Of a stretch of DNA of 64,000 nucleotides, positions 1-64,000 are shown piece by piece; within the stretch, counting starts at the first letter, position 1, and each line of letters begins with the position of its first letter. The position numbers and the translations under genes are program-made. Under the pieces are notes generated by a model that saw nothing but the letters and a program-made list of their open reading frames with translations, searched no databases and was not told where the DNA came from. The DNA is from Clostridia bacterium. Its GTDB lineage: Bacteria > Acidobacteriota > Terriglobia > Terriglobales > Acidobacteriaceae. The stretch is taken from the NCBI GenBank assembly GCA_035561135.1, contig DATMYA010000063.1, forward strand, positions 1 through 64,000. The letters run 5' to 3'.

Positions 1-2075
1 TACCGCCTCCCATGCTGCCGCCGAACACAGCCTACGACCTGTCTCTGCAACATCCTCGCTGCGTCTTTCAATTGATGAAGCAACACTTCTCCCGATACAC
101 GCCCGAGATGGTGGAGCGCATCACGGGAATTCCTAAAGATCAATTCATCAAGGCCGCAGACACGTTCACCTCCATTCGCAAGGACGGTGACATGAAGAAA
201 GTCGGCACCATCATCTACGCCGTCGGATGGACGCAACATACGTTCGGCACGCAAATCATCCGCACGGCTGCCATGGTGCAATTGCTGCTAGGCAACGTGG
301 GGCGAGCGGGCGGTGGCGTGAATGCATTGCGCGGTCACTCGAACATTCAGGGCGCAACCGACATGGCCGGTATCTTCGACATTTTGCCGGGATACCTGAA
401 GATGCCGGTACCGGCCGATGTCGACCTGAAAACGTATCTGGCTCGCTCGACGCCAAAGAGCGCGAAACCGAAGGAGTGGGATTCGCTCAACTACTGGTCG
501 AACACCCCTGCATTCACGGTCTCTTTGCTGAAAGCGCTTTACGGCGACAAGGCCACGAAGGAGAACGACTATAACTTCCATTGGCTTCCCAAGATCGACC
601 GCAAGTACTCATGGGTCGAGATTTGGGACGACATGTACAAGGGCAAGATCAAGGGCATGGTGTCGTTCGGCATGAACGGCGTGATGATTGGGCCCGATTC
701 TCAGAAAAATATCGATGCATTAAAGAAGGCAGACTTTCTCGTCGTCTGCGAAATCTATCCTGACGAGACCAGCGAATTCTGGCGTTCTCCAGGAATCTCC
801 GCCGAGGAGATGAAGAAGATCAATACGACCGTGTACCGGTTGCCCGGTGCGGGGTTCGCGGAAAAGGACGGAACGTTCGTCAACTCCGCACGGTGGCTGC
901 AATGGAAAAACGTGGCGGTGTCTCCGCCGGGTGAGTGCAAAGTCGACCAGGAAATCCTGGCCCGGATCTTCCTCAAAATCCGCGAGAAGTATGAAAAGCA
1001 AGGCGGAAAATTTCCTGACCCGATCCTTGGGCTGGCGTGGAATTACACGAATGCGTTCAATCCGTCGCTTAGCGAAGTGGCGAAAGAGATCAATGGCAAA
1101 GCGCTTGCGGATGTGACCGACGAGAAGACGAAGACGACGATCAAAGCCGGCCAGCAGTTGCCGGGCTTTGGATTCCTGCGCGATGACGGGTCCACCCTGT
1201 CCGGCAACTGGCTCTATTGCGGATCGTGGACCGAAGCCGGCGCCCAGACTCAGCGGCGCGGGACAGACGATCCATCGGGGCTTGGTATCTATCCGAACTG
1301 GGCGTGGGCGTGGCCGATGAATCGGCGCGTACTGTACAACCGTGCTTCCTGCGACTTGAACGGCAAGCCTTGGGATTCGGAGCGACGCCAGGTCTGGTGG
1401 AGCGAAGCTCAACAGAAGTGGCTAGGCAACGACGTTCCCGATTTCAAGGTTGATTCAAACCCGAAGGATCACATGGGACCGTACATCATGAATCCCGAGG
1501 GTGTTGGTCGCCTCTTCGTGCCGCTCGGTGCTATGGCTGACGGGCCTTTCCCTGAGCACTACGAACCCATCGAGAGCCCGGTGGAGAACCCGCTTCACCC
1601 GAAGCAGTCCAACAATCCAGTCGTCAAGAAGTTCAAGACCGACATGGACAAGTACGGGACCGTGAATGATGGATTCAACATTATCTGTACCACGTACCGC
1701 CTGACTGAGCACTATCACTACTGGACCAAGAACAATCCCATGACTGTGCAGCTTGTTCCCGAGCCTTTCGTCGAGATCCCAGCGGAACTTGCGAACCAAA
1801 TGGGCCTGCGAGGCGGCGAGAAGGTCAAGGTGACGAGTGCGCGTGCGCATTATCTCGCGCGCGCCATGGTGACGAAACGCATCAGGCCGATGATGGTCGA
1901 CGGCAAAAAGCTTTACCAGATCGGAATCCCGATCCACTGGGGTTACCGAGGCATCGCAGAAGACAGGGGCAACACATCGTTGACGCCGGTAAACCTTCTT
2001 TCGCCAACTGTCATCGACCCGAATGCGTACACGCCTGAGTTCAAGGGATTCCTCGTGAAGCTCGAAAGAGCATGA
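1..2075 (+). CDS. fdnG: Formate dehydrogenase-N alpha subunit, C-terminal part (cut by left edge)
   Basis: This is the molybdopterin catalytic subunit of a respiratory formate dehydrogenase, which oxidises formate on the periplasmic side. About 690 codons are visible and the frame is open to the left edge. The family is about 1,000 residues, so roughly the first third is missing, including the Tat signal, the first 4Fe-4S cluster and the Cys/Sec active-site residue. Visible family features are the segment VGWTQHTFG followed by LLLGNVGRAGGGVNALRGH, which binds the pterin cofactor, and a C-terminal molydopterin-dinucleotide-binding domain (about residues 540-687). Beta and gamma subunits follow directly: an AAGGAGG site at 2075-2081 serves the next gene. 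Whether the active site is Sec or Cys cannot be seen here. Confidence 0.95.
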   Translation, partial: PPPMLPPNTAYDLSLQHPRCVFQLMKQHFSRYTPEMVERITGIPKDQFIKAADTFTSIRKDGDMKKVGTIIYAVGWTQHTFGTQIIRTAAMVQLLLGNVGRAGGGVNALRGHSNIQGATDMAGIFDILPGYLKMPVPADVDLKTYLARSTPKSAKPKEWDSLNYWSNTPAFTVSLLKALYGDKATKENDYNFHWLPKIDRKYSWVEIWDDMYKGKIKGMVSFGMNGVMIGPDSQKNIDALKKADFLVVCEIYPDETSEFWRSPGISAEEMKKINTTVYRLPGAGFAEKDGTFVNSARWLQWKNVAVSPPGECKVDQEILARIFLKIREKYEKQGGKFPDPILGLAWNYTNAFNPSLSEVAKEINGKALADVTDEKTKTTIKAGQQLPGFGFLRDDGSTLSGNWLYCGSWTEAGAQTQRRGTDDPSGLGIYPNWAWAWPMNRRVLYNRASCDLNGKPWDSERRQVWWSEAQQKWLGNDVPDFKVDSNPKDHMGPYIMNPEGVGRLFVPLGAMADGPFPEHYEPIESPVENPLHPKQSNNPVVKKFKTDMDKYGTVNDGFNIICTTYRLTEHYHYWTKNNPMTVQLVPEPFVEIPAELANQMGLRGGEKVKVTSARAHYLARAMVTKRIRPMMVDGKKLYQIGIPIHWGYRGIAEDRGNTSLTPVNLLSPTVIDPNAYTPEFKGFLVKLERA

Positions 2076-2087
2076 AGGAGGCTCGAG

Positions 2088-3005
2088 ATGAGTGATCGCA
2101 AGGTCCTGCAGATTCAACAGATCTCGGGCCACCCCGGTCCAATTCCCGGCCTTGGCACGCAACGCGAACCGGTGGTCTGCAAGCTTATTGACACGACAAC
2201 CTGCATCGGCTGCAAGGCGTGTGAAGTAGCGTGTGTCGAATGGAACGACATGCCATTCCAGGAAACGACCTTCGACAACACGTACCAGACCATGCCGGAC
2301 ACAACCTGGAACTTCTGGAACCTGATCAAGTTCAACGAGCACGAAACAGAAGATGGAGCAGTCCAGTGGCTCATGCGTAAGCACCAGTGCATGCACTGCG
2401 CGGATCCCGGATGTCTGCGGGCGTGTCCCGCCGATGGCGCCATTGTGCAATACACGAATGGCATCGTCGATTTTCAGCAGCAGTATTGCATCGGTTGCCA
2501 GTTCTGCGTATCGGGCTGTCCTTTCAATGTGCCCAAGTTCAACAACTCCACGAAGAAGGTTTACAAATGCACGCTCTGCTCGGACCGCGTTGGGCAGGGG
2601 CTGGAACCGGCTTGCATCAAGGCATGTCCTACCGGGTGCCTCCACTTTGGCACGAAGGAGGACATGAAGGCTCTAGCCGAAACTCGGGTTCAGCAATTGC
2701 AGGAGCACTCCGGGTTCAAAGACGCCGGCGTTTACGACCCTGAGACCATCGGCGGGACATCGGTGATTTATGTGCTCCACGATGCAAAAAATCCCGAGAT
2801 GTACGGTGGCCTGCCTGCAAAGCCGCGCATTCCGCCAAGCTTTACGGTCTGGAAGGACATCTTCAAACCTTTGGGACTGTTTGCGTCCATGATGGGACTT
2901 GTCGGCGTAGTGCTCCATTACGTCACGCAGGGTCCACGGCGGGTTCAGCCGCAGCCGCCGGTGAAATACGAAGAGGGCGGTATCGAGTCGAAGAAGGGAG
3001 AATGA
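2088..3005 (+). CDS. fdnH: Formate dehydrogenase-N beta subunit, four-cluster ferredoxin
   Basis: This electron-transfer subunit passes electrons from the catalytic subunit to the cytochrome b subunit. The 305 residues hold sixteen cysteines in four cluster motifs: C39/C42/C45/C49, C101/C104/C109/C113, C134/C137/C140/C144 and C161/C164/C176/C180. The last has the long spacer typical of FdnH and FdoH. A single hydrophobic helix lies near residues 265-285, followed by a short Pro-rich tail, matching the C-terminal membrane anchor of the family. It has no signal peptide of its own, as expected for a subunit exported with a Tat-targeted partner. The start has a strong ribosome-binding site 6-7 bases upstream and lies 12 bases after the fdnG stop. 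Confidence 0.96.
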   Translation: MSDRKVLQIQQISGHPGPIPGLGTQREPVVCKLIDTTTCIGCKACEVACVEWNDMPFQETTFDNTYQTMPDTTWNFWNLIKFNEHETEDGAVQWLMRKHQCMHCADPGCLRACPADGAIVQYTNGIVDFQQQYCIGCQFCVSGCPFNVPKFNNSTKKVYKCTLCSDRVGQGLEPACIKACPTGCLHFGTKEDMKALAETRVQQLQEHSGFKDAGVYDPETIGGTSVIYVLHDAKNPEMYGGLPAKPRIPPSFTVWKDIFKPLGLFASMMGLVGVVLHYVTQGPRRVQPQPPVKYEEGGIESKKGE

Positions 3006-3007
3006 GA

Positions 3008-3781
3008 ATGGCGACACGAGCCGAGCACTTCGACCGCAGACCCAGGCCCAGTAATCCAATCGACCAGATCGGACGTACCGTAGTTTACGAAGGCGAACTG
3101 ATGCGCCACCGGGCCTACACGCGCTTCCTTCACTGGTCGTATGGAATTTTCTTCTTCCTCGCGCTGCTCTCCGGATTCGGTATCTACCTGCCTTGGATCT
3201 TCGCCTGGTTCACTCCGTTGTTCGGTGGCGGAGCCATGACGCGATTGTTGCATCCATGGTTTGGACTGGGGTTCGTGTTCTTCTTTGGCCTGCAGGTGCT
3301 GAACTGGACCTCGCTCATGAATTGGAAACCGAGCGACAGTAAATGGATGGGACGGATCAGAGACTATGTGACGCACCGGGAAACCATGGAATCGGAAGAC
3401 GTCGGCTTTTTCAACGCAGGACAGAAGTTAATGTTCTGGGAGATTGTGATCGGCAGTGCCGTATATCTCATTACCGGCGTCATCATGTGGTTCCCAGCGA
3501 CCTTCGGACGGGCGCTGGTCTCGATCAGTTACGTCCTCCACGATATCTCGGCGCTGATCATGCTCGCCGGTATTTTTGTGCACATCTACCTGAGCACCTT
3601 CGGAGAACCCGGAACGATTCAGGCAATGACACGAGGGACCGTGAGCGAAGCATGGGCGTGGACGCATCATCCAGGCTGGTATCGCCAACTCACCGGGCGG
3701 GATCCCTACCAATCAGTGGAAGACGCTCGAGAACGGTTGCAAGAGGAGCCACCGCAAACAGATCCTACGAAGGCGTTGTAA
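3008..3781 (+). CDS. fdnI: Formate dehydrogenase-N gamma subunit, cytochrome b556
   Basis: This is the membrane di-haem cytochrome b subunit that delivers electrons from formate to the quinone pool. The 257 residues contain four hydrophobic segments. Histidines in the expected places are candidate haem ligands: H42 in RFLHWSYG at the first helix, the HPWFGLGF segment, and the late HDISALIM / GIFVHIYLSTFGEP region. I chose the ATG at 3008 because it lies about 7 bases after GGGAG. The ATG at 3002, which overlaps the fdnH stop, lies only 2 bases from it. No fdhE or fdhD accessory gene follows; the next gene is on the other strand. Confidence 0.93.
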   Translation: MATRAEHFDRRPRPSNPIDQIGRTVVYEGELMRHRAYTRFLHWSYGIFFFLALLSGFGIYLPWIFAWFTPLFGGGAMTRLLHPWFGLGFVFFFGLQVLNWTSLMNWKPSDSKWMGRIRDYVTHRETMESEDVGFFNAGQKLMFWEIVIGSAVYLITGVIMWFPATFGRALVSISYVLHDISALIMLAGIFVHIYLSTFGEPGTIQAMTRGTVSEAWAWTHHPGWYRQLTGRDPYQSVEDARERLQEEPPQTDPTKAL

Positions 3782-3934
3782 AGCTCGGGATGAAAAGAGT
3801 TTTCCTTGCTTTTGTGCAGGGAAGTGTCAGCGCGCTAATTCCTCCCAGTCCTCTCGCAGCAGGGCGTTCGCATTAGGGCGCTGCGTTCCGAATACGGTCA
3901 CACCTCTGGCCCGACCGCGGTCTGCCGCGCAGAA

Positions 3935-5434
3935 TTAGTGTGCACTTGCCGAAGCCGCAACGGGCCACCGCTTCTGCATTTCTGCGATGACGGAAAAGCG
4001 TATGTCGCGATGCTGCACGATCTTGGAGACCTCCGGATTGTCGCGTGTCAGGAATTCCATCCCACGCTCGCCACCTGTCAGTAGGAAATCCGTTGTTGCG
4101 ATGCGGTACGTGCGCGACATCTCCAGCGGTTGATTATTCAGAAGCCAACCTGCGCCATCGGCAGTGCGCGAAAGATTCGCCATTTGCAGCCACCCGCCTT
4201 TTCCGTGGTTCGCCGTTCCGGCATTCAAGACGCGCTCCAGCAGGCTGCCCTTCATGTCGACCGAGACAATCTTTCCTCCGAAGGGAAGAATGCGGATGAT
4301 GTCGTACTGTGTTACTGCGCCGGGCAGCAACTCGTCGTCGATGCGAATGGAGCCGGAGTTATAGAACGACGCGATTGCATCCGGAACCTCGTGCAGCACG
4401 GCTTCTGCGATCAACTCAGTGAGCTTCGTGCTGGTGGTGCGCACGCTCGCTTCCTTGCCGTCGAGCACTTCGGTGCTCTGGGCGACAACCTGCGTGGGCT
4501 CGAAGCCGCTCTTTCGAAATGCATCGAAGGCTCGCGTAACCCATTCACTCACGAGCTTTGCCATCGCGGGGTCCTCTGCAATTTCGGAGTTCATGCGGCG
4601 CACGCTGGACTCGATTGCCAGGTGATGCGAATCGGTATCGTAGGCGAGATCGTGGATGTACGCGCTGCGGACATTCGCGTCGGCCTTGTAAATGGGTGTG
4701 AAGTCGGCTCCGCGATAGATGCGGATATTTTCGTGTTCGTGTCCGCCCATAATCATGTCGATCTCGGGCACCGTCTTGGCAAGCTGCTGGTCCTGCTCGA
4801 TGCTGAGGTGCGTGAGTGCGAGCAACACGTCCACTTGCGGACGCAGCGCCTTAGCCTGCTCACTCGCTGTCTTCACTGCATCGAGATACTTAACCCATGG
4901 TTTCTGCGTCTGGTCGATAGTGACGCCGATCATGCCAACACGCACCTTCGCCCCTTTAGCTCCTGTGACGGAGAAAACGGCCTTCCGCGGGACTCCTTCA
5001 AAGGGTTGGCCCTGTGCGTTGAGGACGTTGCCTGAAATCCACGTTGTCTTCGACTCATGAAGCCGAGCCTTGAAATCCGCTTCAGAGATATCGAATTCAT
5101 GATTGCCGAAGGTAGCGTAGTCGAGCCCCAGGGCGTTCAGGATTGAGACCGCCTGTTTTCCGGCGAGCGGCTTGCCATCGATGATGGCGGTGCCGAGCGC
5201 CGATGGGCTGAAGGCATCGCCAGCGAGGAACACGTAGGTGTTCGGACTGCGCGAAGCGGTCATCTTCCGCAGCGTCGCGAGCCGAGCCATGCCGCCCTCC
5301 CTGTCACCCGCAACGGGAGTGAGTTCGTGGACGTCGCTGATGTGAACGATGGTGAAGCGAACCTCTTCGGCGGCAACCGAGATGCTGGCGAGCAAAAGTG
5401 CAAGGCACAACGCAAAGCGCTTGAACGGCTTCAT
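3935..5434 (-). CDS. Periplasmic 5'-nucleotidase/UshA-like metallophosphatase
   Basis: This is a two-domain secreted phosphoesterase of the 5'-nucleotidase family. The 499 residues start with a Sec signal peptide (residues 1-22, ending SISVAA). The metallophosphatase domain shows the metal ligands D34 and H36 (HISDVHE), D73 (AGDAFSPS), N111/H112 (GNHEFD) and the late GGHEHE motif. The second half matches the 5'-nucleotidase C-terminal domain that binds the nucleotide, with NSGSIR and PFGG segments. The start at 5434 follows GGGAG with 7-base spacing; an upstream ATG at 5461 would bury the signal peptide. The gene stands alone, convergent with fdnI. The substrate (nucleotide, 2',3'-cyclic nucleotide or another phosphoester) cannot be decided from sequence. 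Confidence 0.88.
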   Translation of the reverse strand: MKPFKRFALCLALLLASISVAAEEVRFTIVHISDVHELTPVAGDREGGMARLATLRKMTASRSPNTYVFLAGDAFSPSALGTAIIDGKPLAGKQAVSILNALGLDYATFGNHEFDISEADFKARLHESKTTWISGNVLNAQGQPFEGVPRKAVFSVTGAKGAKVRVGMIGVTIDQTQKPWVKYLDAVKTASEQAKALRPQVDVLLALTHLSIEQDQQLAKTVPEIDMIMGGHEHENIRIYRGADFTPIYKADANVRSAYIHDLAYDTDSHHLAIESSVRRMNSEIAEDPAMAKLVSEWVTRAFDAFRKSGFEPTQVVAQSTEVLDGKEASVRTTSTKLTELIAEAVLHEVPDAIASFYNSGSIRIDDELLPGAVTQYDIIRILPFGGKIVSVDMKGSLLERVLNAGTANHGKGGWLQMANLSRTADGAGWLLNNQPLEMSRTYRIATTDFLLTGGERGMEFLTRDNPEVSKIVQHRDIRFSVIAEMQKRWPVAASASAH

Positions 5435-5640
5435 GAATGGCTCCCATCCTGCAATTATCAAATCTCGCGATGCGGCACGGCGTGGTCATTCTACTTGAGC
5501 GACGAAGCAAAGCGGAGCTGTTAAAACGCGCAAGGCGGCAGAGCGCCGATACCAGCCGGGCGTTCGTGCACCGGGCGACACGGCAGGCAGGCTATGCTGG
5601 GGAGCTGCGAATCAGGGATCCGGGAGAATCCATTAACACC

Positions 5641-5666
5641 AAAGCGCGTCACAGGTGGCGCGCTTT
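5641..5666 (-). terminator. Rho-independent terminator after the epimerase gene
   Basis: The 8-bp perfect stem AAAGCGCG/CGCGCTTT has a 10-base loop and lies 17 bases beyond the stop of the minus-strand epimerase gene. The following T-run on the minus strand is weak (TTTGGTGTT). It closes the nucleotide-sugar cluster. Confidence 0.6.
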
Positions 5667-5682
5667 GATGCAATCCAGTTAC

Positions 5683-6639
5683 TTACTGCGCGTTTGCCGC
5701 CAGTGCCTGCTGTCGATACCACTCAATGGTGTGCAACAAGCCTTCGCGGAGGTTCGTCTTTGCTGAATATCCAAACTGCTTCGCGGCCAGGCTCACGTCT
5801 GCGAGCGAGTGCTTGATATCGCCGTTGCGTTCTTCCTCGTATTTCGCGTTGCCATTGTAGCCGGTCAATTCGCGCATCACGGCGAACATCTCGTTCAGCG
5901 TGATCCGCTGACCCGTGGCAACGTTGAAGACGCGCCCAGAAACCTGCGCCGCTGGGGCGTGGCACGCAGTCAGGTTCGCCTCGACTACGTTGTCGATATA
6001 AGTGAAATCGCGACTCTGTTCTCCGTCGCCGAAGATGGTGGGCTGCTCGCCCCGCAACATGAGCATGGCAAACTTGGCGATCACGCCGGAGTACATCGAA
6101 GTGGGATCCTGATGCGGTCCGAAGACGTTGAAATAGCGAAGCGTGACCGTCTCCAGCCCATAAACCCGCGTGAACGATTTCATGTATAGCTCGCCAGCGA
6201 GTTTTGAAACTGCATAGGGCGAGATCGCTTCCGGAAGCATGTCTTCGCGTTTGGGCAACGCCGGCGTGTCGCCGTAAGCCGAAGACGATCCCGCGTACGT
6301 TACGCGCTTGACGCCAGCATCGCGAGCCGCGACCAGCAACTCGATCGTGCCGTTTACGTTCGCGTTGTTGCTCTCGATCGGATCGAGAACGGAGCGTGGT
6401 ACGGAGGGTATCGCCGCCTCGTGGAAGACGTACTCCACATCTTTGCATGCCGCTGCGATGACGGCGCCGTCCGTGATGTCTCCCTCGCGGAAATCAAGTC
6501 CGTTCAGGCGGGTCAGATTCTCGCGGAATCCCGTCGAAAAATTGTCGATGCCGCGAACGCGTTCGCCTCTGTCAAGCAGAGCCCGCGCGATCGACGACCC
6601 GATAAAACCTGCAACTCCAGTAACCAGGTAGAGTGCCAT
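5683..6639 (-). CDS. UDP-N-acetylhexosamine 4-epimerase, WbpP/TviC-like SDR
   Basis: This is an extended short-chain dehydrogenase/reductase acting on a nucleotide sugar, 318 residues. The NAD-binding motif TGVAGFIG is at residues 7-14, with catalytic Y142 and K146 (YAVSK) and the upstream Ser cluster GSSSAYG. Segments SVPRSVLDPIESNNANVNGT, YFNVFGPHQDP and GDGEQSRDFTYID resemble the WbpP/TviC group, which epimerises UDP-GlcNAc or UDP-GlcNAcA at C4. Its start lies only 6 bases after the stop of a UDP-GlcNAc 6-dehydrogenase-like gene. That pair is the TviB-TviC combination that makes UDP-GalNAcA in Vi-antigen synthesis. The family assignment comes from sequence and the exact substrate is inferred from the neighbour. 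Plain GalE activity remains possible. Confidence 0.87.
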   Translation of the reverse strand: MALYLVTGVAGFIGSSIARALLDRGERVRGIDNFSTGFRENLTRLNGLDFREGDITDGAVIAAACKDVEYVFHEAAIPSVPRSVLDPIESNNANVNGTIELLVAARDAGVKRVTYAGSSSAYGDTPALPKREDMLPEAISPYAVSKLAGELYMKSFTRVYGLETVTLRYFNVFGPHQDPTSMYSGVIAKFAMLMLRGEQPTIFGDGEQSRDFTYIDNVVEANLTACHAPAAQVSGRVFNVATGQRITLNEMFAVMRELTGYNGNAKYEEERNGDIKHSLADVSLAAKQFGYSAKTNLREGLLHTIEWYRQQALAANAQ

Positions 6640-6645
6640 ATTGTC

Positions 6646-8016
6646 TCAGGACCTCACAATTTTCGACGAACTTATGCCCTTGGTCGCGTTCCGTGTATCC
6701 ACCACGATCTGCGATTCCGCAACGATGCGAGCATAGTCGTAGTCGGAATGGTCGGTCACGATCACCACGCAGTCGTATTGTCCAAGGTTGCCGAGCGGTG
6801 TGCATTCCATGTGCAGATCGTACTTGCGACCCTTGCCGACGAACGGAAAATACGGATCGTTATAGCTGACTTCAGCGCCTTCGTGCTGCAGCAGTTCGAT
6901 AATGGTCAAGGCCGGCGACTCGCGAAGGTCGTCGATATCCTTCTTGTATGCCACGCCAAGCACCAGAACCTTGGAACCGTTAAGCGCTTTCTTGTGCTTG
7001 TTCAGCGCGGTCGCGATGGAAGCCACGACATGATATGGCATTCCGGTATTCACTTCACCGGCCAGCTCGATGAACCGCGTTTGGAAATCGAATTCCTTCG
7101 CTTTCCACGACAGGTAATAGGGGTCGACAGGGATGCAGTGTCCGCCGAGGCCAGGGCCGGGGTAGAACGGATGAAAGCCGAATGGCTTGGTTTTCGCCGC
7201 CTCGATGACTTCCCATATGTCGATGCCCATTCGCAGACAAAGCAGCTTGAGTTCATTCACCATTGCGATGTTCACGCAACGGTAGATGTTTTCCAGCAAC
7301 TTGGTCATCTCCGCCGTAGCGGGCGAAGACACCGGCACGGTACGGTTGAAGATGGAGTTGTAGAGCCTGCACGCGATTTCGGAAGCCACCGGCCCGACTC
7401 CGCCGATAACCTTTGGAATGTCGCAACGGGCCACCGTGTCGTTGCCGGGGTCCTCACGCTCGGGTGAAAACGCAACCCAGAACCCGTCCTCGTCTGCCGT
7501 GCGAGCAACCTTCAGCCCATGCCTGTTCAACTTCTCCAGGAGGGGCACCACCACCTCATCGGTTGTGCCGGGGTAGGTCGTGCTTTCCAGCACAATCATC
7601 TGTCCGGCGCGGATGTGGGGCGCAATCGCCTCTACGGTCGCAACGATGTAGCTCATGTCCGGCTCGCGATATTCGTTCAGCGGTGTAGGCACGCAGATGA
7701 TTACCGCATCCATCTCCGTGATGCGCGAGTAATCGGACGTGGCATTGAAGCCGTTCTTTTGTGCGGCATTGATTTCCGTTGGCGTGATGCGAACGATGTA
7801 GGAATTTCCGCTTGCGAGCGTCGCCACCTTCTTGTCGTCGATGTCGAAACCCGTGACGGGGAACTTCTGCTCGCTGTACAGCAACGCGAGCGGCAGCCCG
7901 ACGTATCCCAATCCTATGATGCCCAACTTCGCCGCGCGGGCGTCGATTTTTGCCAGCAGGCTGGTGAACGCTGTGTTCTGGACGGCAATAGGACTGGAAG
8001 GCGCAGACGATGACAT
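6646..8016 (-). CDS. UDP-N-acetylglucosamine 6-dehydrogenase, WbpA/TviB-like
   Basis: This NAD-dependent nucleotide-sugar dehydrogenase oxidises the C6 hydroxyl in two steps, typically UDP-GlcNAc to UDP-GlcNAcA. The 456 residues contain the Rossmann motif GLGYVGLPLA (about residue 35), the FSPEREDPGN segment characteristic of the UDP-GlcNAc rather than UDP-Glc branch, and the catalytic cysteine in GLGGHCIPVDPYY. The C-terminal UDP-binding domain begins around GVAYKKDIDDLRESPAL. The ATG at 8016 follows AGGA with 8-base spacing. It sits between two SDR genes of the same strand and probably shares a transcript with the 4-epimerase 6 bases downstream. The product would feed acidic amino-sugar polysaccharide or O-antigen. 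Confidence 0.9.
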   Translation of the reverse strand: MSSSAPSSPIAVQNTAFTSLLAKIDARAAKLGIIGLGYVGLPLALLYSEQKFPVTGFDIDDKKVATLASGNSYIVRITPTEINAAQKNGFNATSDYSRITEMDAVIICVPTPLNEYREPDMSYIVATVEAIAPHIRAGQMIVLESTTYPGTTDEVVVPLLEKLNRHGLKVARTADEDGFWVAFSPEREDPGNDTVARCDIPKVIGGVGPVASEIACRLYNSIFNRTVPVSSPATAEMTKLLENIYRCVNIAMVNELKLLCLRMGIDIWEVIEAAKTKPFGFHPFYPGPGLGGHCIPVDPYYLSWKAKEFDFQTRFIELAGEVNTGMPYHVVASIATALNKHKKALNGSKVLVLGVAYKKDIDDLRESPALTIIELLQHEGAEVSYNDPYFPFVGKGRKYDLHMECTPLGNLGQYDCVVIVTDHSDYDYARIVAESQIVVDTRNATKGISSSKIVRS

Positions 8017-8127
8017 ACGAGAATCCTCGCCCGAGGTGGGCTGTTGAAGGTGCTATGAACTGCTTCACTACGAGTTTCCCGAACAACTCGCCCAGTTTAC
8101 GTTCTGAGCTCGCGGATGGGACGAATT

Positions 8128-9138
8128 CTATAACGTGGTCTGGGCTGTGCGTCGAGCGAGCAGATCCTGCCGCTCCAGCCGTTCCCGAACAAAGGCAATG
8201 ACGGAGGCAATGATCTCATCCAGTGACCGTGTCGGGTTGAACCCGACCCACTCGCGCGCCTTGCTGATGTCTGGAACGCGCCGTGCCATATCCTCAAACC
8301 CAGGACCGTAAGCCTCTGTGTACGGAATGTGCACAATCGAACTTTTCGATCCCGTAGCAGCGATGACTTTCCGTGCAAGTTCGTTGATCGAGATTTCCTC
8401 GGTATTGCCAAGATTGAAGATCTCGCCCTGCGCCTTTTCACAAGCCATCAGGCTGAGAAAGCCATCGATAACGTCTGCCACGTGTCCGAAACAGCGTGAT
8501 TGCTCGCCGGTGCCGTACACCGTGACTGGCTCATTCAGCAACGCCTGTCGAACGAAGGTTGGCAGAACCATGCCGTACTGACCAGTCTGGCGCGGCCCCA
8601 CGGTATTGAAGAGGCGCACGACTGTGACCGGCAGCTTGTGCTCGCGGTAGTAGGCAAGCGCTAGGAATTCATCAATCGCCTTGGAACAGGCATACGCCCA
8701 GCGAGAGTTGTAAGTGCAGCCCAGTACCAGGTCGTCCGTTTCGCTGAAAGGGAACTTGGTGGACTTGCCGTAAACCTCTGATGTTGAGGTGATAATGACG
8801 CGCTTGTTCTTTTTGGCAGCCAGTTCCAACACCAGTTCGGAGCCGCCAACGTTGGTCTCAATCGTCTGAACAGGGAAGTCCACAATGCGTTTCACACCGA
8901 CGGCAGCAGCCAGGTGGAAAACGACATCTGCCAAGTCAACCAGTTCGGCGGTGAGCCGTCGATTGAAAATGCTGTCGGCGTGGAATTCAAATTTCGGGTG
9001 CTGGCGAATACCTGCGATGTTCTCGACGCTGCCCGTAGACAGGTCGTCGATGGCGATAACCTCGTGCCCCAATTCCAGCAGGCGTTCGGAAAGGTGCGAC
9101 CCAATGAATCCTGCGCCGCCCGTGATTAGTGCGCGCAT
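8128..9138 (-). CDS. NAD-dependent nucleotide-sugar epimerase/decarboxylase
   Basis: This extended SDR of 336 residues has the dinucleotide motif TGGAGFIG near the N terminus, a Ser/Thr cluster ITSTSEVYG and the catalytic pair in YACSK. The stretch VRLFNTVGPRQTGQYGMVLP and the GTGEQSRCFGHVADV segment resemble UDP-glucuronate decarboxylases and relatives rather than GalE proper. I take the ATG at 9138: the longer frame needs a TTG at 9162, and a purine-rich GAAGGGAAG lies about 10 bases before the ATG. It is the first gene of the three-gene nucleotide-sugar cluster, 111 bases upstream of the dehydrogenase. The reaction (UDP-GlcA decarboxylation, 4-epimerisation or 4,6-dehydration) cannot be settled here. 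Confidence 0.82.
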   Translation of the reverse strand: MRALITGGAGFIGSHLSERLLELGHEVIAIDDLSTGSVENIAGIRQHPKFEFHADSIFNRRLTAELVDLADVVFHLAAAVGVKRIVDFPVQTIETNVGGSELVLELAAKKNKRVIITSTSEVYGKSTKFPFSETDDLVLGCTYNSRWAYACSKAIDEFLALAYYREHKLPVTVVRLFNTVGPRQTGQYGMVLPTFVRQALLNEPVTVYGTGEQSRCFGHVADVIDGFLSLMACEKAQGEIFNLGNTEEISINELARKVIAATGSKSSIVHIPYTEAYGPGFEDMARRVPDISKAREWVGFNPTRSLDEIIASVIAFVRERLERQDLLARRTAQTTL

Positions 9139-9318
9139 ACCTGTTTGACTTCCCTTCGTCAAGAACGTTCTCGCAATTATAAAGCGCAGTAGCTAAGTTC
9201 CGGACGGAAGTCGTTGTCGGACCTGCTGAAAACTAGATTCCTTGAATGGCCCACTGGCGGAGCAGGCAAACTTACGCTTTCAGCGCTTGGTCGCCTGCGA
9301 CGACTTCGATGAAGAGAA

Positions 9319-10878
9319 CTACTCCCACTCGATGGTGCCGGGGGGTTTTGACGTGATGTCGTACACCACCCGATTGATCCCCTTGATTTCGTTGACGATG
9401 CGGTTGGAGATGCGCTTGATGACTTCCCATGGTAGTTCGACGATGTCGGCGGTCATGCCGTCTTCTGAGTTCACGGCGCGGATAGCGCAGGTGTAAGCGT
9501 ACGTGCGCTGGTCGCCCATGACGCCGACGGACATGACTGGAAGAAGCACGGCGAACGACTGCCAAATCTTTTCGTAAAGGCCGGCGTTCCTGATTTCGGT
9601 GACTACAATGTGGTCGGCTTCCTGAAGCAAGGAAATGCGCTCGGGCGTGACTTCGCCGAGGATGCGGACGGCGAGGCCGGGGCCGGGGAAGGGCTGGCGT
9701 TGCAGCATGTCTTCCGGCATACCCAGGTCGCGCCCAATGCGCCGCACTTCATCCTTAAACAAATCCTTTAAGGGCTCAATCAGTTTGAGCTTCATCTTGT
9801 CTGGCAGGCCCCCGACGTTGTGATGGCTTTTGATGGTCTGCGACGGGCCGCGCACGGAACGCGACTCGATGACGTCGGGATAGAGCGTGCCCTGAACGAG
9901 CCAGTCGACGTTCCCCTGGGTTTGCTTAACGCGGTGGGCTTCGGCATCGAAGACTTCGATGAATTCGTAACCGATGATCTTGCGTTTTTTCTCAGGCTCG
10001 GTGACGCCGGCGAGTTTGGAGAGGAAACGGCCGGTGGCGTCAACGGCGTCCACGTTGAGGTGGAGCTTGTTGCGAAGGTTGAACTGAACTTTCTCGAACT
10101 CGTCTTTTCGCAGAACGCCGTTGTTCACGAATATGCAGGTGAGGCGGTCTCCTATGGCGCGGGCGACGAGCGTGGCGGCGACGGAGGAATCCACGCCTCC
10201 GGAGATACCGCAGATTGCGCGGCCTTCCGGGCCGACAGTCTGGCGGATGCTTTCCACCGTCTCGTCGATAAAGCGCTGAGGCGTCCAGTTCGGGATGGTT
10301 CCGCAGATCTCGAAGAGGAAGTTGCGGAGCACCTGCGTGCCGAGCCTAGTGTGATGGACTTCGGGATGGAACTGGACGGCGTACATGCTTCTCTCGGGAT
10401 TTTCTATGGCGGCAACGGCTGACGGCGAAGTGCCAACGAGTTTAAATCCCGGGGCCAGTTCTGTGGCTTCATCGCCATGGGACATCCAGACGTTCATCGA
10501 CGGTGGGAGTCCACGGAAGAGTTTGGACGAGCCGGTGATGGTGACCTCGGCGTGTCCGTACTCTCGCTTGGTGCCGGGGCGAACTTTGCCGCCGAGCTTG
10601 TGCGTCATGAACTGTAGGCCGTAACAGATTCCGAGAACGGGCATACCAAGGGCGAGAATGCGCTCATCGGACGGCGGCGCATCGGCGTCGTAAACGGAGC
10701 AGGGGCCGCCGGAGAGAATGATGCCTGCCGGCTTGTAACTGCGGACCTCGTCGAGCGAGGCCGTGCAGGGCAGCACGACAGAAAAGACGTTCTGCTCGCG
10801 GATCCGGCGCGCGATAAGCTGGGTGTACTGCGACCCGAAATCGAGGATGACGATGGATTGAAGGGATGGATGGTCCAC
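9319..10878 (-). CDS. guaA: GMP synthase (glutamine-hydrolysing)
   Basis: This purine biosynthesis enzyme converts XMP to GMP using glutamine and ATP. At 519 residues it has the normal full length. The class I glutamine amidotransferase domain has the nucleophile Cys in GICYGLQ and the His-Glu pair in QFHPEVHHT. The ATP-pyrophosphatase domain carries the P-loop SGGVDSS. The C-terminal dimerisation domain ends in the invariant KPPGTIEWE, which confirms the stop. Start MDHPSLQSIVILDFGSQYTQ matches the family. There is no gua operon partner; guaB is not adjacent. The 5' side carries a short AT-rich repeat shared with rph and thiG. Confidence 0.98.
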   Translation of the reverse strand: MDHPSLQSIVILDFGSQYTQLIARRIREQNVFSVVLPCTASLDEVRSYKPAGIILSGGPCSVYDADAPPSDERILALGMPVLGICYGLQFMTHKLGGKVRPGTKREYGHAEVTITGSSKLFRGLPPSMNVWMSHGDEATELAPGFKLVGTSPSAVAAIENPERSMYAVQFHPEVHHTRLGTQVLRNFLFEICGTIPNWTPQRFIDETVESIRQTVGPEGRAICGISGGVDSSVAATLVARAIGDRLTCIFVNNGVLRKDEFEKVQFNLRNKLHLNVDAVDATGRFLSKLAGVTEPEKKRKIIGYEFIEVFDAEAHRVKQTQGNVDWLVQGTLYPDVIESRSVRGPSQTIKSHHNVGGLPDKMKLKLIEPLKDLFKDEVRRIGRDLGMPEDMLQRQPFPGPGLAVRILGEVTPERISLLQEADHIVVTEIRNAGLYEKIWQSFAVLLPVMSVGVMGDQRTYAYTCAIRAVNSEDGMTADIVELPWEVIKRISNRIVNEIKGINRVVYDITSKPPGTIEWE

Positions 10879-10920
10879 GTACTAATTTGATAGGAAATCG
10901 AAAAAAAGGCAAATCGGAAG

Positions 10921-10946
10921 AATTGGTAATCGGCGGAAAATTAATT
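10921..10946. repeat. AT-rich TAATCGG-type leader repeat upstream of guaA
   Basis: The AT-rich stretch contains aattggtaatcgg followed by further aatta motifs, about 45 bases upstream of the guaA start. It shares the TAATCGG core with repeats upstream of rph and thiG. The role is unknown; it may be a degenerate dispersed repeat. Confidence 0.45.
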
Positions 10947-10967
10947 GTGCACTGGAAACACGAACGA

Positions 10968-11918
10968 TTACGACAGTTCGGGCGTCGGAACGGGCAGAGG
11001 CCGCGGGGACTGGTCGGAGTTTGCGGCGATCGACACGTAACTGGCGAGGCGGGCGACGAGGAGAGCGTCCGAGATAACGAGATAGAGGAGTGTGATCAGG
11101 GCGAGCGCGATCCCAGAGGCTGCGGGAACACGGTCCATAAGCGAAATCGGGCCGAGCGCGGCAACGGCAGTCGCGACGGCCAGTACGGATCGGAGCAGGC
11201 CATTCAAGGCGGCGGCAGATGCCAATGTGCTTTTATTACGCCGCCAGAACGCAACGGCCTCGGAGATGGAGTCCAGGCTTGATCGCCCATCGCGGATGGC
11301 GAAGATGGGTGCCACAGATAAAACCCAGTTGATCGCTGACCAGAAGAGCAGGGACAGAGAGAGCACTCCGAGAAAGGCGAGCACGGCGCGTATGATGTGC
11401 GGCTCGTCCGCGGTACCGGCGTTGAGAGCGGCGATGGCTGCGGAACCGAAGTATCCGAGCACGAGCGCAAGCAGCGCAGTAATGCGCAGGAAGTGGAGCA
11501 TGAACAGCGCGGACCACGGAATTCGGGGCTGCGGGGCGCTAGAGCCTTCGGGGGTTTCTGCGGGCGTGAAGTGTTCGACAAGGGTCGTGAGGGTGGATGC
11601 GCGTCCGATGGTGGCGGCGATGATCCACAGGATGGCATACGCCGGGAGCAGGATAGCCGCTAGCCGTGTGAGCAGAGGCAGTGCGGAGCGCAGCACATTC
11701 GATATGGCTCCGGCCATGAGAAACGGTTGCATGGTGGCGAGCAGGAGTTGGTCTTGCGGCGTGACTTCAAGTGCGTGCTGTAACTCATTCGAAGAAAACA
11801 GGAGCAGCGCGACGGCCGCCAGCGCAAACGTCCACCTCCACGCTATCTCCGCGAGTAACACGTCGGGACGCGCCGAGAGCGCGCGCAGGCCATCGGTGAA
11901 CGGAGATGGGCGTGGCAT
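10968..11918 (-). CDS. Integral membrane protein of unknown function
   Basis: I do not recognise a specific family. The 316-residue product shows about six hydrophobic segments: WTFALAAVALLLF, AILLPAYAILWIIAATI, LFMLHFLRITALLALVLGYF, AVLAFLGVLSLSLLFWSAI, SVLAVATAVAALGPI and ALALITLLYLVISDALLV. A soluble loop sits around residues 115-135, and there is a Pro-rich C-terminal tail. The charge pattern and repeated helices suggest an inner-membrane protein. I start at the ATG at 11918 because the longer frame, beginning at 12011, would run through the leuS terminator hairpin. There is no clear Shine-Dalgarno. It lies between guaA and leuS on the same strand but is separated from leuS by that terminator. 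Confidence 0.7.
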   Translation of the reverse strand: MPRPSPFTDGLRALSARPDVLLAEIAWRWTFALAAVALLLFSSNELQHALEVTPQDQLLLATMQPFLMAGAISNVLRSALPLLTRLAAILLPAYAILWIIAATIGRASTLTTLVEHFTPAETPEGSSAPQPRIPWSALFMLHFLRITALLALVLGYFGSAAIAALNAGTADEPHIIRAVLAFLGVLSLSLLFWSAINWVLSVAPIFAIRDGRSSLDSISEAVAFWRRNKSTLASAAALNGLLRSVLAVATAVAALGPISLMDRVPAASGIALALITLLYLVISDALLVARLASYVSIAANSDQSPRPLPVPTPELS

Positions 11919-11972
11919 GAGCAGAGGATAACGGAATTGGCAGATCGAAGACTGGAAAAATGCAGCGCCGAT

Positions 11973-12009
11973 GAAACGAAAGAGCCCCAGCCGCTTTCGA
12001 CTGGGGCTC
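11973..12009 (-). terminator. Rho-independent terminator of leuS
   Basis: The perfect 9-bp stem GAGCCCCAG/CTGGGGCTC spans 11982-12009 with a 10-base loop, followed on the minus strand by TTTCGTTT. It lies about 30 bases beyond the leuS stop. Confidence 0.85.
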
Positions 12010-12041
12010 ACTTCTAGACGGACTTTTCCGGGTATCGAGTT

Positions 12042-14819
12042 CTAGCGCACGACGATGTTGACCAGCTTGCCCGGGACAACGATCGACTTCACGATCTGCT
12101 TGCCTTCGACGGCGCCCCGGACCTTCTCGTCGGACATGGCGCGTTCCCGCACGATTGCTTCGGGACTGTCCGCAGGCACGGTAAGGCGTCCGCGAAGCTT
12201 GCCGTTGACCTGAACGACGATTTCGATCTCGTTCTCTTTCGCCAGCGCCGAATCGTACTGCGGCCAGGGATGGCGGAGGAGCTTCGTGGCGTCTTCGCCC
12301 AGAGCCTGCCAGAGTTCGTGGGCAAGGTACGGAGCGAAGGGTGAAAGCAGGAGGACGAGCTTGCGCTGTGCGTCGGCGAGGAAGGCGAGCGGCAGCTGAC
12401 CTTTGGCCTGGTCTTCGGCGGCGTAGAGATCGTTGACGAGCTCCATGATGGCGGCGATGGAGGTATTGAAGTGCCAGCGTCCGCCGAAGTCGTCCGATAC
12501 GCGTTTGATCGTCTGATGAAGCTTGCGTTGAACTTTGCATGCGGCGGGCAAGAGCTCAGCCGGCACGGGCTGGTTCCACTCTGGATGCGAGGGCTGCGCG
12601 TTGCGAACGACGTAGCGGTACACGCGCGAGAGGAAACGCGAGATGCCCTCGACGCCGGCATCCTGCCAGTCCAGATCGCGGTCGGGCGGAGCGGCGAAAA
12701 GCGTGTAGAGACGCGTGGCGTCGGCACCGTAGCGCTCGACCATGTCGTCGGGCGATACGACGTTGCCGAGAGACTTCGACATCTTCGCGCCGTCTTTTAT
12801 GACCATGCCCTGCGTGAAGAGGCGTTCCGCAGGTTCACTGTTTTTGATCAGTCCCATGTCGCGCATGAACTTGGTCCAGAAGCGCGAATAGATGAGGTGC
12901 AGAATCGCGTGTTCGACGCCGCCGATGTACTGGTCGATAGGAAACCAGTAATTCGCAACATCGGAGTCGAAGGGCTTGTCGTCAACCGGGCTGGTGTAGC
13001 GATAGAAGTACCAGCTGGAATCGACAAAGGTGTCCATGGTGTCGGTTTCGCGACGCGCTGCGCCGCCACACTTGGGGCAAGTGGTGTTGACGAACTCAGG
13101 CACACGGCCGAGCGGTGAGCCGCCGGCGAGCGTGATGGCGATGGCGTCCGGCAAGAGCACGGGCAGCTGATCTTCCGGAACGGGTACCACGCCGCAGTGA
13201 TCGCAATAGATCATGGGGATCGGCGTACCCCAGTAGCGCTGGCGTGATACACCCCAATCCTTCAAGCGATAGTTGACAGTGGCTTTGCCAAAGCCGTGTT
13301 GCTCGGCAAAGGCGGCCATCTTCTTCTGTGCCTCTATGCAGGCGAGTCCGTTGAAGTCGCCGCTGTTGATAAGCAGGCTTTCTTCCCCGGTATACGGAAG
13401 GACGTCATTCTCCGGTTCTCCCGCTGCGGGCGGCTCTTCCCGACGTCGAGGGAGGATGACGACGCGGATCTCAAGGTCGTACTTTTTCGCGAACTCGAAG
13501 TCGCGCTCGTCATGCGCGGGCACGCTCATGACAGCGCCCGTGCCGTAATCCATCAGGATGTAGTTGGCGACCCAGATGGGCACGCGCTCCTGATTGAACG
13601 GATTGATGGCATAGAAGCCGGTGAACACGCCGTGCTTCTCGATGGCGCCGATGTCGCCCTGTTCCTTGGCGCGGCGCTGCTCGTTCACCATGTCCTCGAC
13701 CCTGTGGAGCAGGTCGGGATTGTTGGCGATGAAATCCGCTACGAGAGGATGCTCGGGCGCGAGTTGGATCGACGTAGCGCCGTAGATGGTGTCAATTCGG
13801 GTTGTGAAGACGGTGATCGTGTCGCCCGCTGGCCCGGCGACGTAGTCGACCTTGAAGTCGACGAGCGCACCTTCGCTGCGGCCAATCCAGTTGCGCTGCA
13901 TCGTGCGAACCTTCTCCGGCCAGCCCTCGAGTTTGTCGAGGTCGCGGAGGAGTTCGTCGGCGTACTTGGTGATGCGGAGGAACCATTGCGTGAGTTCTCT
14001 CTGCTCAACAGGAGTGCTTTCGTGACGCCAGCAGCAGCCGCCAACCACCTGCTCGTTGGCAAGAACGGTGGCGCACTCGGGACACCAGTTCACCTTGGAC
14101 TTCTTGCGATACGCGAGATCCTTCTCGTAGAGCTTGAGGAAGAACCACTGGTTCCAGCGGTAGTACTCCGGCAGGCAGGTTGTGACTTCCTTCGACCAGT
14201 CGTAGGCGAAACCGAGGCGCTTCATCTGCGCCTTCATGCTGGCGATGTTGCGGAGCGTCCACTCCTTCGGCGGCGTCTGGTTCTTGATCGCCGCGTTCTC
14301 GGCGGGAAGTCCGAAGGAGTCCCAGCCCATGGGATGAAGGACGTTGTGCCCGGTCATCCACATATAGCGGGCGAGCGCGTCGCCAATGGAATAGTTGCGC
14401 ACGTGTCCCATATGGAGAGCGCCGGAAGGATAAGGCAGCATTTCCAGCACGTAATACTTCTTGCGCTCGGAGTCGCCGGCATCGGAGGCGTATAGCGTCG
14501 GGTCCATCTGCCAGGCTGCAGCCCATTTTTCTTCAATGGGAACGGGACGATAGCGCACGTCTTCCGGACGGTCCTCAGGCCGCTCGGCTATGGTGACGGA
14601 CTTACCGGACTCGCTCGGCTCAGCTTGCGCCAGCTCGGCTATCTTGCCGGGTTCACCGGTGCTGGGGTGGTCAGGTTCGGTGAGGCCAAGTTCAGCAGTG
14701 ACTTCGCGAACTACATCTCTCACGTCTTCAGCAATCTCGCGAACGGCATCAGAAGCCTGCTCGACAATGTTGTTGTTCTTAGGAGTGCGCTTGCCGGTAG
14801 TTTTATTCTTTTCAGTCAT
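12042..14819 (-). CDS. leuS: Leucyl-tRNA synthetase with an extra N-terminal extension
   Basis: This class Ia aminoacyl-tRNA synthetase charges tRNA-Leu. The 925 residues include the HIGH-type motif HMGH (about residue 135, in [13 protein letters not shown]), a long CP1 editing domain (about residues 300-520, with the [10 protein letters not shown] segment), the zinc-type cysteines CPECATVL and CPKCGG, and KMSKS near residue 680 ([11 protein letters not shown]). Bacterial LeuRS is usually about 800-880 residues and begins close to the [14 protein letters not shown] segment. Here that segment starts near residue 90, preceded by a charged, helix-prone tract ([20 protein letters not shown]). I saw no better-supported internal start, so the extension appears to be translated. 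Confidence 0.96.
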
Positions 14820-14830
14820 TGAGACACTTC

Positions 14831-14860
14831 GAATCAGTGCGTTTATGTAAACATTGATTC
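14831..14860 (-). promoter_or_regulatory. Inverted repeat in the leuS 5' leader
   Basis: GAATCAGTG and CATTGATTC form an inverted repeat (8 of 9 pairs) around a 12-base AT-rich spacer, ending 12 bases before the leuS start. As RNA it would fold next to the ribosome-binding region; as DNA it could be an operator. It has no T-box features. Confidence 0.35.
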
Positions 14861-14938
14861 TACAACGGAGAGAGAGAAACCACGCATCTCTCAGCAGAGC
14901 AGATCGCTCGGCATTCGTAAATCCGTTGGCAGCCGTGC

Positions 14939-15904
14939 TCAGCGCTTGTTGGCGCTCGATCGCGTATCGTCAACGAAGGCCTTAAGGGCACGTACGTTGG
15001 TCAGGTCGTCGAGAGGGGCGTCGATGGGAGTTTCGGCAATGAAGGCGGCGTGAGCTGTGCGCATATCGTTGAGCAGCCGGGCAAAGAGTTCGGGGCCGAT
15101 GCTGCCTTTTCCGATGTGTTCGTGGCGGTCGAGTTTGCTGCCGCAGGCGGCCTTTGCGTCGTTGCAGTGCCAGACGGGGACATTAGCGAGACCTATGGTT
15201 GCGTCAAGGTGCTGCATGGTCTCAGCATAGCCTTCGGCGGTGGTGATGTCGTAGCCAGCGACGTGGGTATGGCAGGTGTCGATGCAGGCGGCAGCACGTA
15301 TGTGCTTGCGGAGGCACTGGACGAGTTCGGCGACCTGCTCGAAATTGCCGCCAAGAGAGAACTCGGCCCCGGCGGTATTCTCGATCAGGATGGTGAGGCT
15401 GGAGTTCTCGATGCCCGTGTCGCGGACAGCTTCTTCGATGGAGGCGGCGACGCGCTCAAGTCCCTCCTCGCGCGAGCTGCCGCGGAACGAACCGGGATGC
15501 AAAACGATGTATTCGGCGCAGAGTGCAATCGCGCGTTCGATTTCCATGCGGAAGGCGGTAATGGATTTCTGAAGGAACTCGGGATTTCCGCCGGCGAGGT
15601 TGACCAGGTAGTTGGCGTGGATAACGAGCGGTCGCAGGTCATACTTGTCGCGAAGGCTGTTCATCATGTTGCACTGGTCGCGTCCGAGATCGTAGGGCTT
15701 CCACTGGCGCGGACTAGACGAGAAAACCTGGAAGGTGTTGCAGCCGAGTCGCCATGCGCGTTCGGCTGCTGTCTCTACGCCTCCGGCGGTTGATGTATGT
15801 ATGCCGACGCGGCGCGATGTCGGCGGCGAAGCGGGTTCGGCAGGAAGGAGTTTGAGTATGTCCTTTTCGGGCTTGACGGCGTCTTTCTTGAACGAGCGCG
15901 GCAT
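14939..15904 (-). CDS. nfo: Endonuclease IV (AP endonuclease)
   Basis: This base-excision repair enzyme cleaves 5' to abasic sites using three zinc ions in a TIM barrel. Metal-ligand segments are visible in order: [50 protein letters not shown] and [12 protein letters not shown]. From the ATG at 15904 the product has 321 residues. The catalytic barrel starts only around residue 32, so there is a short basic N-terminal leader ([15 protein letters not shown]). The frame extends further upstream to 15967 but the extra residues look unrelated. GGAGG lies two bases before the chosen start, a short spacing, so the start is moderately sure. It is preceded by a repeat-rich intergenic region. Confidence 0.92.
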
Positions 15905-15922
15905 GGCCTCCAAGTTTAGCAA

Positions 15923-16052
15923 GAGGCGGACGGCGACGGCAGACGTCGGACGGCAGACTTCAAACATCAGACATCAGGCCTCAGATCTCAGACAGTGGAC
16001 GGCAGACTTCAGACGGCAGACTCTCGACTTCAGACATCAGACAATCGGTTTC
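15923..16052. repeat. Degenerate cagacttcaga short-unit repeat tract
   Basis: Units of the form ggcagacttcagac, cagacatcag and cctcagatctcagac recur with drift across about 130 bases. A shorter relative (cttcagacggcgg) lies near 23650. There is no coding potential; the tract looks like a slippage-generated or dispersed intergenic repeat. Confidence 0.6.
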
Positions 16053-16062
16053 AAGCAAGAGC

Positions 16063-16107
16063 GTCATCCTGATGAGCGGAGCGCCGAAGGCGCGGAGTCG
16101 AAGGACC
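16063..16107 (+). repeat. Dispersed intergenic element, tcatcctga ... gtcgaagga type
   Basis: The element begins gtcatcctga and ends gagtcgaaggacc, with the inner palindrome-like ggagcgccgaaggcgc. Related copies in this window lie at 41205-41241 (reverse) and 45341-45363 (reverse), with partial copies near 25780 and 45272. Confidence 0.6.
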
Positions 16108-16241
16108 GTGCGGTTCGCTGTCTCAGCAGTGGCCTCGCTCGCCCCGGCCCCTGTTCGCGGCTCTGAACCTTGAGAACCCGCCTTTCCATTGCCCGTAGGC
16201 CCTAAGCCGCTATAAACTAAACGTTTCCCGAGGAACCCACG

Positions 16242-17351
16242 ATGTTAGTTGTAATGAAGGCGCACGCGAGCGAAGAGCAGGTGCGTGCGGTATGTGAAAA
16301 GATCGAGCGGCTCGGTTATCGTCCGCACTCAATCCCTGGCGCGCAGCGTACGGCAATTGGAATCACCGGCAACAAGGGTGAGGTGAACCCTTCGGCGCTG
16401 GAAGAGATGACAGGCGTTCAGGAAGTGATCCGGGTAACCAAGCCTTACAAGCTGGTGAGCCGCGACGTCAAGGAAGAGAACACGATCGTTCGCTTCCCAG
16501 CGCAAGGTGCCCAGGTCGACGAGGCGACGATCGGCGGCCGCGAGTTGGCAATCATCGCGGGGCCGTGTGCAATCGAGAACGCGGAGCAGGCGTTCCGTGT
16601 GGCAGAGAGGGTGGCGAAGCAAGGCGTGCGTTTCTTCCGCGGCGGCGCCTACAAGCCGCGCACATCGCCTTACGCATTCCAGGGACTGGGTCTTGAAGGT
16701 TTGAAGATCATGTCCGGCATCCGCGAGCAATTCGGGATGCGGATTGTGACGGAAGCGGTGGACCACGAGTCGCTCGACCTGGTAGCGGAATGGGCGGATG
16801 TAATCCAGATCGGCGCGCGCAACATGCAGAACTTCTCGCTGCTGAAGCAAGCGGGAAAGATGAAAAAGCCGGTGCTGCTGAAGCGCGGCATGAGCGCCAC
16901 GCTGGAAGAATTCCTGATGGCGGCCGAGTATGTGATGAGCGAAGGGAATTACGAAGTCATCCTTTGCGAGCGCGGCGTGCGCACCTTTGCGGACCACACG
17001 CGCAATACGCTGGACCTTAGCGTGGTTCCGGCCGTGCAACGTTTAAGTCATCTGCCGATCGTGGTGGACCCGAGCCACGGCACGGGCAAGCGCAACAAGG
17101 TAACGCCGCTTTCACGCGCAGCCGTCGCCGTCGGTGGTGACGGGTTGATCGTTGAAGTGCATAACGATCCCGACCACGCGATGTCTGACGGCGCGCAGTC
17201 ACTTTTCCCTGAGCAGTTTGATGAGCTGATGTTGCAGGTGCGCCAGATTGCGTCCGTTGTGAACAGGACGGCTCCGGAAGCGCGCGATGCGGCGACAGCC
17301 AAGACGCTGCGTGCGGCTACAAGCACGAGCAAACCAGCCGCGGCCCTGTGA
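16242..17351 (+). CDS. aroF: 3-deoxy-7-phosphoheptulonate (DAHP) synthase, type I beta
   Basis: This is the first enzyme of the shikimate pathway, condensing phosphoenolpyruvate and erythrose 4-phosphate. The 369 residues comprise an N-terminal ferredoxin-like regulatory domain (residues 1-70, [17 protein letters not shown]) and the catalytic barrel. Barrel motifs are [60 protein letters not shown] and VDPSHGTG. This domain order is that of the AroF/AroA type I beta enzymes of Bacillus and Thermotoga, in which the extra domain mediates feedback by aromatic amino acids. A 40-residue Ala/Thr-rich tail follows the barrel. Its stop overlaps the GTG start of the next gene by four bases, so the two are translationally coupled. 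Confidence 0.95.
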
Positions 17352-18487
17352 AAACACAAAATAAAATTGCTATTCTCGCACTCGCGGCGGTTCTGATCGC
17401 CGCCCCTGCCTGCCGCAACAAAGCCGAAACGAATCAGCGCGAGTACGCTTACGTCTCGAACGGGAAGAGCGACACGGTTACCGTCATCGACCTGAACGAA
17501 CTGAAGCCATTGAAGACGCTGACGGTCGGAAAGAGCCCGACGGGCGTAGCGGAGAATCCGGCAAAGAACGAAGTTTACGTCGTGAACACCGAGTCAAACA
17601 GTGTCTCCGTCATCGACGCCGATCGCAACGAGGTGGTGGCAACAATCGGCGTGCATCGCGCGCCGTATTTTATTTCGGTGAGCGCGGATGGCACACGCGC
17701 TTACGTGGCGAACTCGGGCTCCAACAATGTGAGCGCCATCGATCTGGATCGGCGACAGGTGCTGGCTAATATAGACGTCGGCGTGCAGCCGGGGCTGGCG
17801 CGAGTTTCGAAGGACGGCCGGGTTGTCGTCGTCACGAATCGCGGAGGTAACTCCGTGAGCGTAATCGATGCAGCGAAGCTGACGATGCGTGCGGAGATTC
17901 CTGTCTGCAAGAATCCGGAAGATCTGCGGATTCTGCCGGATGCTAGCAAGGTGTTCGTGGCGTGCACGGCTTCGGGACAGGTCGCCGCAGTGGATTTGAA
18001 GAACAACAAGGTGCTTGCGCTGTTGAAGGTTGGACAGACGCCAATCCAGTTGGCTTTAAAGCCCGATGGCGGTGAACTGTTCGTGAGCAACTACGATGCG
18101 CACACGATCTCGGCCATCAACACCACGGCGAACGAAGTGAGCGAGAGCTTCCTGGCGGGCGACAATCCAGTCCGCGGCCTGGTGACGAGCGACAACGCGC
18201 TGCTGTTCGTGAACAATCACGGATCGAACACGGTTGCTGTCGTAGATATCGGCACGCGCAAAATGCTGGTGAGCGTGCAGGTGGGGAGCCGTCCGGATGC
18301 GATGGCGCTCTCGACGGGCGAGAAACTATTGCTGGTAGTGGATTCACATTCAGGCGATGTTGCGGTGCTGCGGCTCGATAAGCGTATCGACAAGAAAAAC
18401 ACGAACCCGCCGCAGCGGCTGTTTACGATGGTGCCCGTGGGCATGCAGCCGAATGACATTGCAGTGAAAGCGATTGCTGCGCTGTAG
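17348..18487 (+). CDS. YncE-like YVTN beta-propeller protein, exported
   Basis: The 379-residue product has an N-terminal hydrophobic export signal ([14 protein letters not shown]). The cysteine may be lipidated, although the APAC box is a poor lipobox. The rest is a series of about seven propeller blades with repeated [37 protein letters not shown] and [16 protein letters not shown] strands, the YVTN family pattern. Such proteins are periplasmic and often of unknown ligand; YncE binds DNA in vitro. The start is a GTG within the GTGA overlap with the DAHP synthase stop. Coupling to an aromatic pathway gene is probably incidental. Confidence 0.85.
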
Positions 18488-18518
18488 CCGGTTTAATGCA
18501 TCCTATCTATTCTTCCTA

Positions 18519-19931
18519 ATGGCCAAGTGCGCACAGTGCGGTAACAGTTTCTCGAACTGGTATGGGGACGTTCAGGCATTGTGCGCCAACTGCCGGGCGA
18601 GGAATGCTGCGGTTCGTCAGTCGCCCGCGCCGGATGGCGAGGTGCTGGCTCAGGAAGACGCGCATCTGCCTGCGCAGGTAGCGGCAGGAGAGACGCATCT
18701 TTCTTGCACGGTAGTGCTGATTGCGTTGAACGTGCTGGTGTTCATAGCAGTGGTGCTGACCGGCGGCTCGGTTCTGAATCCGAGCGTGGAGAAGCTGCTG
18801 CGGTGGGGCGCGAACTACGGACCTTACACGCTCGAAGGGCAGTGGTGGCGGCTGCTGACCTCAACTTTCCTGCATGGTGGACTACTGCACCTGGCCTTCA
18901 ATATGTGGGCGTTCCTCAACCTTGGGCTCTTGGCCGAGGTGCTATTCGGGCGCAGAAACTTCGTCGCGATGTACCTGCTGTGCGGGCTGGGTGGCAGCGT
19001 CGCGAGCTTATGGTGGCATCCGACGGTGGTCGGCGTGGGAGCATCGGGCGCAATCTTTGGTATCGCGGGCGCGTTGCTGCCGGCGATCTTCTTTCATAAG
19101 AATGAGAACTTGCGGCGGGTGCTGCGCGGCAACCTGAGCAGCATCACGCTATTCGTGATCTACAACATCGCGTTCGGAGCAGCCTCGGCGAAGATTGACA
19201 ATGCGGCGCACCTTGGCGGGTTAGTCACGGGTCTGGTGCTGGGCAGGTTGTTGCCAACAACTGGGCACGTGCGCGATGACCGTGCGGATGTACGAAGCTA
19301 CGCGGCGCTCGCGGCAGTTGCGGCCTTGATCGCAGGAGGCACGGTGTACGCCTCGCATGCGAACGCCGGGGTAGTGGCGTTCTCGCAGGCGCAGCAGGCC
19401 CTGCGAGCGAATGACAAAGACACCGCATTGCTCCAGGCGAAACGCGCGGCGGAGGCGTCCCCCAAGATGGTGGCGGCACACTACTTGGCAGGCACGCTTT
19501 ATCTGGATCGCAAGCAACTGGACGATGCTGCCACGGAGTTGCACAAGACGGTAGAACTTGATCCGAAATTTGCGGACGGGCACAGTCAGTTGTGCGTGGC
19601 GTTGCTGCGCAAAGGTGATCTGGATGGCGCGCTTGGCCACTGCAAGCTGGCAACAGAGTTGGACCCGAAGGACTCAGACAAGAGTTTCAACCTGGGACTC
19701 GTGTATAGGACGAAGCATCAGCGCGCAGAGGCGATTTCTGCTTTTAAGAGGGCGGCGGAGTTGCGACCGGATTCGGCCGAGGAGAACTACTTCTATGCCG
19801 TCGCACTGCTGGAAGATAAACGGTACGCGGACGCAGTGAGGCAACTGGAAAAAGTGGTGCAGATAGATCCGGATTACAACGGGGCGGCGGAACTTCTGCG
19901 ACAGGCGAAAGAAGAAGCGCGACAGCCCTAG
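18519..19931 (+). CDS. Zinc ribbon-rhomboid protease-TPR fusion protein
   Basis: The 470-residue product has three parts. Residues 1-27 form a small zinc ribbon with C4, C7, C22 and C25. Residues about 60-270 are a rhomboid intramembrane serine protease domain with WWRLLTSTFLHGGLLHLAFNMW, the nucleophile Ser near 175 in GASGAIFG, and the catalytic His near 230 in AAHLGG. After a final membrane helix, residues about 300-470 contain TPR repeats (for example AHYLAGTLYLDRKQLDDAATELHKTV). The ATG at 18519 is chosen over an upstream TTG because it places MAKCAQCG at the N terminus. The TPR part would be on the opposite side of the membrane from the ribbon or on the same side, depending on helix number. 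Confidence 0.88.
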   Translation: MAKCAQCGNSFSNWYGDVQALCANCRARNAAVRQSPAPDGEVLAQEDAHLPAQVAAGETHLSCTVVLIALNVLVFIAVVLTGGSVLNPSVEKLLRWGANYGPYTLEGQWWRLLTSTFLHGGLLHLAFNMWAFLNLGLLAEVLFGRRNFVAMYLLCGLGGSVASLWWHPTVVGVGASGAIFGIAGALLPAIFFHKNENLRRVLRGNLSSITLFVIYNIAFGAASAKIDNAAHLGGLVTGLVLGRLLPTTGHVRDDRADVRSYAALAAVAALIAGGTVYASHANAGVVAFSQAQQALRANDKDTALLQAKRAAEASPKMVAAHYLAGTLYLDRKQLDDAATELHKTVELDPKFADGHSQLCVALLRKGDLDGALGHCKLATELDPKDSDKSFNLGLVYRTKHQRAEAISAFKRAAELRPDSAEENYFYAVALLEDKRYADAVRQLEKVVQIDPDYNGAAELLRQAKEEARQP

Positions 19932-20025
19932 TGCACATACCGCTACTAGCGGTTAGTTGCTCCAATGTGGCGCAACCCCGAGCCGCGTGTCGCCGGGACT
20001 TCTAAAACCGGGCGCAATCTCCTGC

Positions 20026-21018
20026 TTACGCCGCTTTGGCTTCTTCGACCTCGTACATGGAGTACCAGGGCGTCGCGGCTTCGAGACTCTTGTTGACGTT
20101 CTCAATGTTCTTGACGCCTTCTGTGGAGAGCCATTCGCGGAAGGCTTTGTCACCCTTCTCGGCGTAAATGGGGATGCCATCTTTCCACGTGGCGCGTCCG
20201 CAGAGGACTCCGTTGAACTTGACGCCGGACTCGGCGGCGAGTGCGAGACCATCATTGAATTCGGCATTCGAAACTCCGGCCGAAAGATAGATGAATGGCT
20301 TAGTGGCGGCGGAGGCCGCATCGAGAAAATGGTGCCTGGCTTCCTGCCGGGTGTACGCTGCCTGTCCCTTGGATGACTTGGCACCCTGGACGAACTGCAT
20401 GTTGACCGGCACTTCAACCTTGAGAACGTCCACGCCGTAGCGGGCCTTTGAGAACTCGGCCATGCTGGCCTTCACGATTTCCGGTTTCTTCTTCGCGTAG
20501 TCGAGTCCCTTCTCGTCGGCGCCTTCTTCGTAGCCTACAAACTCGAGGAAGAATGGAATGTCGTTGGCGCGGCATTCGTCACCTATGCGCTCGACCCAGG
20601 CGTGCTTCTGATCGTTGATCTCCTTGGGATCGAAGGGCGTGTAGTAGAGCAGAATCTTGACGCAGTCGGCGCCTGCTTCCTTCAAGCGGCGTGCGCTCCA
20701 GTTGTCGAGCAGGTCGGGCAGTCGGCCCGGGCCTGTCTTGTCGTATCCGGTTTTTTCGTAGGCGAGGAGAAGGCCGGCATTCTTTGCGCGCTTCTTGCTG
20801 GCAGGGAGGCCCCACTCGGGATCAAGCAGAATCGCGGAAGCATGGGGGGTGAGTATCTCGGTGACGGACGTCTTGAACTCTATCAATTCTTTGTCACCGG
20901 CGTTGGCGCCCAGCGCCTTCTTGAGAGAGCCGCGCTGGTCCATTGCTGCGGCGGCGATGACTCCGCGCTGATTGGAAACGGCTTTCAGGCCGGCAAGTTT
21001 TCCGGGAGTGAGTTTCAC
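20026..21018 (-). CDS. Class I aldolase, LacD (tagatose-1,6-bisphosphate aldolase) family
   Basis: This Schiff-base aldolase cleaves a ketohexose bisphosphate to dihydroxyacetone phosphate and glyceraldehyde 3-phosphate. The 330 residues match the LacD family length. Visible segments are AAMDQRGSLKKALG, ILLDPEWGLPA, CVKILLYYTPFD, FLEFVGYE, the DVLKVEVPVN strand that carries the candidate Schiff-base lysine, and the YLSAGVSNAEF phosphate-binding strand. The start is a GTG at 21018 preceded by AGGAGG with 7-base spacing; the frame continues upstream to 21186 but without homology-like sequence. It is divergent from a class II fructose-bisphosphate aldolase. No other tagatose-pathway gene is present, so fructose bisphosphate or sulfosugar-type substrates are also possible. 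Confidence 0.86.
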   Translation of the reverse strand: MKLTPGKLAGLKAVSNQRGVIAAAAMDQRGSLKKALGANAGDKELIEFKTSVTEILTPHASAILLDPEWGLPASKKRAKNAGLLLAYEKTGYDKTGPGRLPDLLDNWSARRLKEAGADCVKILLYYTPFDPKEINDQKHAWVERIGDECRANDIPFFLEFVGYEEGADEKGLDYAKKKPEIVKASMAEFSKARYGVDVLKVEVPVNMQFVQGAKSSKGQAAYTRQEARHHFLDAASAATKPFIYLSAGVSNAEFNDGLALAAESGVKFNGVLCGRATWKDGIPIYAEKGDKAFREWLSTEGVKNIENVNKSLEAATPWYSMYEVEEAKAA

Positions 21019-21249
21019 TGGAGTGCCTCCTACGCGCTGGTTGGAATGTAGGTAGCTCGGTTCTGGTTGCCGCGGTCGGCACACCGTGTTACGTTGAAAG
21101 ATTACAGCTACGAGGGATCGATGCGGCCCTGGGAGATGCAGGGCTGGCTCGCGGGCAAACGCGAACATTGCCCGAAGCGCCCCCACGTCGGATTCAGTAC
21201 AAGTTCATAAACCAGGCGAGCAATCGTCCCCCGAAGGAGAAATGCACAT

Positions 21250-22278
21250 ATGCCCCTAGTCTCAATGCGGCAACTGCTCGATGAAGCGGCCAAAGGCGGA
21301 TATGGCGTCGGCGCTTTCAACGTCAACAATATGGAACAGATCCAATCAATCATGGAGGCCGCTCGGGAAACGAAGTCGCCGGTAATCATCCAGGCAAGCC
21401 GGGGCGCGCGCAGCTATTCGCAGGACAAGTTCCTGTATCACCTGATGTTGGCTGCGGCAGAACTGTATCCGGAGATCCCGCTTGTCATGCATCTGGACCA
21501 CGGCAATAGCGTGGAGACTTGCAAGTCTGCCATCGACCTTGGTTTCACCAGCGTGATGATGGATGGCTCGCTGATGCCGGATGGCAAAACTCCCTCAAGC
21601 ATGGATTACAACGTCAAGGTGACGCGTGAAGTCGTCGAGATGGCGCACGCGAAGGGTGTGACCGTCGAGGGCGAGATCGGCGTACTGGGCGGAATCGAAG
21701 ACGGGCATGGCGCTGGCGGCACCGGCCTGGAACACGTAACCGATCCCGACCAGGCAGTGGAGTTCGTGGCGAAGACAGGACTGGATGCGCTGGCAATCGC
21801 GATCGGCACCAGCCACGGCGCTTACAAGTTCTCGCGCAAGCCCGACGGCGCTGTGTTGAAGATGGATGTACTGCTGGCGATTCACAAGCAACTGCCGCAC
21901 GTTCACCTCGTTATGCACGGCTCATCGAGCGTGCCGAAGGAGTTGCAGGACATCATCAACCAGTACGGCGGCAAGCTGAATCCGACTTGGGGCGTTCCGG
22001 TGGAAGAAATCCAACTCGGCATCCGTAACGGCGTTCGCAAGATCAACGTGGATACGGATAACCGGTTGGCGATTACGGGCGCGATCCGCAAGGTATTCGT
22101 GGAGACGCCGGAGAAGTTCGACCCGCGCGACTACCTGAAGCCGGCCCGCGAAGCGATGAAGAAAGTTGTGGCGGAGCGCATGGTGCAGTTTGGCCAGGCC
22201 GGTCATGCAGGAGACTACAAACCGATCTCGTTGTCTGAGATGGCGAAAAAGTACGCGACGGCAGCAGCGGCGAAGTAG
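21250..22278 (+). CDS. fba: Fructose-bisphosphate aldolase, class II
   Basis: This zinc-dependent aldolase of glycolysis and gluconeogenesis has 342 residues. Visible metal and substrate residues are HLDHGNS (Zn ligand His and catalytic Asp), [33 protein letters not shown] and [11 protein letters not shown]. The ATG at 21250 is preceded by GAAGGAG with 8-9 base spacing. The fold and length fit the subgroup related to FbaA of Bacillus and Thermus rather than E. coli FbaA. A strong terminator follows at 22320, so the gene is monocistronic. Its promoter region also serves the divergent LacD-type aldolase, suggesting joint sugar-phosphate control. Confidence 0.96.
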
Positions 22279-22319
22279 GAATCCCGAAGCCAAGTCGCGC
22301 AAGTCAATCGGAAGAGTAA

Positions 22320-22360
22320 AGCCGTGGGGCGGCGTAAGGCTGCTCACGGCTTTTTTCTTT
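22320..22360 (+). terminator. Rho-independent terminator after fba
   Basis: The stem AGCCGTG/CACGGCT is followed by six T residues and then cttt. It lies about 40 bases beyond the fba stop and also faces the convergent VOC gene. Confidence 0.85.
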
Positions 22361-22375
22361 AGCTGGCAGCGCGGT

Positions 22376-22762
22376 TCACTTCTTTGTTTTCGGCGGTTCC
22401 CAGAGCTCAACCTTATTGCCTGCCGGGTCGTAGATCCAGGCGAAGCGTCCATACTCGGCTTCCTCGCGCTTTGGATCGATGGCGACGCGCCCGGACTCTA
22501 GTTTCGCGAGTAGGGCGTCGAGATCGTCTACGCGGAAGTTGATCATGAACTGCGATGGGCTGGGGTCGAAGTATTTGGAATCCTGCGGGAACGCGGAGAA
22601 GACGCTCATGCCGCCGTCCGTTTGCGGGTCGTCAGGCCAGAAAAAGGCTGCGCCTTCGCCGGGCTTCATGGCGATGCCGAGATGCTGGGTATACCACGCG
22701 GCGAGCCCTGCGGCGTCGCGCGCCTTGATGAAGATGCCACCGATTCCTGTGACACGTGCCAT
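22376..22762 (-). CDS. VOC-family (glyoxalase/bleomycin-resistance) protein
   Basis: This small vicinal-oxygen-chelate fold protein has 128 residues in two beta-alpha-beta-beta-beta modules: MARVTGIGGIFIKARD with LAAWYTQHLGIAM, then MINFRVDDLDALLAKLE with FAWIYDPAGNKVELWEPP. The ending GNKVELWE supplies the usual metal-ligand Glu. The ATG at 22762 follows AGGAGG with 7-base spacing, so the longer frame from 22801 is rejected. The family covers glyoxalases, dioxygenases and resistance proteins, and nothing here tells which. It is last in a minus-strand run after rph, with a 75-base gap. Confidence 0.87.
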   Translation of the reverse strand: MARVTGIGGIFIKARDAAGLAAWYTQHLGIAMKPGEGAAFFWPDDPQTDGGMSVFSAFPQDSKYFDPSPSQFMINFRVDDLDALLAKLESGRVAIDPKREEAEYGRFAWIYDPAGNKVELWEPPKTKK

Positions 22763-22837
22763 TGGCCGTCCTCCTAGAACGGAACCGGTGCAGCATAGCA
22801 CGTGTCCTGTCGACGGCGGGCGTGCGAGCTATGCGGC

Positions 22838-23605
22838 TCAGCCGAGCTTCATTCCGCTGAGCGCCTCACGCTCGAGTTCGATCAACTGAGCAAGTCCGAG
22901 GCGGGCGGTGGAGATCATTTTGGCGAGCTGTTCGTCGGTGAAGGGAACCTGCTCGGCTGTGGCCTGAAGTTCAATAAAGCGTCCGCCGCCGGTCATGACG
23001 AAGTTCATGTCCACTTCGGCGCGGGCATCCTCTTCATACGCCAGGTCCAGCATGACCTCGCCGTCAACGATGCCGACACTGGTGGCCGCTACGTAGTCGC
23101 GGAGAGGTATCTGCTTGAGCGTGCCGGCGTCCACGAGTTTCTGCATCGCCAGCGAGAGTGCGACGAAGGCCCCGCTGATGGACGCCGTGCGAGTGCCGCC
23201 GTCGGCCTGGATGACGTCGCAGTCGATCCAGATGGTGCGCTCGCCCAATCGACGCAAATCAACGACCGCCCGCATGGAGCGCCCGATGAGGCGCTGGATC
23301 TCGTGCGTGCGTCCGCCCTGTCGGCCTTTGGAACTTTCACGCGCAGTGCGGGTGAGGGTGGCGCGTGGCAACATGCCGTACTCAGAGGTGATCCAGCCCT
23401 TGCCGGAGTTGCGCATCCAGTGCGGCACGCTCTCTTCGACGCTCGCTGTGCAGATGACGCGCGTGTTGCCAACCTCGATGAGGCAAGAGCCTTCGGCGGT
23501 GGCAATGAATTCGGGGGTGATCTTGACGGGGCGCATCTGGTCGGACGTGCGATTGTCGGAGCGATAGATCATCGTGGGCGGCTCGGCTTTCAGGGGACGT
23601 TCCAT
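22838..23605 (-). CDS. rph: Ribonuclease PH
   Basis: This phosphorolytic 3' exoribonuclease trims tRNA 3' ends. The 255 residues carry family signatures [78 protein letters not shown] and [14 protein letters not shown]. The start is uncertain. The family normally begins close to RSDNR, which would favour the ATG at 23572, while the ATG at 23605 adds 11 residues; neither has a good ribosome-binding site. It belongs to a minus-strand neighbourhood with murI and gerM, an order also known in Bacillus (racE, gerM, rph). Confidence 0.96.
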
Positions 23606-23628
23606 AAGATTTTGTTGTTGCAAAGTAA

Positions 23629-23647
23629 TAATCGGGTAATTGTAAAT
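23629..23647. repeat. TAATCGGGTAATTG leader repeat upstream of rph
   Basis: The stretch taatcgggtaattgtaaat lies 24 bases upstream of the rph start. The same 14-base core occurs upstream of thiG at 39238-39269. It is immediately followed by a short cttcagacggcgg repeat. Confidence 0.5.
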
Positions 23648-23749
23648 CTTCAGACGGCGGAAGGCAGGCGGCAGAGGAAAGACGGTGCGCGGACTGAAGG
23701 GAGTTACAGTTCTTCGGTCTGCAATCCAGGCGAGTTACAATTCACCGCC

Positions 23750-24193
23750 ATGCGCAACCTTTTCATTGCTCTCGCTCTTCTTGTCTCCACCGTCGCTGTT
23801 GCCGCTACGCCCTGCAAATCGGGCGCAGCGCCTCGCAAGCTCAACCGGACCTCTTTGCAGAATGTTCAGAAGAAGGTCAACCTCGGCGCCGACTCGTGGC
23901 GTTTTGATGCAAAGGAAGTGGCCGCGAGAGAAGTCGAGTCCATAGACACTTCGCAGAAAGCCGCCGTAGTTAAAGGCGCGCTCAAGCCCATCAAGTCGGA
24001 TGAGCGCACCGCCGTCCTCACCTACGCCGCGCCTGATCGCTCGTTCGACATCACGCTCAAGAAGCCGGAATGGCTTCTTCCATATTCGGGCATCTACAAA
24101 ACGATGATGTGGATCGTCACCGACGTAAAGACCACCTGCGCGACCGACGCCAAGAAATCGCCGAAACCCGCGCCCAAGACGGCGAACAAATAG
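23750..24193 (+). CDS. Small secreted protein of unknown function
   Basis: I do not recognise a family. The 147-residue product begins with a clear Sec signal peptide (MRNLFIALALLVSTVAVAA, cleavage near residue 19). The mature part is basic and contains two cysteines (C22 and one in VKTTCATDAKK) that could form a disulfide. It ends in a Lys/Pro/Ala-rich tail. The frame is open far upstream, but the signal peptide fixes the ATG at 23750. The gene is on the plus strand, inserted between the minus-strand rph and murI genes, which are neighbours in other genomes. It therefore looks like an insertion into a conserved cluster. Confidence 0.72.
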   Translation: MRNLFIALALLVSTVAVAATPCKSGAAPRKLNRTSLQNVQKKVNLGADSWRFDAKEVAAREVESIDTSQKAAVVKGALKPIKSDERTAVLTYAAPDRSFDITLKKPEWLLPYSGIYKTMMWIVTDVKTTCATDAKKSPKPAPKTANK

Positions 24194-24226
24194 CGCTTCT
24201 ATAGGGCGAATAGTTGATAGAGCGGG

Positions 24227-25159
24227 TCAGCCGCCGAGGTCTACGTGCTCCACATTCTCGATCGGGTGGCCGAGGAAGAGCGGGGCCATGCGGCTGAACT
24301 TTTCTGCGGAGTCAGTTACGTAGAAGTGGAACGTGGGAGCGGCAGGCGAGGGCGGCTCTGTGCCATCTGGCGAGTCTGGTGCTGAGCGGGGCGCTTGTCC
24401 CACGCCATCGAGCGCGTCGAGTTCGTCGGCGACGGCCTGGGCCGTAGCTTCGGCGGAGTCAACGATCTCGATGTTAGCGGGAACGACGCGGCGAAGAAGG
24501 CTGCGGATGAGCGGGTAATGGGTGCAGCCGAGTACGAGCACGTCTGTGTGGGCGGAGGCGGAGCCCAATGCTTCGGCGAGATAGATGCGTGCGACGTGTT
24601 CGGTGACGGGGTGATCGGTCCACCCCTCTTCGACAAGCGCGACGAAGAGTGGGCAGGCTTTTTCATGCGTGGCGAAGCCGCGCTTGGCGAGCGCGCGCTG
24701 GTAAGCGTGCGTGCTGATCGTTGCTTCGGTGCCGATAACGACTGCTTCGCGCGACCGGCTGACTTCGGCTGCGCGCTCGGCGCCCGGATCTATGACGCCA
24801 ATAACTGGGATGTCCACGGCGGAACGCACGTCGTACAAAGCGAGCGCGCACGCCGTGTTGCACCCGATAACGAGGATGTCCGGTTTCTGCTGTTCAAGAA
24901 AGCGGGCTGCGCCGATGGCATAGCGCGCCACGGTTTCGCGCGACTTGCTGCCGTAAGGAAGGCGCGCGGTGTCGCCGAAGTAAAGATAGTCGGCATTAGG
25001 GATGATGGCCGCAATGGCGCGCAAAACGGTAAGCCCACCGACGCCGGAGTCAAAGACGGCGATGCGATGCCGACGATCAATTAAATGGCGATCAATGGAA
25101 CGAAGTTCGCTTACGGCGGAGTTAGTCGCTGACGAGGAGTTGCTGGTCGATGTACTCAC
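24227..25159 (-). CDS. murI: Glutamate racemase
   Basis: This enzyme makes D-glutamate for peptidoglycan. The 310 residues include the N-terminal GVFDSGVGG-type motif (AVFDSGVGGLTVLRA), the first catalytic cysteine in IGCNTACA and the second in LGCTHYPLI. Glutamate racemase is usually 255-290 residues. Here there is a leader of about 30 residues and a Pro/Ser-rich insertion (GQAPRSAPDSPDGTEPPSPA) before the last strand. The start is a GTG that overlaps the upstream gerM stop (GTGA), so translation is coupled. It is the final gene of a DUF1015-amidase-gerM-murI run devoted largely to the cell wall. Confidence 0.95.
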   Translation of the reverse strand: MSTSTSNSSSATNSAVSELRSIDRHLIDRRHRIAVFDSGVGGLTVLRAIAAIIPNADYLYFGDTARLPYGSKSRETVARYAIGAARFLEQQKPDILVIGCNTACALALYDVRSAVDIPVIGVIDPGAERAAEVSRSREAVVIGTEATISTHAYQRALAKRGFATHEKACPLFVALVEEGWTDHPVTEHVARIYLAEALGSASAHTDVLVLGCTHYPLIRSLLRRVVPANIEIVDSAEATAQAVADELDALDGVGQAPRSAPDSPDGTEPPSPAAPTFHFYVTDSAEKFSRMAPLFLGHPIENVEHVDLGG

Positions 25160-25743
25160 TGCATCTCCCGTGCCAGCTGGTTGATGGTGGGCAGATCGTA
25201 AAAGGCTTTGAGATCGGCGTGGCCGGCGAGCGTTTCTCTCTCGTGTCCGTCTACAAGAATTTTGACGCGCGTGACCTTGGGGAGCGCGCTGGCAAAGGTT
25301 TGCAACATGGAGATAACCGTTAGTTCCTCAACAAGCACGCCGGAACGGTGCGCGTCCGCGAAGGCCGCGTTGGTGTCGATGACGGCCGTAGTGTCGTTGA
25401 CCAGGTACACGTCTTTCACGTCTGCTCCATCGCCTAATGAGTGCGGGGAAGGCTTCTCCAAATAAGCCGCGAAGAGTGCGCGGAGAGCTTGTCGTGCTCG
25501 CTCGGCCGGTTCGGGCGGAAGCGCGATTTGAACCGTTCTTTGGCGCAGCACTCCTTCATCATCATAGGCGACCCAGAGCGTAACCGGCTCGGTCGGCCCG
25601 GCAACGGGCGGCGCGACGGGACGCGTGTCCGCCTGTTGCTGCGTCTGCTCGGCGCGTCGCTTAAGTTGTAACGCGTAAAAGCCGAGTCCGAACGCGACCA
25701 GCAACATGAGGATGAGCGCGATCTGAAGGTGCCGAGGAATCAT
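25156..25743 (-). CDS. GerM-domain membrane-anchored protein
   Basis: The product has 195 residues. An N-terminal membrane anchor (IALILMLLVAFGLGFYALQL) is followed by a Gln/Pro-rich linker and a GerM domain (about residues 65-185). The core includes VYLVNDTTAVIDTNAAFADAH and LTVISMLQTFASALPKVTRVKILVDG. GerM domains occur in sporulation and cell-envelope proteins and are thought to bind peptidoglycan or protein partners; there is no sign of sporulation here. I start at the ATG at 25743 so that the anchor is N-terminal; the frame runs up to 25821 through a dispersed repeat. It lies between an amidase and glutamate racemase, overlapping the latter by four bases. Confidence 0.83.
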   Translation of the reverse strand: MIPRHLQIALILMLLVAFGLGFYALQLKRRAEQTQQQADTRPVAPPVAGPTEPVTLWVAYDDEGVLRQRTVQIALPPEPAERARQALRALFAAYLEKPSPHSLGDGADVKDVYLVNDTTAVIDTNAAFADAHRSGVLVEELTVISMLQTFASALPKVTRVKILVDGHERETLAGHADLKAFYDLPTINQLAREMQ

Positions 25744-25830
25744 GGGCGAATCTTGAGTGTAAGCAAGTCTTGGCGCGGTGTCATTCTGAGTTCGTGCAGA
25801 AAGCTTGAGCACTCCCCGCATTTAGATTAT

Positions 25831-27312
25831 TCATCGTGCTGCCTCCAACTTGGGCCGAATTGCGGCGATACCAGCGGCGATGGCGGTTGCGAGATTCTGT
25901 TGATACTTCGCATCGTTAATACTGTTGACCTTGCCGTCGGGCGGCGCGAGTTCCAGTGCGATGGCTGCGGTGGAGATGCTGTTCAGCGGGCGCAACGGAG
26001 CGGCGAGCGCGCGTACCGGAAGCTGTCGAGAATTGAGTTCTGCGGCGATAGATCCTGCAACGAGCGAGCTCGCATCCAGGTACGGAGCCTGCGCCGTCTC
26101 CCACGATAGGAAAGCGCGGCGAGCCTGGGCAGGGTCTGTCGCAACTGCTGGCACAAGGGCAGTGTAGATGCGCAATCCCGACCCGAGTGAAGCGGCGTGC
26201 ACGGCGATATAAAGGGACGCCCGCGCGGCGTTCGCAGCCTGTGCACGCTCGTCAAGTGTGAGCGTGCTTTCAGTGGAACGAATCAACTCCACGTTGACGC
26301 CCTTGTTCTCTAACTCGCGGTGCAGGCGGCGGGCGAAAGCCAGCGTGACATCTTTCTCGGCAACGGTTTCGGACAACGCGGCTCCGCGTTCTTCGCCGCC
26401 ATGACCGGCGTCAATGACGACTAGGAAGCGCGGCGCGGCAGGAGGGCGTGCCTGCGGAATGCGGGTGGCAGCGGATTCGGTAGTCTGCGCCGGGGGCGGC
26501 GCGGCAGCAGCGGCTTGTTGCGGCCCTACGGCGGCGATCGTAATGACCTTGCCGCCTTCGCTGTAGGTGGCGAGCACGGGTGCGTTGACGCTCACGCTCA
26601 GTTCGGCTGCGGCATTGGATTCGCTGAAAGCCGTGCTGGAGATGAGCGGATCGCCGTAGGTCACGGTTTCGGCCCCGGAACTGACGACCGGGTCGCGGGT
26701 GAAGGTCAGGCGCATCTTTCCGGGCTCGGTGGCAACGGCGGGAGACACGGGAGTTGGGAACGTGAGCACCAGCCGAGAGGGGTCTTTGCGCAATTCCGCC
26801 GAAAACTTTGCGCCCGTGCCCCCAACAAAGGCCCTCCTCGCGGGCTGATGCACACGCACCGTAAGTTCAAGAATGCGGGGCAACAGGTTCGCAAGCGCGG
26901 AGACCGGCACATAACCTCGCGTGTTCACCATGGTGAAGTTCGCGGGGAGATCGAAATCTGAGCCGCGCAGTTTGGCTTTTTTTTTGCCATCGGTGAACTG
27001 CGCTTCAACTGCTTTGCTCGTTCCCGCGGGTGTGAAGGTGAACTTCCATTTGTTGCCGTCAGGGCGGGCCTCTACGCGGCCAAGAGGTTCGAGCAGGTCG
27101 ACCAAGCCGACGTACTCAAGCCCATCGTGATCGAGAACCGAGATGGCATAGCTGGTCTGCGGAGAATACACGGCAAGGCGCTTTTCTTCGGCTCGCGTCA
27201 GACGAGGGAAGATGAGCACGAAAGCTGCGAAGACGAGCAACAGCGCCGCCACGCGCACGGCGATGCTCGCGAACGTCGCTGGCCGCAGATGCATTGATCT
27301 ATGCAATGCCAT
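25831..27312 (-). CDS. N-acetylmuramoyl-L-alanine amidase with AMIN-like N-terminal region
   Basis: This zinc peptidoglycan amidase, 493 residues, is exported by an N-terminal signal (AALLLVFAAFVLIF, residues about 22-40). The middle part (about 45-290) contains a copper-amine-oxidase/AMIN-like beta-rich region (YVGLVDLLEPLGRVEARPDG, LPRILELTVRVHQ) that would place it at the septum or wall. The catalytic Amidase_3 domain (about 295-490) shows VIDAGHGG, the Glu in SETVAEKD, the His in LYIAVHA and the final Glu in ALELAPP. It is the likely cell-division hydrolase. The start overlaps the end of the DUF1015 gene by 14 bases; AAAGG lies 11 bases before it. An ATG at 27294 is an alternative. Confidence 0.9.
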   Translation of the reverse strand: MALHRSMHLRPATFASIAVRVAALLLVFAAFVLIFPRLTRAEEKRLAVYSPQTSYAISVLDHDGLEYVGLVDLLEPLGRVEARPDGNKWKFTFTPAGTSKAVEAQFTDGKKKAKLRGSDFDLPANFTMVNTRGYVPVSALANLLPRILELTVRVHQPARRAFVGGTGAKFSAELRKDPSRLVLTFPTPVSPAVATEPGKMRLTFTRDPVVSSGAETVTYGDPLISSTAFSESNAAAELSVSVNAPVLATYSEGGKVITIAAVGPQQAAAAAPPPAQTTESAATRIPQARPPAAPRFLVVIDAGHGGEERGAALSETVAEKDVTLAFARRLHRELENKGVNVELIRSTESTLTLDERAQAANAARASLYIAVHAASLGSGLRIYTALVPAVATDPAQARRAFLSWETAQAPYLDASSLVAGSIAAELNSRQLPVRALAAPLRPLNSISTAAIALELAPPDGKVNSINDAKYQQNLATAIAAGIAAIRPKLEAAR

Positions 27313-28666
27313 AGAAGATCACGCCTTTCGGCGGCAACGGTTGAACGTCAATGGAACAGGGAGGCAGAACAGCGCCGGAGAGCGCTACCTCGCGAAGGCG
27401 TTCGAGCCCGAGCGGGTTGAGGATGAAGGCGACGTTCGCGCCAAGGCGGACCTGCTCGACGGCCTCCGTCGGCTCTGCATGGAAGGTGACGTGTCGCTGC
27501 TCGCGTACGTCAGATTCGGATTCGGAAATCTTCAGCACTTTTTCCAGGATGATCTTGTGCAGTTGTACCACGTCTAGCTGTCGCTCGACCGGAGGAATAT
27601 GCGCAAGTATGGTGTCGGCCCAACCGGGCTTCGAGTGCAGCCGATACGTGCAGTCGCGGGTGACGGCCAGCATGACGACGTCACCGGGTTCGACGCGGCT
27701 GTTTCGTGCAACGCCGGGAACTACGCGGGCGCCGGCGTCTTCGGCAGTAACGGCGGTAACAGTAGACGTGGCCTCTTCAGCCGCAAGCAGGCGCGCGGCA
27801 ACATCGGAGTCGAAGTGAGGGCCGTTCGCGGCCAGCACAGGGTGTGGCGACGTCGGCGGCAGGTGTCGCATGTGGCGCGACACCTCTCGAAAGAAGAAGT
27901 TGGCGCGTGTGATGCGAACGAATTCTCCGGTTTCAAAATGCTCAAGTCCACTGACAACGCGATGTACAGGGCGCGAGATGAGGCCGGGATCAGCGTCGTG
28001 TACAAACGCCGCCATCATCCAGTCGCGCGGAGCTTGCTCCGGTGATGCGCAAGCGTATGCGGCAGAAGTCGTCTCATCACGAAGCGCAAGTGCGGCGTCG
28101 TAGGCGGCGTGGCCGGAGGCGAGCACGAGCGAGCGTGTGCTGATAGCGGTCGTGATTTGCGAGATGGCGTCGGCATCCGTCACGCGCCACAGATCCAACG
28201 CGACGTTTTTGTGACAGGCGTGTTTTTGACAAATGCTATAGCCCGGCGGTGCAGCGGTGGGCAGCGCAATCGCCGCGCCGTCGTATAGCACGAGCGCCGG
28301 AGCGGACTGGTGACGCGCTGTGCAGAGGAACTCAATTTCAGAACGGATACTGGCCGAAAGGCTGTGCTGCACGCGTAAGAGGCAGCCTGATTCTTGAGGG
28401 GCTGATGAGTTCAGTCCGGAACTGGCTTCGAGATGCAGAAGGGCCAGGAGGCCTGTGGTCGTGCGCGGATGGCTATCGAAGGTCGATGACTGGCGAAAAG
28501 CGTAGATAGCCGGCTGGGTGTCAGTGATTAGTGTGCCGGAGCCGCGCAAATCAGAAAGCCGAACGGCGAATTCCGATGGCGAGGTTTGCGAAAGGTCAAT
28601 CGCCCCATCGGACGATGCGCGGTCCAGATCAAGAAGCAGGGCGCGGAATGGTGCGATGACGGCCAA
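27299..28666 (-). CDS. DUF1015 family protein
   Basis: This conserved bacterial protein of unknown biochemical role has 455 residues. Family signs are the N-terminal IAPFRALL, the LVLASGHAAYDAAL segment corresponding to the family's ADGHHRYE motif, the VVQLHKIILEKVL helix, and the C-terminal end VLPPCSIDVQPLPPKGVIFYG. The histidine pair of the usual ADGHH motif is only partly kept (SGHAAY), so this is a divergent member. Translation appears to start at TTG: the codon at 28666 is preceded by GGAGAGGG, and the following residues align with the family N terminus. It is the first gene of the minus-strand wall cluster, divergent from the VWA pair. Confidence 0.78.
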   Translation of the reverse strand: MAVIAPFRALLLDLDRASSDGAIDLSQTSPSEFAVRLSDLRGSGTLITDTQPAIYAFRQSSTFDSHPRTTTGLLALLHLEASSGLNSSAPQESGCLLRVQHSLSASIRSEIEFLCTARHQSAPALVLYDGAAIALPTAAPPGYSICQKHACHKNVALDLWRVTDADAISQITTAISTRSLVLASGHAAYDAALALRDETTSAAYACASPEQAPRDWMMAAFVHDADPGLISRPVHRVVSGLEHFETGEFVRITRANFFFREVSRHMRHLPPTSPHPVLAANGPHFDSDVAARLLAAEEATSTVTAVTAEDAGARVVPGVARNSRVEPGDVVMLAVTRDCTYRLHSKPGWADTILAHIPPVERQLDVVQLHKIILEKVLKISESESDVREQRHVTFHAEPTEAVEQVRLGANVAFILNPLGLERLREVALSGAVLPPCSIDVQPLPPKGVIFYGIA

Positions 28667-28916
28667 AATCCCTCTCCGGCACGGTTTGCGCTCGTGCCTG
28701 AAGATGCTGGCTGGGAGGCGCGATCAGAGTTGCCGGGACAAGCAGATTCTAGCAGCAATAAAGTAAACCCCGCTCGGTGTGATTAACATCGAACGCATAA
28801 GCGCCACTACTCTCGACAAGCAATGCGTGGTTTGATCCCAGGTGGGGCGTGTCGTCGGGGAGCGATGGTTCAGCGGGCTTTGTGAGCTGTGTTACCATCG
28901 CCGAAAAGAGGGTTCT

Positions 28917-30263
28917 ATGACCCGCAGAATCCGTGACGGGTGCGGGTCTGGGTTTACGAAGCACCCGCTTGCAGTCTACATACCAGGAATTAGCGGCGCG
29001 GCCAGTATCCGCGTTTCGCCGTGGTTGGGTTGCGCTTGTGCCGCCGTGCTGATGACGGCGATGGCGGCAGCCCAGACGGTCGCCTCTTCCGCAACTCAGC
29101 CGGCAAGCCCGCCAACGGGTACCGCGCAAACAGCGTCGTCGAACTCCCAACAGGGGCCAACTCCTTCCGTAGGCCCGTCGCAAGCTGGCAGCTCACAACG
29201 ACAAACTGGCAGCGCACAACCAGACGCTACGCCGCCGGGTGTTCCAGGAAAACAAGGGCAGAATGGTGGCCTTGTGACTGGCGAATCCGGGAAGAAGAAG
29301 GAGCTTGCGCCCGGGAGCAACTTCGAAGAAGTTCATATTGAGCCAAGGATTGAGCCGCCAAAGCCAACGAAGGCCATGGCCGATGTGCTTTCGCCGGCGA
29401 GTACAGATCCCTCGCTGAAGACTCACACAAAGCCTATGAAGGTAGATGTCGACCTGGTGCTGGTTCCGGTGACGGTAACGGATCCGATGAACCGTCTGGT
29501 CACCGGTCTGGAGCAGGAAAACTTCGTGGTGACGGATGCGGGCGAGAAGCAGGAGGTACGGCACTTTTCCAGTGAGGATGCCCCGATCTCGCTCGGCGTG
29601 ATCTTCGACATGTCCGGCAGCATGAAAGACAAAATTGAGAAGGCGCGCGAGGCCGTAGTCGAGTTCTTCAAGACGGCGAACCCGGATGACGAGTTCTTCA
29701 TGATCGGCTTCAGCGATAAGCCGGACGTGATCGCCGATTTTACGCAATCGATCGAGGAGATACAGGGAAGGCTTGTCTATACGCTACCTAAGGGGCGCAC
29801 CGCGCTGATGGATGCGATCTACCTGGGATTGGCCAAGATGCGCGACGCGAGGCACCAGAAGAGGGCTATGCTGATTCTCTCGGACGGCGGCGATAACCAC
29901 AGCCGATATACGGAGAACGAGATCAAGTCGCTGGTGAAAGAGGCCGATGTCCAGATCTATGCGATCGGCATGTTCTCTTTCAATCCGCAGAGTCCGGAAG
30001 AGCAGATGGGGCCTTCGACGCTGGCGCAGATTACGGATGTGACCGGTGGACGGACGTTTACGATCGACAATCCCAACGAGCTAAGCGACGTAGCTACGAA
30101 GATTGGGATCGAGTTGCGCAACCAATATGTGCTCGGATACCGTCCAAGCAAACCAGCACGCGACGGCAAGTGGCGAAAGATTAAGGTAAAGCTTGTTCCG
30201 CCCAGGGGTTTGCCGCCGCTTACGGTTTATGCGAAGACTGGCTATTATGCTCCCACTGAATAA
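28917..30263 (+). CDS. Secreted VWA-domain protein, acidobacterial type (first of pair)
   Basis: The 448-residue product has a hydrophobic export segment (LGCACAAVLMTAMAAAQ, about residues 40-56). A Pro/Ser/Gln-rich low-complexity region (about 57-130) precedes a von Willebrand factor A domain (about 165-430). The metal-ion site is seen as FDMSGSMKD (DxSxS), with LILSDGGDNHS and the Thr in GRTALMD completing the MIDAS-like site. The end LGYRPSKPARDGKWRKIKVK is typical of the VWFA-related family expanded in Acidobacteria. The ATG at 28917 follows AAGAGGG. It overlaps the second VWA gene, so the two are cotranslated. Function is unknown; protein binding at the cell surface is an inference. Confidence 0.87.
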   Translation: MTRRIRDGCGSGFTKHPLAVYIPGISGAASIRVSPWLGCACAAVLMTAMAAAQTVASSATQPASPPTGTAQTASSNSQQGPTPSVGPSQAGSSQRQTGSAQPDATPPGVPGKQGQNGGLVTGESGKKKELAPGSNFEEVHIEPRIEPPKPTKAMADVLSPASTDPSLKTHTKPMKVDVDLVLVPVTVTDPMNRLVTGLEQENFVVTDAGEKQEVRHFSSEDAPISLGVIFDMSGSMKDKIEKAREAVVEFFKTANPDDEFFMIGFSDKPDVIADFTQSIEEIQGRLVYTLPKGRTALMDAIYLGLAKMRDARHQKRAMLILSDGGDNHSRYTENEIKSLVKEADVQIYAIGMFSFNPQSPEEQMGPSTLAQITDVTGGRTFTIDNPNELSDVATKIGIELRNQYVLGYRPSKPARDGKWRKIKVKLVPPRGLPPLTVYAKTGYYAPTE

Positions 30264-31410
30264 GATACGAGTTATTGTTTGCGTAGTGGCACTTCTGTTC
30301 GTTGTTGGCCTGAGCGCTCAGAATGCGCCGCCCAGTTCACAGGTCGGCACACAGCAACCGGCTCAGCCGCCGGTCATGAGTCCACCTGTCGGCCAAAGTG
30401 CGCCAGTGCCGCAAGGGGCGCCTGCCCAGCAGCGAGGGCAGATGCCCACGGGACAGAACCAGCAGGACCAATCGCAGCAGCCCATTGCTCAGCCACGGAA
30501 CCAGCCGGGCGACACCGTTCAGGTACCGAACCAGCCCGGGCGTGCGCCTGACTCTCAAGAGGGCGGCGTCTTTGTCTTTCGCAAGCAGGTGGAAGAAGTC
30601 ACGCTGCATGCAACGGTAGTGGATGACCGGCAACGGCTCGTGACCGATCTGAACAGGGACGCGTTCACGGTATTCGAAGATGGCCAGCCGCAGCAGATCA
30701 CGTCATTCCGGAGCGAGGATATTCCGGTGTCGCTCGGAATTGTGATCGACAACTCCGGTTCGATGCGCGACAAGCGTCCGGCAGTGAACCAGGCGGCCAT
30801 CAACCTGGTGAGGGCGAGCAATCCGCAGGACCAGGTGTTCGTGGTGAACTTCAACGAGGAACCGTTTCTTGATCAGGACTACACAGCGGATGTGAACCTG
30901 CTACGCGAGTCGCTGGACAAGATTGTTTCCCGCGGAGGCACGGCGCTATACGACGCGCTGGTCGCTTCCGCGGATCACCTGGCGAAAACAGCGCGGCTGG
31001 AAAAGAAAGCGATCCTTGTGGTGACGGACGGAGAAGATAATGCGAGCCGGGAATCGCTGGAGGCGGCAGTTCGAAAGCTGGCCGTAGATGGCGGGCCAAC
31101 CGTCTACACCATCGGTATATTGGGTGGTGAGAAGGAAAAACGTGCGCGCCGCGCATTACGAGTCATCGCCGAGCAGACAGGCGGCGTGTCGTTCTTCCCA
31201 AGAGACCTGAGCGAAGTGGATGCGATTACAAAACAGGTGGCGCACGATATTCGTAACCAGTACACGATCGGGTACAAACCTACCAATCCGCAGAACCGTG
31301 GTGGATATCGCACGGTGAAAGTGGAAGCGCGCGCGGGCGGCTACAAGAAGCTTCAGGTTCGCACGCGATCCGGCTACTACGCCGGGCAGGAGAGAGCAGC
31401 CGCAAAATAA
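30247..31410 (+). CDS. Secreted VWA-domain protein, acidobacterial type (second of pair)
   Basis: The 387-residue product is a paralogue of its upstream neighbour. A Sec signal (IRVIVCVVALLFVVGLSAQ, residues about 6-24) is followed by an unusually Gln/Pro-rich region (about 25-120, with repeated QNQQDQSQQP-type composition) and a VWA domain with IDNSGSMRD, GGTALYD and VVTDGEDNAS as the metal-site segments. It ends with IGYKPTNPQNRGGYRTVKVE. The ATG at 30247 overlaps the previous stop by 17 bases; an upstream ATG at 30229 is possible. A strong terminator follows. The tandem arrangement suggests a duplication and possibly a heteromeric surface complex. Confidence 0.87.
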   Translation: MLPLNKIRVIVCVVALLFVVGLSAQNAPPSSQVGTQQPAQPPVMSPPVGQSAPVPQGAPAQQRGQMPTGQNQQDQSQQPIAQPRNQPGDTVQVPNQPGRAPDSQEGGVFVFRKQVEEVTLHATVVDDRQRLVTDLNRDAFTVFEDGQPQQITSFRSEDIPVSLGIVIDNSGSMRDKRPAVNQAAINLVRASNPQDQVFVVNFNEEPFLDQDYTADVNLLRESLDKIVSRGGTALYDALVASADHLAKTARLEKKAILVVTDGEDNASRESLEAAVRKLAVDGGPTVYTIGILGGEKEKRARRALRVIAEQTGGVSFFPRDLSEVDAITKQVAHDIRNQYTIGYKPTNPQNRGGYRTVKVEARAGGYKKLQVRTRSGYYAGQERAAAK

Positions 31411-31432
31411 ATCTAGGTTTCAGGCCGGCAAC

Positions 31433-31467
31433 AAGGCCAGCGCTGAGTGCGTCTGGCCTTTTTGTTT
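31433..31467 (+). terminator. Rho-independent terminator after the VWA pair
   Basis: The perfect 8-bp stem AAGGCCAG/CTGGCCTT has a 12-base loop and is followed by TTTGTTT, 23 bases after the stop of the second VWA gene. Confidence 0.88.
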
Positions 31468-31629
31468 GCCTTGACAGCAGAACCCGCGCCCATCGAACCT
31501 GCTGCGCGCAACTGATTGACCTTTCCATAGGGCTACCGTAACCTGTAACGTTCCATGGCGTGAATGGATAGGCAGCGCTACGCTGATAAACGCAGCATTC
31601 CACAAAATATGAAGGGGCCGGCCTCATCG

Positions 31630-32583
31630 ATGAAAATCGCAGAAATGACCACTTCCCTCCAAATTGCTGAAGACATCCTAGACCTGATAGGGTCCACGCC
31701 AATGTTGCACCTCCGCAAGATTGTGCCGGCGGGGGCCGCTGACGTTTATGCAAAGCTGGAGGCCTTCAATCCAGGGTTCAGCGTGAAGGACCGCGCCGCC
31801 CTTGGGATGATCCGCAAGGCGGAACGCGAAGGACAGTTGAAGCCCGGCGACACGATTGTTGAAGCCACCGCTGGGAATACCGGTGTGGGCCTGGCACTGG
31901 TAGGCGTGCAGCGCGGATACAAGGTGATCTTCTTCGTTCCAATGAAGTTCTCTAAGGAGAAGGTGATGCTCATGGAGGCGTTCGGCGCTAAGGTCCTCCG
32001 TACGCCGGACGAAGAAGGAATGGAGGGCGCAATCAAGAGAGCCCGCCAACTCGCCGCCGACAGCCCCAATCACTGGTTCGCCGCACAATTCGAAAATCAA
32101 GGCAATCCTGACTATCACTACGAGACGACCGGCCATGAGATTGTGGAACAGATGCAGGGCAAGATAGATGCTGTCGTGATCGGCGCAGGCACGGGCGGAA
32201 CTTTCACGGGGGTCGCACGCTACATAAAAGAGTGCTGCCCGGATGCGCTGGCCGTCTGCGTCGAATCGGAACATTCGGTTTACGGTGGCGGGACGCCCGG
32301 TTCGCACGCTGTGGAAGGAATCGGCTCGAGCTTCATTCCGAAGACCTATGACCCGAAGCTGGCGGACGAAGTGATCTCGGTAACCGACGCCGACGCCTTT
32401 GCCATGGTGAAAGAACTGGCAGTGATGGAAGGCGTGCTTGGCGGTTCCAGCGCGGGGGCGGCAGTGTGGGCCTCAATCGAGGTCGCCAAGCGGCTTGGGC
32501 CGGGTAAGCGCGTCGTTACGATGGTGGCAGACTCTGCGGAGCGCTACCTATCGAAGGACATCTTCAATTTCAAAGGGAAATAG
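31630..32583 (+). CDS. Cysteine synthase/cystathionine beta-synthase family enzyme, MccA-like
   Basis: This PLP-dependent beta-replacement enzyme has 317 residues. The PLP lysine is K53 in FSVKDR, the phosphate loop GAGTGGTFTG is near residue 180, and the substrate loop reads EATAGNTGVGLA rather than the TSGNTG of ordinary O-acetylserine sulfhydrylase. The TAGNTG form and the SERYLSK end resemble MccA, the O-acetylserine-dependent cystathionine beta-synthase of Bacillus. The next gene is a cystathionine gamma-lyase/synthase-type enzyme, which fits reverse transsulfuration (homocysteine to cysteine). Start choice is weak: ATGs at 31609, 31630 and 31645 all lack a well-spaced ribosome-binding site. 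Confidence 0.87.
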   Translation: MKIAEMTTSLQIAEDILDLIGSTPMLHLRKIVPAGAADVYAKLEAFNPGFSVKDRAALGMIRKAEREGQLKPGDTIVEATAGNTGVGLALVGVQRGYKVIFFVPMKFSKEKVMLMEAFGAKVLRTPDEEGMEGAIKRARQLAADSPNHWFAAQFENQGNPDYHYETTGHEIVEQMQGKIDAVVIGAGTGGTFTGVARYIKECCPDALAVCVESEHSVYGGGTPGSHAVEGIGSSFIPKTYDPKLADEVISVTDADAFAMVKELAVMEGVLGGSSAGAAVWASIEVAKRLGPGKRVVTMVADSAERYLSKDIFNFKGK

Positions 32584-32719
32584 AACGAGAGAAAGCGTAG
32601 AAGCTGTCATTCTCTAAAGCTGCTGAGCTACTTGCTGTGCAGAGGCGGACGGGTGCGGCTACGCGACGGTTCAACCAGCAGGAATTGCTACTGAGCGACT
32701 CAGCAACATACGAGGACTT

Positions 32720-33880
32720 ATGGCTAAAAAGAACGTGGCAGGATTTTCGACGAGAGCGATTCACGACGGGCAAGAGCCGGAGCCTCTGACGGGCGCCGTG
32801 GGCGTGCCGATCTATGCAACTTCCACCTACGTGCAGGATGAGCTTGGAAAGCCGCGCCTGGGGTACGAGTATGCGCGCGTCTCCAATCCGACGCGAGACC
32901 GCCTCGAAACGAACCTGGCGTCGCTGGAAGGCGGAGTGGCATCGAGGGTATTTGCGAGCGGTATGGCAGCCGTGATGGCGCTCTGCACGATGTTGAAGAA
33001 GGGCGACCACATCGTTTGCTCGGATAACCTCTATGGGGGCGTGCCTCGCCTGTTCAACCAGGTGCTGGTGAACTATGGGCTGGAGTTCACCTACGTGGAT
33101 ACGTCGGACGTGCGAAATGTGGAGCGCGCCATCCGCCGCAACACTCGTTACGTTTACATTGAGACGCCGACGAACCCTCTGATGTCGCTGAGCGATATCG
33201 AAGCAATCAGCAAATTGGCACACCGTAAGGGTGCGGAAGTCGTGGTGGACAACACCTTCATGTCGCCGTATTTCCAGCAGCCAATCGCTCTGGGTGCGGA
33301 CATGGTCATGCACTCGACGACGAAGTTTCTGAACGGGCACTCGGATGGGCTTGGCGGAGTGCTGGTATGTACGAAGAAGGAGCAGGCCGAGAAGTTGGCG
33401 TTCATACAGAAGGCTGCGGGCGCGATCATGTCGCCTTTCGAGTGCTGGCTGGTGCTGCGCGGCGTCAAGACGCTGGCGCTGCGCATGAAGCAGCACGACG
33501 AGAGCGGCCGGGTTGTCGCCGACTACCTGAATACGCATCGCAAGGTGAAGAAGGTTTTCTATCCCGGCCTGCCCCATCATCCGCAGTATGAACTGGCGCG
33601 GCGGCAGATGTCGGGCTTCGGATCGATGATTACCTTTGAGACAGGCTCGCTGAATAATGCCAAGAAGTTTTTGAAGAAGGTTCGCGTCTGCACGCTTGGC
33701 GAATCGCTGGGTGGCGTGGAGTCGCTGATCTCGCACCCGGCGACCATGACACACGCGGCAGTCGGCGCGGCAGGCCGCAAGAAGATCGGCATAACCGATG
33801 GCATGGTGCGCCTTTCCGTCGGTGTTGAGGAAGTGGAAGACATCATTACCGATCTGGAGCAGGCACTGGCGGCGCTGTAG
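32720..33880 (+). CDS. Transsulfuration PLP enzyme (cystathionine gamma-lyase/synthase, MccB/MetB-like)
   Basis: This fold-type I PLP enzyme of the Cys/Met metabolism family has 386 residues. Family segments are the AYSRxxNPT-like EYARVSNPTRD, ASGMAAVMAL, YIETPTNPLM, VVDNTFMSPYFQQP and HSTTKFLNGHSD, the last containing the PLP lysine near residue 202. SLGGVESLISHPATMTHA is the late signature. GAGG lies 5 bases before the ATG. Coupled with the MccA-like gene 136 bases upstream, a gamma-lyase role (cystathionine to cysteine) is more likely than MetB, but sequence alone does not separate them. A terminator hairpin follows. Confidence 0.9.
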   Translation: MAKKNVAGFSTRAIHDGQEPEPLTGAVGVPIYATSTYVQDELGKPRLGYEYARVSNPTRDRLETNLASLEGGVASRVFASGMAAVMALCTMLKKGDHIVCSDNLYGGVPRLFNQVLVNYGLEFTYVDTSDVRNVERAIRRNTRYVYIETPTNPLMSLSDIEAISKLAHRKGAEVVVDNTFMSPYFQQPIALGADMVMHSTTKFLNGHSDGLGGVLVCTKKEQAEKLAFIQKAAGAIMSPFECWLVLRGVKTLALRMKQHDESGRVVADYLNTHRKVKKVFYPGLPHHPQYELARRQMSGFGSMITFETGSLNNAKKFLKKVRVCTLGESLGGVESLISHPATMTHAAVGAAGRKKIGITDGMVRLSVGVEEVEDIITDLEQALAAL

Positions 33881-33903
33881 GATTCATGTAAGACGAATGT
33901 GAG

Positions 33904-33930
33904 AGGGCGCGGTTTCGGCTGCGCCCTTTC
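33904..33930 (+). terminator. Rho-independent terminator after the transsulfuration gene
   Basis: The 7-bp stem AGGGCGC/GCGCCCT has a 10-base loop and ends in TTTC, 23 bases past the stop. Confidence 0.75.
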
Positions 33931-34058
33931 TGTTGCTACGGCTCCGAGCGCGACAGCGGCGAGAGTTTCAACTTTCTCGTTTTGGGATTGAACAGTGTAA
34001 TAACTGCGCTATCGACCTCGGTTAGTGGCATAATTCGCAACGTCGAAAGGAGGCGAAT

Positions 34059-34898
34059 ATGGCGCAAGCGGAATCGGTATCTGCCGAGTGGGATTCGACA
34101 GCATACGATGTGCTGGCGAAACCTGAGGTGGAATGGGGCAAGAAAGTTTTAGACCGTCTTCATTTACAAGGGTTTGAGAAGGTGTTGGACGCTGGCTGTG
34201 GCACCGGGCGGGTAACCGCGATGTTATGCGAGCGCTTGCCTCACGGACATGTAATCGCTGTTGATCTCTCGGACAACATGCTGAACGTCGCACGCGAACA
34301 CCTCAAGGGCGTGAGCGGTCGCGTGAAGTTCGTGCAAGCGGACCTCGTGAACCTTTCGCTTCAGGAAGAGGTTGACGGCATTTTCAGCACGGCGGCAATC
34401 CACTGGATCAGCGATCATTGGAAGCTGTTCGGTGGCTTTTATAGGGCATTGCGTCCGGGCGGATGGCTGGTGGCTCAGTGCGGCGCGGCGCCAAACCTGG
34501 CGCGTCTGCGGCGGCGCGCGGCCGAACTGGTGTACGAAGGCATGTTCTCCGTGTACTTCCGCGACTGGACGGATCCGTGGATGTTCGTGGAGCACACGAC
34601 CATGGCCGAGCGTTTACGCCTCGTCGGCTTCGAAAACGTAAAGACAACCCAGGTTCCCGCGTATTCGTGCATGCCGAACCGCGAAATGTACAAGCAGTAC
34701 ATCTCGACGGTGACACTCCGCAAGCACGTTGCACAGATGCCTGCAGAGATCGCACAGAAGTTCCTGAATGTCCTGGCCGATATGGCCGAGCATGACACTC
34801 CGAAATTCGAGATGGATTACTGGCGTCTGAATATGAGCGCCGTGAAACCGGCGAATACAGCGGCAGTGAACTCCAATTTAGCTTCAACTTCTAACTAG
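34059..34898 (+). CDS. Class I SAM-dependent methyltransferase
   Basis: The 279-residue product has the Rossmann methyltransferase motif I VLDAGCGTGRVTAM (residues about 45-58), motif II AVDLSDNMLNVA, and the acidic FVQADLVNL and IFSTAAIHWISDH segments. The last resembles trans-aconitate-type methyltransferases, in which the post-motif reads xAxxHW. It is cytosolic. AAAGGAGG lies 5-6 bases before the ATG, a very strong site. The substrate cannot be told; the family also includes small-molecule O-methyltransferases. It is monocistronic between terminators and convergent with cutA. Confidence 0.85.
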   Translation: MAQAESVSAEWDSTAYDVLAKPEVEWGKKVLDRLHLQGFEKVLDAGCGTGRVTAMLCERLPHGHVIAVDLSDNMLNVAREHLKGVSGRVKFVQADLVNLSLQEEVDGIFSTAAIHWISDHWKLFGGFYRALRPGGWLVAQCGAAPNLARLRRRAAELVYEGMFSVYFRDWTDPWMFVEHTTMAERLRLVGFENVKTTQVPAYSCMPNREMYKQYISTVTLRKHVAQMPAEIAQKFLNVLADMAEHDTPKFEMDYWRLNMSAVKPANTAAVNSNLASTSN

Positions 34899-34926
34899 CT
34901 AACCCAGTTACGCACTTATTTTGTGG

Positions 34927-34955
34927 CGGCCGCTGCGTTCAGGACGGAGCGGCCG
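34927..34955. terminator. Hairpin between convergent methyltransferase and cutA genes
   Basis: The perfect 8-bp stem CGGCCGCT/AGCGGCCG has a 13-base loop. It lies between two convergent stops, as expected for a shared terminator, but the T-run is poor on both strands. Confidence 0.5.
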
Positions 34956-34960
34956 TTGTG

Positions 34961-35278
34961 TTACCGGACCGAGTCGACAATCCAGCGCAGGTAATCAGGG
35001 CAGCCGTCCGTGATGTCGATGGCGATGCACTCGGGAAGTTCGTAGGAGTGCAACTCTCTGATGTCGTCGCGAACAGCGGCGACGTTCTCCACGGTAGTCT
35101 TAATCAGCAGGAGAAATTCAGCGGCGCTCTCGACCTCTCCCTTCCATCTGTAAATGGATTCGAGAGGGCCAACGAGGTTGACGCAGGCAGCGTGCCGGCG
35201 TTCCACAAGTGCATGCGCAATGGTCTTCGCTTCTTCACGAGAACCGGCAGTGCTCAACAGCAGGCGAGTGTCCGTCAT
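34961..35278 (-). CDS. cutA: CutA1 divalent-cation tolerance protein
   Basis: This 105-residue trimeric ferredoxin-like protein of the CutA family shows TRLLLSTAGSREEAKTIAHAL, ACVNLVGPLESIYRWKGEVE, EFLLLIKTT and the ELPECIAIDITDG strand, covering the whole usual length. The family was linked to copper tolerance in E. coli, but its physiological role is unsettled. It is a single gene with no metal-transport neighbour. Confidence 0.94.
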   Translation of the reverse strand: MTDTRLLLSTAGSREEAKTIAHALVERRHAACVNLVGPLESIYRWKGEVESAAEFLLLIKTTVENVAAVRDDIRELHSYELPECIAIDITDGCPDYLRWIVDSVR

Positions 35279-35389
35279 CGAGTGCGTGTCCGATGCAGAC
35301 TATAATGCAACCAGCGGCAGAATGTAATCTGCAAAGACGCTGCTGACACCAACCCTGCTGTACTCTTCTGCAACTAAGGTTCGAGAAAG

Positions 35390-36808
35390 ATGACAACACA
35401 GATCAAGTTTGGCACATCTGGCTGGCGGGCCGTCATGGCCGAAGAGTTCACGTTCGCGAACGTGCGCCGCGCCGTCACAGGCATTGCGCGTTATGTCGCG
35501 TCAACGAAGCCGTACGACGGAACGCGACTGATCGTGGGTCGCGACCCACGCTTCCTGGGCGAGAAGTTCGTTGACGTGGCAGCCGAAATTTTGGAAGCAC
35601 ATGGAGTGCAGCCGCTGGTCATCACCGAGGCGGCGCCCACCCCGGCAATCTCTTACGAAGTGGTTCGGCAGAAGACAGATGGCGCGATTAACTTCACGGC
35701 GTCACACAATCCGCCGGAATATAACGGTATCAAGTTCTCCACGCCGGATGGCGCACCGGCGCTGCCGGAAGCGACGCAGAGAATCGAAGCGGAGATCGCT
35801 GGATTGGGCCAGGGGGTCGAGACGGACGCCAGTCCATCCAACGGGAAGCAGGCGAAGCGTGAGCCCATCGAAGTGAAGTCGCATTACGTGGCGCGTCTGA
35901 GGGAACTCGTGGACCTGGCGGCTATCAAGAAATCCGGGCTGCACGTTTGCTTCGATCCGATGTGGGGTGCTGCGCGCGGATACAGTGATGAAATCCTGCG
36001 CGGCGCAGGCGTGCAAGTCTCAACCGTTCACGATTCTCGGGACGTGCTGTTCGGCGGACATGCACCCGAGCCGGATGACCATCTGCTGACCGACCTTCGG
36101 GCAAAGATGCGCGAGACCGGCTCGCTTATCGGCATTGCTACGGATGGCGACGCCGACCGCTTTGGCATTGTAGATGCTGATGGAACGTTTTTGCAGCCGA
36201 ACTATGTAATCGCGCTGCTGTTCGATTACCTGGCTGAGAGCCGTGGTTGGAAGAACGGCGTGGCAAAGTCGGTGGCGACAACAAACCTGGTGAATGCATT
36301 GGCGGAGCACCACGGTGTGCCGTTGTACGAAACGCCGGTTGGCTTCAAGTACATTGGCGAGCTGATTAAGGAAGACAAAATTGCTATTGGGGGCGAGGAG
36401 AGCGCGGGGCTTTCCATCCGGCATCACGTTCCGGAAAAGGATGGCGTCATCGCCGGATTGCTTTGCTGCGAAATGGTTGCGAAGCGTGGCAAGTCGATGG
36501 GCGAGTTGCTGCGCGAACTGTTTGCCAAAGTTGGTTCCTTCTATCCATTGCGCGAGAACTTCCGCTTGACGCCAGAGGTGAAAGAGAAGTTCACTGTGAA
36601 GTTGGGTCAAGAGCCAAGAAACTTCGCGGGACAGAAGGTTTCGCAGGTGGTCCGCACGGACGGACTTAAACTGGTGCTCGACGATGGCTCATGGGTCTGC
36701 TACCGGTTGAGCGGAACGGAACCAGTGGTGCGCGTCTATACGGAAGCGCGCAGTGAAGGCGACTTGCAGAAGCTGAGTGCGGACGCCAAGCAGTGGGTGA
36801 TGGAATAG
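35390..36808 (+). CDS. Alpha-D-phosphohexomutase (phosphoglucomutase/phosphomannomutase)
   Basis: This enzyme interconverts hexose 1- and 6-phosphates. At 472 residues it has full length and all four domains: KFGTSGWRAVMAEEFT, the phosphoserine loop TASHNPPEYNG with S105, the metal loop IATDGDADRFG (about 250-260), the sugar-specificity loop GGEESAGLS, and the phosphate-binding RLSGTEPVVRVYTE near the C terminus. The EESAG form favours glucose phosphate over the GEMSAH-type mannose enzymes, but dual specificity is common. Its product supports UDP-sugar supply for the polysaccharide genes in the window. The following ftsB-like gene starts within or at its stop. Confidence 0.93.
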   Translation: MTTQIKFGTSGWRAVMAEEFTFANVRRAVTGIARYVASTKPYDGTRLIVGRDPRFLGEKFVDVAAEILEAHGVQPLVITEAAPTPAISYEVVRQKTDGAINFTASHNPPEYNGIKFSTPDGAPALPEATQRIEAEIAGLGQGVETDASPSNGKQAKREPIEVKSHYVARLRELVDLAAIKKSGLHVCFDPMWGAARGYSDEILRGAGVQVSTVHDSRDVLFGGHAPEPDDHLLTDLRAKMRETGSLIGIATDGDADRFGIVDADGTFLQPNYVIALLFDYLAESRGWKNGVAKSVATTNLVNALAEHHGVPLYETPVGFKYIGELIKEDKIAIGGEESAGLSIRHHVPEKDGVIAGLLCCEMVAKRGKSMGELLRELFAKVGSFYPLRENFRLTPEVKEKFTVKLGQEPRNFAGQKVSQVVRTDGLKLVLDDGSWVCYRLSGTEPVVRVYTEARSEGDLQKLSADAKQWVME

Positions 36809-36825
36809 TGAATTCAGGGCTGAAG

Positions 36826-37179
36826 ATGCAGAAGCTGCAAGACTTGTTGAAGGCAGTGCACGGCTGGCGTCGCCGACTTGCGACGATGGCGGTGTTGCTG
36901 CTGGCTGGAATGCTGGGATTCCACGTACTGTTCGGCGCGAACGGCTGGGTAGTCTTCCGCCAAAAGGTGCGGGAACACGAGAGTTTGCAGAAGGAAGTGC
37001 GCCAGGTGCAGTTGGAAAATGAGCGCCTGGAGACGCAGATCAAGAACCTGAAAACCGATCCGAATACGATCGAGAAGGAAGCGCGCGAACAGTTGAAATA
37101 CGCGCGGCCCGGCGAGGTTGTGTACGTCATGCCGGAGCGCAAAGAGAAGCCAGTAACCGCAACGGCGGAGAAGCACTAA
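36826..37179 (+). CDS. ftsB: FtsB/DivIC family cell-division protein
   Basis: This small bitopic septum protein has 117 residues. A short cytoplasmic N terminus precedes one membrane helix (MAVLLLAGMLGFHVLFG, about 23-39) and a periplasmic coiled coil (REHESLQKEVRQVQLENERL). It ends in the family signature EKEAREQLKYARPGEVVYV. The product would form the FtsQLB-type divisome complex. Start is uncertain: an ATG at 36826 (preceded by GGG about 9 bases upstream), a GTG at 36808 overlapping the previous stop, and a GTG at 36793 are all in frame. A terminator follows at once. Confidence 0.87.
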   Translation: MQKLQDLLKAVHGWRRRLATMAVLLLAGMLGFHVLFGANGWVVFRQKVREHESLQKEVRQVQLENERLETQIKNLKTDPNTIEKEAREQLKYARPGEVVYVMPERKEKPVTATAEKH

Positions 37180-37203
37180 GGACTGTTGTGATTCGCACGT
37201 AAG

Positions 37204-37224
37204 GGCGCCGCATAGGCGCCTTTT
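37204..37224 (+). terminator. Rho-independent terminator after ftsB
   Basis: The 6-bp stem GGCGCC/GGCGCC has a 5-base loop and is followed by TTTTCC, 24 bases after the stop. Confidence 0.75.
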
Positions 37225-37244
37225 CCTATTTGACTCGCGAATGC

Positions 37245-38459
37245 TCAGTCCGCTGCTATTGGTTCCGGGGCGGCGATCAAGGTGTTAACGGGGGTCGCGT
37301 GCGCGGTGCTCTTGGGTTTCGGGGCAAAGAAGCGATGCTTCAGCGCCAGGATCGGGCGTTCAAAACCGTACCAGAGCAGCGTTGCAGCTGAGATAGAGAG
37401 CACGAGGCGAACGACGACGATGGCCAGATTCCCCAACGCGCCGTACTGTTCCATGCGCGCGTCGAAAGCGCCGATCACTACGAAGACCAGAATGTGCGTC
37501 ATATAAAGTCCGTAGCTGATGGTGCCGAGAAACTTGAGCGGACGCAGCTTCAAGAAGCTGCCGTAGGCATTTGGCGATCGATTCGCGGCAATGGCCGTCA
37601 GCAGCATCCCTCCAAAACCTATCGCAAGGAACGAGTCCGTGAGCGCCCATCCGTGGAAGAGCATGATGATGGCGCCGATCACGCCCAACGCAAGCGCAAC
37701 GCGGGCAATGGTGCGCCAAGTCGATTCGGACAGGCGCGCAGAGCGCAACCCGAGTGCGATAAGCGATCCCACGGCGAGGCCGTCCAGGTGGATGAGCGTG
37801 TGGGTTGGCGTGAGATGTGCTCCGGCGAACATGCGTATCACTGGCGAGCCGATGATTACGACGGCCAGAACTGGTATTAGAAACGCCGCGCGGAAGAAGC
37901 GTGCGATGGGTGCCCACAGGATATAGAACTGTTCTTCAATGGCGAGCGACCAGGTGGGACCGACGGTGCCGGGTATCGCGATGAAGAAGAGATTCTGGAT
38001 GAACAGCAAGTAGTAGGCCCAGGGCGCGCCCTTCACTTCGTGCCAGGCCCACCAGAAGCTTCCGAAAACCAAGGGGACAACGACGTAGTTGAGCAGCAGA
38101 AGCAGAAGGTACACGGGCCAGATGCGAAGTCCGCGGCGAGCGTAAAAATTGCGGAAGAAGTTCGGCTGCTGGCGCGAGTCGGCGATGATCCCGGTGATGA
38201 GGAATCCAGAGAGAACGAAGAAAAGGTTGACGCCGACCCAGCCCCACTGCGTGATCGAATCGAGATGCAGAAATCGAAGCTTGTCGTGGCAGTGATAGAT
38301 GACAACGGCGGCGATGGCAAGCCCACGCAGGCCATCCAGTTCAGGAATATAGGACGGGAGCAGAGATTTGGAAGCCGCTGATGGCAGCGGAACAGCAACA
38401 GCGTCGCCCGCGCCTGTGAGGTCTCTGCGCGGGCGAATGGGGGTGTGAACCTGCTGCAC
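37245..38459 (-). CDS. Acyltransferase 3 family membrane protein (OafA-like)
   Basis: This polytopic membrane O-acyltransferase of 404 residues probably adds acetyl or another acyl group to a surface glycan or lipid. The signature ELDGLRGLAIAAVVIYHC with the catalytic-type His is near residue 50, followed by NLFFVLSGFLIT and, later, GPTWSLAIEEQFYI. About ten hydrophobic segments cover residues 45-380. There is no SGNH domain, so it is the short form. It starts with a GTG that shares one base with the thiG stop (TAGTG), so it may be expressed by read-through or re-initiation from thiG. The pairing with a thiamine gene has no obvious functional logic. Confidence 0.87.
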   Translation of the reverse strand: MQQVHTPIRPRRDLTGAGDAVAVPLPSAASKSLLPSYIPELDGLRGLAIAAVVIYHCHDKLRFLHLDSITQWGWVGVNLFFVLSGFLITGIIADSRQQPNFFRNFYARRGLRIWPVYLLLLLLNYVVVPLVFGSFWWAWHEVKGAPWAYYLLFIQNLFFIAIPGTVGPTWSLAIEEQFYILWAPIARFFRAAFLIPVLAVVIIGSPVIRMFAGAHLTPTHTLIHLDGLAVGSLIALGLRSARLSESTWRTIARVALALGVIGAIIMLFHGWALTDSFLAIGFGGMLLTAIAANRSPNAYGSFLKLRPLKFLGTISYGLYMTHILVFVVIGAFDARMEQYGALGNLAIVVVRLVLSISAATLLWYGFERPILALKHRFFAPKPKSTAHATPVNTLIAAPEPIAAD

Positions 38460-39229
38460 TAGCGCGACACTCCCTCAACAGGAGAGCTGGCCGTGGCGTA
38501 AAGTTTTTTAGGCATGCGGCCGGCCGAGTAGCCCAAGCGTCCGGCAATGACAGCGTGCTTCATGGCGTCGGCCATGGTGACGGGATCCTTGGCACCGGCG
38601 ATGCCGGTGTTCATGAGGACGGCGTCATAGCCGAGTTCCATTGCGAGCGTTGCGTCCGACGGCGTGCCGACTCCGGCATCGACCACGAGAGGCACGGTGG
38701 TAATCAGTTCGCGCAGAATGCGCAGGTTGGCGACGTTTTGTATGCCGAGGCCGCTGCCGATTGGAGCTCCGAGCGGCATGATGACAGAAGCACCGGCGTC
38801 GAGCAGGCGAAGCGCAACGACCGGATCATCGCTGGTGTAAGGCAGTACAGTGAAGCCTTCCTTCACAAGAACCTTGGTGGCTTCGATCGTGGCCGAAACG
38901 TCGGGATAAAGCGTCTTCTGGTCGCCAATGACTTCGATTTTGACCCAATCGCTCAGTCCAACTTCGCGGCCCAGGCGCGCAGCGCGGATTGCTTCATCAG
39001 CCGTATAGCAGCCAGCAGTGTTAGGCAGCAGAAAGTACTTCTTGGGATCGATGAAGTCGAGCAGTGATTCCTTGCTGCGGTCCAGATTGACGCGGCGGAC
39101 GGCGACGGTGACCATCTCTGCGCCGCTGGCGGCGATGGCAGCGGCCGTTTCAGGCCCGTCCTTGTACTTGCCCGTTCCGACGATCAGGCGCGAGGAGAAT
39201 GCCTTACCTGCAATTACCAATGAGTCCAT
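38459..39229 (-). CDS. thiG: Thiazole synthase
   Basis: This TIM-barrel enzyme makes the thiazole phosphate of thiamine from deoxyxylulose 5-phosphate, ThiS thiocarboxylate and dehydroglycine. Its 256 residues show the start [10 protein letters not shown], the Schiff-base lysine K97 in [21 protein letters not shown]-type [18 protein letters not shown], and [12 protein letters not shown] with [13 protein letters not shown]. The sulfur carrier ThiS, ThiF and ThiH or ThiO are not adjacent. No TPP riboswitch-like sequence was seen upstream, only the AT-rich repeat. Confidence 0.95.
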
Positions 39230-39237
39230 AAAAGATA

Positions 39238-39269
39238 TTGTAATCGGGTAATTTGTAATTGGGTAATTG
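39238..39269. repeat. Tandem TAATCGGGTAATT leader repeat upstream of thiG
   Basis: Two near-identical units, taatcgggtaattt and taattgggtaattg, lie 9 bases upstream of the thiG start. The first unit matches the copy upstream of rph. Confidence 0.55.
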
Positions 39270-39443
39270 TTGGGCGGAGCGCGTGTTCGGGTCGGAATTG
39301 CGCAAGGAGGCTACAGATGAAAGATGGAGCCGGCCTTCAGGCCTGCTCCACCCATTTCTACCTGCAAGTCTGAAGGTCCTGCTCTATCCGAATCTCTTAC
39401 TGCAATCCCTGAAGCCTGCTCCACCTGATCACGAAAGTTCCCG

Positions 39444-41039
39444 CTATTTCCCGCCTGCCTCCTTGGGCAATGCAACGGGTTTGAACAGCAAGTCCTGATA
39501 ATCGAAGCTGAAGTCGGCAATCTGCGACGTGGGGACCATCTTCATCTCGTCAATCTTGCCGTCCGGCTGCAGGTTGAAAGTGAGGAAGGCGTCAGGGATG
39601 GTAGCGTCACGGAACACGGCTTTGAAGGTGTTGAATTGCCAGTGTTCGAGGTCTGCGACCATGTCAGGCGTGTGCGTCATCCGCAGCACCAGGCGATCGT
39701 TCTCCAGTTTGAGAGTGGCCTTCCCATACCAGGGATCGTTGTAGTCCCCGGCATAGGAGGCAAGTGGGAACGAGGGGCGGGATTCCTTTACTCGCTCCTC
39801 GTTCTGCTTCTTTTCAGCTTCAGCGGCCTTGGCGAGGGTTTCCCTCCGCGAGGTCTGGAACGCGGAGATCCAGTTCGTTGCGGGCAGCTTCATGTAGTGA
39901 TCGAGAATGTGGTAGATGATCGACGCGTATGAGCCGCTCTCTTCCTGGTTGGTCAACACGATAATGCCAAGGTTTTCCTCCGGCACCAGATAGACGCTGG
40001 ACAACATTCCCGTGAGTGCGCCGCCGTGGGAGACGATTTTGCGTCCCTGGTAATCGCGGAGGCTCCAGCCCATGCCGTATCCGGAGAACTTGGCTTCAAG
40101 CGACTTGAGCGGACCCTGCTGTGGACGGCCCGGGCCGGTAGAAATCTGCATCGACCACATCTGGCGCTGTGCAGCTTCGCTGAAGAGGCGACGGTCGCCC
40201 TCAATCTTGCCGCGATTAAGCTGCACCAGAACCCACTTGGAGAGGTCGGTGACGTTGGACTTGATTCCAGCGGCGGCAGCCCAAGTGTCGTCCTTGGTGA
40301 GTGCAATGGGTGCGACCGGCTTGCCTGCGAGTCGCCACCCGCGTGAATGCGGCGTGGCAAAGTTATCGCCGGGTTTGAAGCTGGCAGAACTGATCACGGT
40401 TGAGTTCATGCCGAGCGGCTGGAAGATGCGTTCGCGCGTAAAGTCGTCCCACGACTTACCGCTGACGGCGGCAACGAGTTCGCCGGCGACGATGAACATA
40501 AGGTTGTTATAGGCGTAGCGACTGCGCAGGCTGGAGACTGGCTTGATGTGGGCCGCGGCGGCGACAACCTGTTCGCGGGTGAAATCCGTGTCAGGCCAGA
40601 ACATAAGATCGCCTGCGCCAAGGCCTAGTCCGCTGCGATGCGAGAGCAAATCGCGCACCATGAGTTCGCTCGTGACAAAGGCATCGTCCACGCGAAAGGC
40701 TGGCAGGTGCTTGATGACAGGATCGTCCCACGAAACCTTCTGCTCATCGACCAGAATCGCAACATCGGCGGCAGTGAAAGCCTTGCTATTCGAGGCGATT
40801 CCGAAGAGCGTGTTGGCATCAACCGGTTCAGGCAAGCCTAGCCTGCGAACGCCGTAGCCCTTTGCGAGCACGATCTTGCCATCTTTCACAATGGCGAGTG
40901 CGATGCCGGGGACTTCAAACTCCTTCATGGTGCGGGCGACCCAGGCGTCAATATCCGGAGGCGCGCTCTGGGCGAGAGTGCCGAGTGAGAAGAAGAGGAC
41001 GAGGATGAGGATGGCCACGTTACGCGGGTATCTACGCAT
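39444..41039 (-). CDS. Secreted serine hydrolase, beta-lactamase/PBP4* family
   Basis: The 531-residue product begins with a Sec signal (VAILILVLFFSLGTLAQ, residues 8-24). The class C beta-lactamase-like domain follows (about 28-395), with SxxK at S83-K86 (ASNSKAFT), the Tyr motif YAYNN and the HGG box (SHGGALTG). A C-terminal beta-rich domain of about 120 residues (YAGDYNDPWYGKATL) is of the DUF3471 type that accompanies many of these hydrolases. Members include esterases, D-aminopeptidases and penicillin-binding relatives, so beta-lactamase activity should not be assumed. It stands alone between repeat-rich intergenic regions. Confidence 0.88.
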   Translation of the reverse strand: MRRYPRNVAILILVLFFSLGTLAQSAPPDIDAWVARTMKEFEVPGIALAIVKDGKIVLAKGYGVRRLGLPEPVDANTLFGIASNSKAFTAADVAILVDEQKVSWDDPVIKHLPAFRVDDAFVTSELMVRDLLSHRSGLGLGAGDLMFWPDTDFTREQVVAAAAHIKPVSSLRSRYAYNNLMFIVAGELVAAVSGKSWDDFTRERIFQPLGMNSTVISSASFKPGDNFATPHSRGWRLAGKPVAPIALTKDDTWAAAAGIKSNVTDLSKWVLVQLNRGKIEGDRRLFSEAAQRQMWSMQISTGPGRPQQGPLKSLEAKFSGYGMGWSLRDYQGRKIVSHGGALTGMLSSVYLVPEENLGIIVLTNQEESGSYASIIYHILDHYMKLPATNWISAFQTSRRETLAKAAEAEKKQNEERVKESRPSFPLASYAGDYNDPWYGKATLKLENDRLVLRMTHTPDMVADLEHWQFNTFKAVFRDATIPDAFLTFNLQPDGKIDEMKMVPTSQIADFSFDYQDLLFKPVALPKEAGGK

Positions 41040-41169
41040 CAGTGCGAGTGCTCCTGTTCCTTGGAGTTGACGAGAAAACCCAAGGTTGATCGGGAAGGGT
41101 ATTTGTACATGAGGCGAACGGGAGGGACAAGGGGAGCGTGGGACAACTGCACCTCTGTCTTCCTGCGCA

Positions 41170-41285
41170 GTAAGGCAGTTGCCAGTTGCCCGTTGCCAGT
41201 AAGGGCTCCTTCGACTCGAGCCGCCCCTGGCTCAGGAAGACAGATTCTTGCTCAGTATCTTAGTAGCTCAGCGGCTCAGTAGCTT
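41170..41285. repeat. Repeat-rich intergenic tract, includes a reverse tcctgag/tcgaagga element
   Basis: The tract contains agttgcc repeated three times (41176-41199), a reverse-orientation dispersed element at 41205-41241 (ctccttcgactc ... ctcaggaagac) and a drifted ctcagta/gctcagcgg run (41251-41285). It lies between the divergent-looking ends of the CoA ligase and hydrolase genes and has no coding potential. Confidence 0.5.
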
Positions 41286-41293
41286 AGGTTCAG

Positions 41294-43093
41294 TTACGTT
41301 GTGATCGTGGCGGGTTCGGGTGCGGAAGAACTAGCGTCGGCGTACAAGCGCTCGATTTCTTTGCGGTAACGCTCTTCCACCATGCGTCGGCGAAGTTTGA
41401 GCGTGGGCGTCAGCGTACCGTTTGCGACCGACAGTTCCTCGGGGATCACGAGCACGCGTTTCAGCTTCTCGTATTGCGCGAGATTGCAGTTGATGTCGGC
41501 CACGATACCTTCATAAAGCGCCTGAATCTTCGGGAGGGAGATCAGTTCCTCGCGCGTGCTGAACTCCACTCCGTTGTGTCGCGCCCAATCTTCCAGATGA
41601 ACGAAGGAGGGAGCGAGAACCACCGAAGCGAAGCGCCGGCGGTCGCCGATGACCGCGGCTTCGCTGATGAGCACGTTCGCCTTCAGCGAGTTCTCGATGG
41701 GCTGCGGCGCTACAAACTTGCCGCCCGAAGTCTTGATCAGGTCTTTCTTGCGATCGGTGATGGAGAGGAAGCCTTCGGAATCGAGCATGCCGATATCGCC
41801 TGTCTTGAACCAGTCGCCGTCGAATGCGTTGCTGGTTTCTTCCGGCATGTTCCAGTAACCCTTAAAGATGGATGGGCCGCGCACCAGAATTTCACCATCG
41901 CCGGCGATACGGATTTCAAGATTGGGCAGCGGCTTGCCGACGGTTCCGAGCTTGTAGCCGGATGGATGGTTGATGGAAATGACCGGCGACGTTTCCGTCA
42001 GGCCATAGCCTTCGTTGATGCGGATGCCGATCTTGGCATACCACTCGCCGAGTTCGCGTCCCAGCGGCGCGCCTCCTGAGATAAAGACATGCACTCGTCC
42101 ACCCATGGCGGCACGGACTTTCCCATAGACAAGCTTGTCAGCCAGTTTCCACGCGAAGCTGGCGGGTCTGAGTCCGGCCAGAATCTCATCGCGATGTGCT
42201 TCGCCGACGCGGAGGGTCCAGTTGTAGAGCTTGCGCTTGAGTCCGTGTCCAACTTCCTTTTCAACCTGGTTATAGATTTTTTCGTAAACGCGCGGCACGG
42301 CGACGAACACCGTCGGGTGAATCTCGTTCAGCGTGCGCCCAAGATCGTCCATGAACGGGCAATACGCGATGGTGATGCTGTGGAAGAACATCGCATAGTC
42401 GAGATGGCGCGCCGTGATGTGCGAGAGCGGCAGGAAGCTGATGCCGACGTTTCCCGGTTCAAAGGCGAAAGCGTCGAGCGAGACTTCCAGGTTCGAGGCC
42501 AGATTGCCATGGGTAAGCATGGCGCCTTTCGGAACGCCCGTCGTGCCAGAGGTGTAGATGACGGTTGCGAGATCGTCGCGAGTGACGGTGTGAGCGAGCG
42601 CATCGAACTGGGCGTCGCGCGCGGAAGGACCAGCGGCCATCATGGGCGACATCAATTCGAGCCCGGGACGGAGGGGCAGATCGTCCATGGCAATGATGCG
42701 GTCAATGTGCGTCTGGGAGCGAATAGCTTCGAGCTTTTCGAGTTGTGCTTGGGTGGAAACGAAAGCGATGCGCGCTCCGGAGTGACGAAGGAGATATGCC
42801 GCCTGCTCGCCGGTCAGCGTGGAATAGATGGGAACGACGGCCGCGCCGATGAGCAGCGTGGCGAAATCTGCGATGGCCCACTCCGGGCGATTCTCGCTAA
42901 GGATGGCGATACGGTCGCCGCGTCCGACTCCCCACGACTGGAGCGCATGGGCGGCGCCAACCACGCTCTTGTAAAATTCTGACGATGAGATCGATCGCCA
43001 TGCGCCGTTTTCGCGCGTGACCATTACGCGCTCGCAGTCGCGCTCCACTACGGCGTAGAAGATGTCGTTCAGCGTGCGAGGCTTTTGTTTCAT
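41294..43093 (-). CDS. fadD: Long-chain fatty-acid-CoA ligase
   Basis: This AMP-forming acyl-CoA synthetase activates fatty acids for degradation or lipid remodelling. The 599 residues have the ATP/AMP motif VIYTSGTTGVPKGAMLTHGN (about 180-200), NEGYGLTETSPVISINHP (adenine-binding), FKTGDIG, and ITDRKKDLIKTSGGKFVAP before the C-terminal domain. The length and arrangement fit the FAA1/FadD15-type long-chain ligases. GGGGTGGA directly precedes the ATG. A TetR regulator lies 66 bases upstream on the same strand and probably controls this gene, as in other fatty-acid operons. Confidence 0.92.
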   Translation of the reverse strand: MKQKPRTLNDIFYAVVERDCERVMVTRENGAWRSISSSEFYKSVVGAAHALQSWGVGRGDRIAILSENRPEWAIADFATLLIGAAVVPIYSTLTGEQAAYLLRHSGARIAFVSTQAQLEKLEAIRSQTHIDRIIAMDDLPLRPGLELMSPMMAAGPSARDAQFDALAHTVTRDDLATVIYTSGTTGVPKGAMLTHGNLASNLEVSLDAFAFEPGNVGISFLPLSHITARHLDYAMFFHSITIAYCPFMDDLGRTLNEIHPTVFVAVPRVYEKIYNQVEKEVGHGLKRKLYNWTLRVGEAHRDEILAGLRPASFAWKLADKLVYGKVRAAMGGRVHVFISGGAPLGRELGEWYAKIGIRINEGYGLTETSPVISINHPSGYKLGTVGKPLPNLEIRIAGDGEILVRGPSIFKGYWNMPEETSNAFDGDWFKTGDIGMLDSEGFLSITDRKKDLIKTSGGKFVAPQPIENSLKANVLISEAAVIGDRRRFASVVLAPSFVHLEDWARHNGVEFSTREELISLPKIQALYEGIVADINCNLAQYEKLKRVLVIPEELSVANGTLTPTLKLRRRMVEERYRKEIERLYADASSSAPEPATITT

Positions 43094-43159
43094 TCCACCC
43101 CAGCATGGCAGCGAATTACTTGAGATAAGCCTGGTCGCCTGCCTGGCAACCTGGGCCAG

Positions 43160-43792
43160 CTACTTCTCTAAACCTACTAAGATGACGTTTGCTACCGATT
43201 CGGCAGCACCGGCCAGAGCATATTCGTGTTCGGCAAGCACCCAAGACGTAACCATTTCGTCCACCGCACCGAAGAAGCAGTTGGCCACGATCTTTTCATT
43301 GAGGTCGGCCCGGAATAGCCCTGTTTGCTGGCCGTCGCGGATGGCCGAGCGTACGAGGTCGAAGTACTCCACCATGTGCTGATGGGAGAAGGGCGCCAGG
43401 AATCGAGCGCTCTGGCGAAGCTCCATCTGGAAGACGACGGCAAGATTGCGGTTGGAACCGAGGGCGTTAAGGTGCAGGAAGGCGAGGCGTCGCAGCTTTT
43501 CGGACGGCGACGCGATCTTCGCCAACTCAGTGCGGGCGAAGCTGACGAAGGCATCAAACGCGGTGTTGATGGCCATCATCAGAATCTCTTCTTTATTTTT
43601 GAAGTAGAGATAGACGGTGCCATCGGCGACCCCCGCGCGGTCAGCTATGTCTGCTACGCGAGAGGAGTGGAAGCCCTTCTCCGCGAAAACGGCGACGGCA
43701 GCGTCAAGAATGCGCTGGTATTTTTCGGAGCTGCTCCGCAATTGCGGAGCAGCGGCCGTGACCTGATCTTCGCCGGAATCGTGTTTGGGCAT
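43160..43792 (-). CDS. TetR-family transcriptional regulator
   Basis: This 210-residue repressor has an N-terminal helix-turn-helix domain (residues about 25-70: YQRILDAAVAVFAEKGFHSS then VADIADRAGVADGTVYLYFKNKEE), preceded by a polar leader of about 20 residues. The C-terminal ligand and dimerisation region resembles the FadR/YcdC-type members that sense acyl-CoA. It is encoded directly upstream of a fatty-acid-CoA ligase on the same strand, which points to acyl-CoA-responsive autoregulation of the pair. I could not find a convincing palindromic operator upstream. Confidence 0.9.
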   Translation of the reverse strand: MPKHDSGEDQVTAAAPQLRSSSEKYQRILDAAVAVFAEKGFHSSRVADIADRAGVADGTVYLYFKNKEEILMMAINTAFDAFVSFARTELAKIASPSEKLRRLAFLHLNALGSNRNLAVVFQMELRQSARFLAPFSHQHMVEYFDLVRSAIRDGQQTGLFRADLNEKIVANCFFGAVDEMVTSWVLAEHEYALAGAAESVANVILVGLEK

Positions 43793-43995
43793 CGTTTGAA
43801 GTGTGCAGGAAGATTAAGTGCCGATGTAGACGTGCCTGCAAACGGGTCCCCACAACCCTTAACTTTACACAATGTACTTGGAATTGATGTGTTTAGCAAC
43901 GGTCTAACAAGAGACCAAGGGCCCAGCAATGCGCTGCTCACGATTCAGGTTGTTGCCAGCAGCGGAGTTCATTAAGCTTCGGCAGGGGGTGAGGG

Positions 43996-44562
43996 ATGAA
44001 ATCAACTGGATTAACTCTGGCGCTGCTTGTCTGCATGGCGGCCATGCCCATCGCAGCGCAGAAAAGTAAAGCGCCGGCGAAAACAACTCGTGCGTCGCAC
44101 ACGGCGAAACTTAAGGCAGGGGACGCCGCGCCGGATTTCAAACTGCAGGATCAGGATGGCAAAGATGTTTCGCTCTCCGACTTCAAGGGCAAGAAGAACG
44201 TTGCGCTTGCGTTCTACGTCTTCGCATTCACCGGCGGCTGAACCCGCGAGATGCAGGGTTTCCAGCAGAACTTGCAAAAGCTGGAAGCAACAGACACCCA
44301 GGTTCTGGGTGTGAGCATGGATAGTCCTTACGCTAACAAAGCATGGGCAGAAAAGATCGGCGTCACCTTCCCGCTGCTTAGCGACTGGGGCGGAGAAACT
44401 ACGCGCCGCTACGGCATCTACAGCCACGAGTACAAAGCCGCGAAGCGCACGACCTACCTGATCGACAAGTCCGGCAAGATCGTGGAAGTGCATGAGGAGA
44501 AGCAGGCGCTCGATCCTGCAAATGCCGTTACCGCGTGCGAACGCCGGAAGTTGAAAGAATAG
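43996..44562 (+). CDS. Exported peroxiredoxin with in-frame TGA at the peroxidatic position (likely selenoprotein)
   Basis: The frame runs 188 codons with one in-frame TGA at 44239-44241, read here as selenocysteine 82. Both halves are peroxiredoxin: residues 1-81 hold a Sec signal peptide (LTLALLVCMAAMPIAAQ) and the AhpC/TSA start (AGDAAPDFKLQDQDGKDVSL then AFYVFAFTGG); residues 83-188 hold TREMQGFQ, VLGVSMDS, FPLLSDWGGETTRRYGI and TTYLIDKSGKIVE. TGA falls exactly at the catalytic Cys. The other cysteine in the mature part is C181, a possible resolving residue. AGGGGGTGAGGG precedes the ATG. A candidate SECIS hairpin lies at 44260-44286. A nonsense mutation (one base from TGC/TGT) is the main alternative. 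A peroxide-reducing role in the periplasm is inferred from the family. Confidence 0.85.
44260..44286 (+). promoter_or_regulatory. Candidate bacterial SECIS stem-loop
   Basis: The perfect 7-bp stem TTCCAGC/GCTGGAA encloses a 13-base loop beginning AG. The loop starts 26 bases after the TGA at 44239-44241, and its second base is G. This fits the known bSECIS pattern, as I recall it, of an apical G near the loop start roughly 16-37 bases past UGA. It lies within the coding frame, as bacterial SECIS elements do. Confidence 0.65.
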
Positions 44563-44820
44563 TCAGGCGGCGGGCAACCCATATCTCACATTACGAAAAT
44601 CTGAGGGCCCCAACCACTTGTGTCGTGGGTTGAAAAGCGACGGGCGAGTGGCCATGCAAGACGGGTTTGCTTGCGTGGGGATAGAGGGCACCATATCTGT
44701 TGGGGAGCCTTTAGTTCAAAAGATCTGCTTTTCTGCTGGCGCTTGCGGCGGATTCCGTCCGCCAGATTTCAGGAGATTGCTGGTCTATCTTGAGACGATA
44801 CGTGACGTTGAGGCGCGTCA

Positions 44821-44877
44821 GGTGGGCCAGCACGGCTTCCATAGCCGCTCCCACCATGCCTAAGCCTTTGGGCTTAG
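44821..44877. other. Two adjacent strong hairpins
   Basis: The first, 44821-44855, pairs GGTGGG with CCCACC and, inside, AGC with GCT and GGCT with AGCC. The second, 44860-44877, is a perfect 7-bp stem CTAAGCC/GGCTTAG with a TTTG loop. They may be parts of a small structured RNA or remnants of a repeat element. Confidence 0.4.
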
Positions 44878-45221
44878 TTCGCAGCCTGCGTTGTACGATT
44901 CGCCCGAGATCCCGACCAGCAGCTGCCAATGTTTTTGCGCCAGCTCGGAGAGCATGGCTGCGCGGATAGCGCGCGCTACGTGGCGGCCCATCGTCGAGTG
45001 CAGCATGTCAATCGTGACCGGGCGGCCGGCAACGCTGGAAATCGTGCGCAGCGCCGCGCCGGTCCACTTCTTCGTGAGCGGATGTCCCTGGTGCGTAGCC
45101 GATAAGAACCTGCGCGAGCGGACCAACCTGCATCGCCTAACCGTGAATTGGAAGGCGTACTTCGTAGGCAAGGGACAGGTCACTGCCTGTCGCTTGTTGC
45201 TCCTGAAGGGTGCAGAATTGG

Positions 45222-45244
45222 AAAAGGCCACGCTGGGCGTGGCC
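45222..45244 (-). terminator. Rho-independent terminator downstream of the ABC-F gene
   Basis: The perfect 8-bp stem GGCCACGC/GCGTGGCC has a 3-base loop and is followed on the minus strand by TTTT. It lies about 170 bases beyond the ABC-F stop, with no gene in between. Confidence 0.75.
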
Positions 45245-45340
45245 TCCAACTACCTTTTTCGGAGGTTGGTCGTCATCCTGAGGGCACTGCTATTCGAGCT
45301 GACCGAAAAATTGCTTGTTATCCAGTAGCGGCACAAAGCA

Positions 45341-45363
45341 GATCCTTCGCTTCGCTCAGGATC
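45341..45363 (-). repeat. Dispersed tcctgag ... gaagga element, reverse copy
   Basis: Reading gatccttcgcttcgctcagg, this is a compact reverse copy of the element at 16063-16107. A partial forward copy (gtcatcctgag) starts at 45272. Confidence 0.55.
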
Positions 45364-45415
45364 ACACTTCCTCGCGCTCGACCCACGACCCGCGACTGAC
45401 CTCACGACCCGCTAC

Positions 45416-47032
45416 TTAATCTGCTGCCGCGGTCGTTGTTGTTGCGCCCAGATACTCTTCGTAAGGCCCGTTGAAGTCCTCAATCGCGCCGTTCTCGAAG
45501 TGCCAGATGCGAGTCGCAACTTCTTCGATCAGATCGTGATCGTGCGTGACCAGCAGAACGGTTCCCTCGAATCGCTGGATAGCGAAGTTCAGGGCGTTGA
45601 TGGATTCGAGATCGAGGTGATTCGTCGGTTCGTCCAGCACCAGGATGTTGGGTTTCTGCAACATCAATTTGCAGAAGAGCAATCGTGCTGCTTCACCGCC
45701 GGAGAGCGCACCCGTTGGCTTCAGACCTTCTTCGCCACTGAAGAGCATCTGTCCCAACAGGCCGCGTATGTCTTCCTTCGTTGCTTTGGGATCGAATTGG
45801 GAGAGCCATTCGGCGGCCGTCATACCTTTTTCGATTGCCGCCGTGTGGTCCTGGGCGAAATAGCCGATCTGCGCTTCGTGACCCCACTTCACGTTGCCAC
45901 TATCAATGCTGAGATCACTCCTTGAAATTCCCGGTGCATCCGCCAGCAGGGCTTTCAACAGAGTGGTCTTGCCCTGGCCGTTGCGTCCCATCAGGCAAAC
46001 CTTTTCGCCGCGAATCAACGAGGCCGTAAAGCCGTCGATAACCTTCTGGTCCCCGTACGCTTTGCGAACACCCTCGAACTCCAGAACGTGCTTGCCGGAT
46101 GGGCGCAACTGCTCGAATCGGATATACGGACGTGCGATGTTGGAACGCGCGAGTTCGCTGGTCTGGAGGCGTTCAACTTCTTTTTTGCGCGAAGTCACCT
46201 GGCTGGAGCGCGTTCCGGCGGAGAAGCGCGCGATGAATTCGTTCAACTGCGCGATTTTCTTCTCACGCTGCGCATTCTCCGACTCAAGGCGCGAGCGAAC
46301 CTGCGTCTTCGCCAGCACCATGTCGTCATAGCCGCCGGTGTAGGTGATGATCGTCTGGTAATCGATGTCCGCGATGTGGGTGCAGACCGCGTTGAGAAAA
46401 TGGCGATCGTGCGAAATGGTGATCAGCGTACCTTCGAAGCGGTTCAGGAAATCCTGCAACCAGTGGATCGAATCGAGATCGAGGTGGTTCGTAGGCTCAT
46501 CGAGCAGGAGCGCCTGGGGTTTCCCGAACAGAGCCTGCGCCAGTAGCACACGCACTTTCTGGCCACCCTGCAACTCGCTCATCCTGCGGTCATGGAATTG
46601 ATCGGGAATATCGAGGCCTTGCAGCAGGACCGCGGCATCGCTCTCGGCGGTGTAGCCGTCTTCGTCCCCGACGATTCCCTCGAGTTCGCCGAGGCGGATG
46701 CCGTCTTCATCGGTCAAGTCAGGTTTGGCGTAGATGACTTCGCGCTCTTCGAGCGCAGCCCACAGACCCTTGTTGCCCATGATGACCGTGTCGAGCACGC
46801 GAAAAGCATCAAACGCATACTGATCCTGGCGCAGGATGCCCATCTTGCGCGGGCGGACGACCGTGCCTTTCTGTGCGTCCAGTTCGCCAGTCAAGACCTT
46901 CATGAAGGTCGATTTGCCGGAGCCATTCGGTCCCGTGAGGCCGAAGCGGCGCCCCGGGATGAACGCTGTAGAGACATCTTCAAACAAAATTTTTGCGCCG
47001 TAGCGCATGCTTACATTGCTGACTGAAATCAT
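45416..47032 (-). CDS. ABC-F family ATPase (YbiT-like)
   Basis: This soluble twin-ATPase protein acts on ribosomes rather than in transport. From the ATG at 47032 it has 538 residues. The first nucleotide-binding domain has GPNGSGKST, SELQGGQKVRV and LLLDEPTNHLDLDS; the interdomain linker is rich in Arg/Glu/Lys (about 235-310). The second domain has GRNGQGKTT, LSGGEAARLLF and LVLDEPTNHLDLES. No membrane segments exist. The long linker and QxxQD-like RQDQYAF segment match YbiT/EttA-type members. The frame extends to 47131, but MISVSNVSMRYG is the family start. The start codon has only AGGA directly before it. It is monocistronic. Confidence 0.93.
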   Translation of the reverse strand: MISVSNVSMRYGAKILFEDVSTAFIPGRRFGLTGPNGSGKSTFMKVLTGELDAQKGTVVRPRKMGILRQDQYAFDAFRVLDTVIMGNKGLWAALEEREVIYAKPDLTDEDGIRLGELEGIVGDEDGYTAESDAAVLLQGLDIPDQFHDRRMSELQGGQKVRVLLAQALFGKPQALLLDEPTNHLDLDSIHWLQDFLNRFEGTLITISHDRHFLNAVCTHIADIDYQTIITYTGGYDDMVLAKTQVRSRLESENAQREKKIAQLNEFIARFSAGTRSSQVTSRKKEVERLQTSELARSNIARPYIRFEQLRPSGKHVLEFEGVRKAYGDQKVIDGFTASLIRGEKVCLMGRNGQGKTTLLKALLADAPGISRSDLSIDSGNVKWGHEAQIGYFAQDHTAAIEKGMTAAEWLSQFDPKATKEDIRGLLGQMLFSGEEGLKPTGALSGGEAARLLFCKLMLQKPNILVLDEPTNHLDLESINALNFAIQRFEGTVLLVTHDHDLIEEVATRIWHFENGAIEDFNGPYEEYLGATTTTAAAD

Positions 47033-47280
47033 TCCTGACAAACCTGTTTCGCGGAAAGTAGAGGAATAGCTCGGAGGCGACCGCGCGAAGGCAACAGCCT
47101 GAATTTTCCCTGTCTTTACATTGTAAGGCAATTCACGCTGTTGGTCGAAGCGAGAGTTGAGCTTGCGAGATAAGGCGCTTGTTTTCCCATGTTTATTGAT
47201 GAGGCGAGGTTGTGCTCGGACTCAAAAGTGTCAGTGGCGCTCGAATCCATTTCTGCTCCTATTTAATCTAAAGTCTATCC

Positions 47281-49212
47281 ATGAGACATCCAGGGTCCGA
47301 TGTCGGCACAAAACTAATCGGTTCGAAATCAGCAGCGGTGCCGTCCGGAAAGCCCACCGAGGTATTCAAGGCGCTCCCGGAGATCTGGCGGCTTGTGCGC
47401 CCACGCAGGTGGCTGCTTGCGCTCGGGTTGGTGCTGATGGCGATCAACCGCGTCTCGGGACTGGTTCTGCCGCTTTCCACCAAGTATCTCGTCGATGACA
47501 TCATTGGGAAGAGACAGGCAAACCTTCTTCTCCCGCTGGTAGGACTGGTGTTGGTTGCGACGATGGTCCAGGGATTCACATCGTTTGCGCTGACGCAGAC
47601 GCTCTCCAAGGCCGCGCAGAAACTTATCGCAGAACTCCGGATCAAGGTGCAGAAGCACGTTGGCCGTTTGCCGGTCTCCTACTACGACTCGAACAAAACG
47701 GGCACGCTCGTTGCGCGCATCATGAGCGATGTCGAAGGCGTGCGAAATCTACTGGGCACAGGACTGGTGGACTTCGTTGGCGGAGTGCTCACGGCACTGA
47801 TTTCGTTTGTAGTGCTGGTTCGCATCAGTCCGACTATGACCGCCATAGCTTTCGGATTCCTTGTCGTCTTCGGATTCGCACTCCGCAAGGCGTTTCAAAC
47901 CATCCGTCCCATCTTCCGCGAGCGCTCAAAAATCAATGCCGAGGTGACAGGCCGATTGACGGAGTCGCTGGGTGGCGTGCGAGTGGTCAAGGGCTACCAT
48001 GCCGAGCAACGCGAGCACGAGGTTTTTGCCGCGGGCGTTCAGCGCCTGCTCCAGAACGTGTATCGCACGCTCACGGCATCCTCTGTGATGAGTTTGTCGT
48101 CGGCGACGCTGATGGGCATCGTGGGCGCGATCGTCATGTTCATGGGTGCGAGGCAGATTCTGACCGGGCACCTGACGTTGGGCGGATTCTTCACGTACAC
48201 GATGTTCCTGGGATATCTCGCGGCACCACTGTTCCAGATCGTCGGCATCGGCACGCAACTGACGGAAGCGGTTGCGGGACTGGAGAGAACGCGCGAGGTT
48301 CTCAGCGAACGCCCTGAGGACGAGGACCTTCGGCGAACCGTGAGTCTGCCGGAACTCAATGGCGACGTTGTGTTTGAAGATGTCACATTCGCGTACGAGG
48401 CGGACAAGACGATTCTGCACGATATTTCCTTCCATTCGCCGCCAGGAACGGTGACTGCGCTCGTCGGCTCCTCGGGCTCAGGGAAGTCAACGATCATCGG
48501 ATTGATCACGGCATTTCATAATCCGAATCTAGGCGCGATCTTCGTGGACGGCGCCGATCTCTCCACCGTGAAGTTGGACTCCTATCGGCAACAACTGGGC
48601 GTTGTGTTGCAGGACTCGTTCCTCTTCGACGGAAGCATTCGGGAGAACGTCGCGTTTTCGAAACCAAATGCGACGGACGAAGAGATTTTTCGCGCATGTG
48701 CCATAGCGCGTGTGGATGAGTTTGCCGAGAAATTCGAGAACAAGTACGACACAATCATCGGCGAGCGTGGGGTAAAGCTCTCCGGCGGACAGCGGCAGAG
48801 AGTTTCGATTGCGCGCGCAATCCTGGCGAATCCGCGAATCCTCATTCTCGATGAGGCGACGTCAAGTCTCGATTCCGAATCAGAGGCACTAATCCAGGAA
48901 GGGCTTTCGTACCTGATGCGTGGACGCACGACGTTCGTCATCGCACATCGGCTCTCCACGATCAGGCGCGCTGATCAAATCCTTGTCATAGAGAATGGCC
49001 GCGTACTTGAGCGGGGAACACACGCCTCGCTCTATGCCTTTGGAGGGCGGTACTACGAGCTGTATACGAAACAACACGGCGTCGAAGAAAATCTCTTCCT
49101 CGCGCCGGGTGAAGGCGACATCGCCGACGTTGCCGAAGCTGGCGACGGCGAAGGCCGTTCCACGAATGGGGATGCCGACCCGGTTCGCATACTTCGCGGC
49201 CAGGATGAATGA
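47281..49212 (+). CDS. ABC exporter, fused permease-ATPase (MsbA/multidrug type)
   Basis: This half-transporter of 643 residues would function as a homodimer. The type IV membrane domain (about residues 30-340) has six helices, the first around WLLALGLVLMAINRVSGLVL. The ATPase domain (about 365-600) shows GSSGSGKST (Walker A), the Q-loop VLQDSFLFDGSIRENVAF, LSGGQRQRVSIARAIL and LILDEATSSLDSES with the switch His in FVIAHRLST. A C-terminal tail of about 45 acidic residues follows. The substrate may be lipid, glycolipid or drug. There is no clear ribosome-binding site before the ATG. It is convergent with the enone reductase gene, the two stops being four bases apart. Confidence 0.93.
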   Translation: MRHPGSDVGTKLIGSKSAAVPSGKPTEVFKALPEIWRLVRPRRWLLALGLVLMAINRVSGLVLPLSTKYLVDDIIGKRQANLLLPLVGLVLVATMVQGFTSFALTQTLSKAAQKLIAELRIKVQKHVGRLPVSYYDSNKTGTLVARIMSDVEGVRNLLGTGLVDFVGGVLTALISFVVLVRISPTMTAIAFGFLVVFGFALRKAFQTIRPIFRERSKINAEVTGRLTESLGGVRVVKGYHAEQREHEVFAAGVQRLLQNVYRTLTASSVMSLSSATLMGIVGAIVMFMGARQILTGHLTLGGFFTYTMFLGYLAAPLFQIVGIGTQLTEAVAGLERTREVLSERPEDEDLRRTVSLPELNGDVVFEDVTFAYEADKTILHDISFHSPPGTVTALVGSSGSGKSTIIGLITAFHNPNLGAIFVDGADLSTVKLDSYRQQLGVVLQDSFLFDGSIRENVAFSKPNATDEEIFRACAIARVDEFAEKFENKYDTIIGERGVKLSGGQRQRVSIARAILANPRILILDEATSSLDSESEALIQEGLSYLMRGRTTFVIAHRLSTIRRADQILVIENGRVLERGTHASLYAFGGRYYELYTKQHGVEENLFLAPGEGDIADVAEAGDGEGRSTNGDADPVRILRGQDE

Positions 49213-49216
49213 GGAT

Positions 49217-50254
49217 TCAGAGAGATCTGCGCCTCGCCTCAGGCGCGACCCGCACAACGAGCTTTCCGAAGTTTTTGCCTTTCAGCAGACCCTGGAAGGC
49301 AGTGATGGCGTTCTCCAAACCATCGACTACATCCTCGCGGTATTTCACTTTCCCGGCGGCAAGCCACTGTGCCATGTTGTCTGCGAACTCTTCTTGCTGG
49401 GCAGCGAAGTCAGAAACTATGAACCCGCGGAGAGTCAGCCGCTTGGTCAAAATCGCAGCCATGAGCGCCGGAACGCGATCAGGGCCGCCCGGCAACGATG
49501 TCGCGTTGTAGTGCGCGATCAGCCCGCAAACTGGCACGCGCGCGAAGAGATTCAGAAGGGGCATGACGGCCTCCAGAACCTTGCCGCCCACGTTCTCAAA
49601 ATACACGTCGATGCCACTCGGGCACGCCGCGATCAGTTGCTCTTCGAAGTCGTGGCTGCGATGATCGACGCAAGCGTCGAAGCCCAATTCGTTCACAACG
49701 AAGTCGCACTTCTGCTTGCCGCCCGCCACACCGACGGCACGGCAGCCCTTGATCTTCGCGATCTGGCCAACGACGGAACCTACCGCGCCCGAAGCCGCGG
49801 CGACCACAACGGTCTCGCCCGGTTTCGGCTGTCCGATGTTGAGAAGACCCGCGTAAGCAGTCATGCCTGGCATTCCGAGCACACCGAGCCTGGTAGATAT
49901 CGGAGCTGCGGCGGGATCAATTTTCAGCAAACTTTTCGCGTCCGCCACCGCGTACTGCTGCCAGCCTGTGTATGCAAGCACGATGTCTCCGGGAGAGAAC
50001 TGCGGATCTCCTGACTCGACCACTTCGCAGACGGTGCCGCCTTCCATAACCTGTCCGATCTCTACAGGAGGCGCATAGGACGGCCCAGCGCTCATGCGGC
50101 CACGCATATAGGGATCGAGCGACAGGTACAGCGTGCGTAACAGTACACCGCGATCGCCGGGAGCCGGTATCTCTAGTTCTTCAAGCCGGAAATCTGATTC
50201 CTGTGGCTCACCTTTCGGACGTGCTGCGAGTACGATTCTGCGGTTCTTTGTCAT
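49217..50254 (-). CDS. NADPH-dependent MDR-family reductase (CurA-like)
   Basis: This zinc-free medium-chain dehydrogenase/reductase of the leukotriene B4 12-hydroxydehydrogenase/curcumin reductase group has 345 residues. Segments are LYLSLDPYMRGRM, PGDIVLAYTGWQQYAV, GMPGMTAYAGLLNIGQPKPGE, the NADPH-binding AASGAVGSVVGQIAKIKGCR and VYFENVGG. Substrates of the group are alpha,beta-unsaturated ketones and aldehydes. The ATG at 50254 follows AAGG with 7-base spacing; the frame reaches 50329 but the extra residues are unlike the family. Confidence 0.9.
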   Translation of the reverse strand: MTKNRRIVLAARPKGEPQESDFRLEELEIPAPGDRGVLLRTLYLSLDPYMRGRMSAGPSYAPPVEIGQVMEGGTVCEVVESGDPQFSPGDIVLAYTGWQQYAVADAKSLLKIDPAAAPISTRLGVLGMPGMTAYAGLLNIGQPKPGETVVVAAASGAVGSVVGQIAKIKGCRAVGVAGGKQKCDFVVNELGFDACVDHRSHDFEEQLIAACPSGIDVYFENVGGKVLEAVMPLLNLFARVPVCGLIAHYNATSLPGGPDRVPALMAAILTKRLTLRGFIVSDFAAQQEEFADNMAQWLAAGKVKYREDVVDGLENAITAFQGLLKGKNFGKLVVRVAPEARRRSL

Positions 50255-50678
50255 CACAAGCCTTCTCCACACAGCCTCTCGATTCGATGCACATGGTGCA
50301 AATTTCGTCCTGTGCTCTAACCCTGCCATCTCTGGAACGTCAGCCTGTTGTATGTGGCGGCATCATGTAAGATGTCCGCGCTGAATCTGGAGCGCCAGCT
50401 CAAGAAGTGCCGTGTTGTCAATCATGCCAACGACTCGAATTTCCATGTTACTTCCGAGTCTAACTTCCGGTGACAAATGTAACGTGGACAACAGCAGGTA
50501 CTCTGCTTAATCTTGTGAGACGTTTAGCGTGTGATGCGATTCTCGGTTCGGTTCGTAGTGAGCATTTTGGCCATCACGTCCCGGCGGGTTTCGCGCTACT
50601 CGTACCGAGTTAGGCGAGACGCTCATCGCGGGGATGCATGGCGTCAGTACTCCCTCCCCAGGAAGAAGAAAGATTTTA
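50255..50678. other. Divergent intergenic region upstream of the exopolysaccharide operon
   Basis: No gene was seen in these 424 bases. They must contain the promoters of the reductase (minus) and of the polysaccharide operon (plus); I found no clear -35/-10 pair. The last 120 bases fold into a leader structure listed separately. Confidence 0.55.
50559..50625 (+). promoter_or_regulatory. Structured 5' leader of the exopolysaccharide operon
   Basis: The core hairpin at 50588-50620 pairs GTTTCGC with GCGAGAC (one G-U), has a symmetric 3x3 internal loop (gct/tag), and then pairs ACTCG with CGAGT around a 3-base loop. Flanking TGAGC (50559-50563) and GCTCA (50621-50625) can pair and close a multi-branched domain. 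It ends about 55 bases before the first gene. It does not match the GEMM cyclic-di-GMP riboswitch consensus. Confidence 0.4.
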
Positions 50679-52613
50679 ATGAGTACGAGTGTAGCCAGGG
50701 CACAAGAGTCCGAGGTTGTGCGACCGGTTGTTTTATCGGCCCCCCGGCAGATCAAACTGGCACTAGTGCGGCTTGCCATCGTGCTTGCCTGTGTCGCATC
50801 GGTTCGATACTTCGCGTGGCGAATCCAGTGGACCCATACGCCTGAGGCGAAAATATTCTTCGTTATCTTCCTGATAGCCGAAATGCTGAACTTCGGCGAG
50901 GCGCTTCTTTTCTATTTCACAAGCTGGAATCCGACGCGCTATGCCGCGCCGCCGCCGCTGCAGGAACGTGCCGTCGATGTCTTTATCCCGACCTATAACG
51001 AACCAGTTGAACTGCTCCGTGAAACCGTCGCTTGCGCGTTGAGCATGACTTACCCGCACAAGACCTACATTCTGGATGACGGAGATCGCGAACAGGTCCG
51101 GCAGCTTGCGGCCGAGGTCGGCTGCGACTACATCTCTCGAACCGACAGGACGTCCGCAAAAGCCGGCAATCTCAACAACGCGCTCAAGCAAACGAGTGGC
51201 GAGTTCATTGTTGTATTGGATTGCGACCACGTTCCCAACGCAGACCTCATCGACCAGTTACTAGGGTTCTTCCGCGACCGCAAGGTGGCCGTTGTTCAGG
51301 CGACGCAGGACTTCTACAATCTCGATTCGTTCCAGCATCGACTGAACCAGCGAAAAAAGTATGGCTGGCAACAGCAGGAACTCTTCTTCAACATCATCCA
51401 GCCTGGCAAAGACCGCTATAACGCGGCGTTCTACTGTGGCAGCCCAGCGGTCATTCGCCGGTCCGCGCTCGAACAGGTTGGCGGCTTCGCCACGGAGAGC
51501 ATTACCGAGGACATGCACACCGGCCTCTTGCTGCAACGTGTAGGCTGGAAGATCATTTATCACAACAAGACAGTCGCCTGGGGTTTGGCTCCCCACACAT
51601 ACAGCGGCTTCGCGACTCAGTGGCTACGCTGGGGTCACGGCGCGATGCAGGTTTTGCGGCGGGAGAAGCCGATGTTCGATGGACGGCTCTCCATTGCTCA
51701 GCGCATCTGCTACTTCTCATCCTTCTACTTCTATTGGATGAGCTATCAACGGCTTATCTTCCTTGTCACGCCAATCATTTGCCTGAGCGCGGGAGTGTTC
51801 CCGCTCCGAGCGACTCCAGAGCTATTTGTCCTGTATTTTTTCCCATACTTCTTTTTGAACCTGTTCGCATCGGCCACGTTGCAGGGCGGCTTTCGCGCGT
51901 TCTTTTACAGCGAACAGTTCAACATCATGAAGATGCACGTACTCCTGCACGCCGTTTCAGGCTTAGTGAAGAAGAAGATGGGATTTTCCGTCACGCCAAA
52001 AGCACGTGCGGGAGCAGCGACGAGCCTGGACGTGTTCATGCCCGCAAGCCTGTTGTTCTTGACTGTGATCAGTATCGCGGCGGGCACATTGAGGCTGCGC
52101 GTGGCAGGCTCGGAATACATCTTTTGGGCGCTTGTCGTAAATCTGGTGTGGGCCGTGTTCTTCGGCTACATCCTCTCGACCGTGCTCTGGTACGCGCTGA
52201 GTCGCAGAGAACAACGGCAGAGCTACCGCTTCCCTCAGCAGCTTGATATCCCGATCGAAGTCTCCGTGGAGGACGGCGCGGCCGTCAATAAGCATCAGGA
52301 CTTCGCGCGCAACCTGAACCGTACGGGCGTCTCCGTGACTCTCGACCGGCCGCTGCCCACAGGAACGAAAGTCAACATGCTGCTTACGCTGCCGACACGA
52401 ACCGTCTACGCCGCAGGCGTTGTGGTCAGGAACCAGGAGTACAAGCAGCAGGCACATTCGCGATATGCGAACGGTATCCGCTTTACGGAGATTGATTCTG
52501 AAGCGCAGGACGAGATATCGAAGTATCTCTTCTGGCTCGTTGCCCCAGAGCACGCAAAGCTGCTACGACTAACACACATCACTCAGAACGAGGAGAGTGT
52601 CGCATGCCAATAA
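50679..52613 (+). CDS. Cellulose-synthase-like glycosyltransferase with PilZ domain (BcsA-like)
   Basis: This processive family 2 membrane glycosyltransferase of 644 residues makes and extrudes a polysaccharide. There are two N-terminal membrane helices, then the catalytic domain with D131/D132 (ILDDGD), DCD near 181, TED near 276 and QWLRW near 314 (QxxRW). Membrane helices follow (about 345-470 and 480-520), then a C-terminal PilZ domain (about 530-625) with RQSYR (RxxxR) and NLNRTG, where the usual DxSxxG has Asn instead of Ser. PilZ implies activation by cyclic di-GMP, although the altered motif leaves that open. The ATG at 50679 has purine-rich GGAAGAAGAAAG upstream. The next gene overlaps by 10 bases. 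Confidence 0.92.
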   Translation: MSTSVARAQESEVVRPVVLSAPRQIKLALVRLAIVLACVASVRYFAWRIQWTHTPEAKIFFVIFLIAEMLNFGEALLFYFTSWNPTRYAAPPPLQERAVDVFIPTYNEPVELLRETVACALSMTYPHKTYILDDGDREQVRQLAAEVGCDYISRTDRTSAKAGNLNNALKQTSGEFIVVLDCDHVPNADLIDQLLGFFRDRKVAVVQATQDFYNLDSFQHRLNQRKKYGWQQQELFFNIIQPGKDRYNAAFYCGSPAVIRRSALEQVGGFATESITEDMHTGLLLQRVGWKIIYHNKTVAWGLAPHTYSGFATQWLRWGHGAMQVLRREKPMFDGRLSIAQRICYFSSFYFYWMSYQRLIFLVTPIICLSAGVFPLRATPELFVLYFFPYFFLNLFASATLQGGFRAFFYSEQFNIMKMHVLLHAVSGLVKKKMGFSVTPKARAGAATSLDVFMPASLLFLTVISIAAGTLRLRVAGSEYIFWALVVNLVWAVFFGYILSTVLWYALSRREQRQSYRFPQQLDIPIEVSVEDGAAVNKHQDFARNLNRTGVSVTLDRPLPTGTKVNMLLTLPTRTVYAAGVVVRNQEYKQQAHSRYANGIRFTEIDSEAQDEISKYLFWLVAPEHAKLLRLTHITQNEESVACQ

Positions 52614-54484
52614 GCAGAGCACTCTCGCTCATCATCCTCTCCCTGCTATTGAACGTAGGCGCCGTGGCGCAGGCGGAACAGCAGGAGGCAATGGGAACCC
52701 ATGCTGCGCTGGAATCGGCAAAGAGCATGGAAGCCGCGGGACGCTGGCGCGATGCCATTCCCATGCTCCAGCGCATCGCGACCCTCGATCCGTCCAACGT
52801 GGAAGTTCGCTGGCGTCTCGGACGCATGCTTGGCTGGAGCGGCCAGCGCGACCACGCTCTGCCGCATTTGCGCTTCGCCTGTGAGACGAGCCCGACAACC
52901 GAGCACTGCATCGACTACGCCGAGACGCTTTCTTGGAGTGACGCCACGCGTGCAGATGCGCAGGCATTGCTCCGCCGTATCCTCGTAGCCGATCCATCCA
53001 GCAGGCAGGCGAAACTGCAACTGGGCCGCATGCTCGTGTGGAATGCGAAGACGCGCTCAGAGGGCGTGACGATTCTGAAAGAAGCTGTCGCCGCCGACCC
53101 GAATGACGCTGACGCAGCATTGACGCTTGCGGAAGCGCTCTCCTGGACGCATGAGTCACGCGCTGAGGCGCTCGCGATTTACGAAAAGACCCTTGCCCAG
53201 GACGCGAACAACGGCCGCGCACTGACGGGGACGGCCCAGATCCTCGCGTGGAGTGGACGCACAAACGACGCGCTCCAGCTCTACGACCAAGTCCTCAAAG
53301 CCGATCCCAAGAATGAGCAGGCGCTCCGTGGTCGCGCCGAAATCCTAAACTGGAGAGGCAATTACGCGGACGCCAGGGCGCTCCTTGCTCCCTTGCACAC
53401 TGCGTCACCGGAGGACGCTGCAACAACGCTGGAGCTCGCACGCAGTAACTTCGGCCTGCGGCAATATCGAGCGGCGCAGTCACTTGCCCAGACGCTCGGA
53501 AGCGATCCCGAGACGCGGGAGTTGCGTGCCGACCTACGTCGCTCCCTGGGAGCCTACACTTCGATCGGTTATGCCGGCCGCCGCAATCGCCAGCAGTTGG
53601 ACTATGACCGGTTGGAGACGCGCCTCTCACTACCAATTGCCGCGGGGCAGCGACTGACCTTCGGATATCGTCCGACGTACCTGCGAACGAAGACAGACGA
53701 CTTCAACTCGAATTTCTACTCCGTCGCTTACGATGCACAGCCGTCAGAGTTCGTTACCGCTAGTGTGGACTTCAACTCGGATACACATCCGGGTTATTCG
53801 ACGCGCCTCGGTGGCGGAACACTGCTGACGTATCGCCCAGTGAATTCCGTCAAGCTAAGCGCCGGTTTCCGCCGCGAAGCAGTCGAGGAGTCGTTACTCT
53901 CCCAGCGTGGCGAGTATTTAGGTTCAACGCTGGCAGGGCAGGTGTCTTCCAACCTCGCCACCGTAGGCGTGAGCTACGACAACGCTGCTCACGGAATCGA
54001 CTTCAGCGTTGAGTACTCGGACGGACTGTTCACCGGAAGCCACCTCGATTCCAACCGTCGCAAGGGTGTTGACTTCAACCTCGGAAAATCCATTCGCGGC
54101 GATCGCCCGTATATACGCCTGGCATATGGTCTGAGCTACGTCAGCTTTGACTACGATGCTGACCAGGCGCTTGCGGGTCCCAATCCCCGCCTCAGTGGCG
54201 GATACTTCAGTCCAACGGCTTTCCTGCTGAACTACGCAGGCGTAAGCGCTTCTGGCAAAATTCGTACTCGGCTACAGTGGACCGCCGACGCAACCGCCGG
54301 CATACAGAACGTGGACTCCACAACCGCTCGCTTCGCCGACTCTCACTTTGCTTCAAGCATCAGGACAGGACTCATCTGGCGCGTTACCGACAGGGATGAC
54401 GTGCAGATCGGCTATGAATTCCTGAACGTGTACAACGCATTTCGGCGCAACATCCCACGGATTACATGGCGCCATTACTTCTAG
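52604..54484 (+). CDS. Outer-membrane TPR/beta-barrel exopolysaccharide exporter
   Basis: The 626-residue product has a Sec signal (SLIILSLLLNVGAVAQA, residues about 8-24) and about eight tetratricopeptide-type repeats (about 30-320), each with the pattern LGRMLxW(N/S) ... DPxN. A C-terminal domain (about 330-626) of alternating aromatic strands (for example YTSIGYAGRRNRQQLDYDRL, LTFGYRPTYLRT) ends in aromatic HYF, typical of an outer-membrane barrel recognised by the BAM machinery. The architecture is that of BcsC/YaiO-type exporters, with fewer repeats than BcsC. It is translationally coupled to the synthase before and the GT-C enzyme after, so it likely exports the synthase's product. Confidence 0.85.
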   Translation: MPISRALSLIILSLLLNVGAVAQAEQQEAMGTHAALESAKSMEAAGRWRDAIPMLQRIATLDPSNVEVRWRLGRMLGWSGQRDHALPHLRFACETSPTTEHCIDYAETLSWSDATRADAQALLRRILVADPSSRQAKLQLGRMLVWNAKTRSEGVTILKEAVAADPNDADAALTLAEALSWTHESRAEALAIYEKTLAQDANNGRALTGTAQILAWSGRTNDALQLYDQVLKADPKNEQALRGRAEILNWRGNYADARALLAPLHTASPEDAATTLELARSNFGLRQYRAAQSLAQTLGSDPETRELRADLRRSLGAYTSIGYAGRRNRQQLDYDRLETRLSLPIAAGQRLTFGYRPTYLRTKTDDFNSNFYSVAYDAQPSEFVTASVDFNSDTHPGYSTRLGGGTLLTYRPVNSVKLSAGFRREAVEESLLSQRGEYLGSTLAGQVSSNLATVGVSYDNAAHGIDFSVEYSDGLFTGSHLDSNRRKGVDFNLGKSIRGDRPYIRLAYGLSYVSFDYDADQALAGPNPRLSGGYFSPTAFLLNYAGVSASGKIRTRLQWTADATAGIQNVDSTTARFADSHFASSIRTGLIWRVTDRDDVQIGYEFLNVYNAFRRNIPRITWRHYF

Positions 54485-56331
54485 AAGAAATCAAAAAGAA
54501 GCGGCTCGACACGAAGTTCGTCACGCGTGTCGAACTGAACGACTTCCTGCATACGGAACGTCTGCTCGCTTTGGCGCTCGTCGTTGTGGTTGGACTGTTT
54601 GTGCGTGCTCGGGACCCTCTGTACTCGACCGCGTATATGGACGAATCCATCTACGTGATTTACGGGCGGATGTTCCTGGCGCAAAGTTTCGAGTCGCCTC
54701 TTTCAACCCCGTTACAGTGGAGTTTTGGCTGGTATCTATGGCCGATGATGTCGGCCGCTGCTGACTGGCTTGCAGGACTGGCGGGCGTTCGTTTGCTCGC
54801 TGCCGGCTTGGGTACGGTCGCGGTTATATCGGTTTACAGTTTCACGAAGCGCGCGATCTCCGTGCCGGTTGCGCTGGCGGCGGCTGCCATGTTCGCCGTG
54901 CTTCCCAGCGCGGTGCTGGCCTCGCGCATCGCGACTCGCGATGCAGGCGCTTTTCCGTTCTTTGCGATGGCGCTGTGTGCTTACGCTTGGGCGTGGCACA
55001 CAGGGTCGAAGCGAGGTTGGCTTGCATCCGGCTGCCTGTTCTTCGCCGCCTTCCTCTGCAAGTATGTAGTTGCCATCTACTTCCCATTCCTGGCGCTGCT
55101 TGCGTTGTTCAGGAAGGGATGGCGCAGCTTTGGACTGTTCACTCTGCCGTTAGCTGCGGCTTGCGCTGCGTATCTCGCGGTGTATTGGAGAGAACTAAGG
55201 CTTCTGCTGTCGTATGGCGGCGGGTACAACTCTCTTCGCGCAAGCGGACACGATTTCTGGACGGTTTACTTTCGCGAACGAATCGATTTCTGGATTGTCG
55301 CGCTGCTTGCGATTGTGGCGCTTTTCTTTGCGCGGCACCGCCGTACGGCGCTGCTGCTATGGGGTGGAGCGGCTATCGGCATCGCATTCCAGGTGATCAC
55401 GCGCGCTGACTACGATTGGTGGAAGCACGCTAACTACGTGCTGATTTTTCTCGTGCCCGTGGCAGCGCTGGCGGTGCTGGAGATCGCCAGGGTTGCAACT
55501 AGAGCGCGTCAGTCGCACCTCGCCGTCGTGGGAAGTTCAGCCGTCATCGTTTTGGTGATTGTTCTAGCTGCTGCAGGCAAGGCTGTTTACACGCACGACT
55601 TCCTCTTCTGGCCAAACGTGGAACCCGCGCTTGCCGCGCTCCGCGGCCAGGTGAAGCCCGGTACCAGGCTGCTTGTGGACGATAGCGTCTTCCGCTATTA
55701 CTACATGCGGGAGTTGCACCAGTCGAGCATCGCCGATCCGTTCTACTTCGAATACAAGGGTGCAAAGGGTGCGTCGGCGTACGCAGCGGCCGTCCGCGAT
55801 GAGCAGTTCGACTACATCATCCTGAATGGCGGCATGGGGCGCGAAGCGCAAGAGATGGACGCCGCCATCCGTCCCGAACTCGCGAACTACAGATCGCTGA
55901 TGTGGACGGTCGACCCAACGCTGGGACGGACAGTGGAGGTGTATGCACGCAGTTCGATGCCGAATCCAACAAAGAGCGCGCTGGAGATTTCTTCCCCGGC
56001 CGACGGAGAAATTTCACCTACGCGCATTGTGAACGTCTCCGGGCGTGCGCTCATCGGCGACGCGGGATGGTCGGCGGAGGCCGAAGTTTTCACCGACCGT
56101 TGGTATCCGCAGGGTCGTAAAAATCTTCGCTCGGACCGCGGGTTCGTGCTGCCAACCATCCTTGGAGGAGAGGGATTGCAGCAATGCAATCACCTCATCG
56201 CCGTCACTCTTTACGACTCGACGGGGGCCAGGAAAGGCACCTCTCTGCTTTGGCGAATCAGCCGCGCCAATGTTGACGGAAGCCGCCCCGCTTGTGCCCC
56301 TGCACCAGTCGCGCCCCCTCCGCAACTCTAG
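54466..56331 (+). CDS. GT-C membrane glycosyltransferase, ArnT/PMT-like, with a C-terminal beta domain
   Basis: The 621-residue polytopic protein has about ten hydrophobic segments in residues 30-390. The first periplasmic loop carries an acidic pair, YMDESIYVIYGRMF, the expected catalytic Asp-Glu region of lipid-linked-sugar transferases such as ArnT and PMT. After residue about 400 come soluble segments. The final 120 residues (ALEISSPADGEISPTRIVNVSGRALI onward) look like an Ig/carbohydrate-binding beta domain. It would transfer a sugar from a polyprenyl carrier to the exported polymer or an envelope acceptor. It overlaps the barrel gene by 19 bases, completing a three-gene operon. The acceptor is unknown. 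Confidence 0.8.
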   Translation: MAPLLLEEIKKKRLDTKFVTRVELNDFLHTERLLALALVVVVGLFVRARDPLYSTAYMDESIYVIYGRMFLAQSFESPLSTPLQWSFGWYLWPMMSAAADWLAGLAGVRLLAAGLGTVAVISVYSFTKRAISVPVALAAAAMFAVLPSAVLASRIATRDAGAFPFFAMALCAYAWAWHTGSKRGWLASGCLFFAAFLCKYVVAIYFPFLALLALFRKGWRSFGLFTLPLAAACAAYLAVYWRELRLLLSYGGGYNSLRASGHDFWTVYFRERIDFWIVALLAIVALFFARHRRTALLLWGGAAIGIAFQVITRADYDWWKHANYVLIFLVPVAALAVLEIARVATRARQSHLAVVGSSAVIVLVIVLAAAGKAVYTHDFLFWPNVEPALAALRGQVKPGTRLLVDDSVFRYYYMRELHQSSIADPFYFEYKGAKGASAYAAAVRDEQFDYIILNGGMGREAQEMDAAIRPELANYRSLMWTVDPTLGRTVEVYARSSMPNPTKSALEISSPADGEISPTRIVNVSGRALIGDAGWSAEAEVFTDRWYPQGRKNLRSDRGFVLPTILGGEGLQQCNHLIAVTLYDSTGARKGTSLLWRISRANVDGSRPACAPAPVAPPPQL

Positions 56332-56370
56332 CTCAAACCCACTTGGGAATTCCTTGCGATAAGTTGCAGG

Positions 56371-57303
56371 TTAGTCTGGCACGTTGCAATCGCTCACGTC
56401 GAGCAAGCCAAGGATGCCATCGAGTCCTACGGATGAGATCGCGAAAGGTGCGCTCTGTCTCACGATGGGTTTCGCGTGGAAAGCGATGCCCATGCCGGCA
56501 ACGGTGAGCATCGGCAAGTCGTTCGCACCATCGCCGACGGCAACGACTTCTTCCGGACTAATGCCTTCCTTTGCCGCGATCTCCTGAAGGAGTTCCGCCT
56601 TTCGCCGCCCGTCAACGATTTCACCCCGGACTCTGCCTGTCACGAATCCATCCGATATCTCCAACTCATTCGCGAACATGTAGTCGATACCAAGCAGCTC
56701 CTGAAGATGTTCTCCGATGAACGTGAACCCACCCGAGACGATTGCCGTTTTGTACCCCAGCTTTTTGACCGTAGATATCAGGCGCTCTGCGCCGTCTGTG
56801 AGTGAAATCGCATCTCTCAGCTCCCTTGCTCTCTGTTCAGGCACTCCACGCAAAAATGACAGCCTGTTGGTGAAGCTCTGCTTGAAATCGATTTCGCCCC
56901 GCATCGCCGAGGCCGTGATGTTCGAGACCTGCTCGCCCGCTCCTGCAATCTTTGCCAGCTCGTCAATCACTTCCGCTTGAATCAGAGTGGAATCCATGTC
57001 GAGCACGATCAGGCGCCGCTTCCGCCCGAAAGTGCTCTCGTCTTCTATGCAGATGTCGATGTCTAGTTCATCCGCAAGCGCGTTGAAGCTTGCTCGCATC
57101 CCGCCGATCTCCGCTTCGCCGCGTACCCGCAATCGGACACAAGCGCAGCCCGCATGTGTGCCTTTGGCCGGAGCAAATATCGAGTCCGAGATGCGCTCCA
57201 TGCAGTCGACTTCCAGGCCGGCCCGCAATGCGATTGCGTTCGCCGCGCGTAGATGTTCCGCAAAAAGCGCTCGCCCAAGCAGGGTAATAACAAATCTGTT
57301 CAT
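56371..57303 (-). CDS. serB: Phosphoserine phosphatase
   Basis: This HAD-family enzyme performs the last step of serine synthesis. Its 310 residues comprise an N-terminal ACT-like domain (residues 1-90) and the phosphatase domain with D102 and D104 (LDMDSTL), the SGG loop (VSGGFTF), K in RRKAEL and VGDGANDLPML. The ACT part may be regulatory. It is convergent with the polysaccharide operon, with about 40 bases between the stops, and divergent from the aminotransferase and serA genes. Together these supply all three steps of the phosphorylated serine pathway. I saw no ribosome-binding site for the ATG. Confidence 0.95.
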   Translation of the reverse strand: MNRFVITLLGRALFAEHLRAANAIALRAGLEVDCMERISDSIFAPAKGTHAGCACVRLRVRGEAEIGGMRASFNALADELDIDICIEDESTFGRKRRLIVLDMDSTLIQAEVIDELAKIAGAGEQVSNITASAMRGEIDFKQSFTNRLSFLRGVPEQRARELRDAISLTDGAERLISTVKKLGYKTAIVSGGFTFIGEHLQELLGIDYMFANELEISDGFVTGRVRGEIVDGRRKAELLQEIAAKEGISPEEVVAVGDGANDLPMLTVAGMGIAFHAKPIVRQSAPFAISSVGLDGILGLLDVSDCNVPD

Positions 57304-57456
57304 GGCGTGATGTGGAAAGTTCAGAAATCATTATGCGGCGGGACGGCCATGGCCGGGCAACATTCTGATAAAATCCGCGGCAACTTCCTCTGCTCGCACG
57401 TTCACTAAGAAAACTGATCGCACCGAAACAGGCTTCAGCTTCCGTGAGAGGTTCCT

Positions 57457-58647
57457 ATGTTTCGCAAAACTCGGCTCTTCACTCCGGGCCCGACGCCACT
57501 TCTTCCCGCTGCACAGTTCGCGATGGCTGCTGCCGACATGCATCACCGGACGCCCGAATTTCGCGCCTTGTATTCGCGAGTGCTCCAGCAGCTACAAACG
57601 TTCATCGGCACGAAGAACGATGTCGTCGCGATTGCTGCTTCTGGAACGGGAGCCATGGAGGCGGCTGTCAGCAACCTGACCAGTCCCGGCGACAAAGTTC
57701 TGGTGCTCACGGCAGGCAAGTTCGGCGAACGCTGGGCGTGTCTCGCGAAGGCCTTTCATTGCAGCGTCGAGAGCGTGACCGTGCCTTATGGGAAAACCTT
57801 CTCCATCGAAGCCATTCGCGAACGCCTCACGCCCGACCTCCGCGTCGTGTTCATGCAAGCCACGGAAACATCCACTGGCGCGCGCCATTCTGTCTCCAAA
57901 GTCGCGGAGCTGCTTCACGGCACAGACACGCTTCTCGTCGTCGATGCCATTACAGGACTTGGCACAACAAACCTGGACCTCGATGGCGACGGCATTGATG
58001 TGACTATCGGCGGCTCGCAGAAAGCTCTCATGGTGCCGCCCGGAATGGCCTATCTCGCAGTCAGCGACCGCGCCTGGCGGCGGATGGAAAGTTCGCGGCA
58101 GCCTCGCTACTATTTCGATCTCATGAAGGAGCGCAAGTCGGCCGGGAAGGGCGAGTCGTCCTACACTCCTGCGGTTGCGCTCGTTGCCGCGCTAGGTGCG
58201 GCGCTCGACTATATCGCTGCTCAGGCCAACGGTGATCTTGCCCAGGGACGCCGTAACCTCGTCGCCAACGCCGAACTCTGCGCGGAAGTTACGCGCTCGG
58301 CCGCACAGGCAATTGGGCTGAAACTGTTTGCACCCAGCGCTCCTGCTGCGGCGGTGACCGCCATTCAAGCTCCGCAGGGAATTTCCTCGACTGACATCGT
58401 CAGACGCTTCAAATCGCAGTTTGGCGGAATTCTCTCCGATGGTCAGGGTGAGATGAAGGGACAGATTTTCCGTATCGCCCACATCGGGTACCTCGACTTC
58501 ATGGATACGATCGCCATTATCGCCGGCCTCGAACAAGTGCTGCACGAGTTGATGCCCGGCTCGATCACCCTGGGGGACGGACTGCGCGCCGCGCAGCAGA
58601 CATACCAGCGCGTCGTCGCAGGACGGGCAGCGGGGGAGGGACGATGA
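57457..58647 (+). CDS. Class V aminotransferase (alanine-glyoxylate/serine-pyruvate family), probable phosphoserine aminotransferase
   Basis: The 396-residue PLP enzyme begins RLFTPGPTPLLP and carries MHHRTPEF, AASGTGAMEAAVSNL, VVDAITGLGTTNLDLD and the PLP lysine in GGSQKALMVPPG (near residue 190). This is the small-subunit alanine-glyoxylate/serine-pyruvate lineage rather than the SerC lineage. Position tells otherwise about role: it overlaps serA by four bases and is divergent from serB. So it most likely acts as the phosphoserine aminotransferase. GAGAGG lies 5 bases before the ATG. The alternative is a true serine-glyoxylate transaminase; a dedicated serC elsewhere would argue for it. Confidence 0.86.
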   Translation: MFRKTRLFTPGPTPLLPAAQFAMAAADMHHRTPEFRALYSRVLQQLQTFIGTKNDVVAIAASGTGAMEAAVSNLTSPGDKVLVLTAGKFGERWACLAKAFHCSVESVTVPYGKTFSIEAIRERLTPDLRVVFMQATETSTGARHSVSKVAELLHGTDTLLVVDAITGLGTTNLDLDGDGIDVTIGGSQKALMVPPGMAYLAVSDRAWRRMESSRQPRYYFDLMKERKSAGKGESSYTPAVALVAALGAALDYIAAQANGDLAQGRRNLVANAELCAEVTRSAAQAIGLKLFAPSAPAAAVTAIQAPQGISSTDIVRRFKSQFGGILSDGQGEMKGQIFRIAHIGYLDFMDTIAIIAGLEQVLHELMPGSITLGDGLRAAQQTYQRVVAGRAAGEGR

Positions 58648-60254
58648 AGATTGTTGTCGCGGAAAAGATTGCCGCCAGCGCCATGGACCTCCTCGCGTCC
58701 GTGCCCGGGTGGCAGGTTGTCGGCCCGGGCCAATTCGCGAGTGATCCGCAGGGAAGCATCAGGGATGCGGAAGGCTTGATTGTTCGTTCGGCTGTTAGGG
58801 CTGATGCTGCACTGGTGCGACACGCGAACAAACTGCGCGTGATCGGCCGTGCCGGTGTTGGCGTGGACAACATCGACGTAGACGTCGCCACTCGCCGCGG
58901 CATCGTTGTGATGAACACGCCGGGCGCAAGCGCTGTTGCCGTTGCAGAACTCACGATTGGCCTGATGCTTTCGCTCGCCCGTCACATCCCGCGCGCAGAC
59001 CAATCGACACGCGCAGGGAATTGGGACAAGAAGTCGTTTGCGGGCACGGAACTTCTGGGCAAGACGTTGGGCATCGTCGGACTGGGGCGAATTGGAACGG
59101 AGGTGTGCAAACGCTCCACTGCGCTCGGCATGAACGTCTGCGGCTCAGACCCGTACGTATCTCCTGCATTCGCAGCCGAGGTTGGCGTTAAGCTCTGCAC
59201 TCTCGAAGAACTCTATTCACAATCAGACTTCATCTCGCTGCATGTGGCGCTCACACACCAGACCACCGGGATGCTGAATGCTTCCGCCTTCGCCAAAATG
59301 AAACGCGGAGTGCGCATCGTGAATTGCGCTCGCGGTGAGCTTGTCGATGAATACGCCCTGGCGGATGCACTTCGCTCTGGCCAAGTCGCGGCAGCCGCCC
59401 TGGATGTATTTCCGAAGGAGCCGCCCAAAGTTTCTCCGTTGTTGGCTCTGCCGAGCGTGGTCGCCACTCCTCACATCGGCGCATCAACTCAGGAGGCGCA
59501 GGACGCAGTCGGAACCCAGATCGCTTCGCAATTGCGCGATTACCTGATGGATGGCGTCGTCCAGAACGCCGTCAACTCGCCTTCTCTCACCGATCTGGAA
59601 TACCAGCAATTGAAGCCTTACATCGCGCTCGCACACAGGATGGCGTCGGTCCTCGCGCAATTGTTCGATTCCAATCTGGAGGAAGTGCGTATTCGCTATG
59701 AGGGAGCGCTGACCGGCTGGAAAACAGAGCTTCTGCAAAGCTCCGCCGTAGCCGGCATCCTGCAGTACGGCTCGGAGGAGACGGTCAACATCATCAACGC
59801 ACAGGCAGCCGCCCAGGCACGTGGCGTGCGTGTCGTGGAATCTCGTTCGGACTCAAACACCAAGATGAACACGGTTCAGATCTCACTGCACGGAGCTTCG
59901 CTCACGCTGGCCGCCACTGGCACGGTGGTGCACGGAGAATCGCCACGCATCATCGAACTGAATGGAATTGAAATAGAGTCGCCGCTCACCGGGAATTTCA
60001 TCGTCATTTCAAACCTTGATCGCCCTGGAGTCATCGGCAGGATCGGCACCTTGCTCTCCGATCACGGCATCAATATTGCCCGGTTCTCGCTGGGTCGCGA
60101 GTCCGAGGCTGCCGCAGCTGCGAATGCCACTGGTGCACCCCTTAGGCGGAAGGCACTCGCCATCGTGCAAACCGATACCCCGGTCCCCAAGGATGTGCTG
60201 AACAATCTAAATAACATAGACGCCGTAATCAGCGTTCACGGCGTCCATGTGTAG
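58644..60254 (+). CDS. serA: D-3-phosphoglycerate dehydrogenase
   Basis: This is the first enzyme of the serine pathway. The 536 residues include the substrate domain (IVAEKIAASAMDLL), the NAD motif IVGLGRIGTEV (about 145-155), the catalytic Arg in NCARGELVDE, the Glu in LDVFPKEPP and the His in TPHIGASTQEAQ. These are followed by an intervening domain (about 315-455) and a C-terminal ACT domain (about 455-536, FIVISNLDRPGVIGRIGTLLSDHG) that senses serine. This long form occurs in Mycobacterium and many other bacteria. ATGA overlap with the aminotransferase shows translational coupling. Confidence 0.96.
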   Translation: MKIVVAEKIAASAMDLLASVPGWQVVGPGQFASDPQGSIRDAEGLIVRSAVRADAALVRHANKLRVIGRAGVGVDNIDVDVATRRGIVVMNTPGASAVAVAELTIGLMLSLARHIPRADQSTRAGNWDKKSFAGTELLGKTLGIVGLGRIGTEVCKRSTALGMNVCGSDPYVSPAFAAEVGVKLCTLEELYSQSDFISLHVALTHQTTGMLNASAFAKMKRGVRIVNCARGELVDEYALADALRSGQVAAAALDVFPKEPPKVSPLLALPSVVATPHIGASTQEAQDAVGTQIASQLRDYLMDGVVQNAVNSPSLTDLEYQQLKPYIALAHRMASVLAQLFDSNLEEVRIRYEGALTGWKTELLQSSAVAGILQYGSEETVNIINAQAAAQARGVRVVESRSDSNTKMNTVQISLHGASLTLAATGTVVHGESPRIIELNGIEIESPLTGNFIVISNLDRPGVIGRIGTLLSDHGINIARFSLGRESEAAAAANATGAPLRRKALAIVQTDTPVPKDVLNNLNNIDAVISVHGVHV

Positions 60255-60298
60255 TTTTCGCTGTTTTGTTTCGCAGTTCCGGGCCTTGCGGCTCCAGG

Positions 60299-60826
60299 CT
60301 ATTTCTGCCGGCTCGTCAATTCGGCGAGGACTTCCTGGCTGTGCTTGCTGGGACTTACATCGGTGAAAACTTTTGCGACCTTGCCGTTCGGATCGATCAG
60401 GAATGTATTTCGCGATGCAAACTTCACGACCGCCAAATTCGTCAACGTGCCGTAGGCCTTCGAAACGACGTGCTCCGTATCGGCGAGCAGCTTGAAGTTC
60501 AGCCCTTCTTTAACACAGAACTCCTTGTGCGACTTCACGTCATCGAGACTCACACCCAAAATTACCGCGTTCTTCTTTTCGTATGCAAGGCGATCACGCT
60601 CGAAGTTGTGAGCTTCGATGGTGCACCCGCCGGTGAAATCCTTTGGATAAAAGTAGAGGACCACCCATTTGCCGCGTAGATCCTTTAGGCTGACCGGGGT
60701 TCCGTCCTGCGATTTCAGTGTGAACTCTGGAGCAGTGGAACCTGCTTCCGGGCGTCCGCTCGCGGCGAAGAGAAACAACGGTACCAGCATCATCAGGGCA
60801 ACAATCACACTCACAATTCGCGCCAT
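60299..60826 (-). CDS. Exported peroxiredoxin, Bcp type (cysteine form)
   Basis: This thiol peroxidase of 175 residues has an N-terminal hydrophobic signal (VSVIVALMMLVPLFLFAAS, residues 5-23). The active site is YFYPKDFTGGCTIEAHNF with peroxidatic C68 and C104 (EFCVKEG) as the likely resolving residue. It aligns across its length with the peroxiredoxin at 43996-44562, in which the codon for the C68 equivalent is TGA. The paralogue therefore gives an internal template for that gene. It is convergent with serA and preceded by a short ribosome-binding region GGAGAT. Confidence 0.93.
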   Translation of the reverse strand: MARIVSVIVALMMLVPLFLFAASGRPEAGSTAPEFTLKSQDGTPVSLKDLRGKWVVLYFYPKDFTGGCTIEAHNFERDRLAYEKKNAVILGVSLDDVKSHKEFCVKEGLNFKLLADTEHVVSKAYGTLTNLAVVKFASRNTFLIDPNGKVAKVFTDVSPSKHSQEVLAELTSRQK

Positions 60827-60983
60827 CGACCATCTCCTTATTGCGACTGTATAGAGGATGAGGGCAGCGTTGCCTTCGGTTCAAAAAGAGCTCTGGGCAC
60901 AGGCATTCATCGACGCGTGTATCTATGCGTGCGCAGAAAGTAAAGCGGAGGAGCCCTTGGTGGTGTAACTCCTCCGCGAGTAG

Positions 60984-62633
60984 CTAGCCCAGGTTAAGCG
61001 TCGGGAGATACGTTGGCGCTTTGCGCATCTTCGTCGACTGTTCGTAGGCATAAGCGACCTTGATCAGCACAGGTTCGCTCCAGGCGCGTCCGAAGAAAGA
61101 AACTCCTATCGGTAGCCCGAAGATGAATCCCATCGGCACATTGATGTTGGGGTAACCAGCGACGGCGGCCAGACTGGTGCTGCTGCCGGTGAAGTGATCT
61201 CCGTTGACCAGATCGGTAGGCCAGGCTGCGTTCCCGGTCGGTGCGACCAGCGCATCCAGTCGATGCTTGTCCATAACTGCGTCGATGCCCTCCTGGCGCG
61301 AAAGGCGTCGACAGTCGGCAAGGCTTTTCAGGTAGTCAGGAGTTGTGAGCGGCCCTTTGGCTTCGGCCAGCGCCAGCATTTCCTGTCCGAAGTATCGAAG
61401 CTCGCGCTCGCGGTTCTTTTCGTTGAAGTCGATCAACTCCTTCAGCGTGTGGACGGGCGAATTGGAACCAAGGGTTGCGAAGTAGGCATTCAGACCGGCC
61501 TTGAACTCGTAGAGCATCACCTCGAGTTCCGCATCATCAAACTTGCCTATTGTTGGAACATCGGCAGGGTCGATGATCTCCGCGCCAGCGCGCTTCATCG
61601 CCGTGATCGCCTCTTCGAAAACGAGATCGAGCGGAATGCTGTAACCGGCGTACTTGCGTACCACGCCGATGCGTGCGCCACGCAACCCGCTGGGGTCGAG
61701 GAATCGGGTGTAGTCCTGTTCGATCCTGGCCCGCGCAGCTTCCGTGGCATTGTCCGCAGGGTCAACCGCTGCAAGAATGCTCAGGAGTGCGGCGGCATCG
61801 GCGACGGTGCGCGTCATGGGTCCGGCGGTGTCCTGCGTGTGAGAAATTGGGATGATGCCGCTGCGCGATAGCAGCCCGACCGTGGGCTTGATGCCGACGA
61901 TTCCGTTCGAGCACGCCGGTGAGACGATGGAGCCATCCGTCTCCGTGCCCACCGCCAGCGCGCAGAGATTCGCGCTAACCGCCACGGCGGAACCGGAACT
62001 CGATCCCGAAGGGTTGCGGTCGAGCACGTAGGGATTACGCGTCTGGCCCCCGCGTCCGCTCCAGCCGCTGGTCGAGCGCGTAGAACGGAAGTTTGCCCAT
62101 TCGCTGCAATTCGTCTTACCGAGGATCACCGCTCCGGCTTCGCGCAGCCGCGCTACCACAAACGCATCTTTCGGCGGCTTGGAGCCCTGAAGCGCCAAAG
62201 ATCCGGCGGTGGTTTGCATCTTGTCCGCGCTGGCGATGTTGTCTTTTATAAGGATAGGGATTCCATGCAGAGGGCCGCGAACCTTGTCGGCCCGGCGCTC
62301 CTGGTCGCAACGATCGGCGATTGCCAAGGCATCGGGGTTGACCTCGATGACGGAGTTGAGCGAAGGCCCATGGCGGTCGATGGCATCGATGCGCGCGAGG
62401 TACTTCTGGGCCAGCGCCCGCGCAGTGTACTTCCCTGAGTCCAGCCCCTTCCGCAAATCATGCAGGCTTATCTCGTCCAGCTCAAAGCTGCCGGGCGTTG
62501 TTCTTTGCGCGGTTTGAGCGGATAGCAGTTCGGGAAACACGACAGCACCGGCGGCTCCGGCCACACTGGCTTTCAAAAATGTTCTTCGGCTATCGGCGAC
62601 AGGAACTGCACCCTTCTCGTTCTTCATCGTCAC
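60984..62633 (-). CDS. Tat-exported amidase-signature hydrolase
   Basis: This 549-residue amidase has a twin-arginine signal (SRRTFLKASVAGAAGAVVFP, residues 15-34), so it is folded before export. The amidase-signature triad is K130 in GIPILIKDN, with the serines of the NPSGSSSGSAVAVSA and TDGSIVSPA segments. The insertion PLHGIP and the long C-terminal lobe fit the GatA/fatty-acid-amide/peptide-amidase group. Since it is exported, it is not the tRNA-dependent GatA. Start: GTG at 62633 lies 5 bases after GGAG; an in-frame ATG at 62627 is an alternative. Substrate unknown. Confidence 0.88.
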   Translation of the reverse strand: MTMKNEKGAVPVADSRRTFLKASVAGAAGAVVFPELLSAQTAQRTTPGSFELDEISLHDLRKGLDSGKYTARALAQKYLARIDAIDRHGPSLNSVIEVNPDALAIADRCDQERRADKVRGPLHGIPILIKDNIASADKMQTTAGSLALQGSKPPKDAFVVARLREAGAVILGKTNCSEWANFRSTRSTSGWSGRGGQTRNPYVLDRNPSGSSSGSAVAVSANLCALAVGTETDGSIVSPACSNGIVGIKPTVGLLSRSGIIPISHTQDTAGPMTRTVADAAALLSILAAVDPADNATEAARARIEQDYTRFLDPSGLRGARIGVVRKYAGYSIPLDLVFEEAITAMKRAGAEIIDPADVPTIGKFDDAELEVMLYEFKAGLNAYFATLGSNSPVHTLKELIDFNEKNRERELRYFGQEMLALAEAKGPLTTPDYLKSLADCRRLSRQEGIDAVMDKHRLDALVAPTGNAAWPTDLVNGDHFTGSSTSLAAVAGYPNINVPMGFIFGLPIGVSFFGRAWSEPVLIKVAYAYEQSTKMRKAPTYLPTLNLG

Positions 62634-62950
62634 GTGAGCTCCTTTTCAAACAAGGAAGATTATTCTCTTTGCGCAATCCTAGCTACTTCGGAATTCGCTT
62701 CCGCTGCAAAAGTGCGCAGGTGAAGACGGAGTGCATTCGCGACTATAAGAATTTTGCGCGCATTGGCAGTTCCGCAATTAACATTCGATAAAGAAGAGAG
62801 TATGCCCCCGCCGTCGGCCGAAGTACCACCACAGTCTTCGGTATCGATGCGCGAGTTGGGATCAACACCGGTAGGCCGCCAAGCGATGGCCGAGTCGAGT
62901 AAGCGTGCGCTTGCATTTTCGGCGCAGCACCACAGACAGAAGGGTAGACA
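62634..62950. other. Intergenic region upstream of hydG
   Basis: These 317 bases lie between divergent genes. The only feature I could support weakly is a short plus-strand frame (62802-62966). I saw no FNR-type TTGAT-N4-ATCAA site that would indicate oxygen control. Confidence 0.5.
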
Positions 62951-62966
62951 GTGCAGAAGGAAGTGA
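62802..62966 (+). CDS. Possible 54-residue small protein overlapping hydG
   Basis: The frame starts MPPPSAEVPPQSSVSMREL after AAGAAGAGAG and ends with a basic tail (HHRQKGRQCRRK). Its stop lies 16 bases inside hydG, so it could act as a translational-coupling leader. There is no recognisable domain. It may equally be a chance frame; codon use is not decisive at this length. Confidence 0.25.
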   Translation: MPPPSAEVPPQSSVSMRELGSTPVGRQAMAESSKRALAFSAQHHRQKGRQCRRK

Positions 62967-64000
62967 AAGCGCAGTTCATTGATTCAGAACAGATCGACAA
63001 AACTCTAGTGCAGTCGCAAGCAGTCGACAACGCTTGCGTGCGCGACATCCTGGCGAAGGCGAAAGAGCTTCATGGGCTGGAGATGGCCGAGGTAGCTGCT
63101 TTGTCGGCGGTCACCGATCCGGGCTTAATTGAAGAGATGTTTGCCGCGGCGCGCCAGGTCAAGCAAGAAATCTACGGTTCGCGGCTGGTGCTCTTTGCGC
63201 CTCTTTACGTGTCCAACCGTTGCACGAACGAGTGCACCTATTGCGCTTTCCGCGCGCGAAACCAGGAAGTTACGCGCAGGACCCTTACGCAGGATGAGAT
63301 TGCGGCCGAGATTCGCGTCCTCCTCGAGCAAGGACACAAGCGCGTACTGCTGGTCGCCGGTGAATCGTATCCAGACAAAGAAGGCTTCAACTATGTTTTG
63401 AAATCGGTGGACACGATCTACAAAACGACCACCGGGCGCGGCGGAATTCGACGCGTGAACGTCAATGTCGCACCGCTTACTGTTGAGCAGTTCCGGGAAC
63501 TGAAAGCAGCCGACATCGGTGCATACCAGATCTTCCAGGAAACATACCATCGTGAGACTTATGCGCGCGTGCACGTGGCAGGAATGAAGCGTAACTACGA
63601 TTGGCGCGTCACGGCAGTGGAGCGGGCGATGGAAGCCGGCATTAGAGATGTTGGCATCGGGCCGCTCTTCGGCCTTGCGGACTGGCGCTATGAACTGCTG
63701 GCGCTGATGCAGCATATCCATCATTTGGAGTTGCGTTTCGGCTGTGGTCCGCACACGATCAGCGTGCCGCGACTTGAACCCGCGGTGGGCTCAGAGGTCG
63801 CAAGCCATCCGCCACATGCGGTGAGCGATGCCGATTTCCTGAAGATCATCGCTATCCTGCGGCTGGCCGTCCCGTCCACAGGCCTCGTGATGTCCACGCG
63901 TGAGTCTGCGGAGATTCGCCGCAAGAGTTACCAGATCGGCATTTCGCAGACATCGGCGGGTAGCCGCACTGACCCGGGCGGATACGAAGAGGTAGAGGGC
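62951..64000 (+). CDS. hydG: [FeFe]-hydrogenase maturase HydG, radical SAM (cut by right edge)
   Basis: This radical SAM tyrosine lyase makes the CO and CN ligands of the H-cluster. 350 codons are visible and the frame is open at the right edge; HydG is about 430-480 residues. The SAM cluster motif is C91-x3-C95-x2-C98 (CTNECTYC), inside LVLFAPLYVSN. Then come GHKRVLLVAGE, RRVNVNVAPLT, IFQETYHRETYARVH, DYxWR-like NYDWR, GPHTISVPRLEPA, AIRLAVPSTG-like ILRLAVPSTG and GISQTSAGSRT, all typical of HydG rather than ThiH. The C-terminal auxiliary-cluster domain lies outside. Start: GTG at 62951 after AAGGG; an in-frame TAG at 62945 excludes anything longer. Confidence 0.9.
   Translation, partial: MQKEVKAQFIDSEQIDKTLVQSQAVDNACVRDILAKAKELHGLEMAEVAALSAVTDPGLIEEMFAAARQVKQEIYGSRLVLFAPLYVSNRCTNECTYCAFRARNQEVTRRTLTQDEIAAEIRVLLEQGHKRVLLVAGESYPDKEGFNYVLKSVDTIYKTTTGRGGIRRVNVNVAPLTVEQFRELKAADIGAYQIFQETYHRETYARVHVAGMKRNYDWRVTAVERAMEAGIRDVGIGPLFGLADWRYELLALMQHIHHLELRFGCGPHTISVPRLEPAVGSEVASHPPHAVSDADFLKIIAILRLAVPSTGLVMSTRESAEIRRKSYQIGISQTSAGSRTDPGGYEEVEG

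Follow-up and report, generated by a model that had tools for sequence, protein, structure and literature searches.

What a HydG does in a genome that holds no [FeFe] hydrogenase is the question raised by the gene that begins at position 62951, at the right edge of the window (the whole 64,000-nt stretch of DNA that was analysed). The literature knows of no function of the maturases outside hydrogenases (PMC9161772), and an earlier sequence-only reading of this DNA was in line with it in giving H-cluster maturation as the sole known role of HydG. It is because the maturases are thought to lack such a role that an orphan HydG is of interest.

The gene is read from a GTG start on the plus strand to contig position 64354 and encodes a product of 467 amino acids; its first 350 codons lie in the window, and the remainder is found further along the contig (C62, 78,667 bases). 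The features of the locus are as follows.

62951–64000, plus strand: hydG, first 350 codons (TIGR03955, 527.6 bits, cut-off 312)
62938–62944, plus strand: Shine-Dalgarno-like AGAAGGG ahead of the hydG GTG start, by sequence resemblance only
63221–63244, plus strand: radical-SAM CX3CX2C cluster motif CTNECTYC, hydG residues 91–98, read from the sequence
63521–63523, plus strand: hydG Ala191, which is Thr in 107 of 107 other HydGs and Val in both other orphans
63752–63754, plus strand: hydG His268, conserved, at the alignment position of the labile-iron ligand in the solved HydG
63875–63877, plus strand: hydG Ser309, which is Tyr in 107 of 107 other HydGs
63896–63901, plus strand: hydG Thr316-Arg317, tyrosine-binding (ThiH T299/R300), conserved
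60984–62633, minus strand: amidase (PF01425) upstream of and divergent from hydG, bearing an apparent Tat signal and with no hydrogenase link

The HydG identity of this open reading frame is genuine and far beyond chance. Against TIGR03955, the HydG equivalog profile, which also matches ThiH, the product reached its 527.6 bits over profile positions 9–468 of 470, and against the ThiH profile TIGR02351 it reached 307.9 bits, under the curated cut-off of 380. The AlphaFold2 model of the product (mean pLDDT 89, pTM 0.91) matched the T. italicus HydG structure 4WCX over the full length with a TM of 0.93–0.96 (46% identity in the fold alignment), and ThiH with a TM of only 0.70–0.89. With this profile score, the CTNECTYC motif, and the fold match, the earlier call of a HydG carrying a radical SAM motif was confirmed. 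At the same time, the loss of the C-terminal auxiliary-cluster domain feared in that reading did not materialize, as the CX2CX22C motif is present past the window edge (C382, C385, and C408, spacing 22) and the fold is full length in the model. The labile-iron-type histidine, H268 in GPHTISVPR, is present in all 107 other HydGs compared, and its counterpart in the solved protein is the ligand that we take to be His265 of T. italicus HydG. All of the mapped residues named as tyrosine-binding for ThiH and HydG (ThiH T299, R300, R306, S318, and S321; PMC9046217) are present in the product as T316, R317, R323, S335, and S338. The protein is therefore like the known HydGs (TIGR03955; 4WCX, 4RTB) in both cluster motifs, the tyrosine-site residues, the labile-iron histidine, and the full-length fold; it differs from them in its T191A and Y309S changes and in a host genome without HydE, HydF, or [FeFe] hydrogenase.

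These three partners had been predicted to exist, possibly just downstream. Extension of the contig to the right completed hydG and then led into a convergent cheX/cheY chemotaxis operon, with no partners; hydG stands alone between this operon and the divergent amidase, and no remnants of hydA, hydE, or hydF were found on the contig that carries it. A profile search of the whole host genome (4.19 Mb in 95 contigs, rated 100% complete and 1.5% contaminated) did not find the [FeFe] hydrogenase catalytic domain PF02906. Likewise, nothing in this genome exceeded the HydE cut-off of 254.6, the top match being hydG itself at 64 bits, or the HydF cut-off of 325.6, for which only other GTPases were obtained, at ≤ 92.8 bits. 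The PF02906 search works, since it was positive in 43 of 50 genomes, and weak matches in other genomes reached ~30 bits. With HydA, HydE, and HydF absent, [FeFe] metabolism is not to be inferred for the host organism; the sequence-only reading had itself named this absence as the finding that would count against it, and for the host genome such metabolism is refuted. Matches to FNR-type boxes near hydG were no more frequent in the window than expected by chance, and a promoter and terminator scan at hydG gave nothing above shuffled sequence. At the left edge of the window, a formate dehydrogenase alpha subunit (1–2075, plus strand) has its N-terminal part cut by the contig start, and the Sec/Cys region lies outside the window.

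Elsewhere in the phylum, HydG accompanies a hydrogenase. It was found in 45 of 297 genomes of the phylum, and 43 of these 45 have PF02906, the exceptions being the host genome and G016. The latter was considered as a fourth orphan and rejected, as hydE and hydF accompany hydG on its 4.6-kb contig, where the locus is truncated by the contig end. At the family level, HydG occurs in five of 300 genomes, three of which are without PF02906, namely, the host genome, G322, and G378. G322, which is almost certainly Koribacter versatilis Ellin345, is one closed contig of 5,650,368 bases rated 100% complete, and G378 belongs to the same genus; in both, the partner search was for HydA (PF02906) only. The group-1 [NiFe] hydrogenase at 5.03 Mb in G322 is consistent with locus Acid345_4240, reported as a group 1c [NiFe] hydrogenase of Koribacter versatilis Ellin345 (PMC5900883). 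Since the closed G322 has HydG and no PF02906, the HydA-less state is real in the family and not only a draft gap. Moreover, hydG stands at the same, otherwise unrelated, locus in G322 and G378, near the gene for a WXXGXW-repeat protein, dnaE, and accA (dnaE and accA as identified by eye); hydG was thus already alone before these genomes split. In G521 and G427, of the same family, hydG has its usual neighbours hydA, hydF, and hydE in one cluster. The G521 cluster (L127:6340–15543) comprises an NADH-dependent group A6 [FeFe] hydrogenase, hydG, hydF, hydE, a second PF02906 protein, and a further downstream open reading frame. Literature searches turned up no paper that describes a HydG of this orphan kind or deals with the HydG of Koribacter.

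The six HydGs of the family, with and without a linked hydrogenase, group in a single clade (bootstrap 100, SH-aLRT 96). The orphan HydGs are native, as they group with those HydGs of the family that are linked to a hydrogenase, and this membership, together with a hydG composition equal to that of the window (G+C 0.584 versus 0.585), disfavours contamination or recent import. Monophyly of the orphans was not rejected (p-AU 0.34), and the tree is compatible with one loss or two. The two Koribacter orphan hydGs are under strong purifying selection, with a dN/dS of 0.062 (G322 versus G378) next to 0.060 for the similar pair G521 and L047, whose lineage has the full hyd operon, dS being near saturation in both cases. 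Within the Koribacter orphans, pN/pS was 0.145 for the C-terminal cluster domain and 0.147 for the barrel; the former is thus as constrained as the latter, which suggests a continuing need for the part of the enzyme that makes CO/CN and is absent from ThiH. These selection figures come from the Koribacter pair, since no sister species of the host carrying hydG was found; the host hydG itself is full length, has no stops or frameshifts, and stands on an ordinary terminal branch (~0.3).

In the reference set of 107 other HydGs, 83 alignment columns never vary. Note that peptide patterns taken from the host HydG served to find some of these 107, which introduces a bias near KDFMDLAK (residue 396) and not at residues 191 or 309. 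The host hydG keeps 81 of the 83 invariant residues and departs by T191A and Y309S, and only one of the 107 controls has two or more departures: leave-one-out comparison gave no private departure in 95, one in 11, and four in one HydG on a very long branch. These two changes are insufficient to exclude HydG membership. The Koribacter orphans have five and eight departures at the same columns, and CX2CX23C in place of the usual CX2CX22C. Residue 191 departs in all three orphans (a three-way overlap that is not significant alone, ~0.12 by estimate), and I313V, at a position almost invariant elsewhere, is common to the three; the tyrosine-site residues, cluster cysteines, and labile-iron histidine are retained in all of them. 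In the model, a barrel strand begins at residue 191, and 191 and 311–314 are predicted to lie on barrel strands; judging from the strand register and the ThiH/HydG alignment, these positions would be further down the barrel than the tyrosine site, on the side of the lower cluster, and the departures of the orphans from invariant residues could reflect an altered second half-reaction. In the same alignment, at host residue 172, nine of the 107 HydGs have Glu, and not Asn, where ThiH has the carboxylate-binding E158.

The orphan genes are probably best explained as encoding a HydG retained in a hydrogenase-independent role. A full-length HydG would have been kept after the loss of HydA, HydE, and HydF, and we infer that it is most likely still active in vivo. 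Its radical-SAM site would split L-tyrosine into p-cresol and dehydroglycine, the dehydroglycine would pass down the barrel to the C-terminal [4Fe-4S] and labile-iron site, where it would be converted to CO and CN− (or an Fe–CO–CN unit), and the product would serve something other than the H-cluster. The most economical acceptor would be the Fe(CN)2CO group of [NiFe] hydrogenases. Large subunits of these enzymes are encoded in all three orphan-HydG genomes, and in the host genome there are two [NiFe] hydrogenases of a group-3-like type, together with hypD, hypF, and a hypE-like gene.

L151:4543–10387, L152:17786–20000, and L153:938–8292 (host contig C18): two group-3-like [NiFe] hydrogenase clusters

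One of these clusters has a 1053-aa fusion resembling NuoF and glutamate synthase, and the other has the hypD, hypE-like, and hypF genes. A 2025 review regards the origin of the CO in [NiFe] cofactors made under anoxia as unsettled and allows for several sources (PMC12134894). Under oxygen, the CO supplier for [NiFe] hydrogenases is HypX (PMC12134894), an unrelated enzyme that uses formyl-tetrahydrofolate and with which the orphan HydG would share a role only if the speculation about CO supply is right; no HypX-sized formyltransferase open reading frame was found in the 14 family genomes tested, the host and its relatives. CO donation to [NiFe]-hydrogenase maturation is the most interesting candidate acceptor, with dehydroglycine for thiazole synthesis as its main rival. 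As a proposal, [NiFe] CO supply is speculative and doubtful, and its specific form, in which the orphan HydG gives tyrosine-derived CO (or Fe–CO–CN) to the HypCD scaffold in anoxic Koribacter-like acidobacteria, is rather unlikely. The presence of HydG in only five of 300 family genomes means that it is not the general CO source of [NiFe] hydrogenases.

The main rival, itself improbable, is that the orphan HydG works like ThiH (2-iminoacetate synthase; TIGR02351, 7PD1) and supplies dehydroglycine (2-iminoacetate) to ThiG when oxygen is too low for the glycine oxidase ThiO. The window does contain thiG.

38459–39229, minus strand: thiG (PF05690, 360 bits)

The host genome has no ThiH, as hydG is the sole match to the HydG profile by which ThiH would also be matched. 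The tyrosine-lyase barrel and the conserved residues that hold tyrosine are common to ThiH and the orphan HydG, and the unusual residues of the orphans map to barrel strands that separate the tyrosine site from the lower cluster. However, ThiO is over its cut-off in both the host genome and G322, the host protein scores under the ThiH cut-off, and ThiH lacks the C-terminal auxiliary-cluster domain, which has no use in the work of ThiH but is as constrained as the barrel in the Koribacter orphans, with its cysteines kept. As for genomic context, thiG stands apart from other recognisable thiamine genes, and ThiO is encoded on host contig C53.

It is quite improbable that hydG is a relic, decaying without function after recent loss of the hydrogenase system. 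Hydrogenase genes do decay here, as follows from the remains of a group-1 [NiFe] large subunit, broken by a frameshift, on the same contig.

44914–45196, minus strand: group-1 [NiFe] large-subunit scrap (58 aa, 65% identity to the G427 protein)

The pieces adjoining this scrap are broken by a frameshift and a stop, this hydrogenase having been lost from the window. The departures of the host hydG at two otherwise invariant positions would also fit decay, but its intact full-length frame and ordinary end branch, the absence of hydA, hydE, and hydF scraps from the contig, and the strong purifying selection on the Koribacter orphans at their conserved locus all speak against it.

An assembly gap, with hydA, hydE, and hydF elsewhere in the genome and missing from the draft, is very improbable. 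The draft is in 95 contigs, and HydG often stands apart from its partners, none being near it in 32 of 80 related hydG loci within the stretch available for each. Nevertheless, the completeness is rated 100%, three absences are required unless one three-gene cluster was lost, and the closed G322 genome shows the HydA-less state to be real. Locus L077, from an Acidobacteriota MAG (65% identity), was considered as a candidate orphan: its 11.2 kb encode no HydA, HydE, or HydF, but its residues at 191 and 309 are canonical. In L077 (1344–2960) and L128 (10299–11795), the genes adjoining hydG are homologous (74% identity) and aspartase-like by eye; proteins of ~470 aa, also taken for aspartase by eye, recur in 24 HydG loci. 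Finally, a protein with an H-cluster-like cofactor, unrecognised because it is too diverged for PF02906, would give HydG a conventional purpose but is extremely improbable, given that nothing of the kind came up in the genome search, that HydE and HydF, the builders of such a cofactor, are absent from the host genome, and that PF02906 is sensitive enough to have given the weak matches noted above.

HydG is commonly taken to signal an [FeFe] hydrogenase. A conserved orphan in the lineage of a sequenced isolate is an exception to this rule and warns that [FeFe] metabolism is not to be called from HydG alone. The orphan HydG appears to be carried by a cultured lineage, in which a further use of biological CO/CN− synthesis can be put to the test. 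If the orphan HydG does supply the HypCD scaffold, these organisms would have met their need for CO under anoxia by radical-SAM chemistry.
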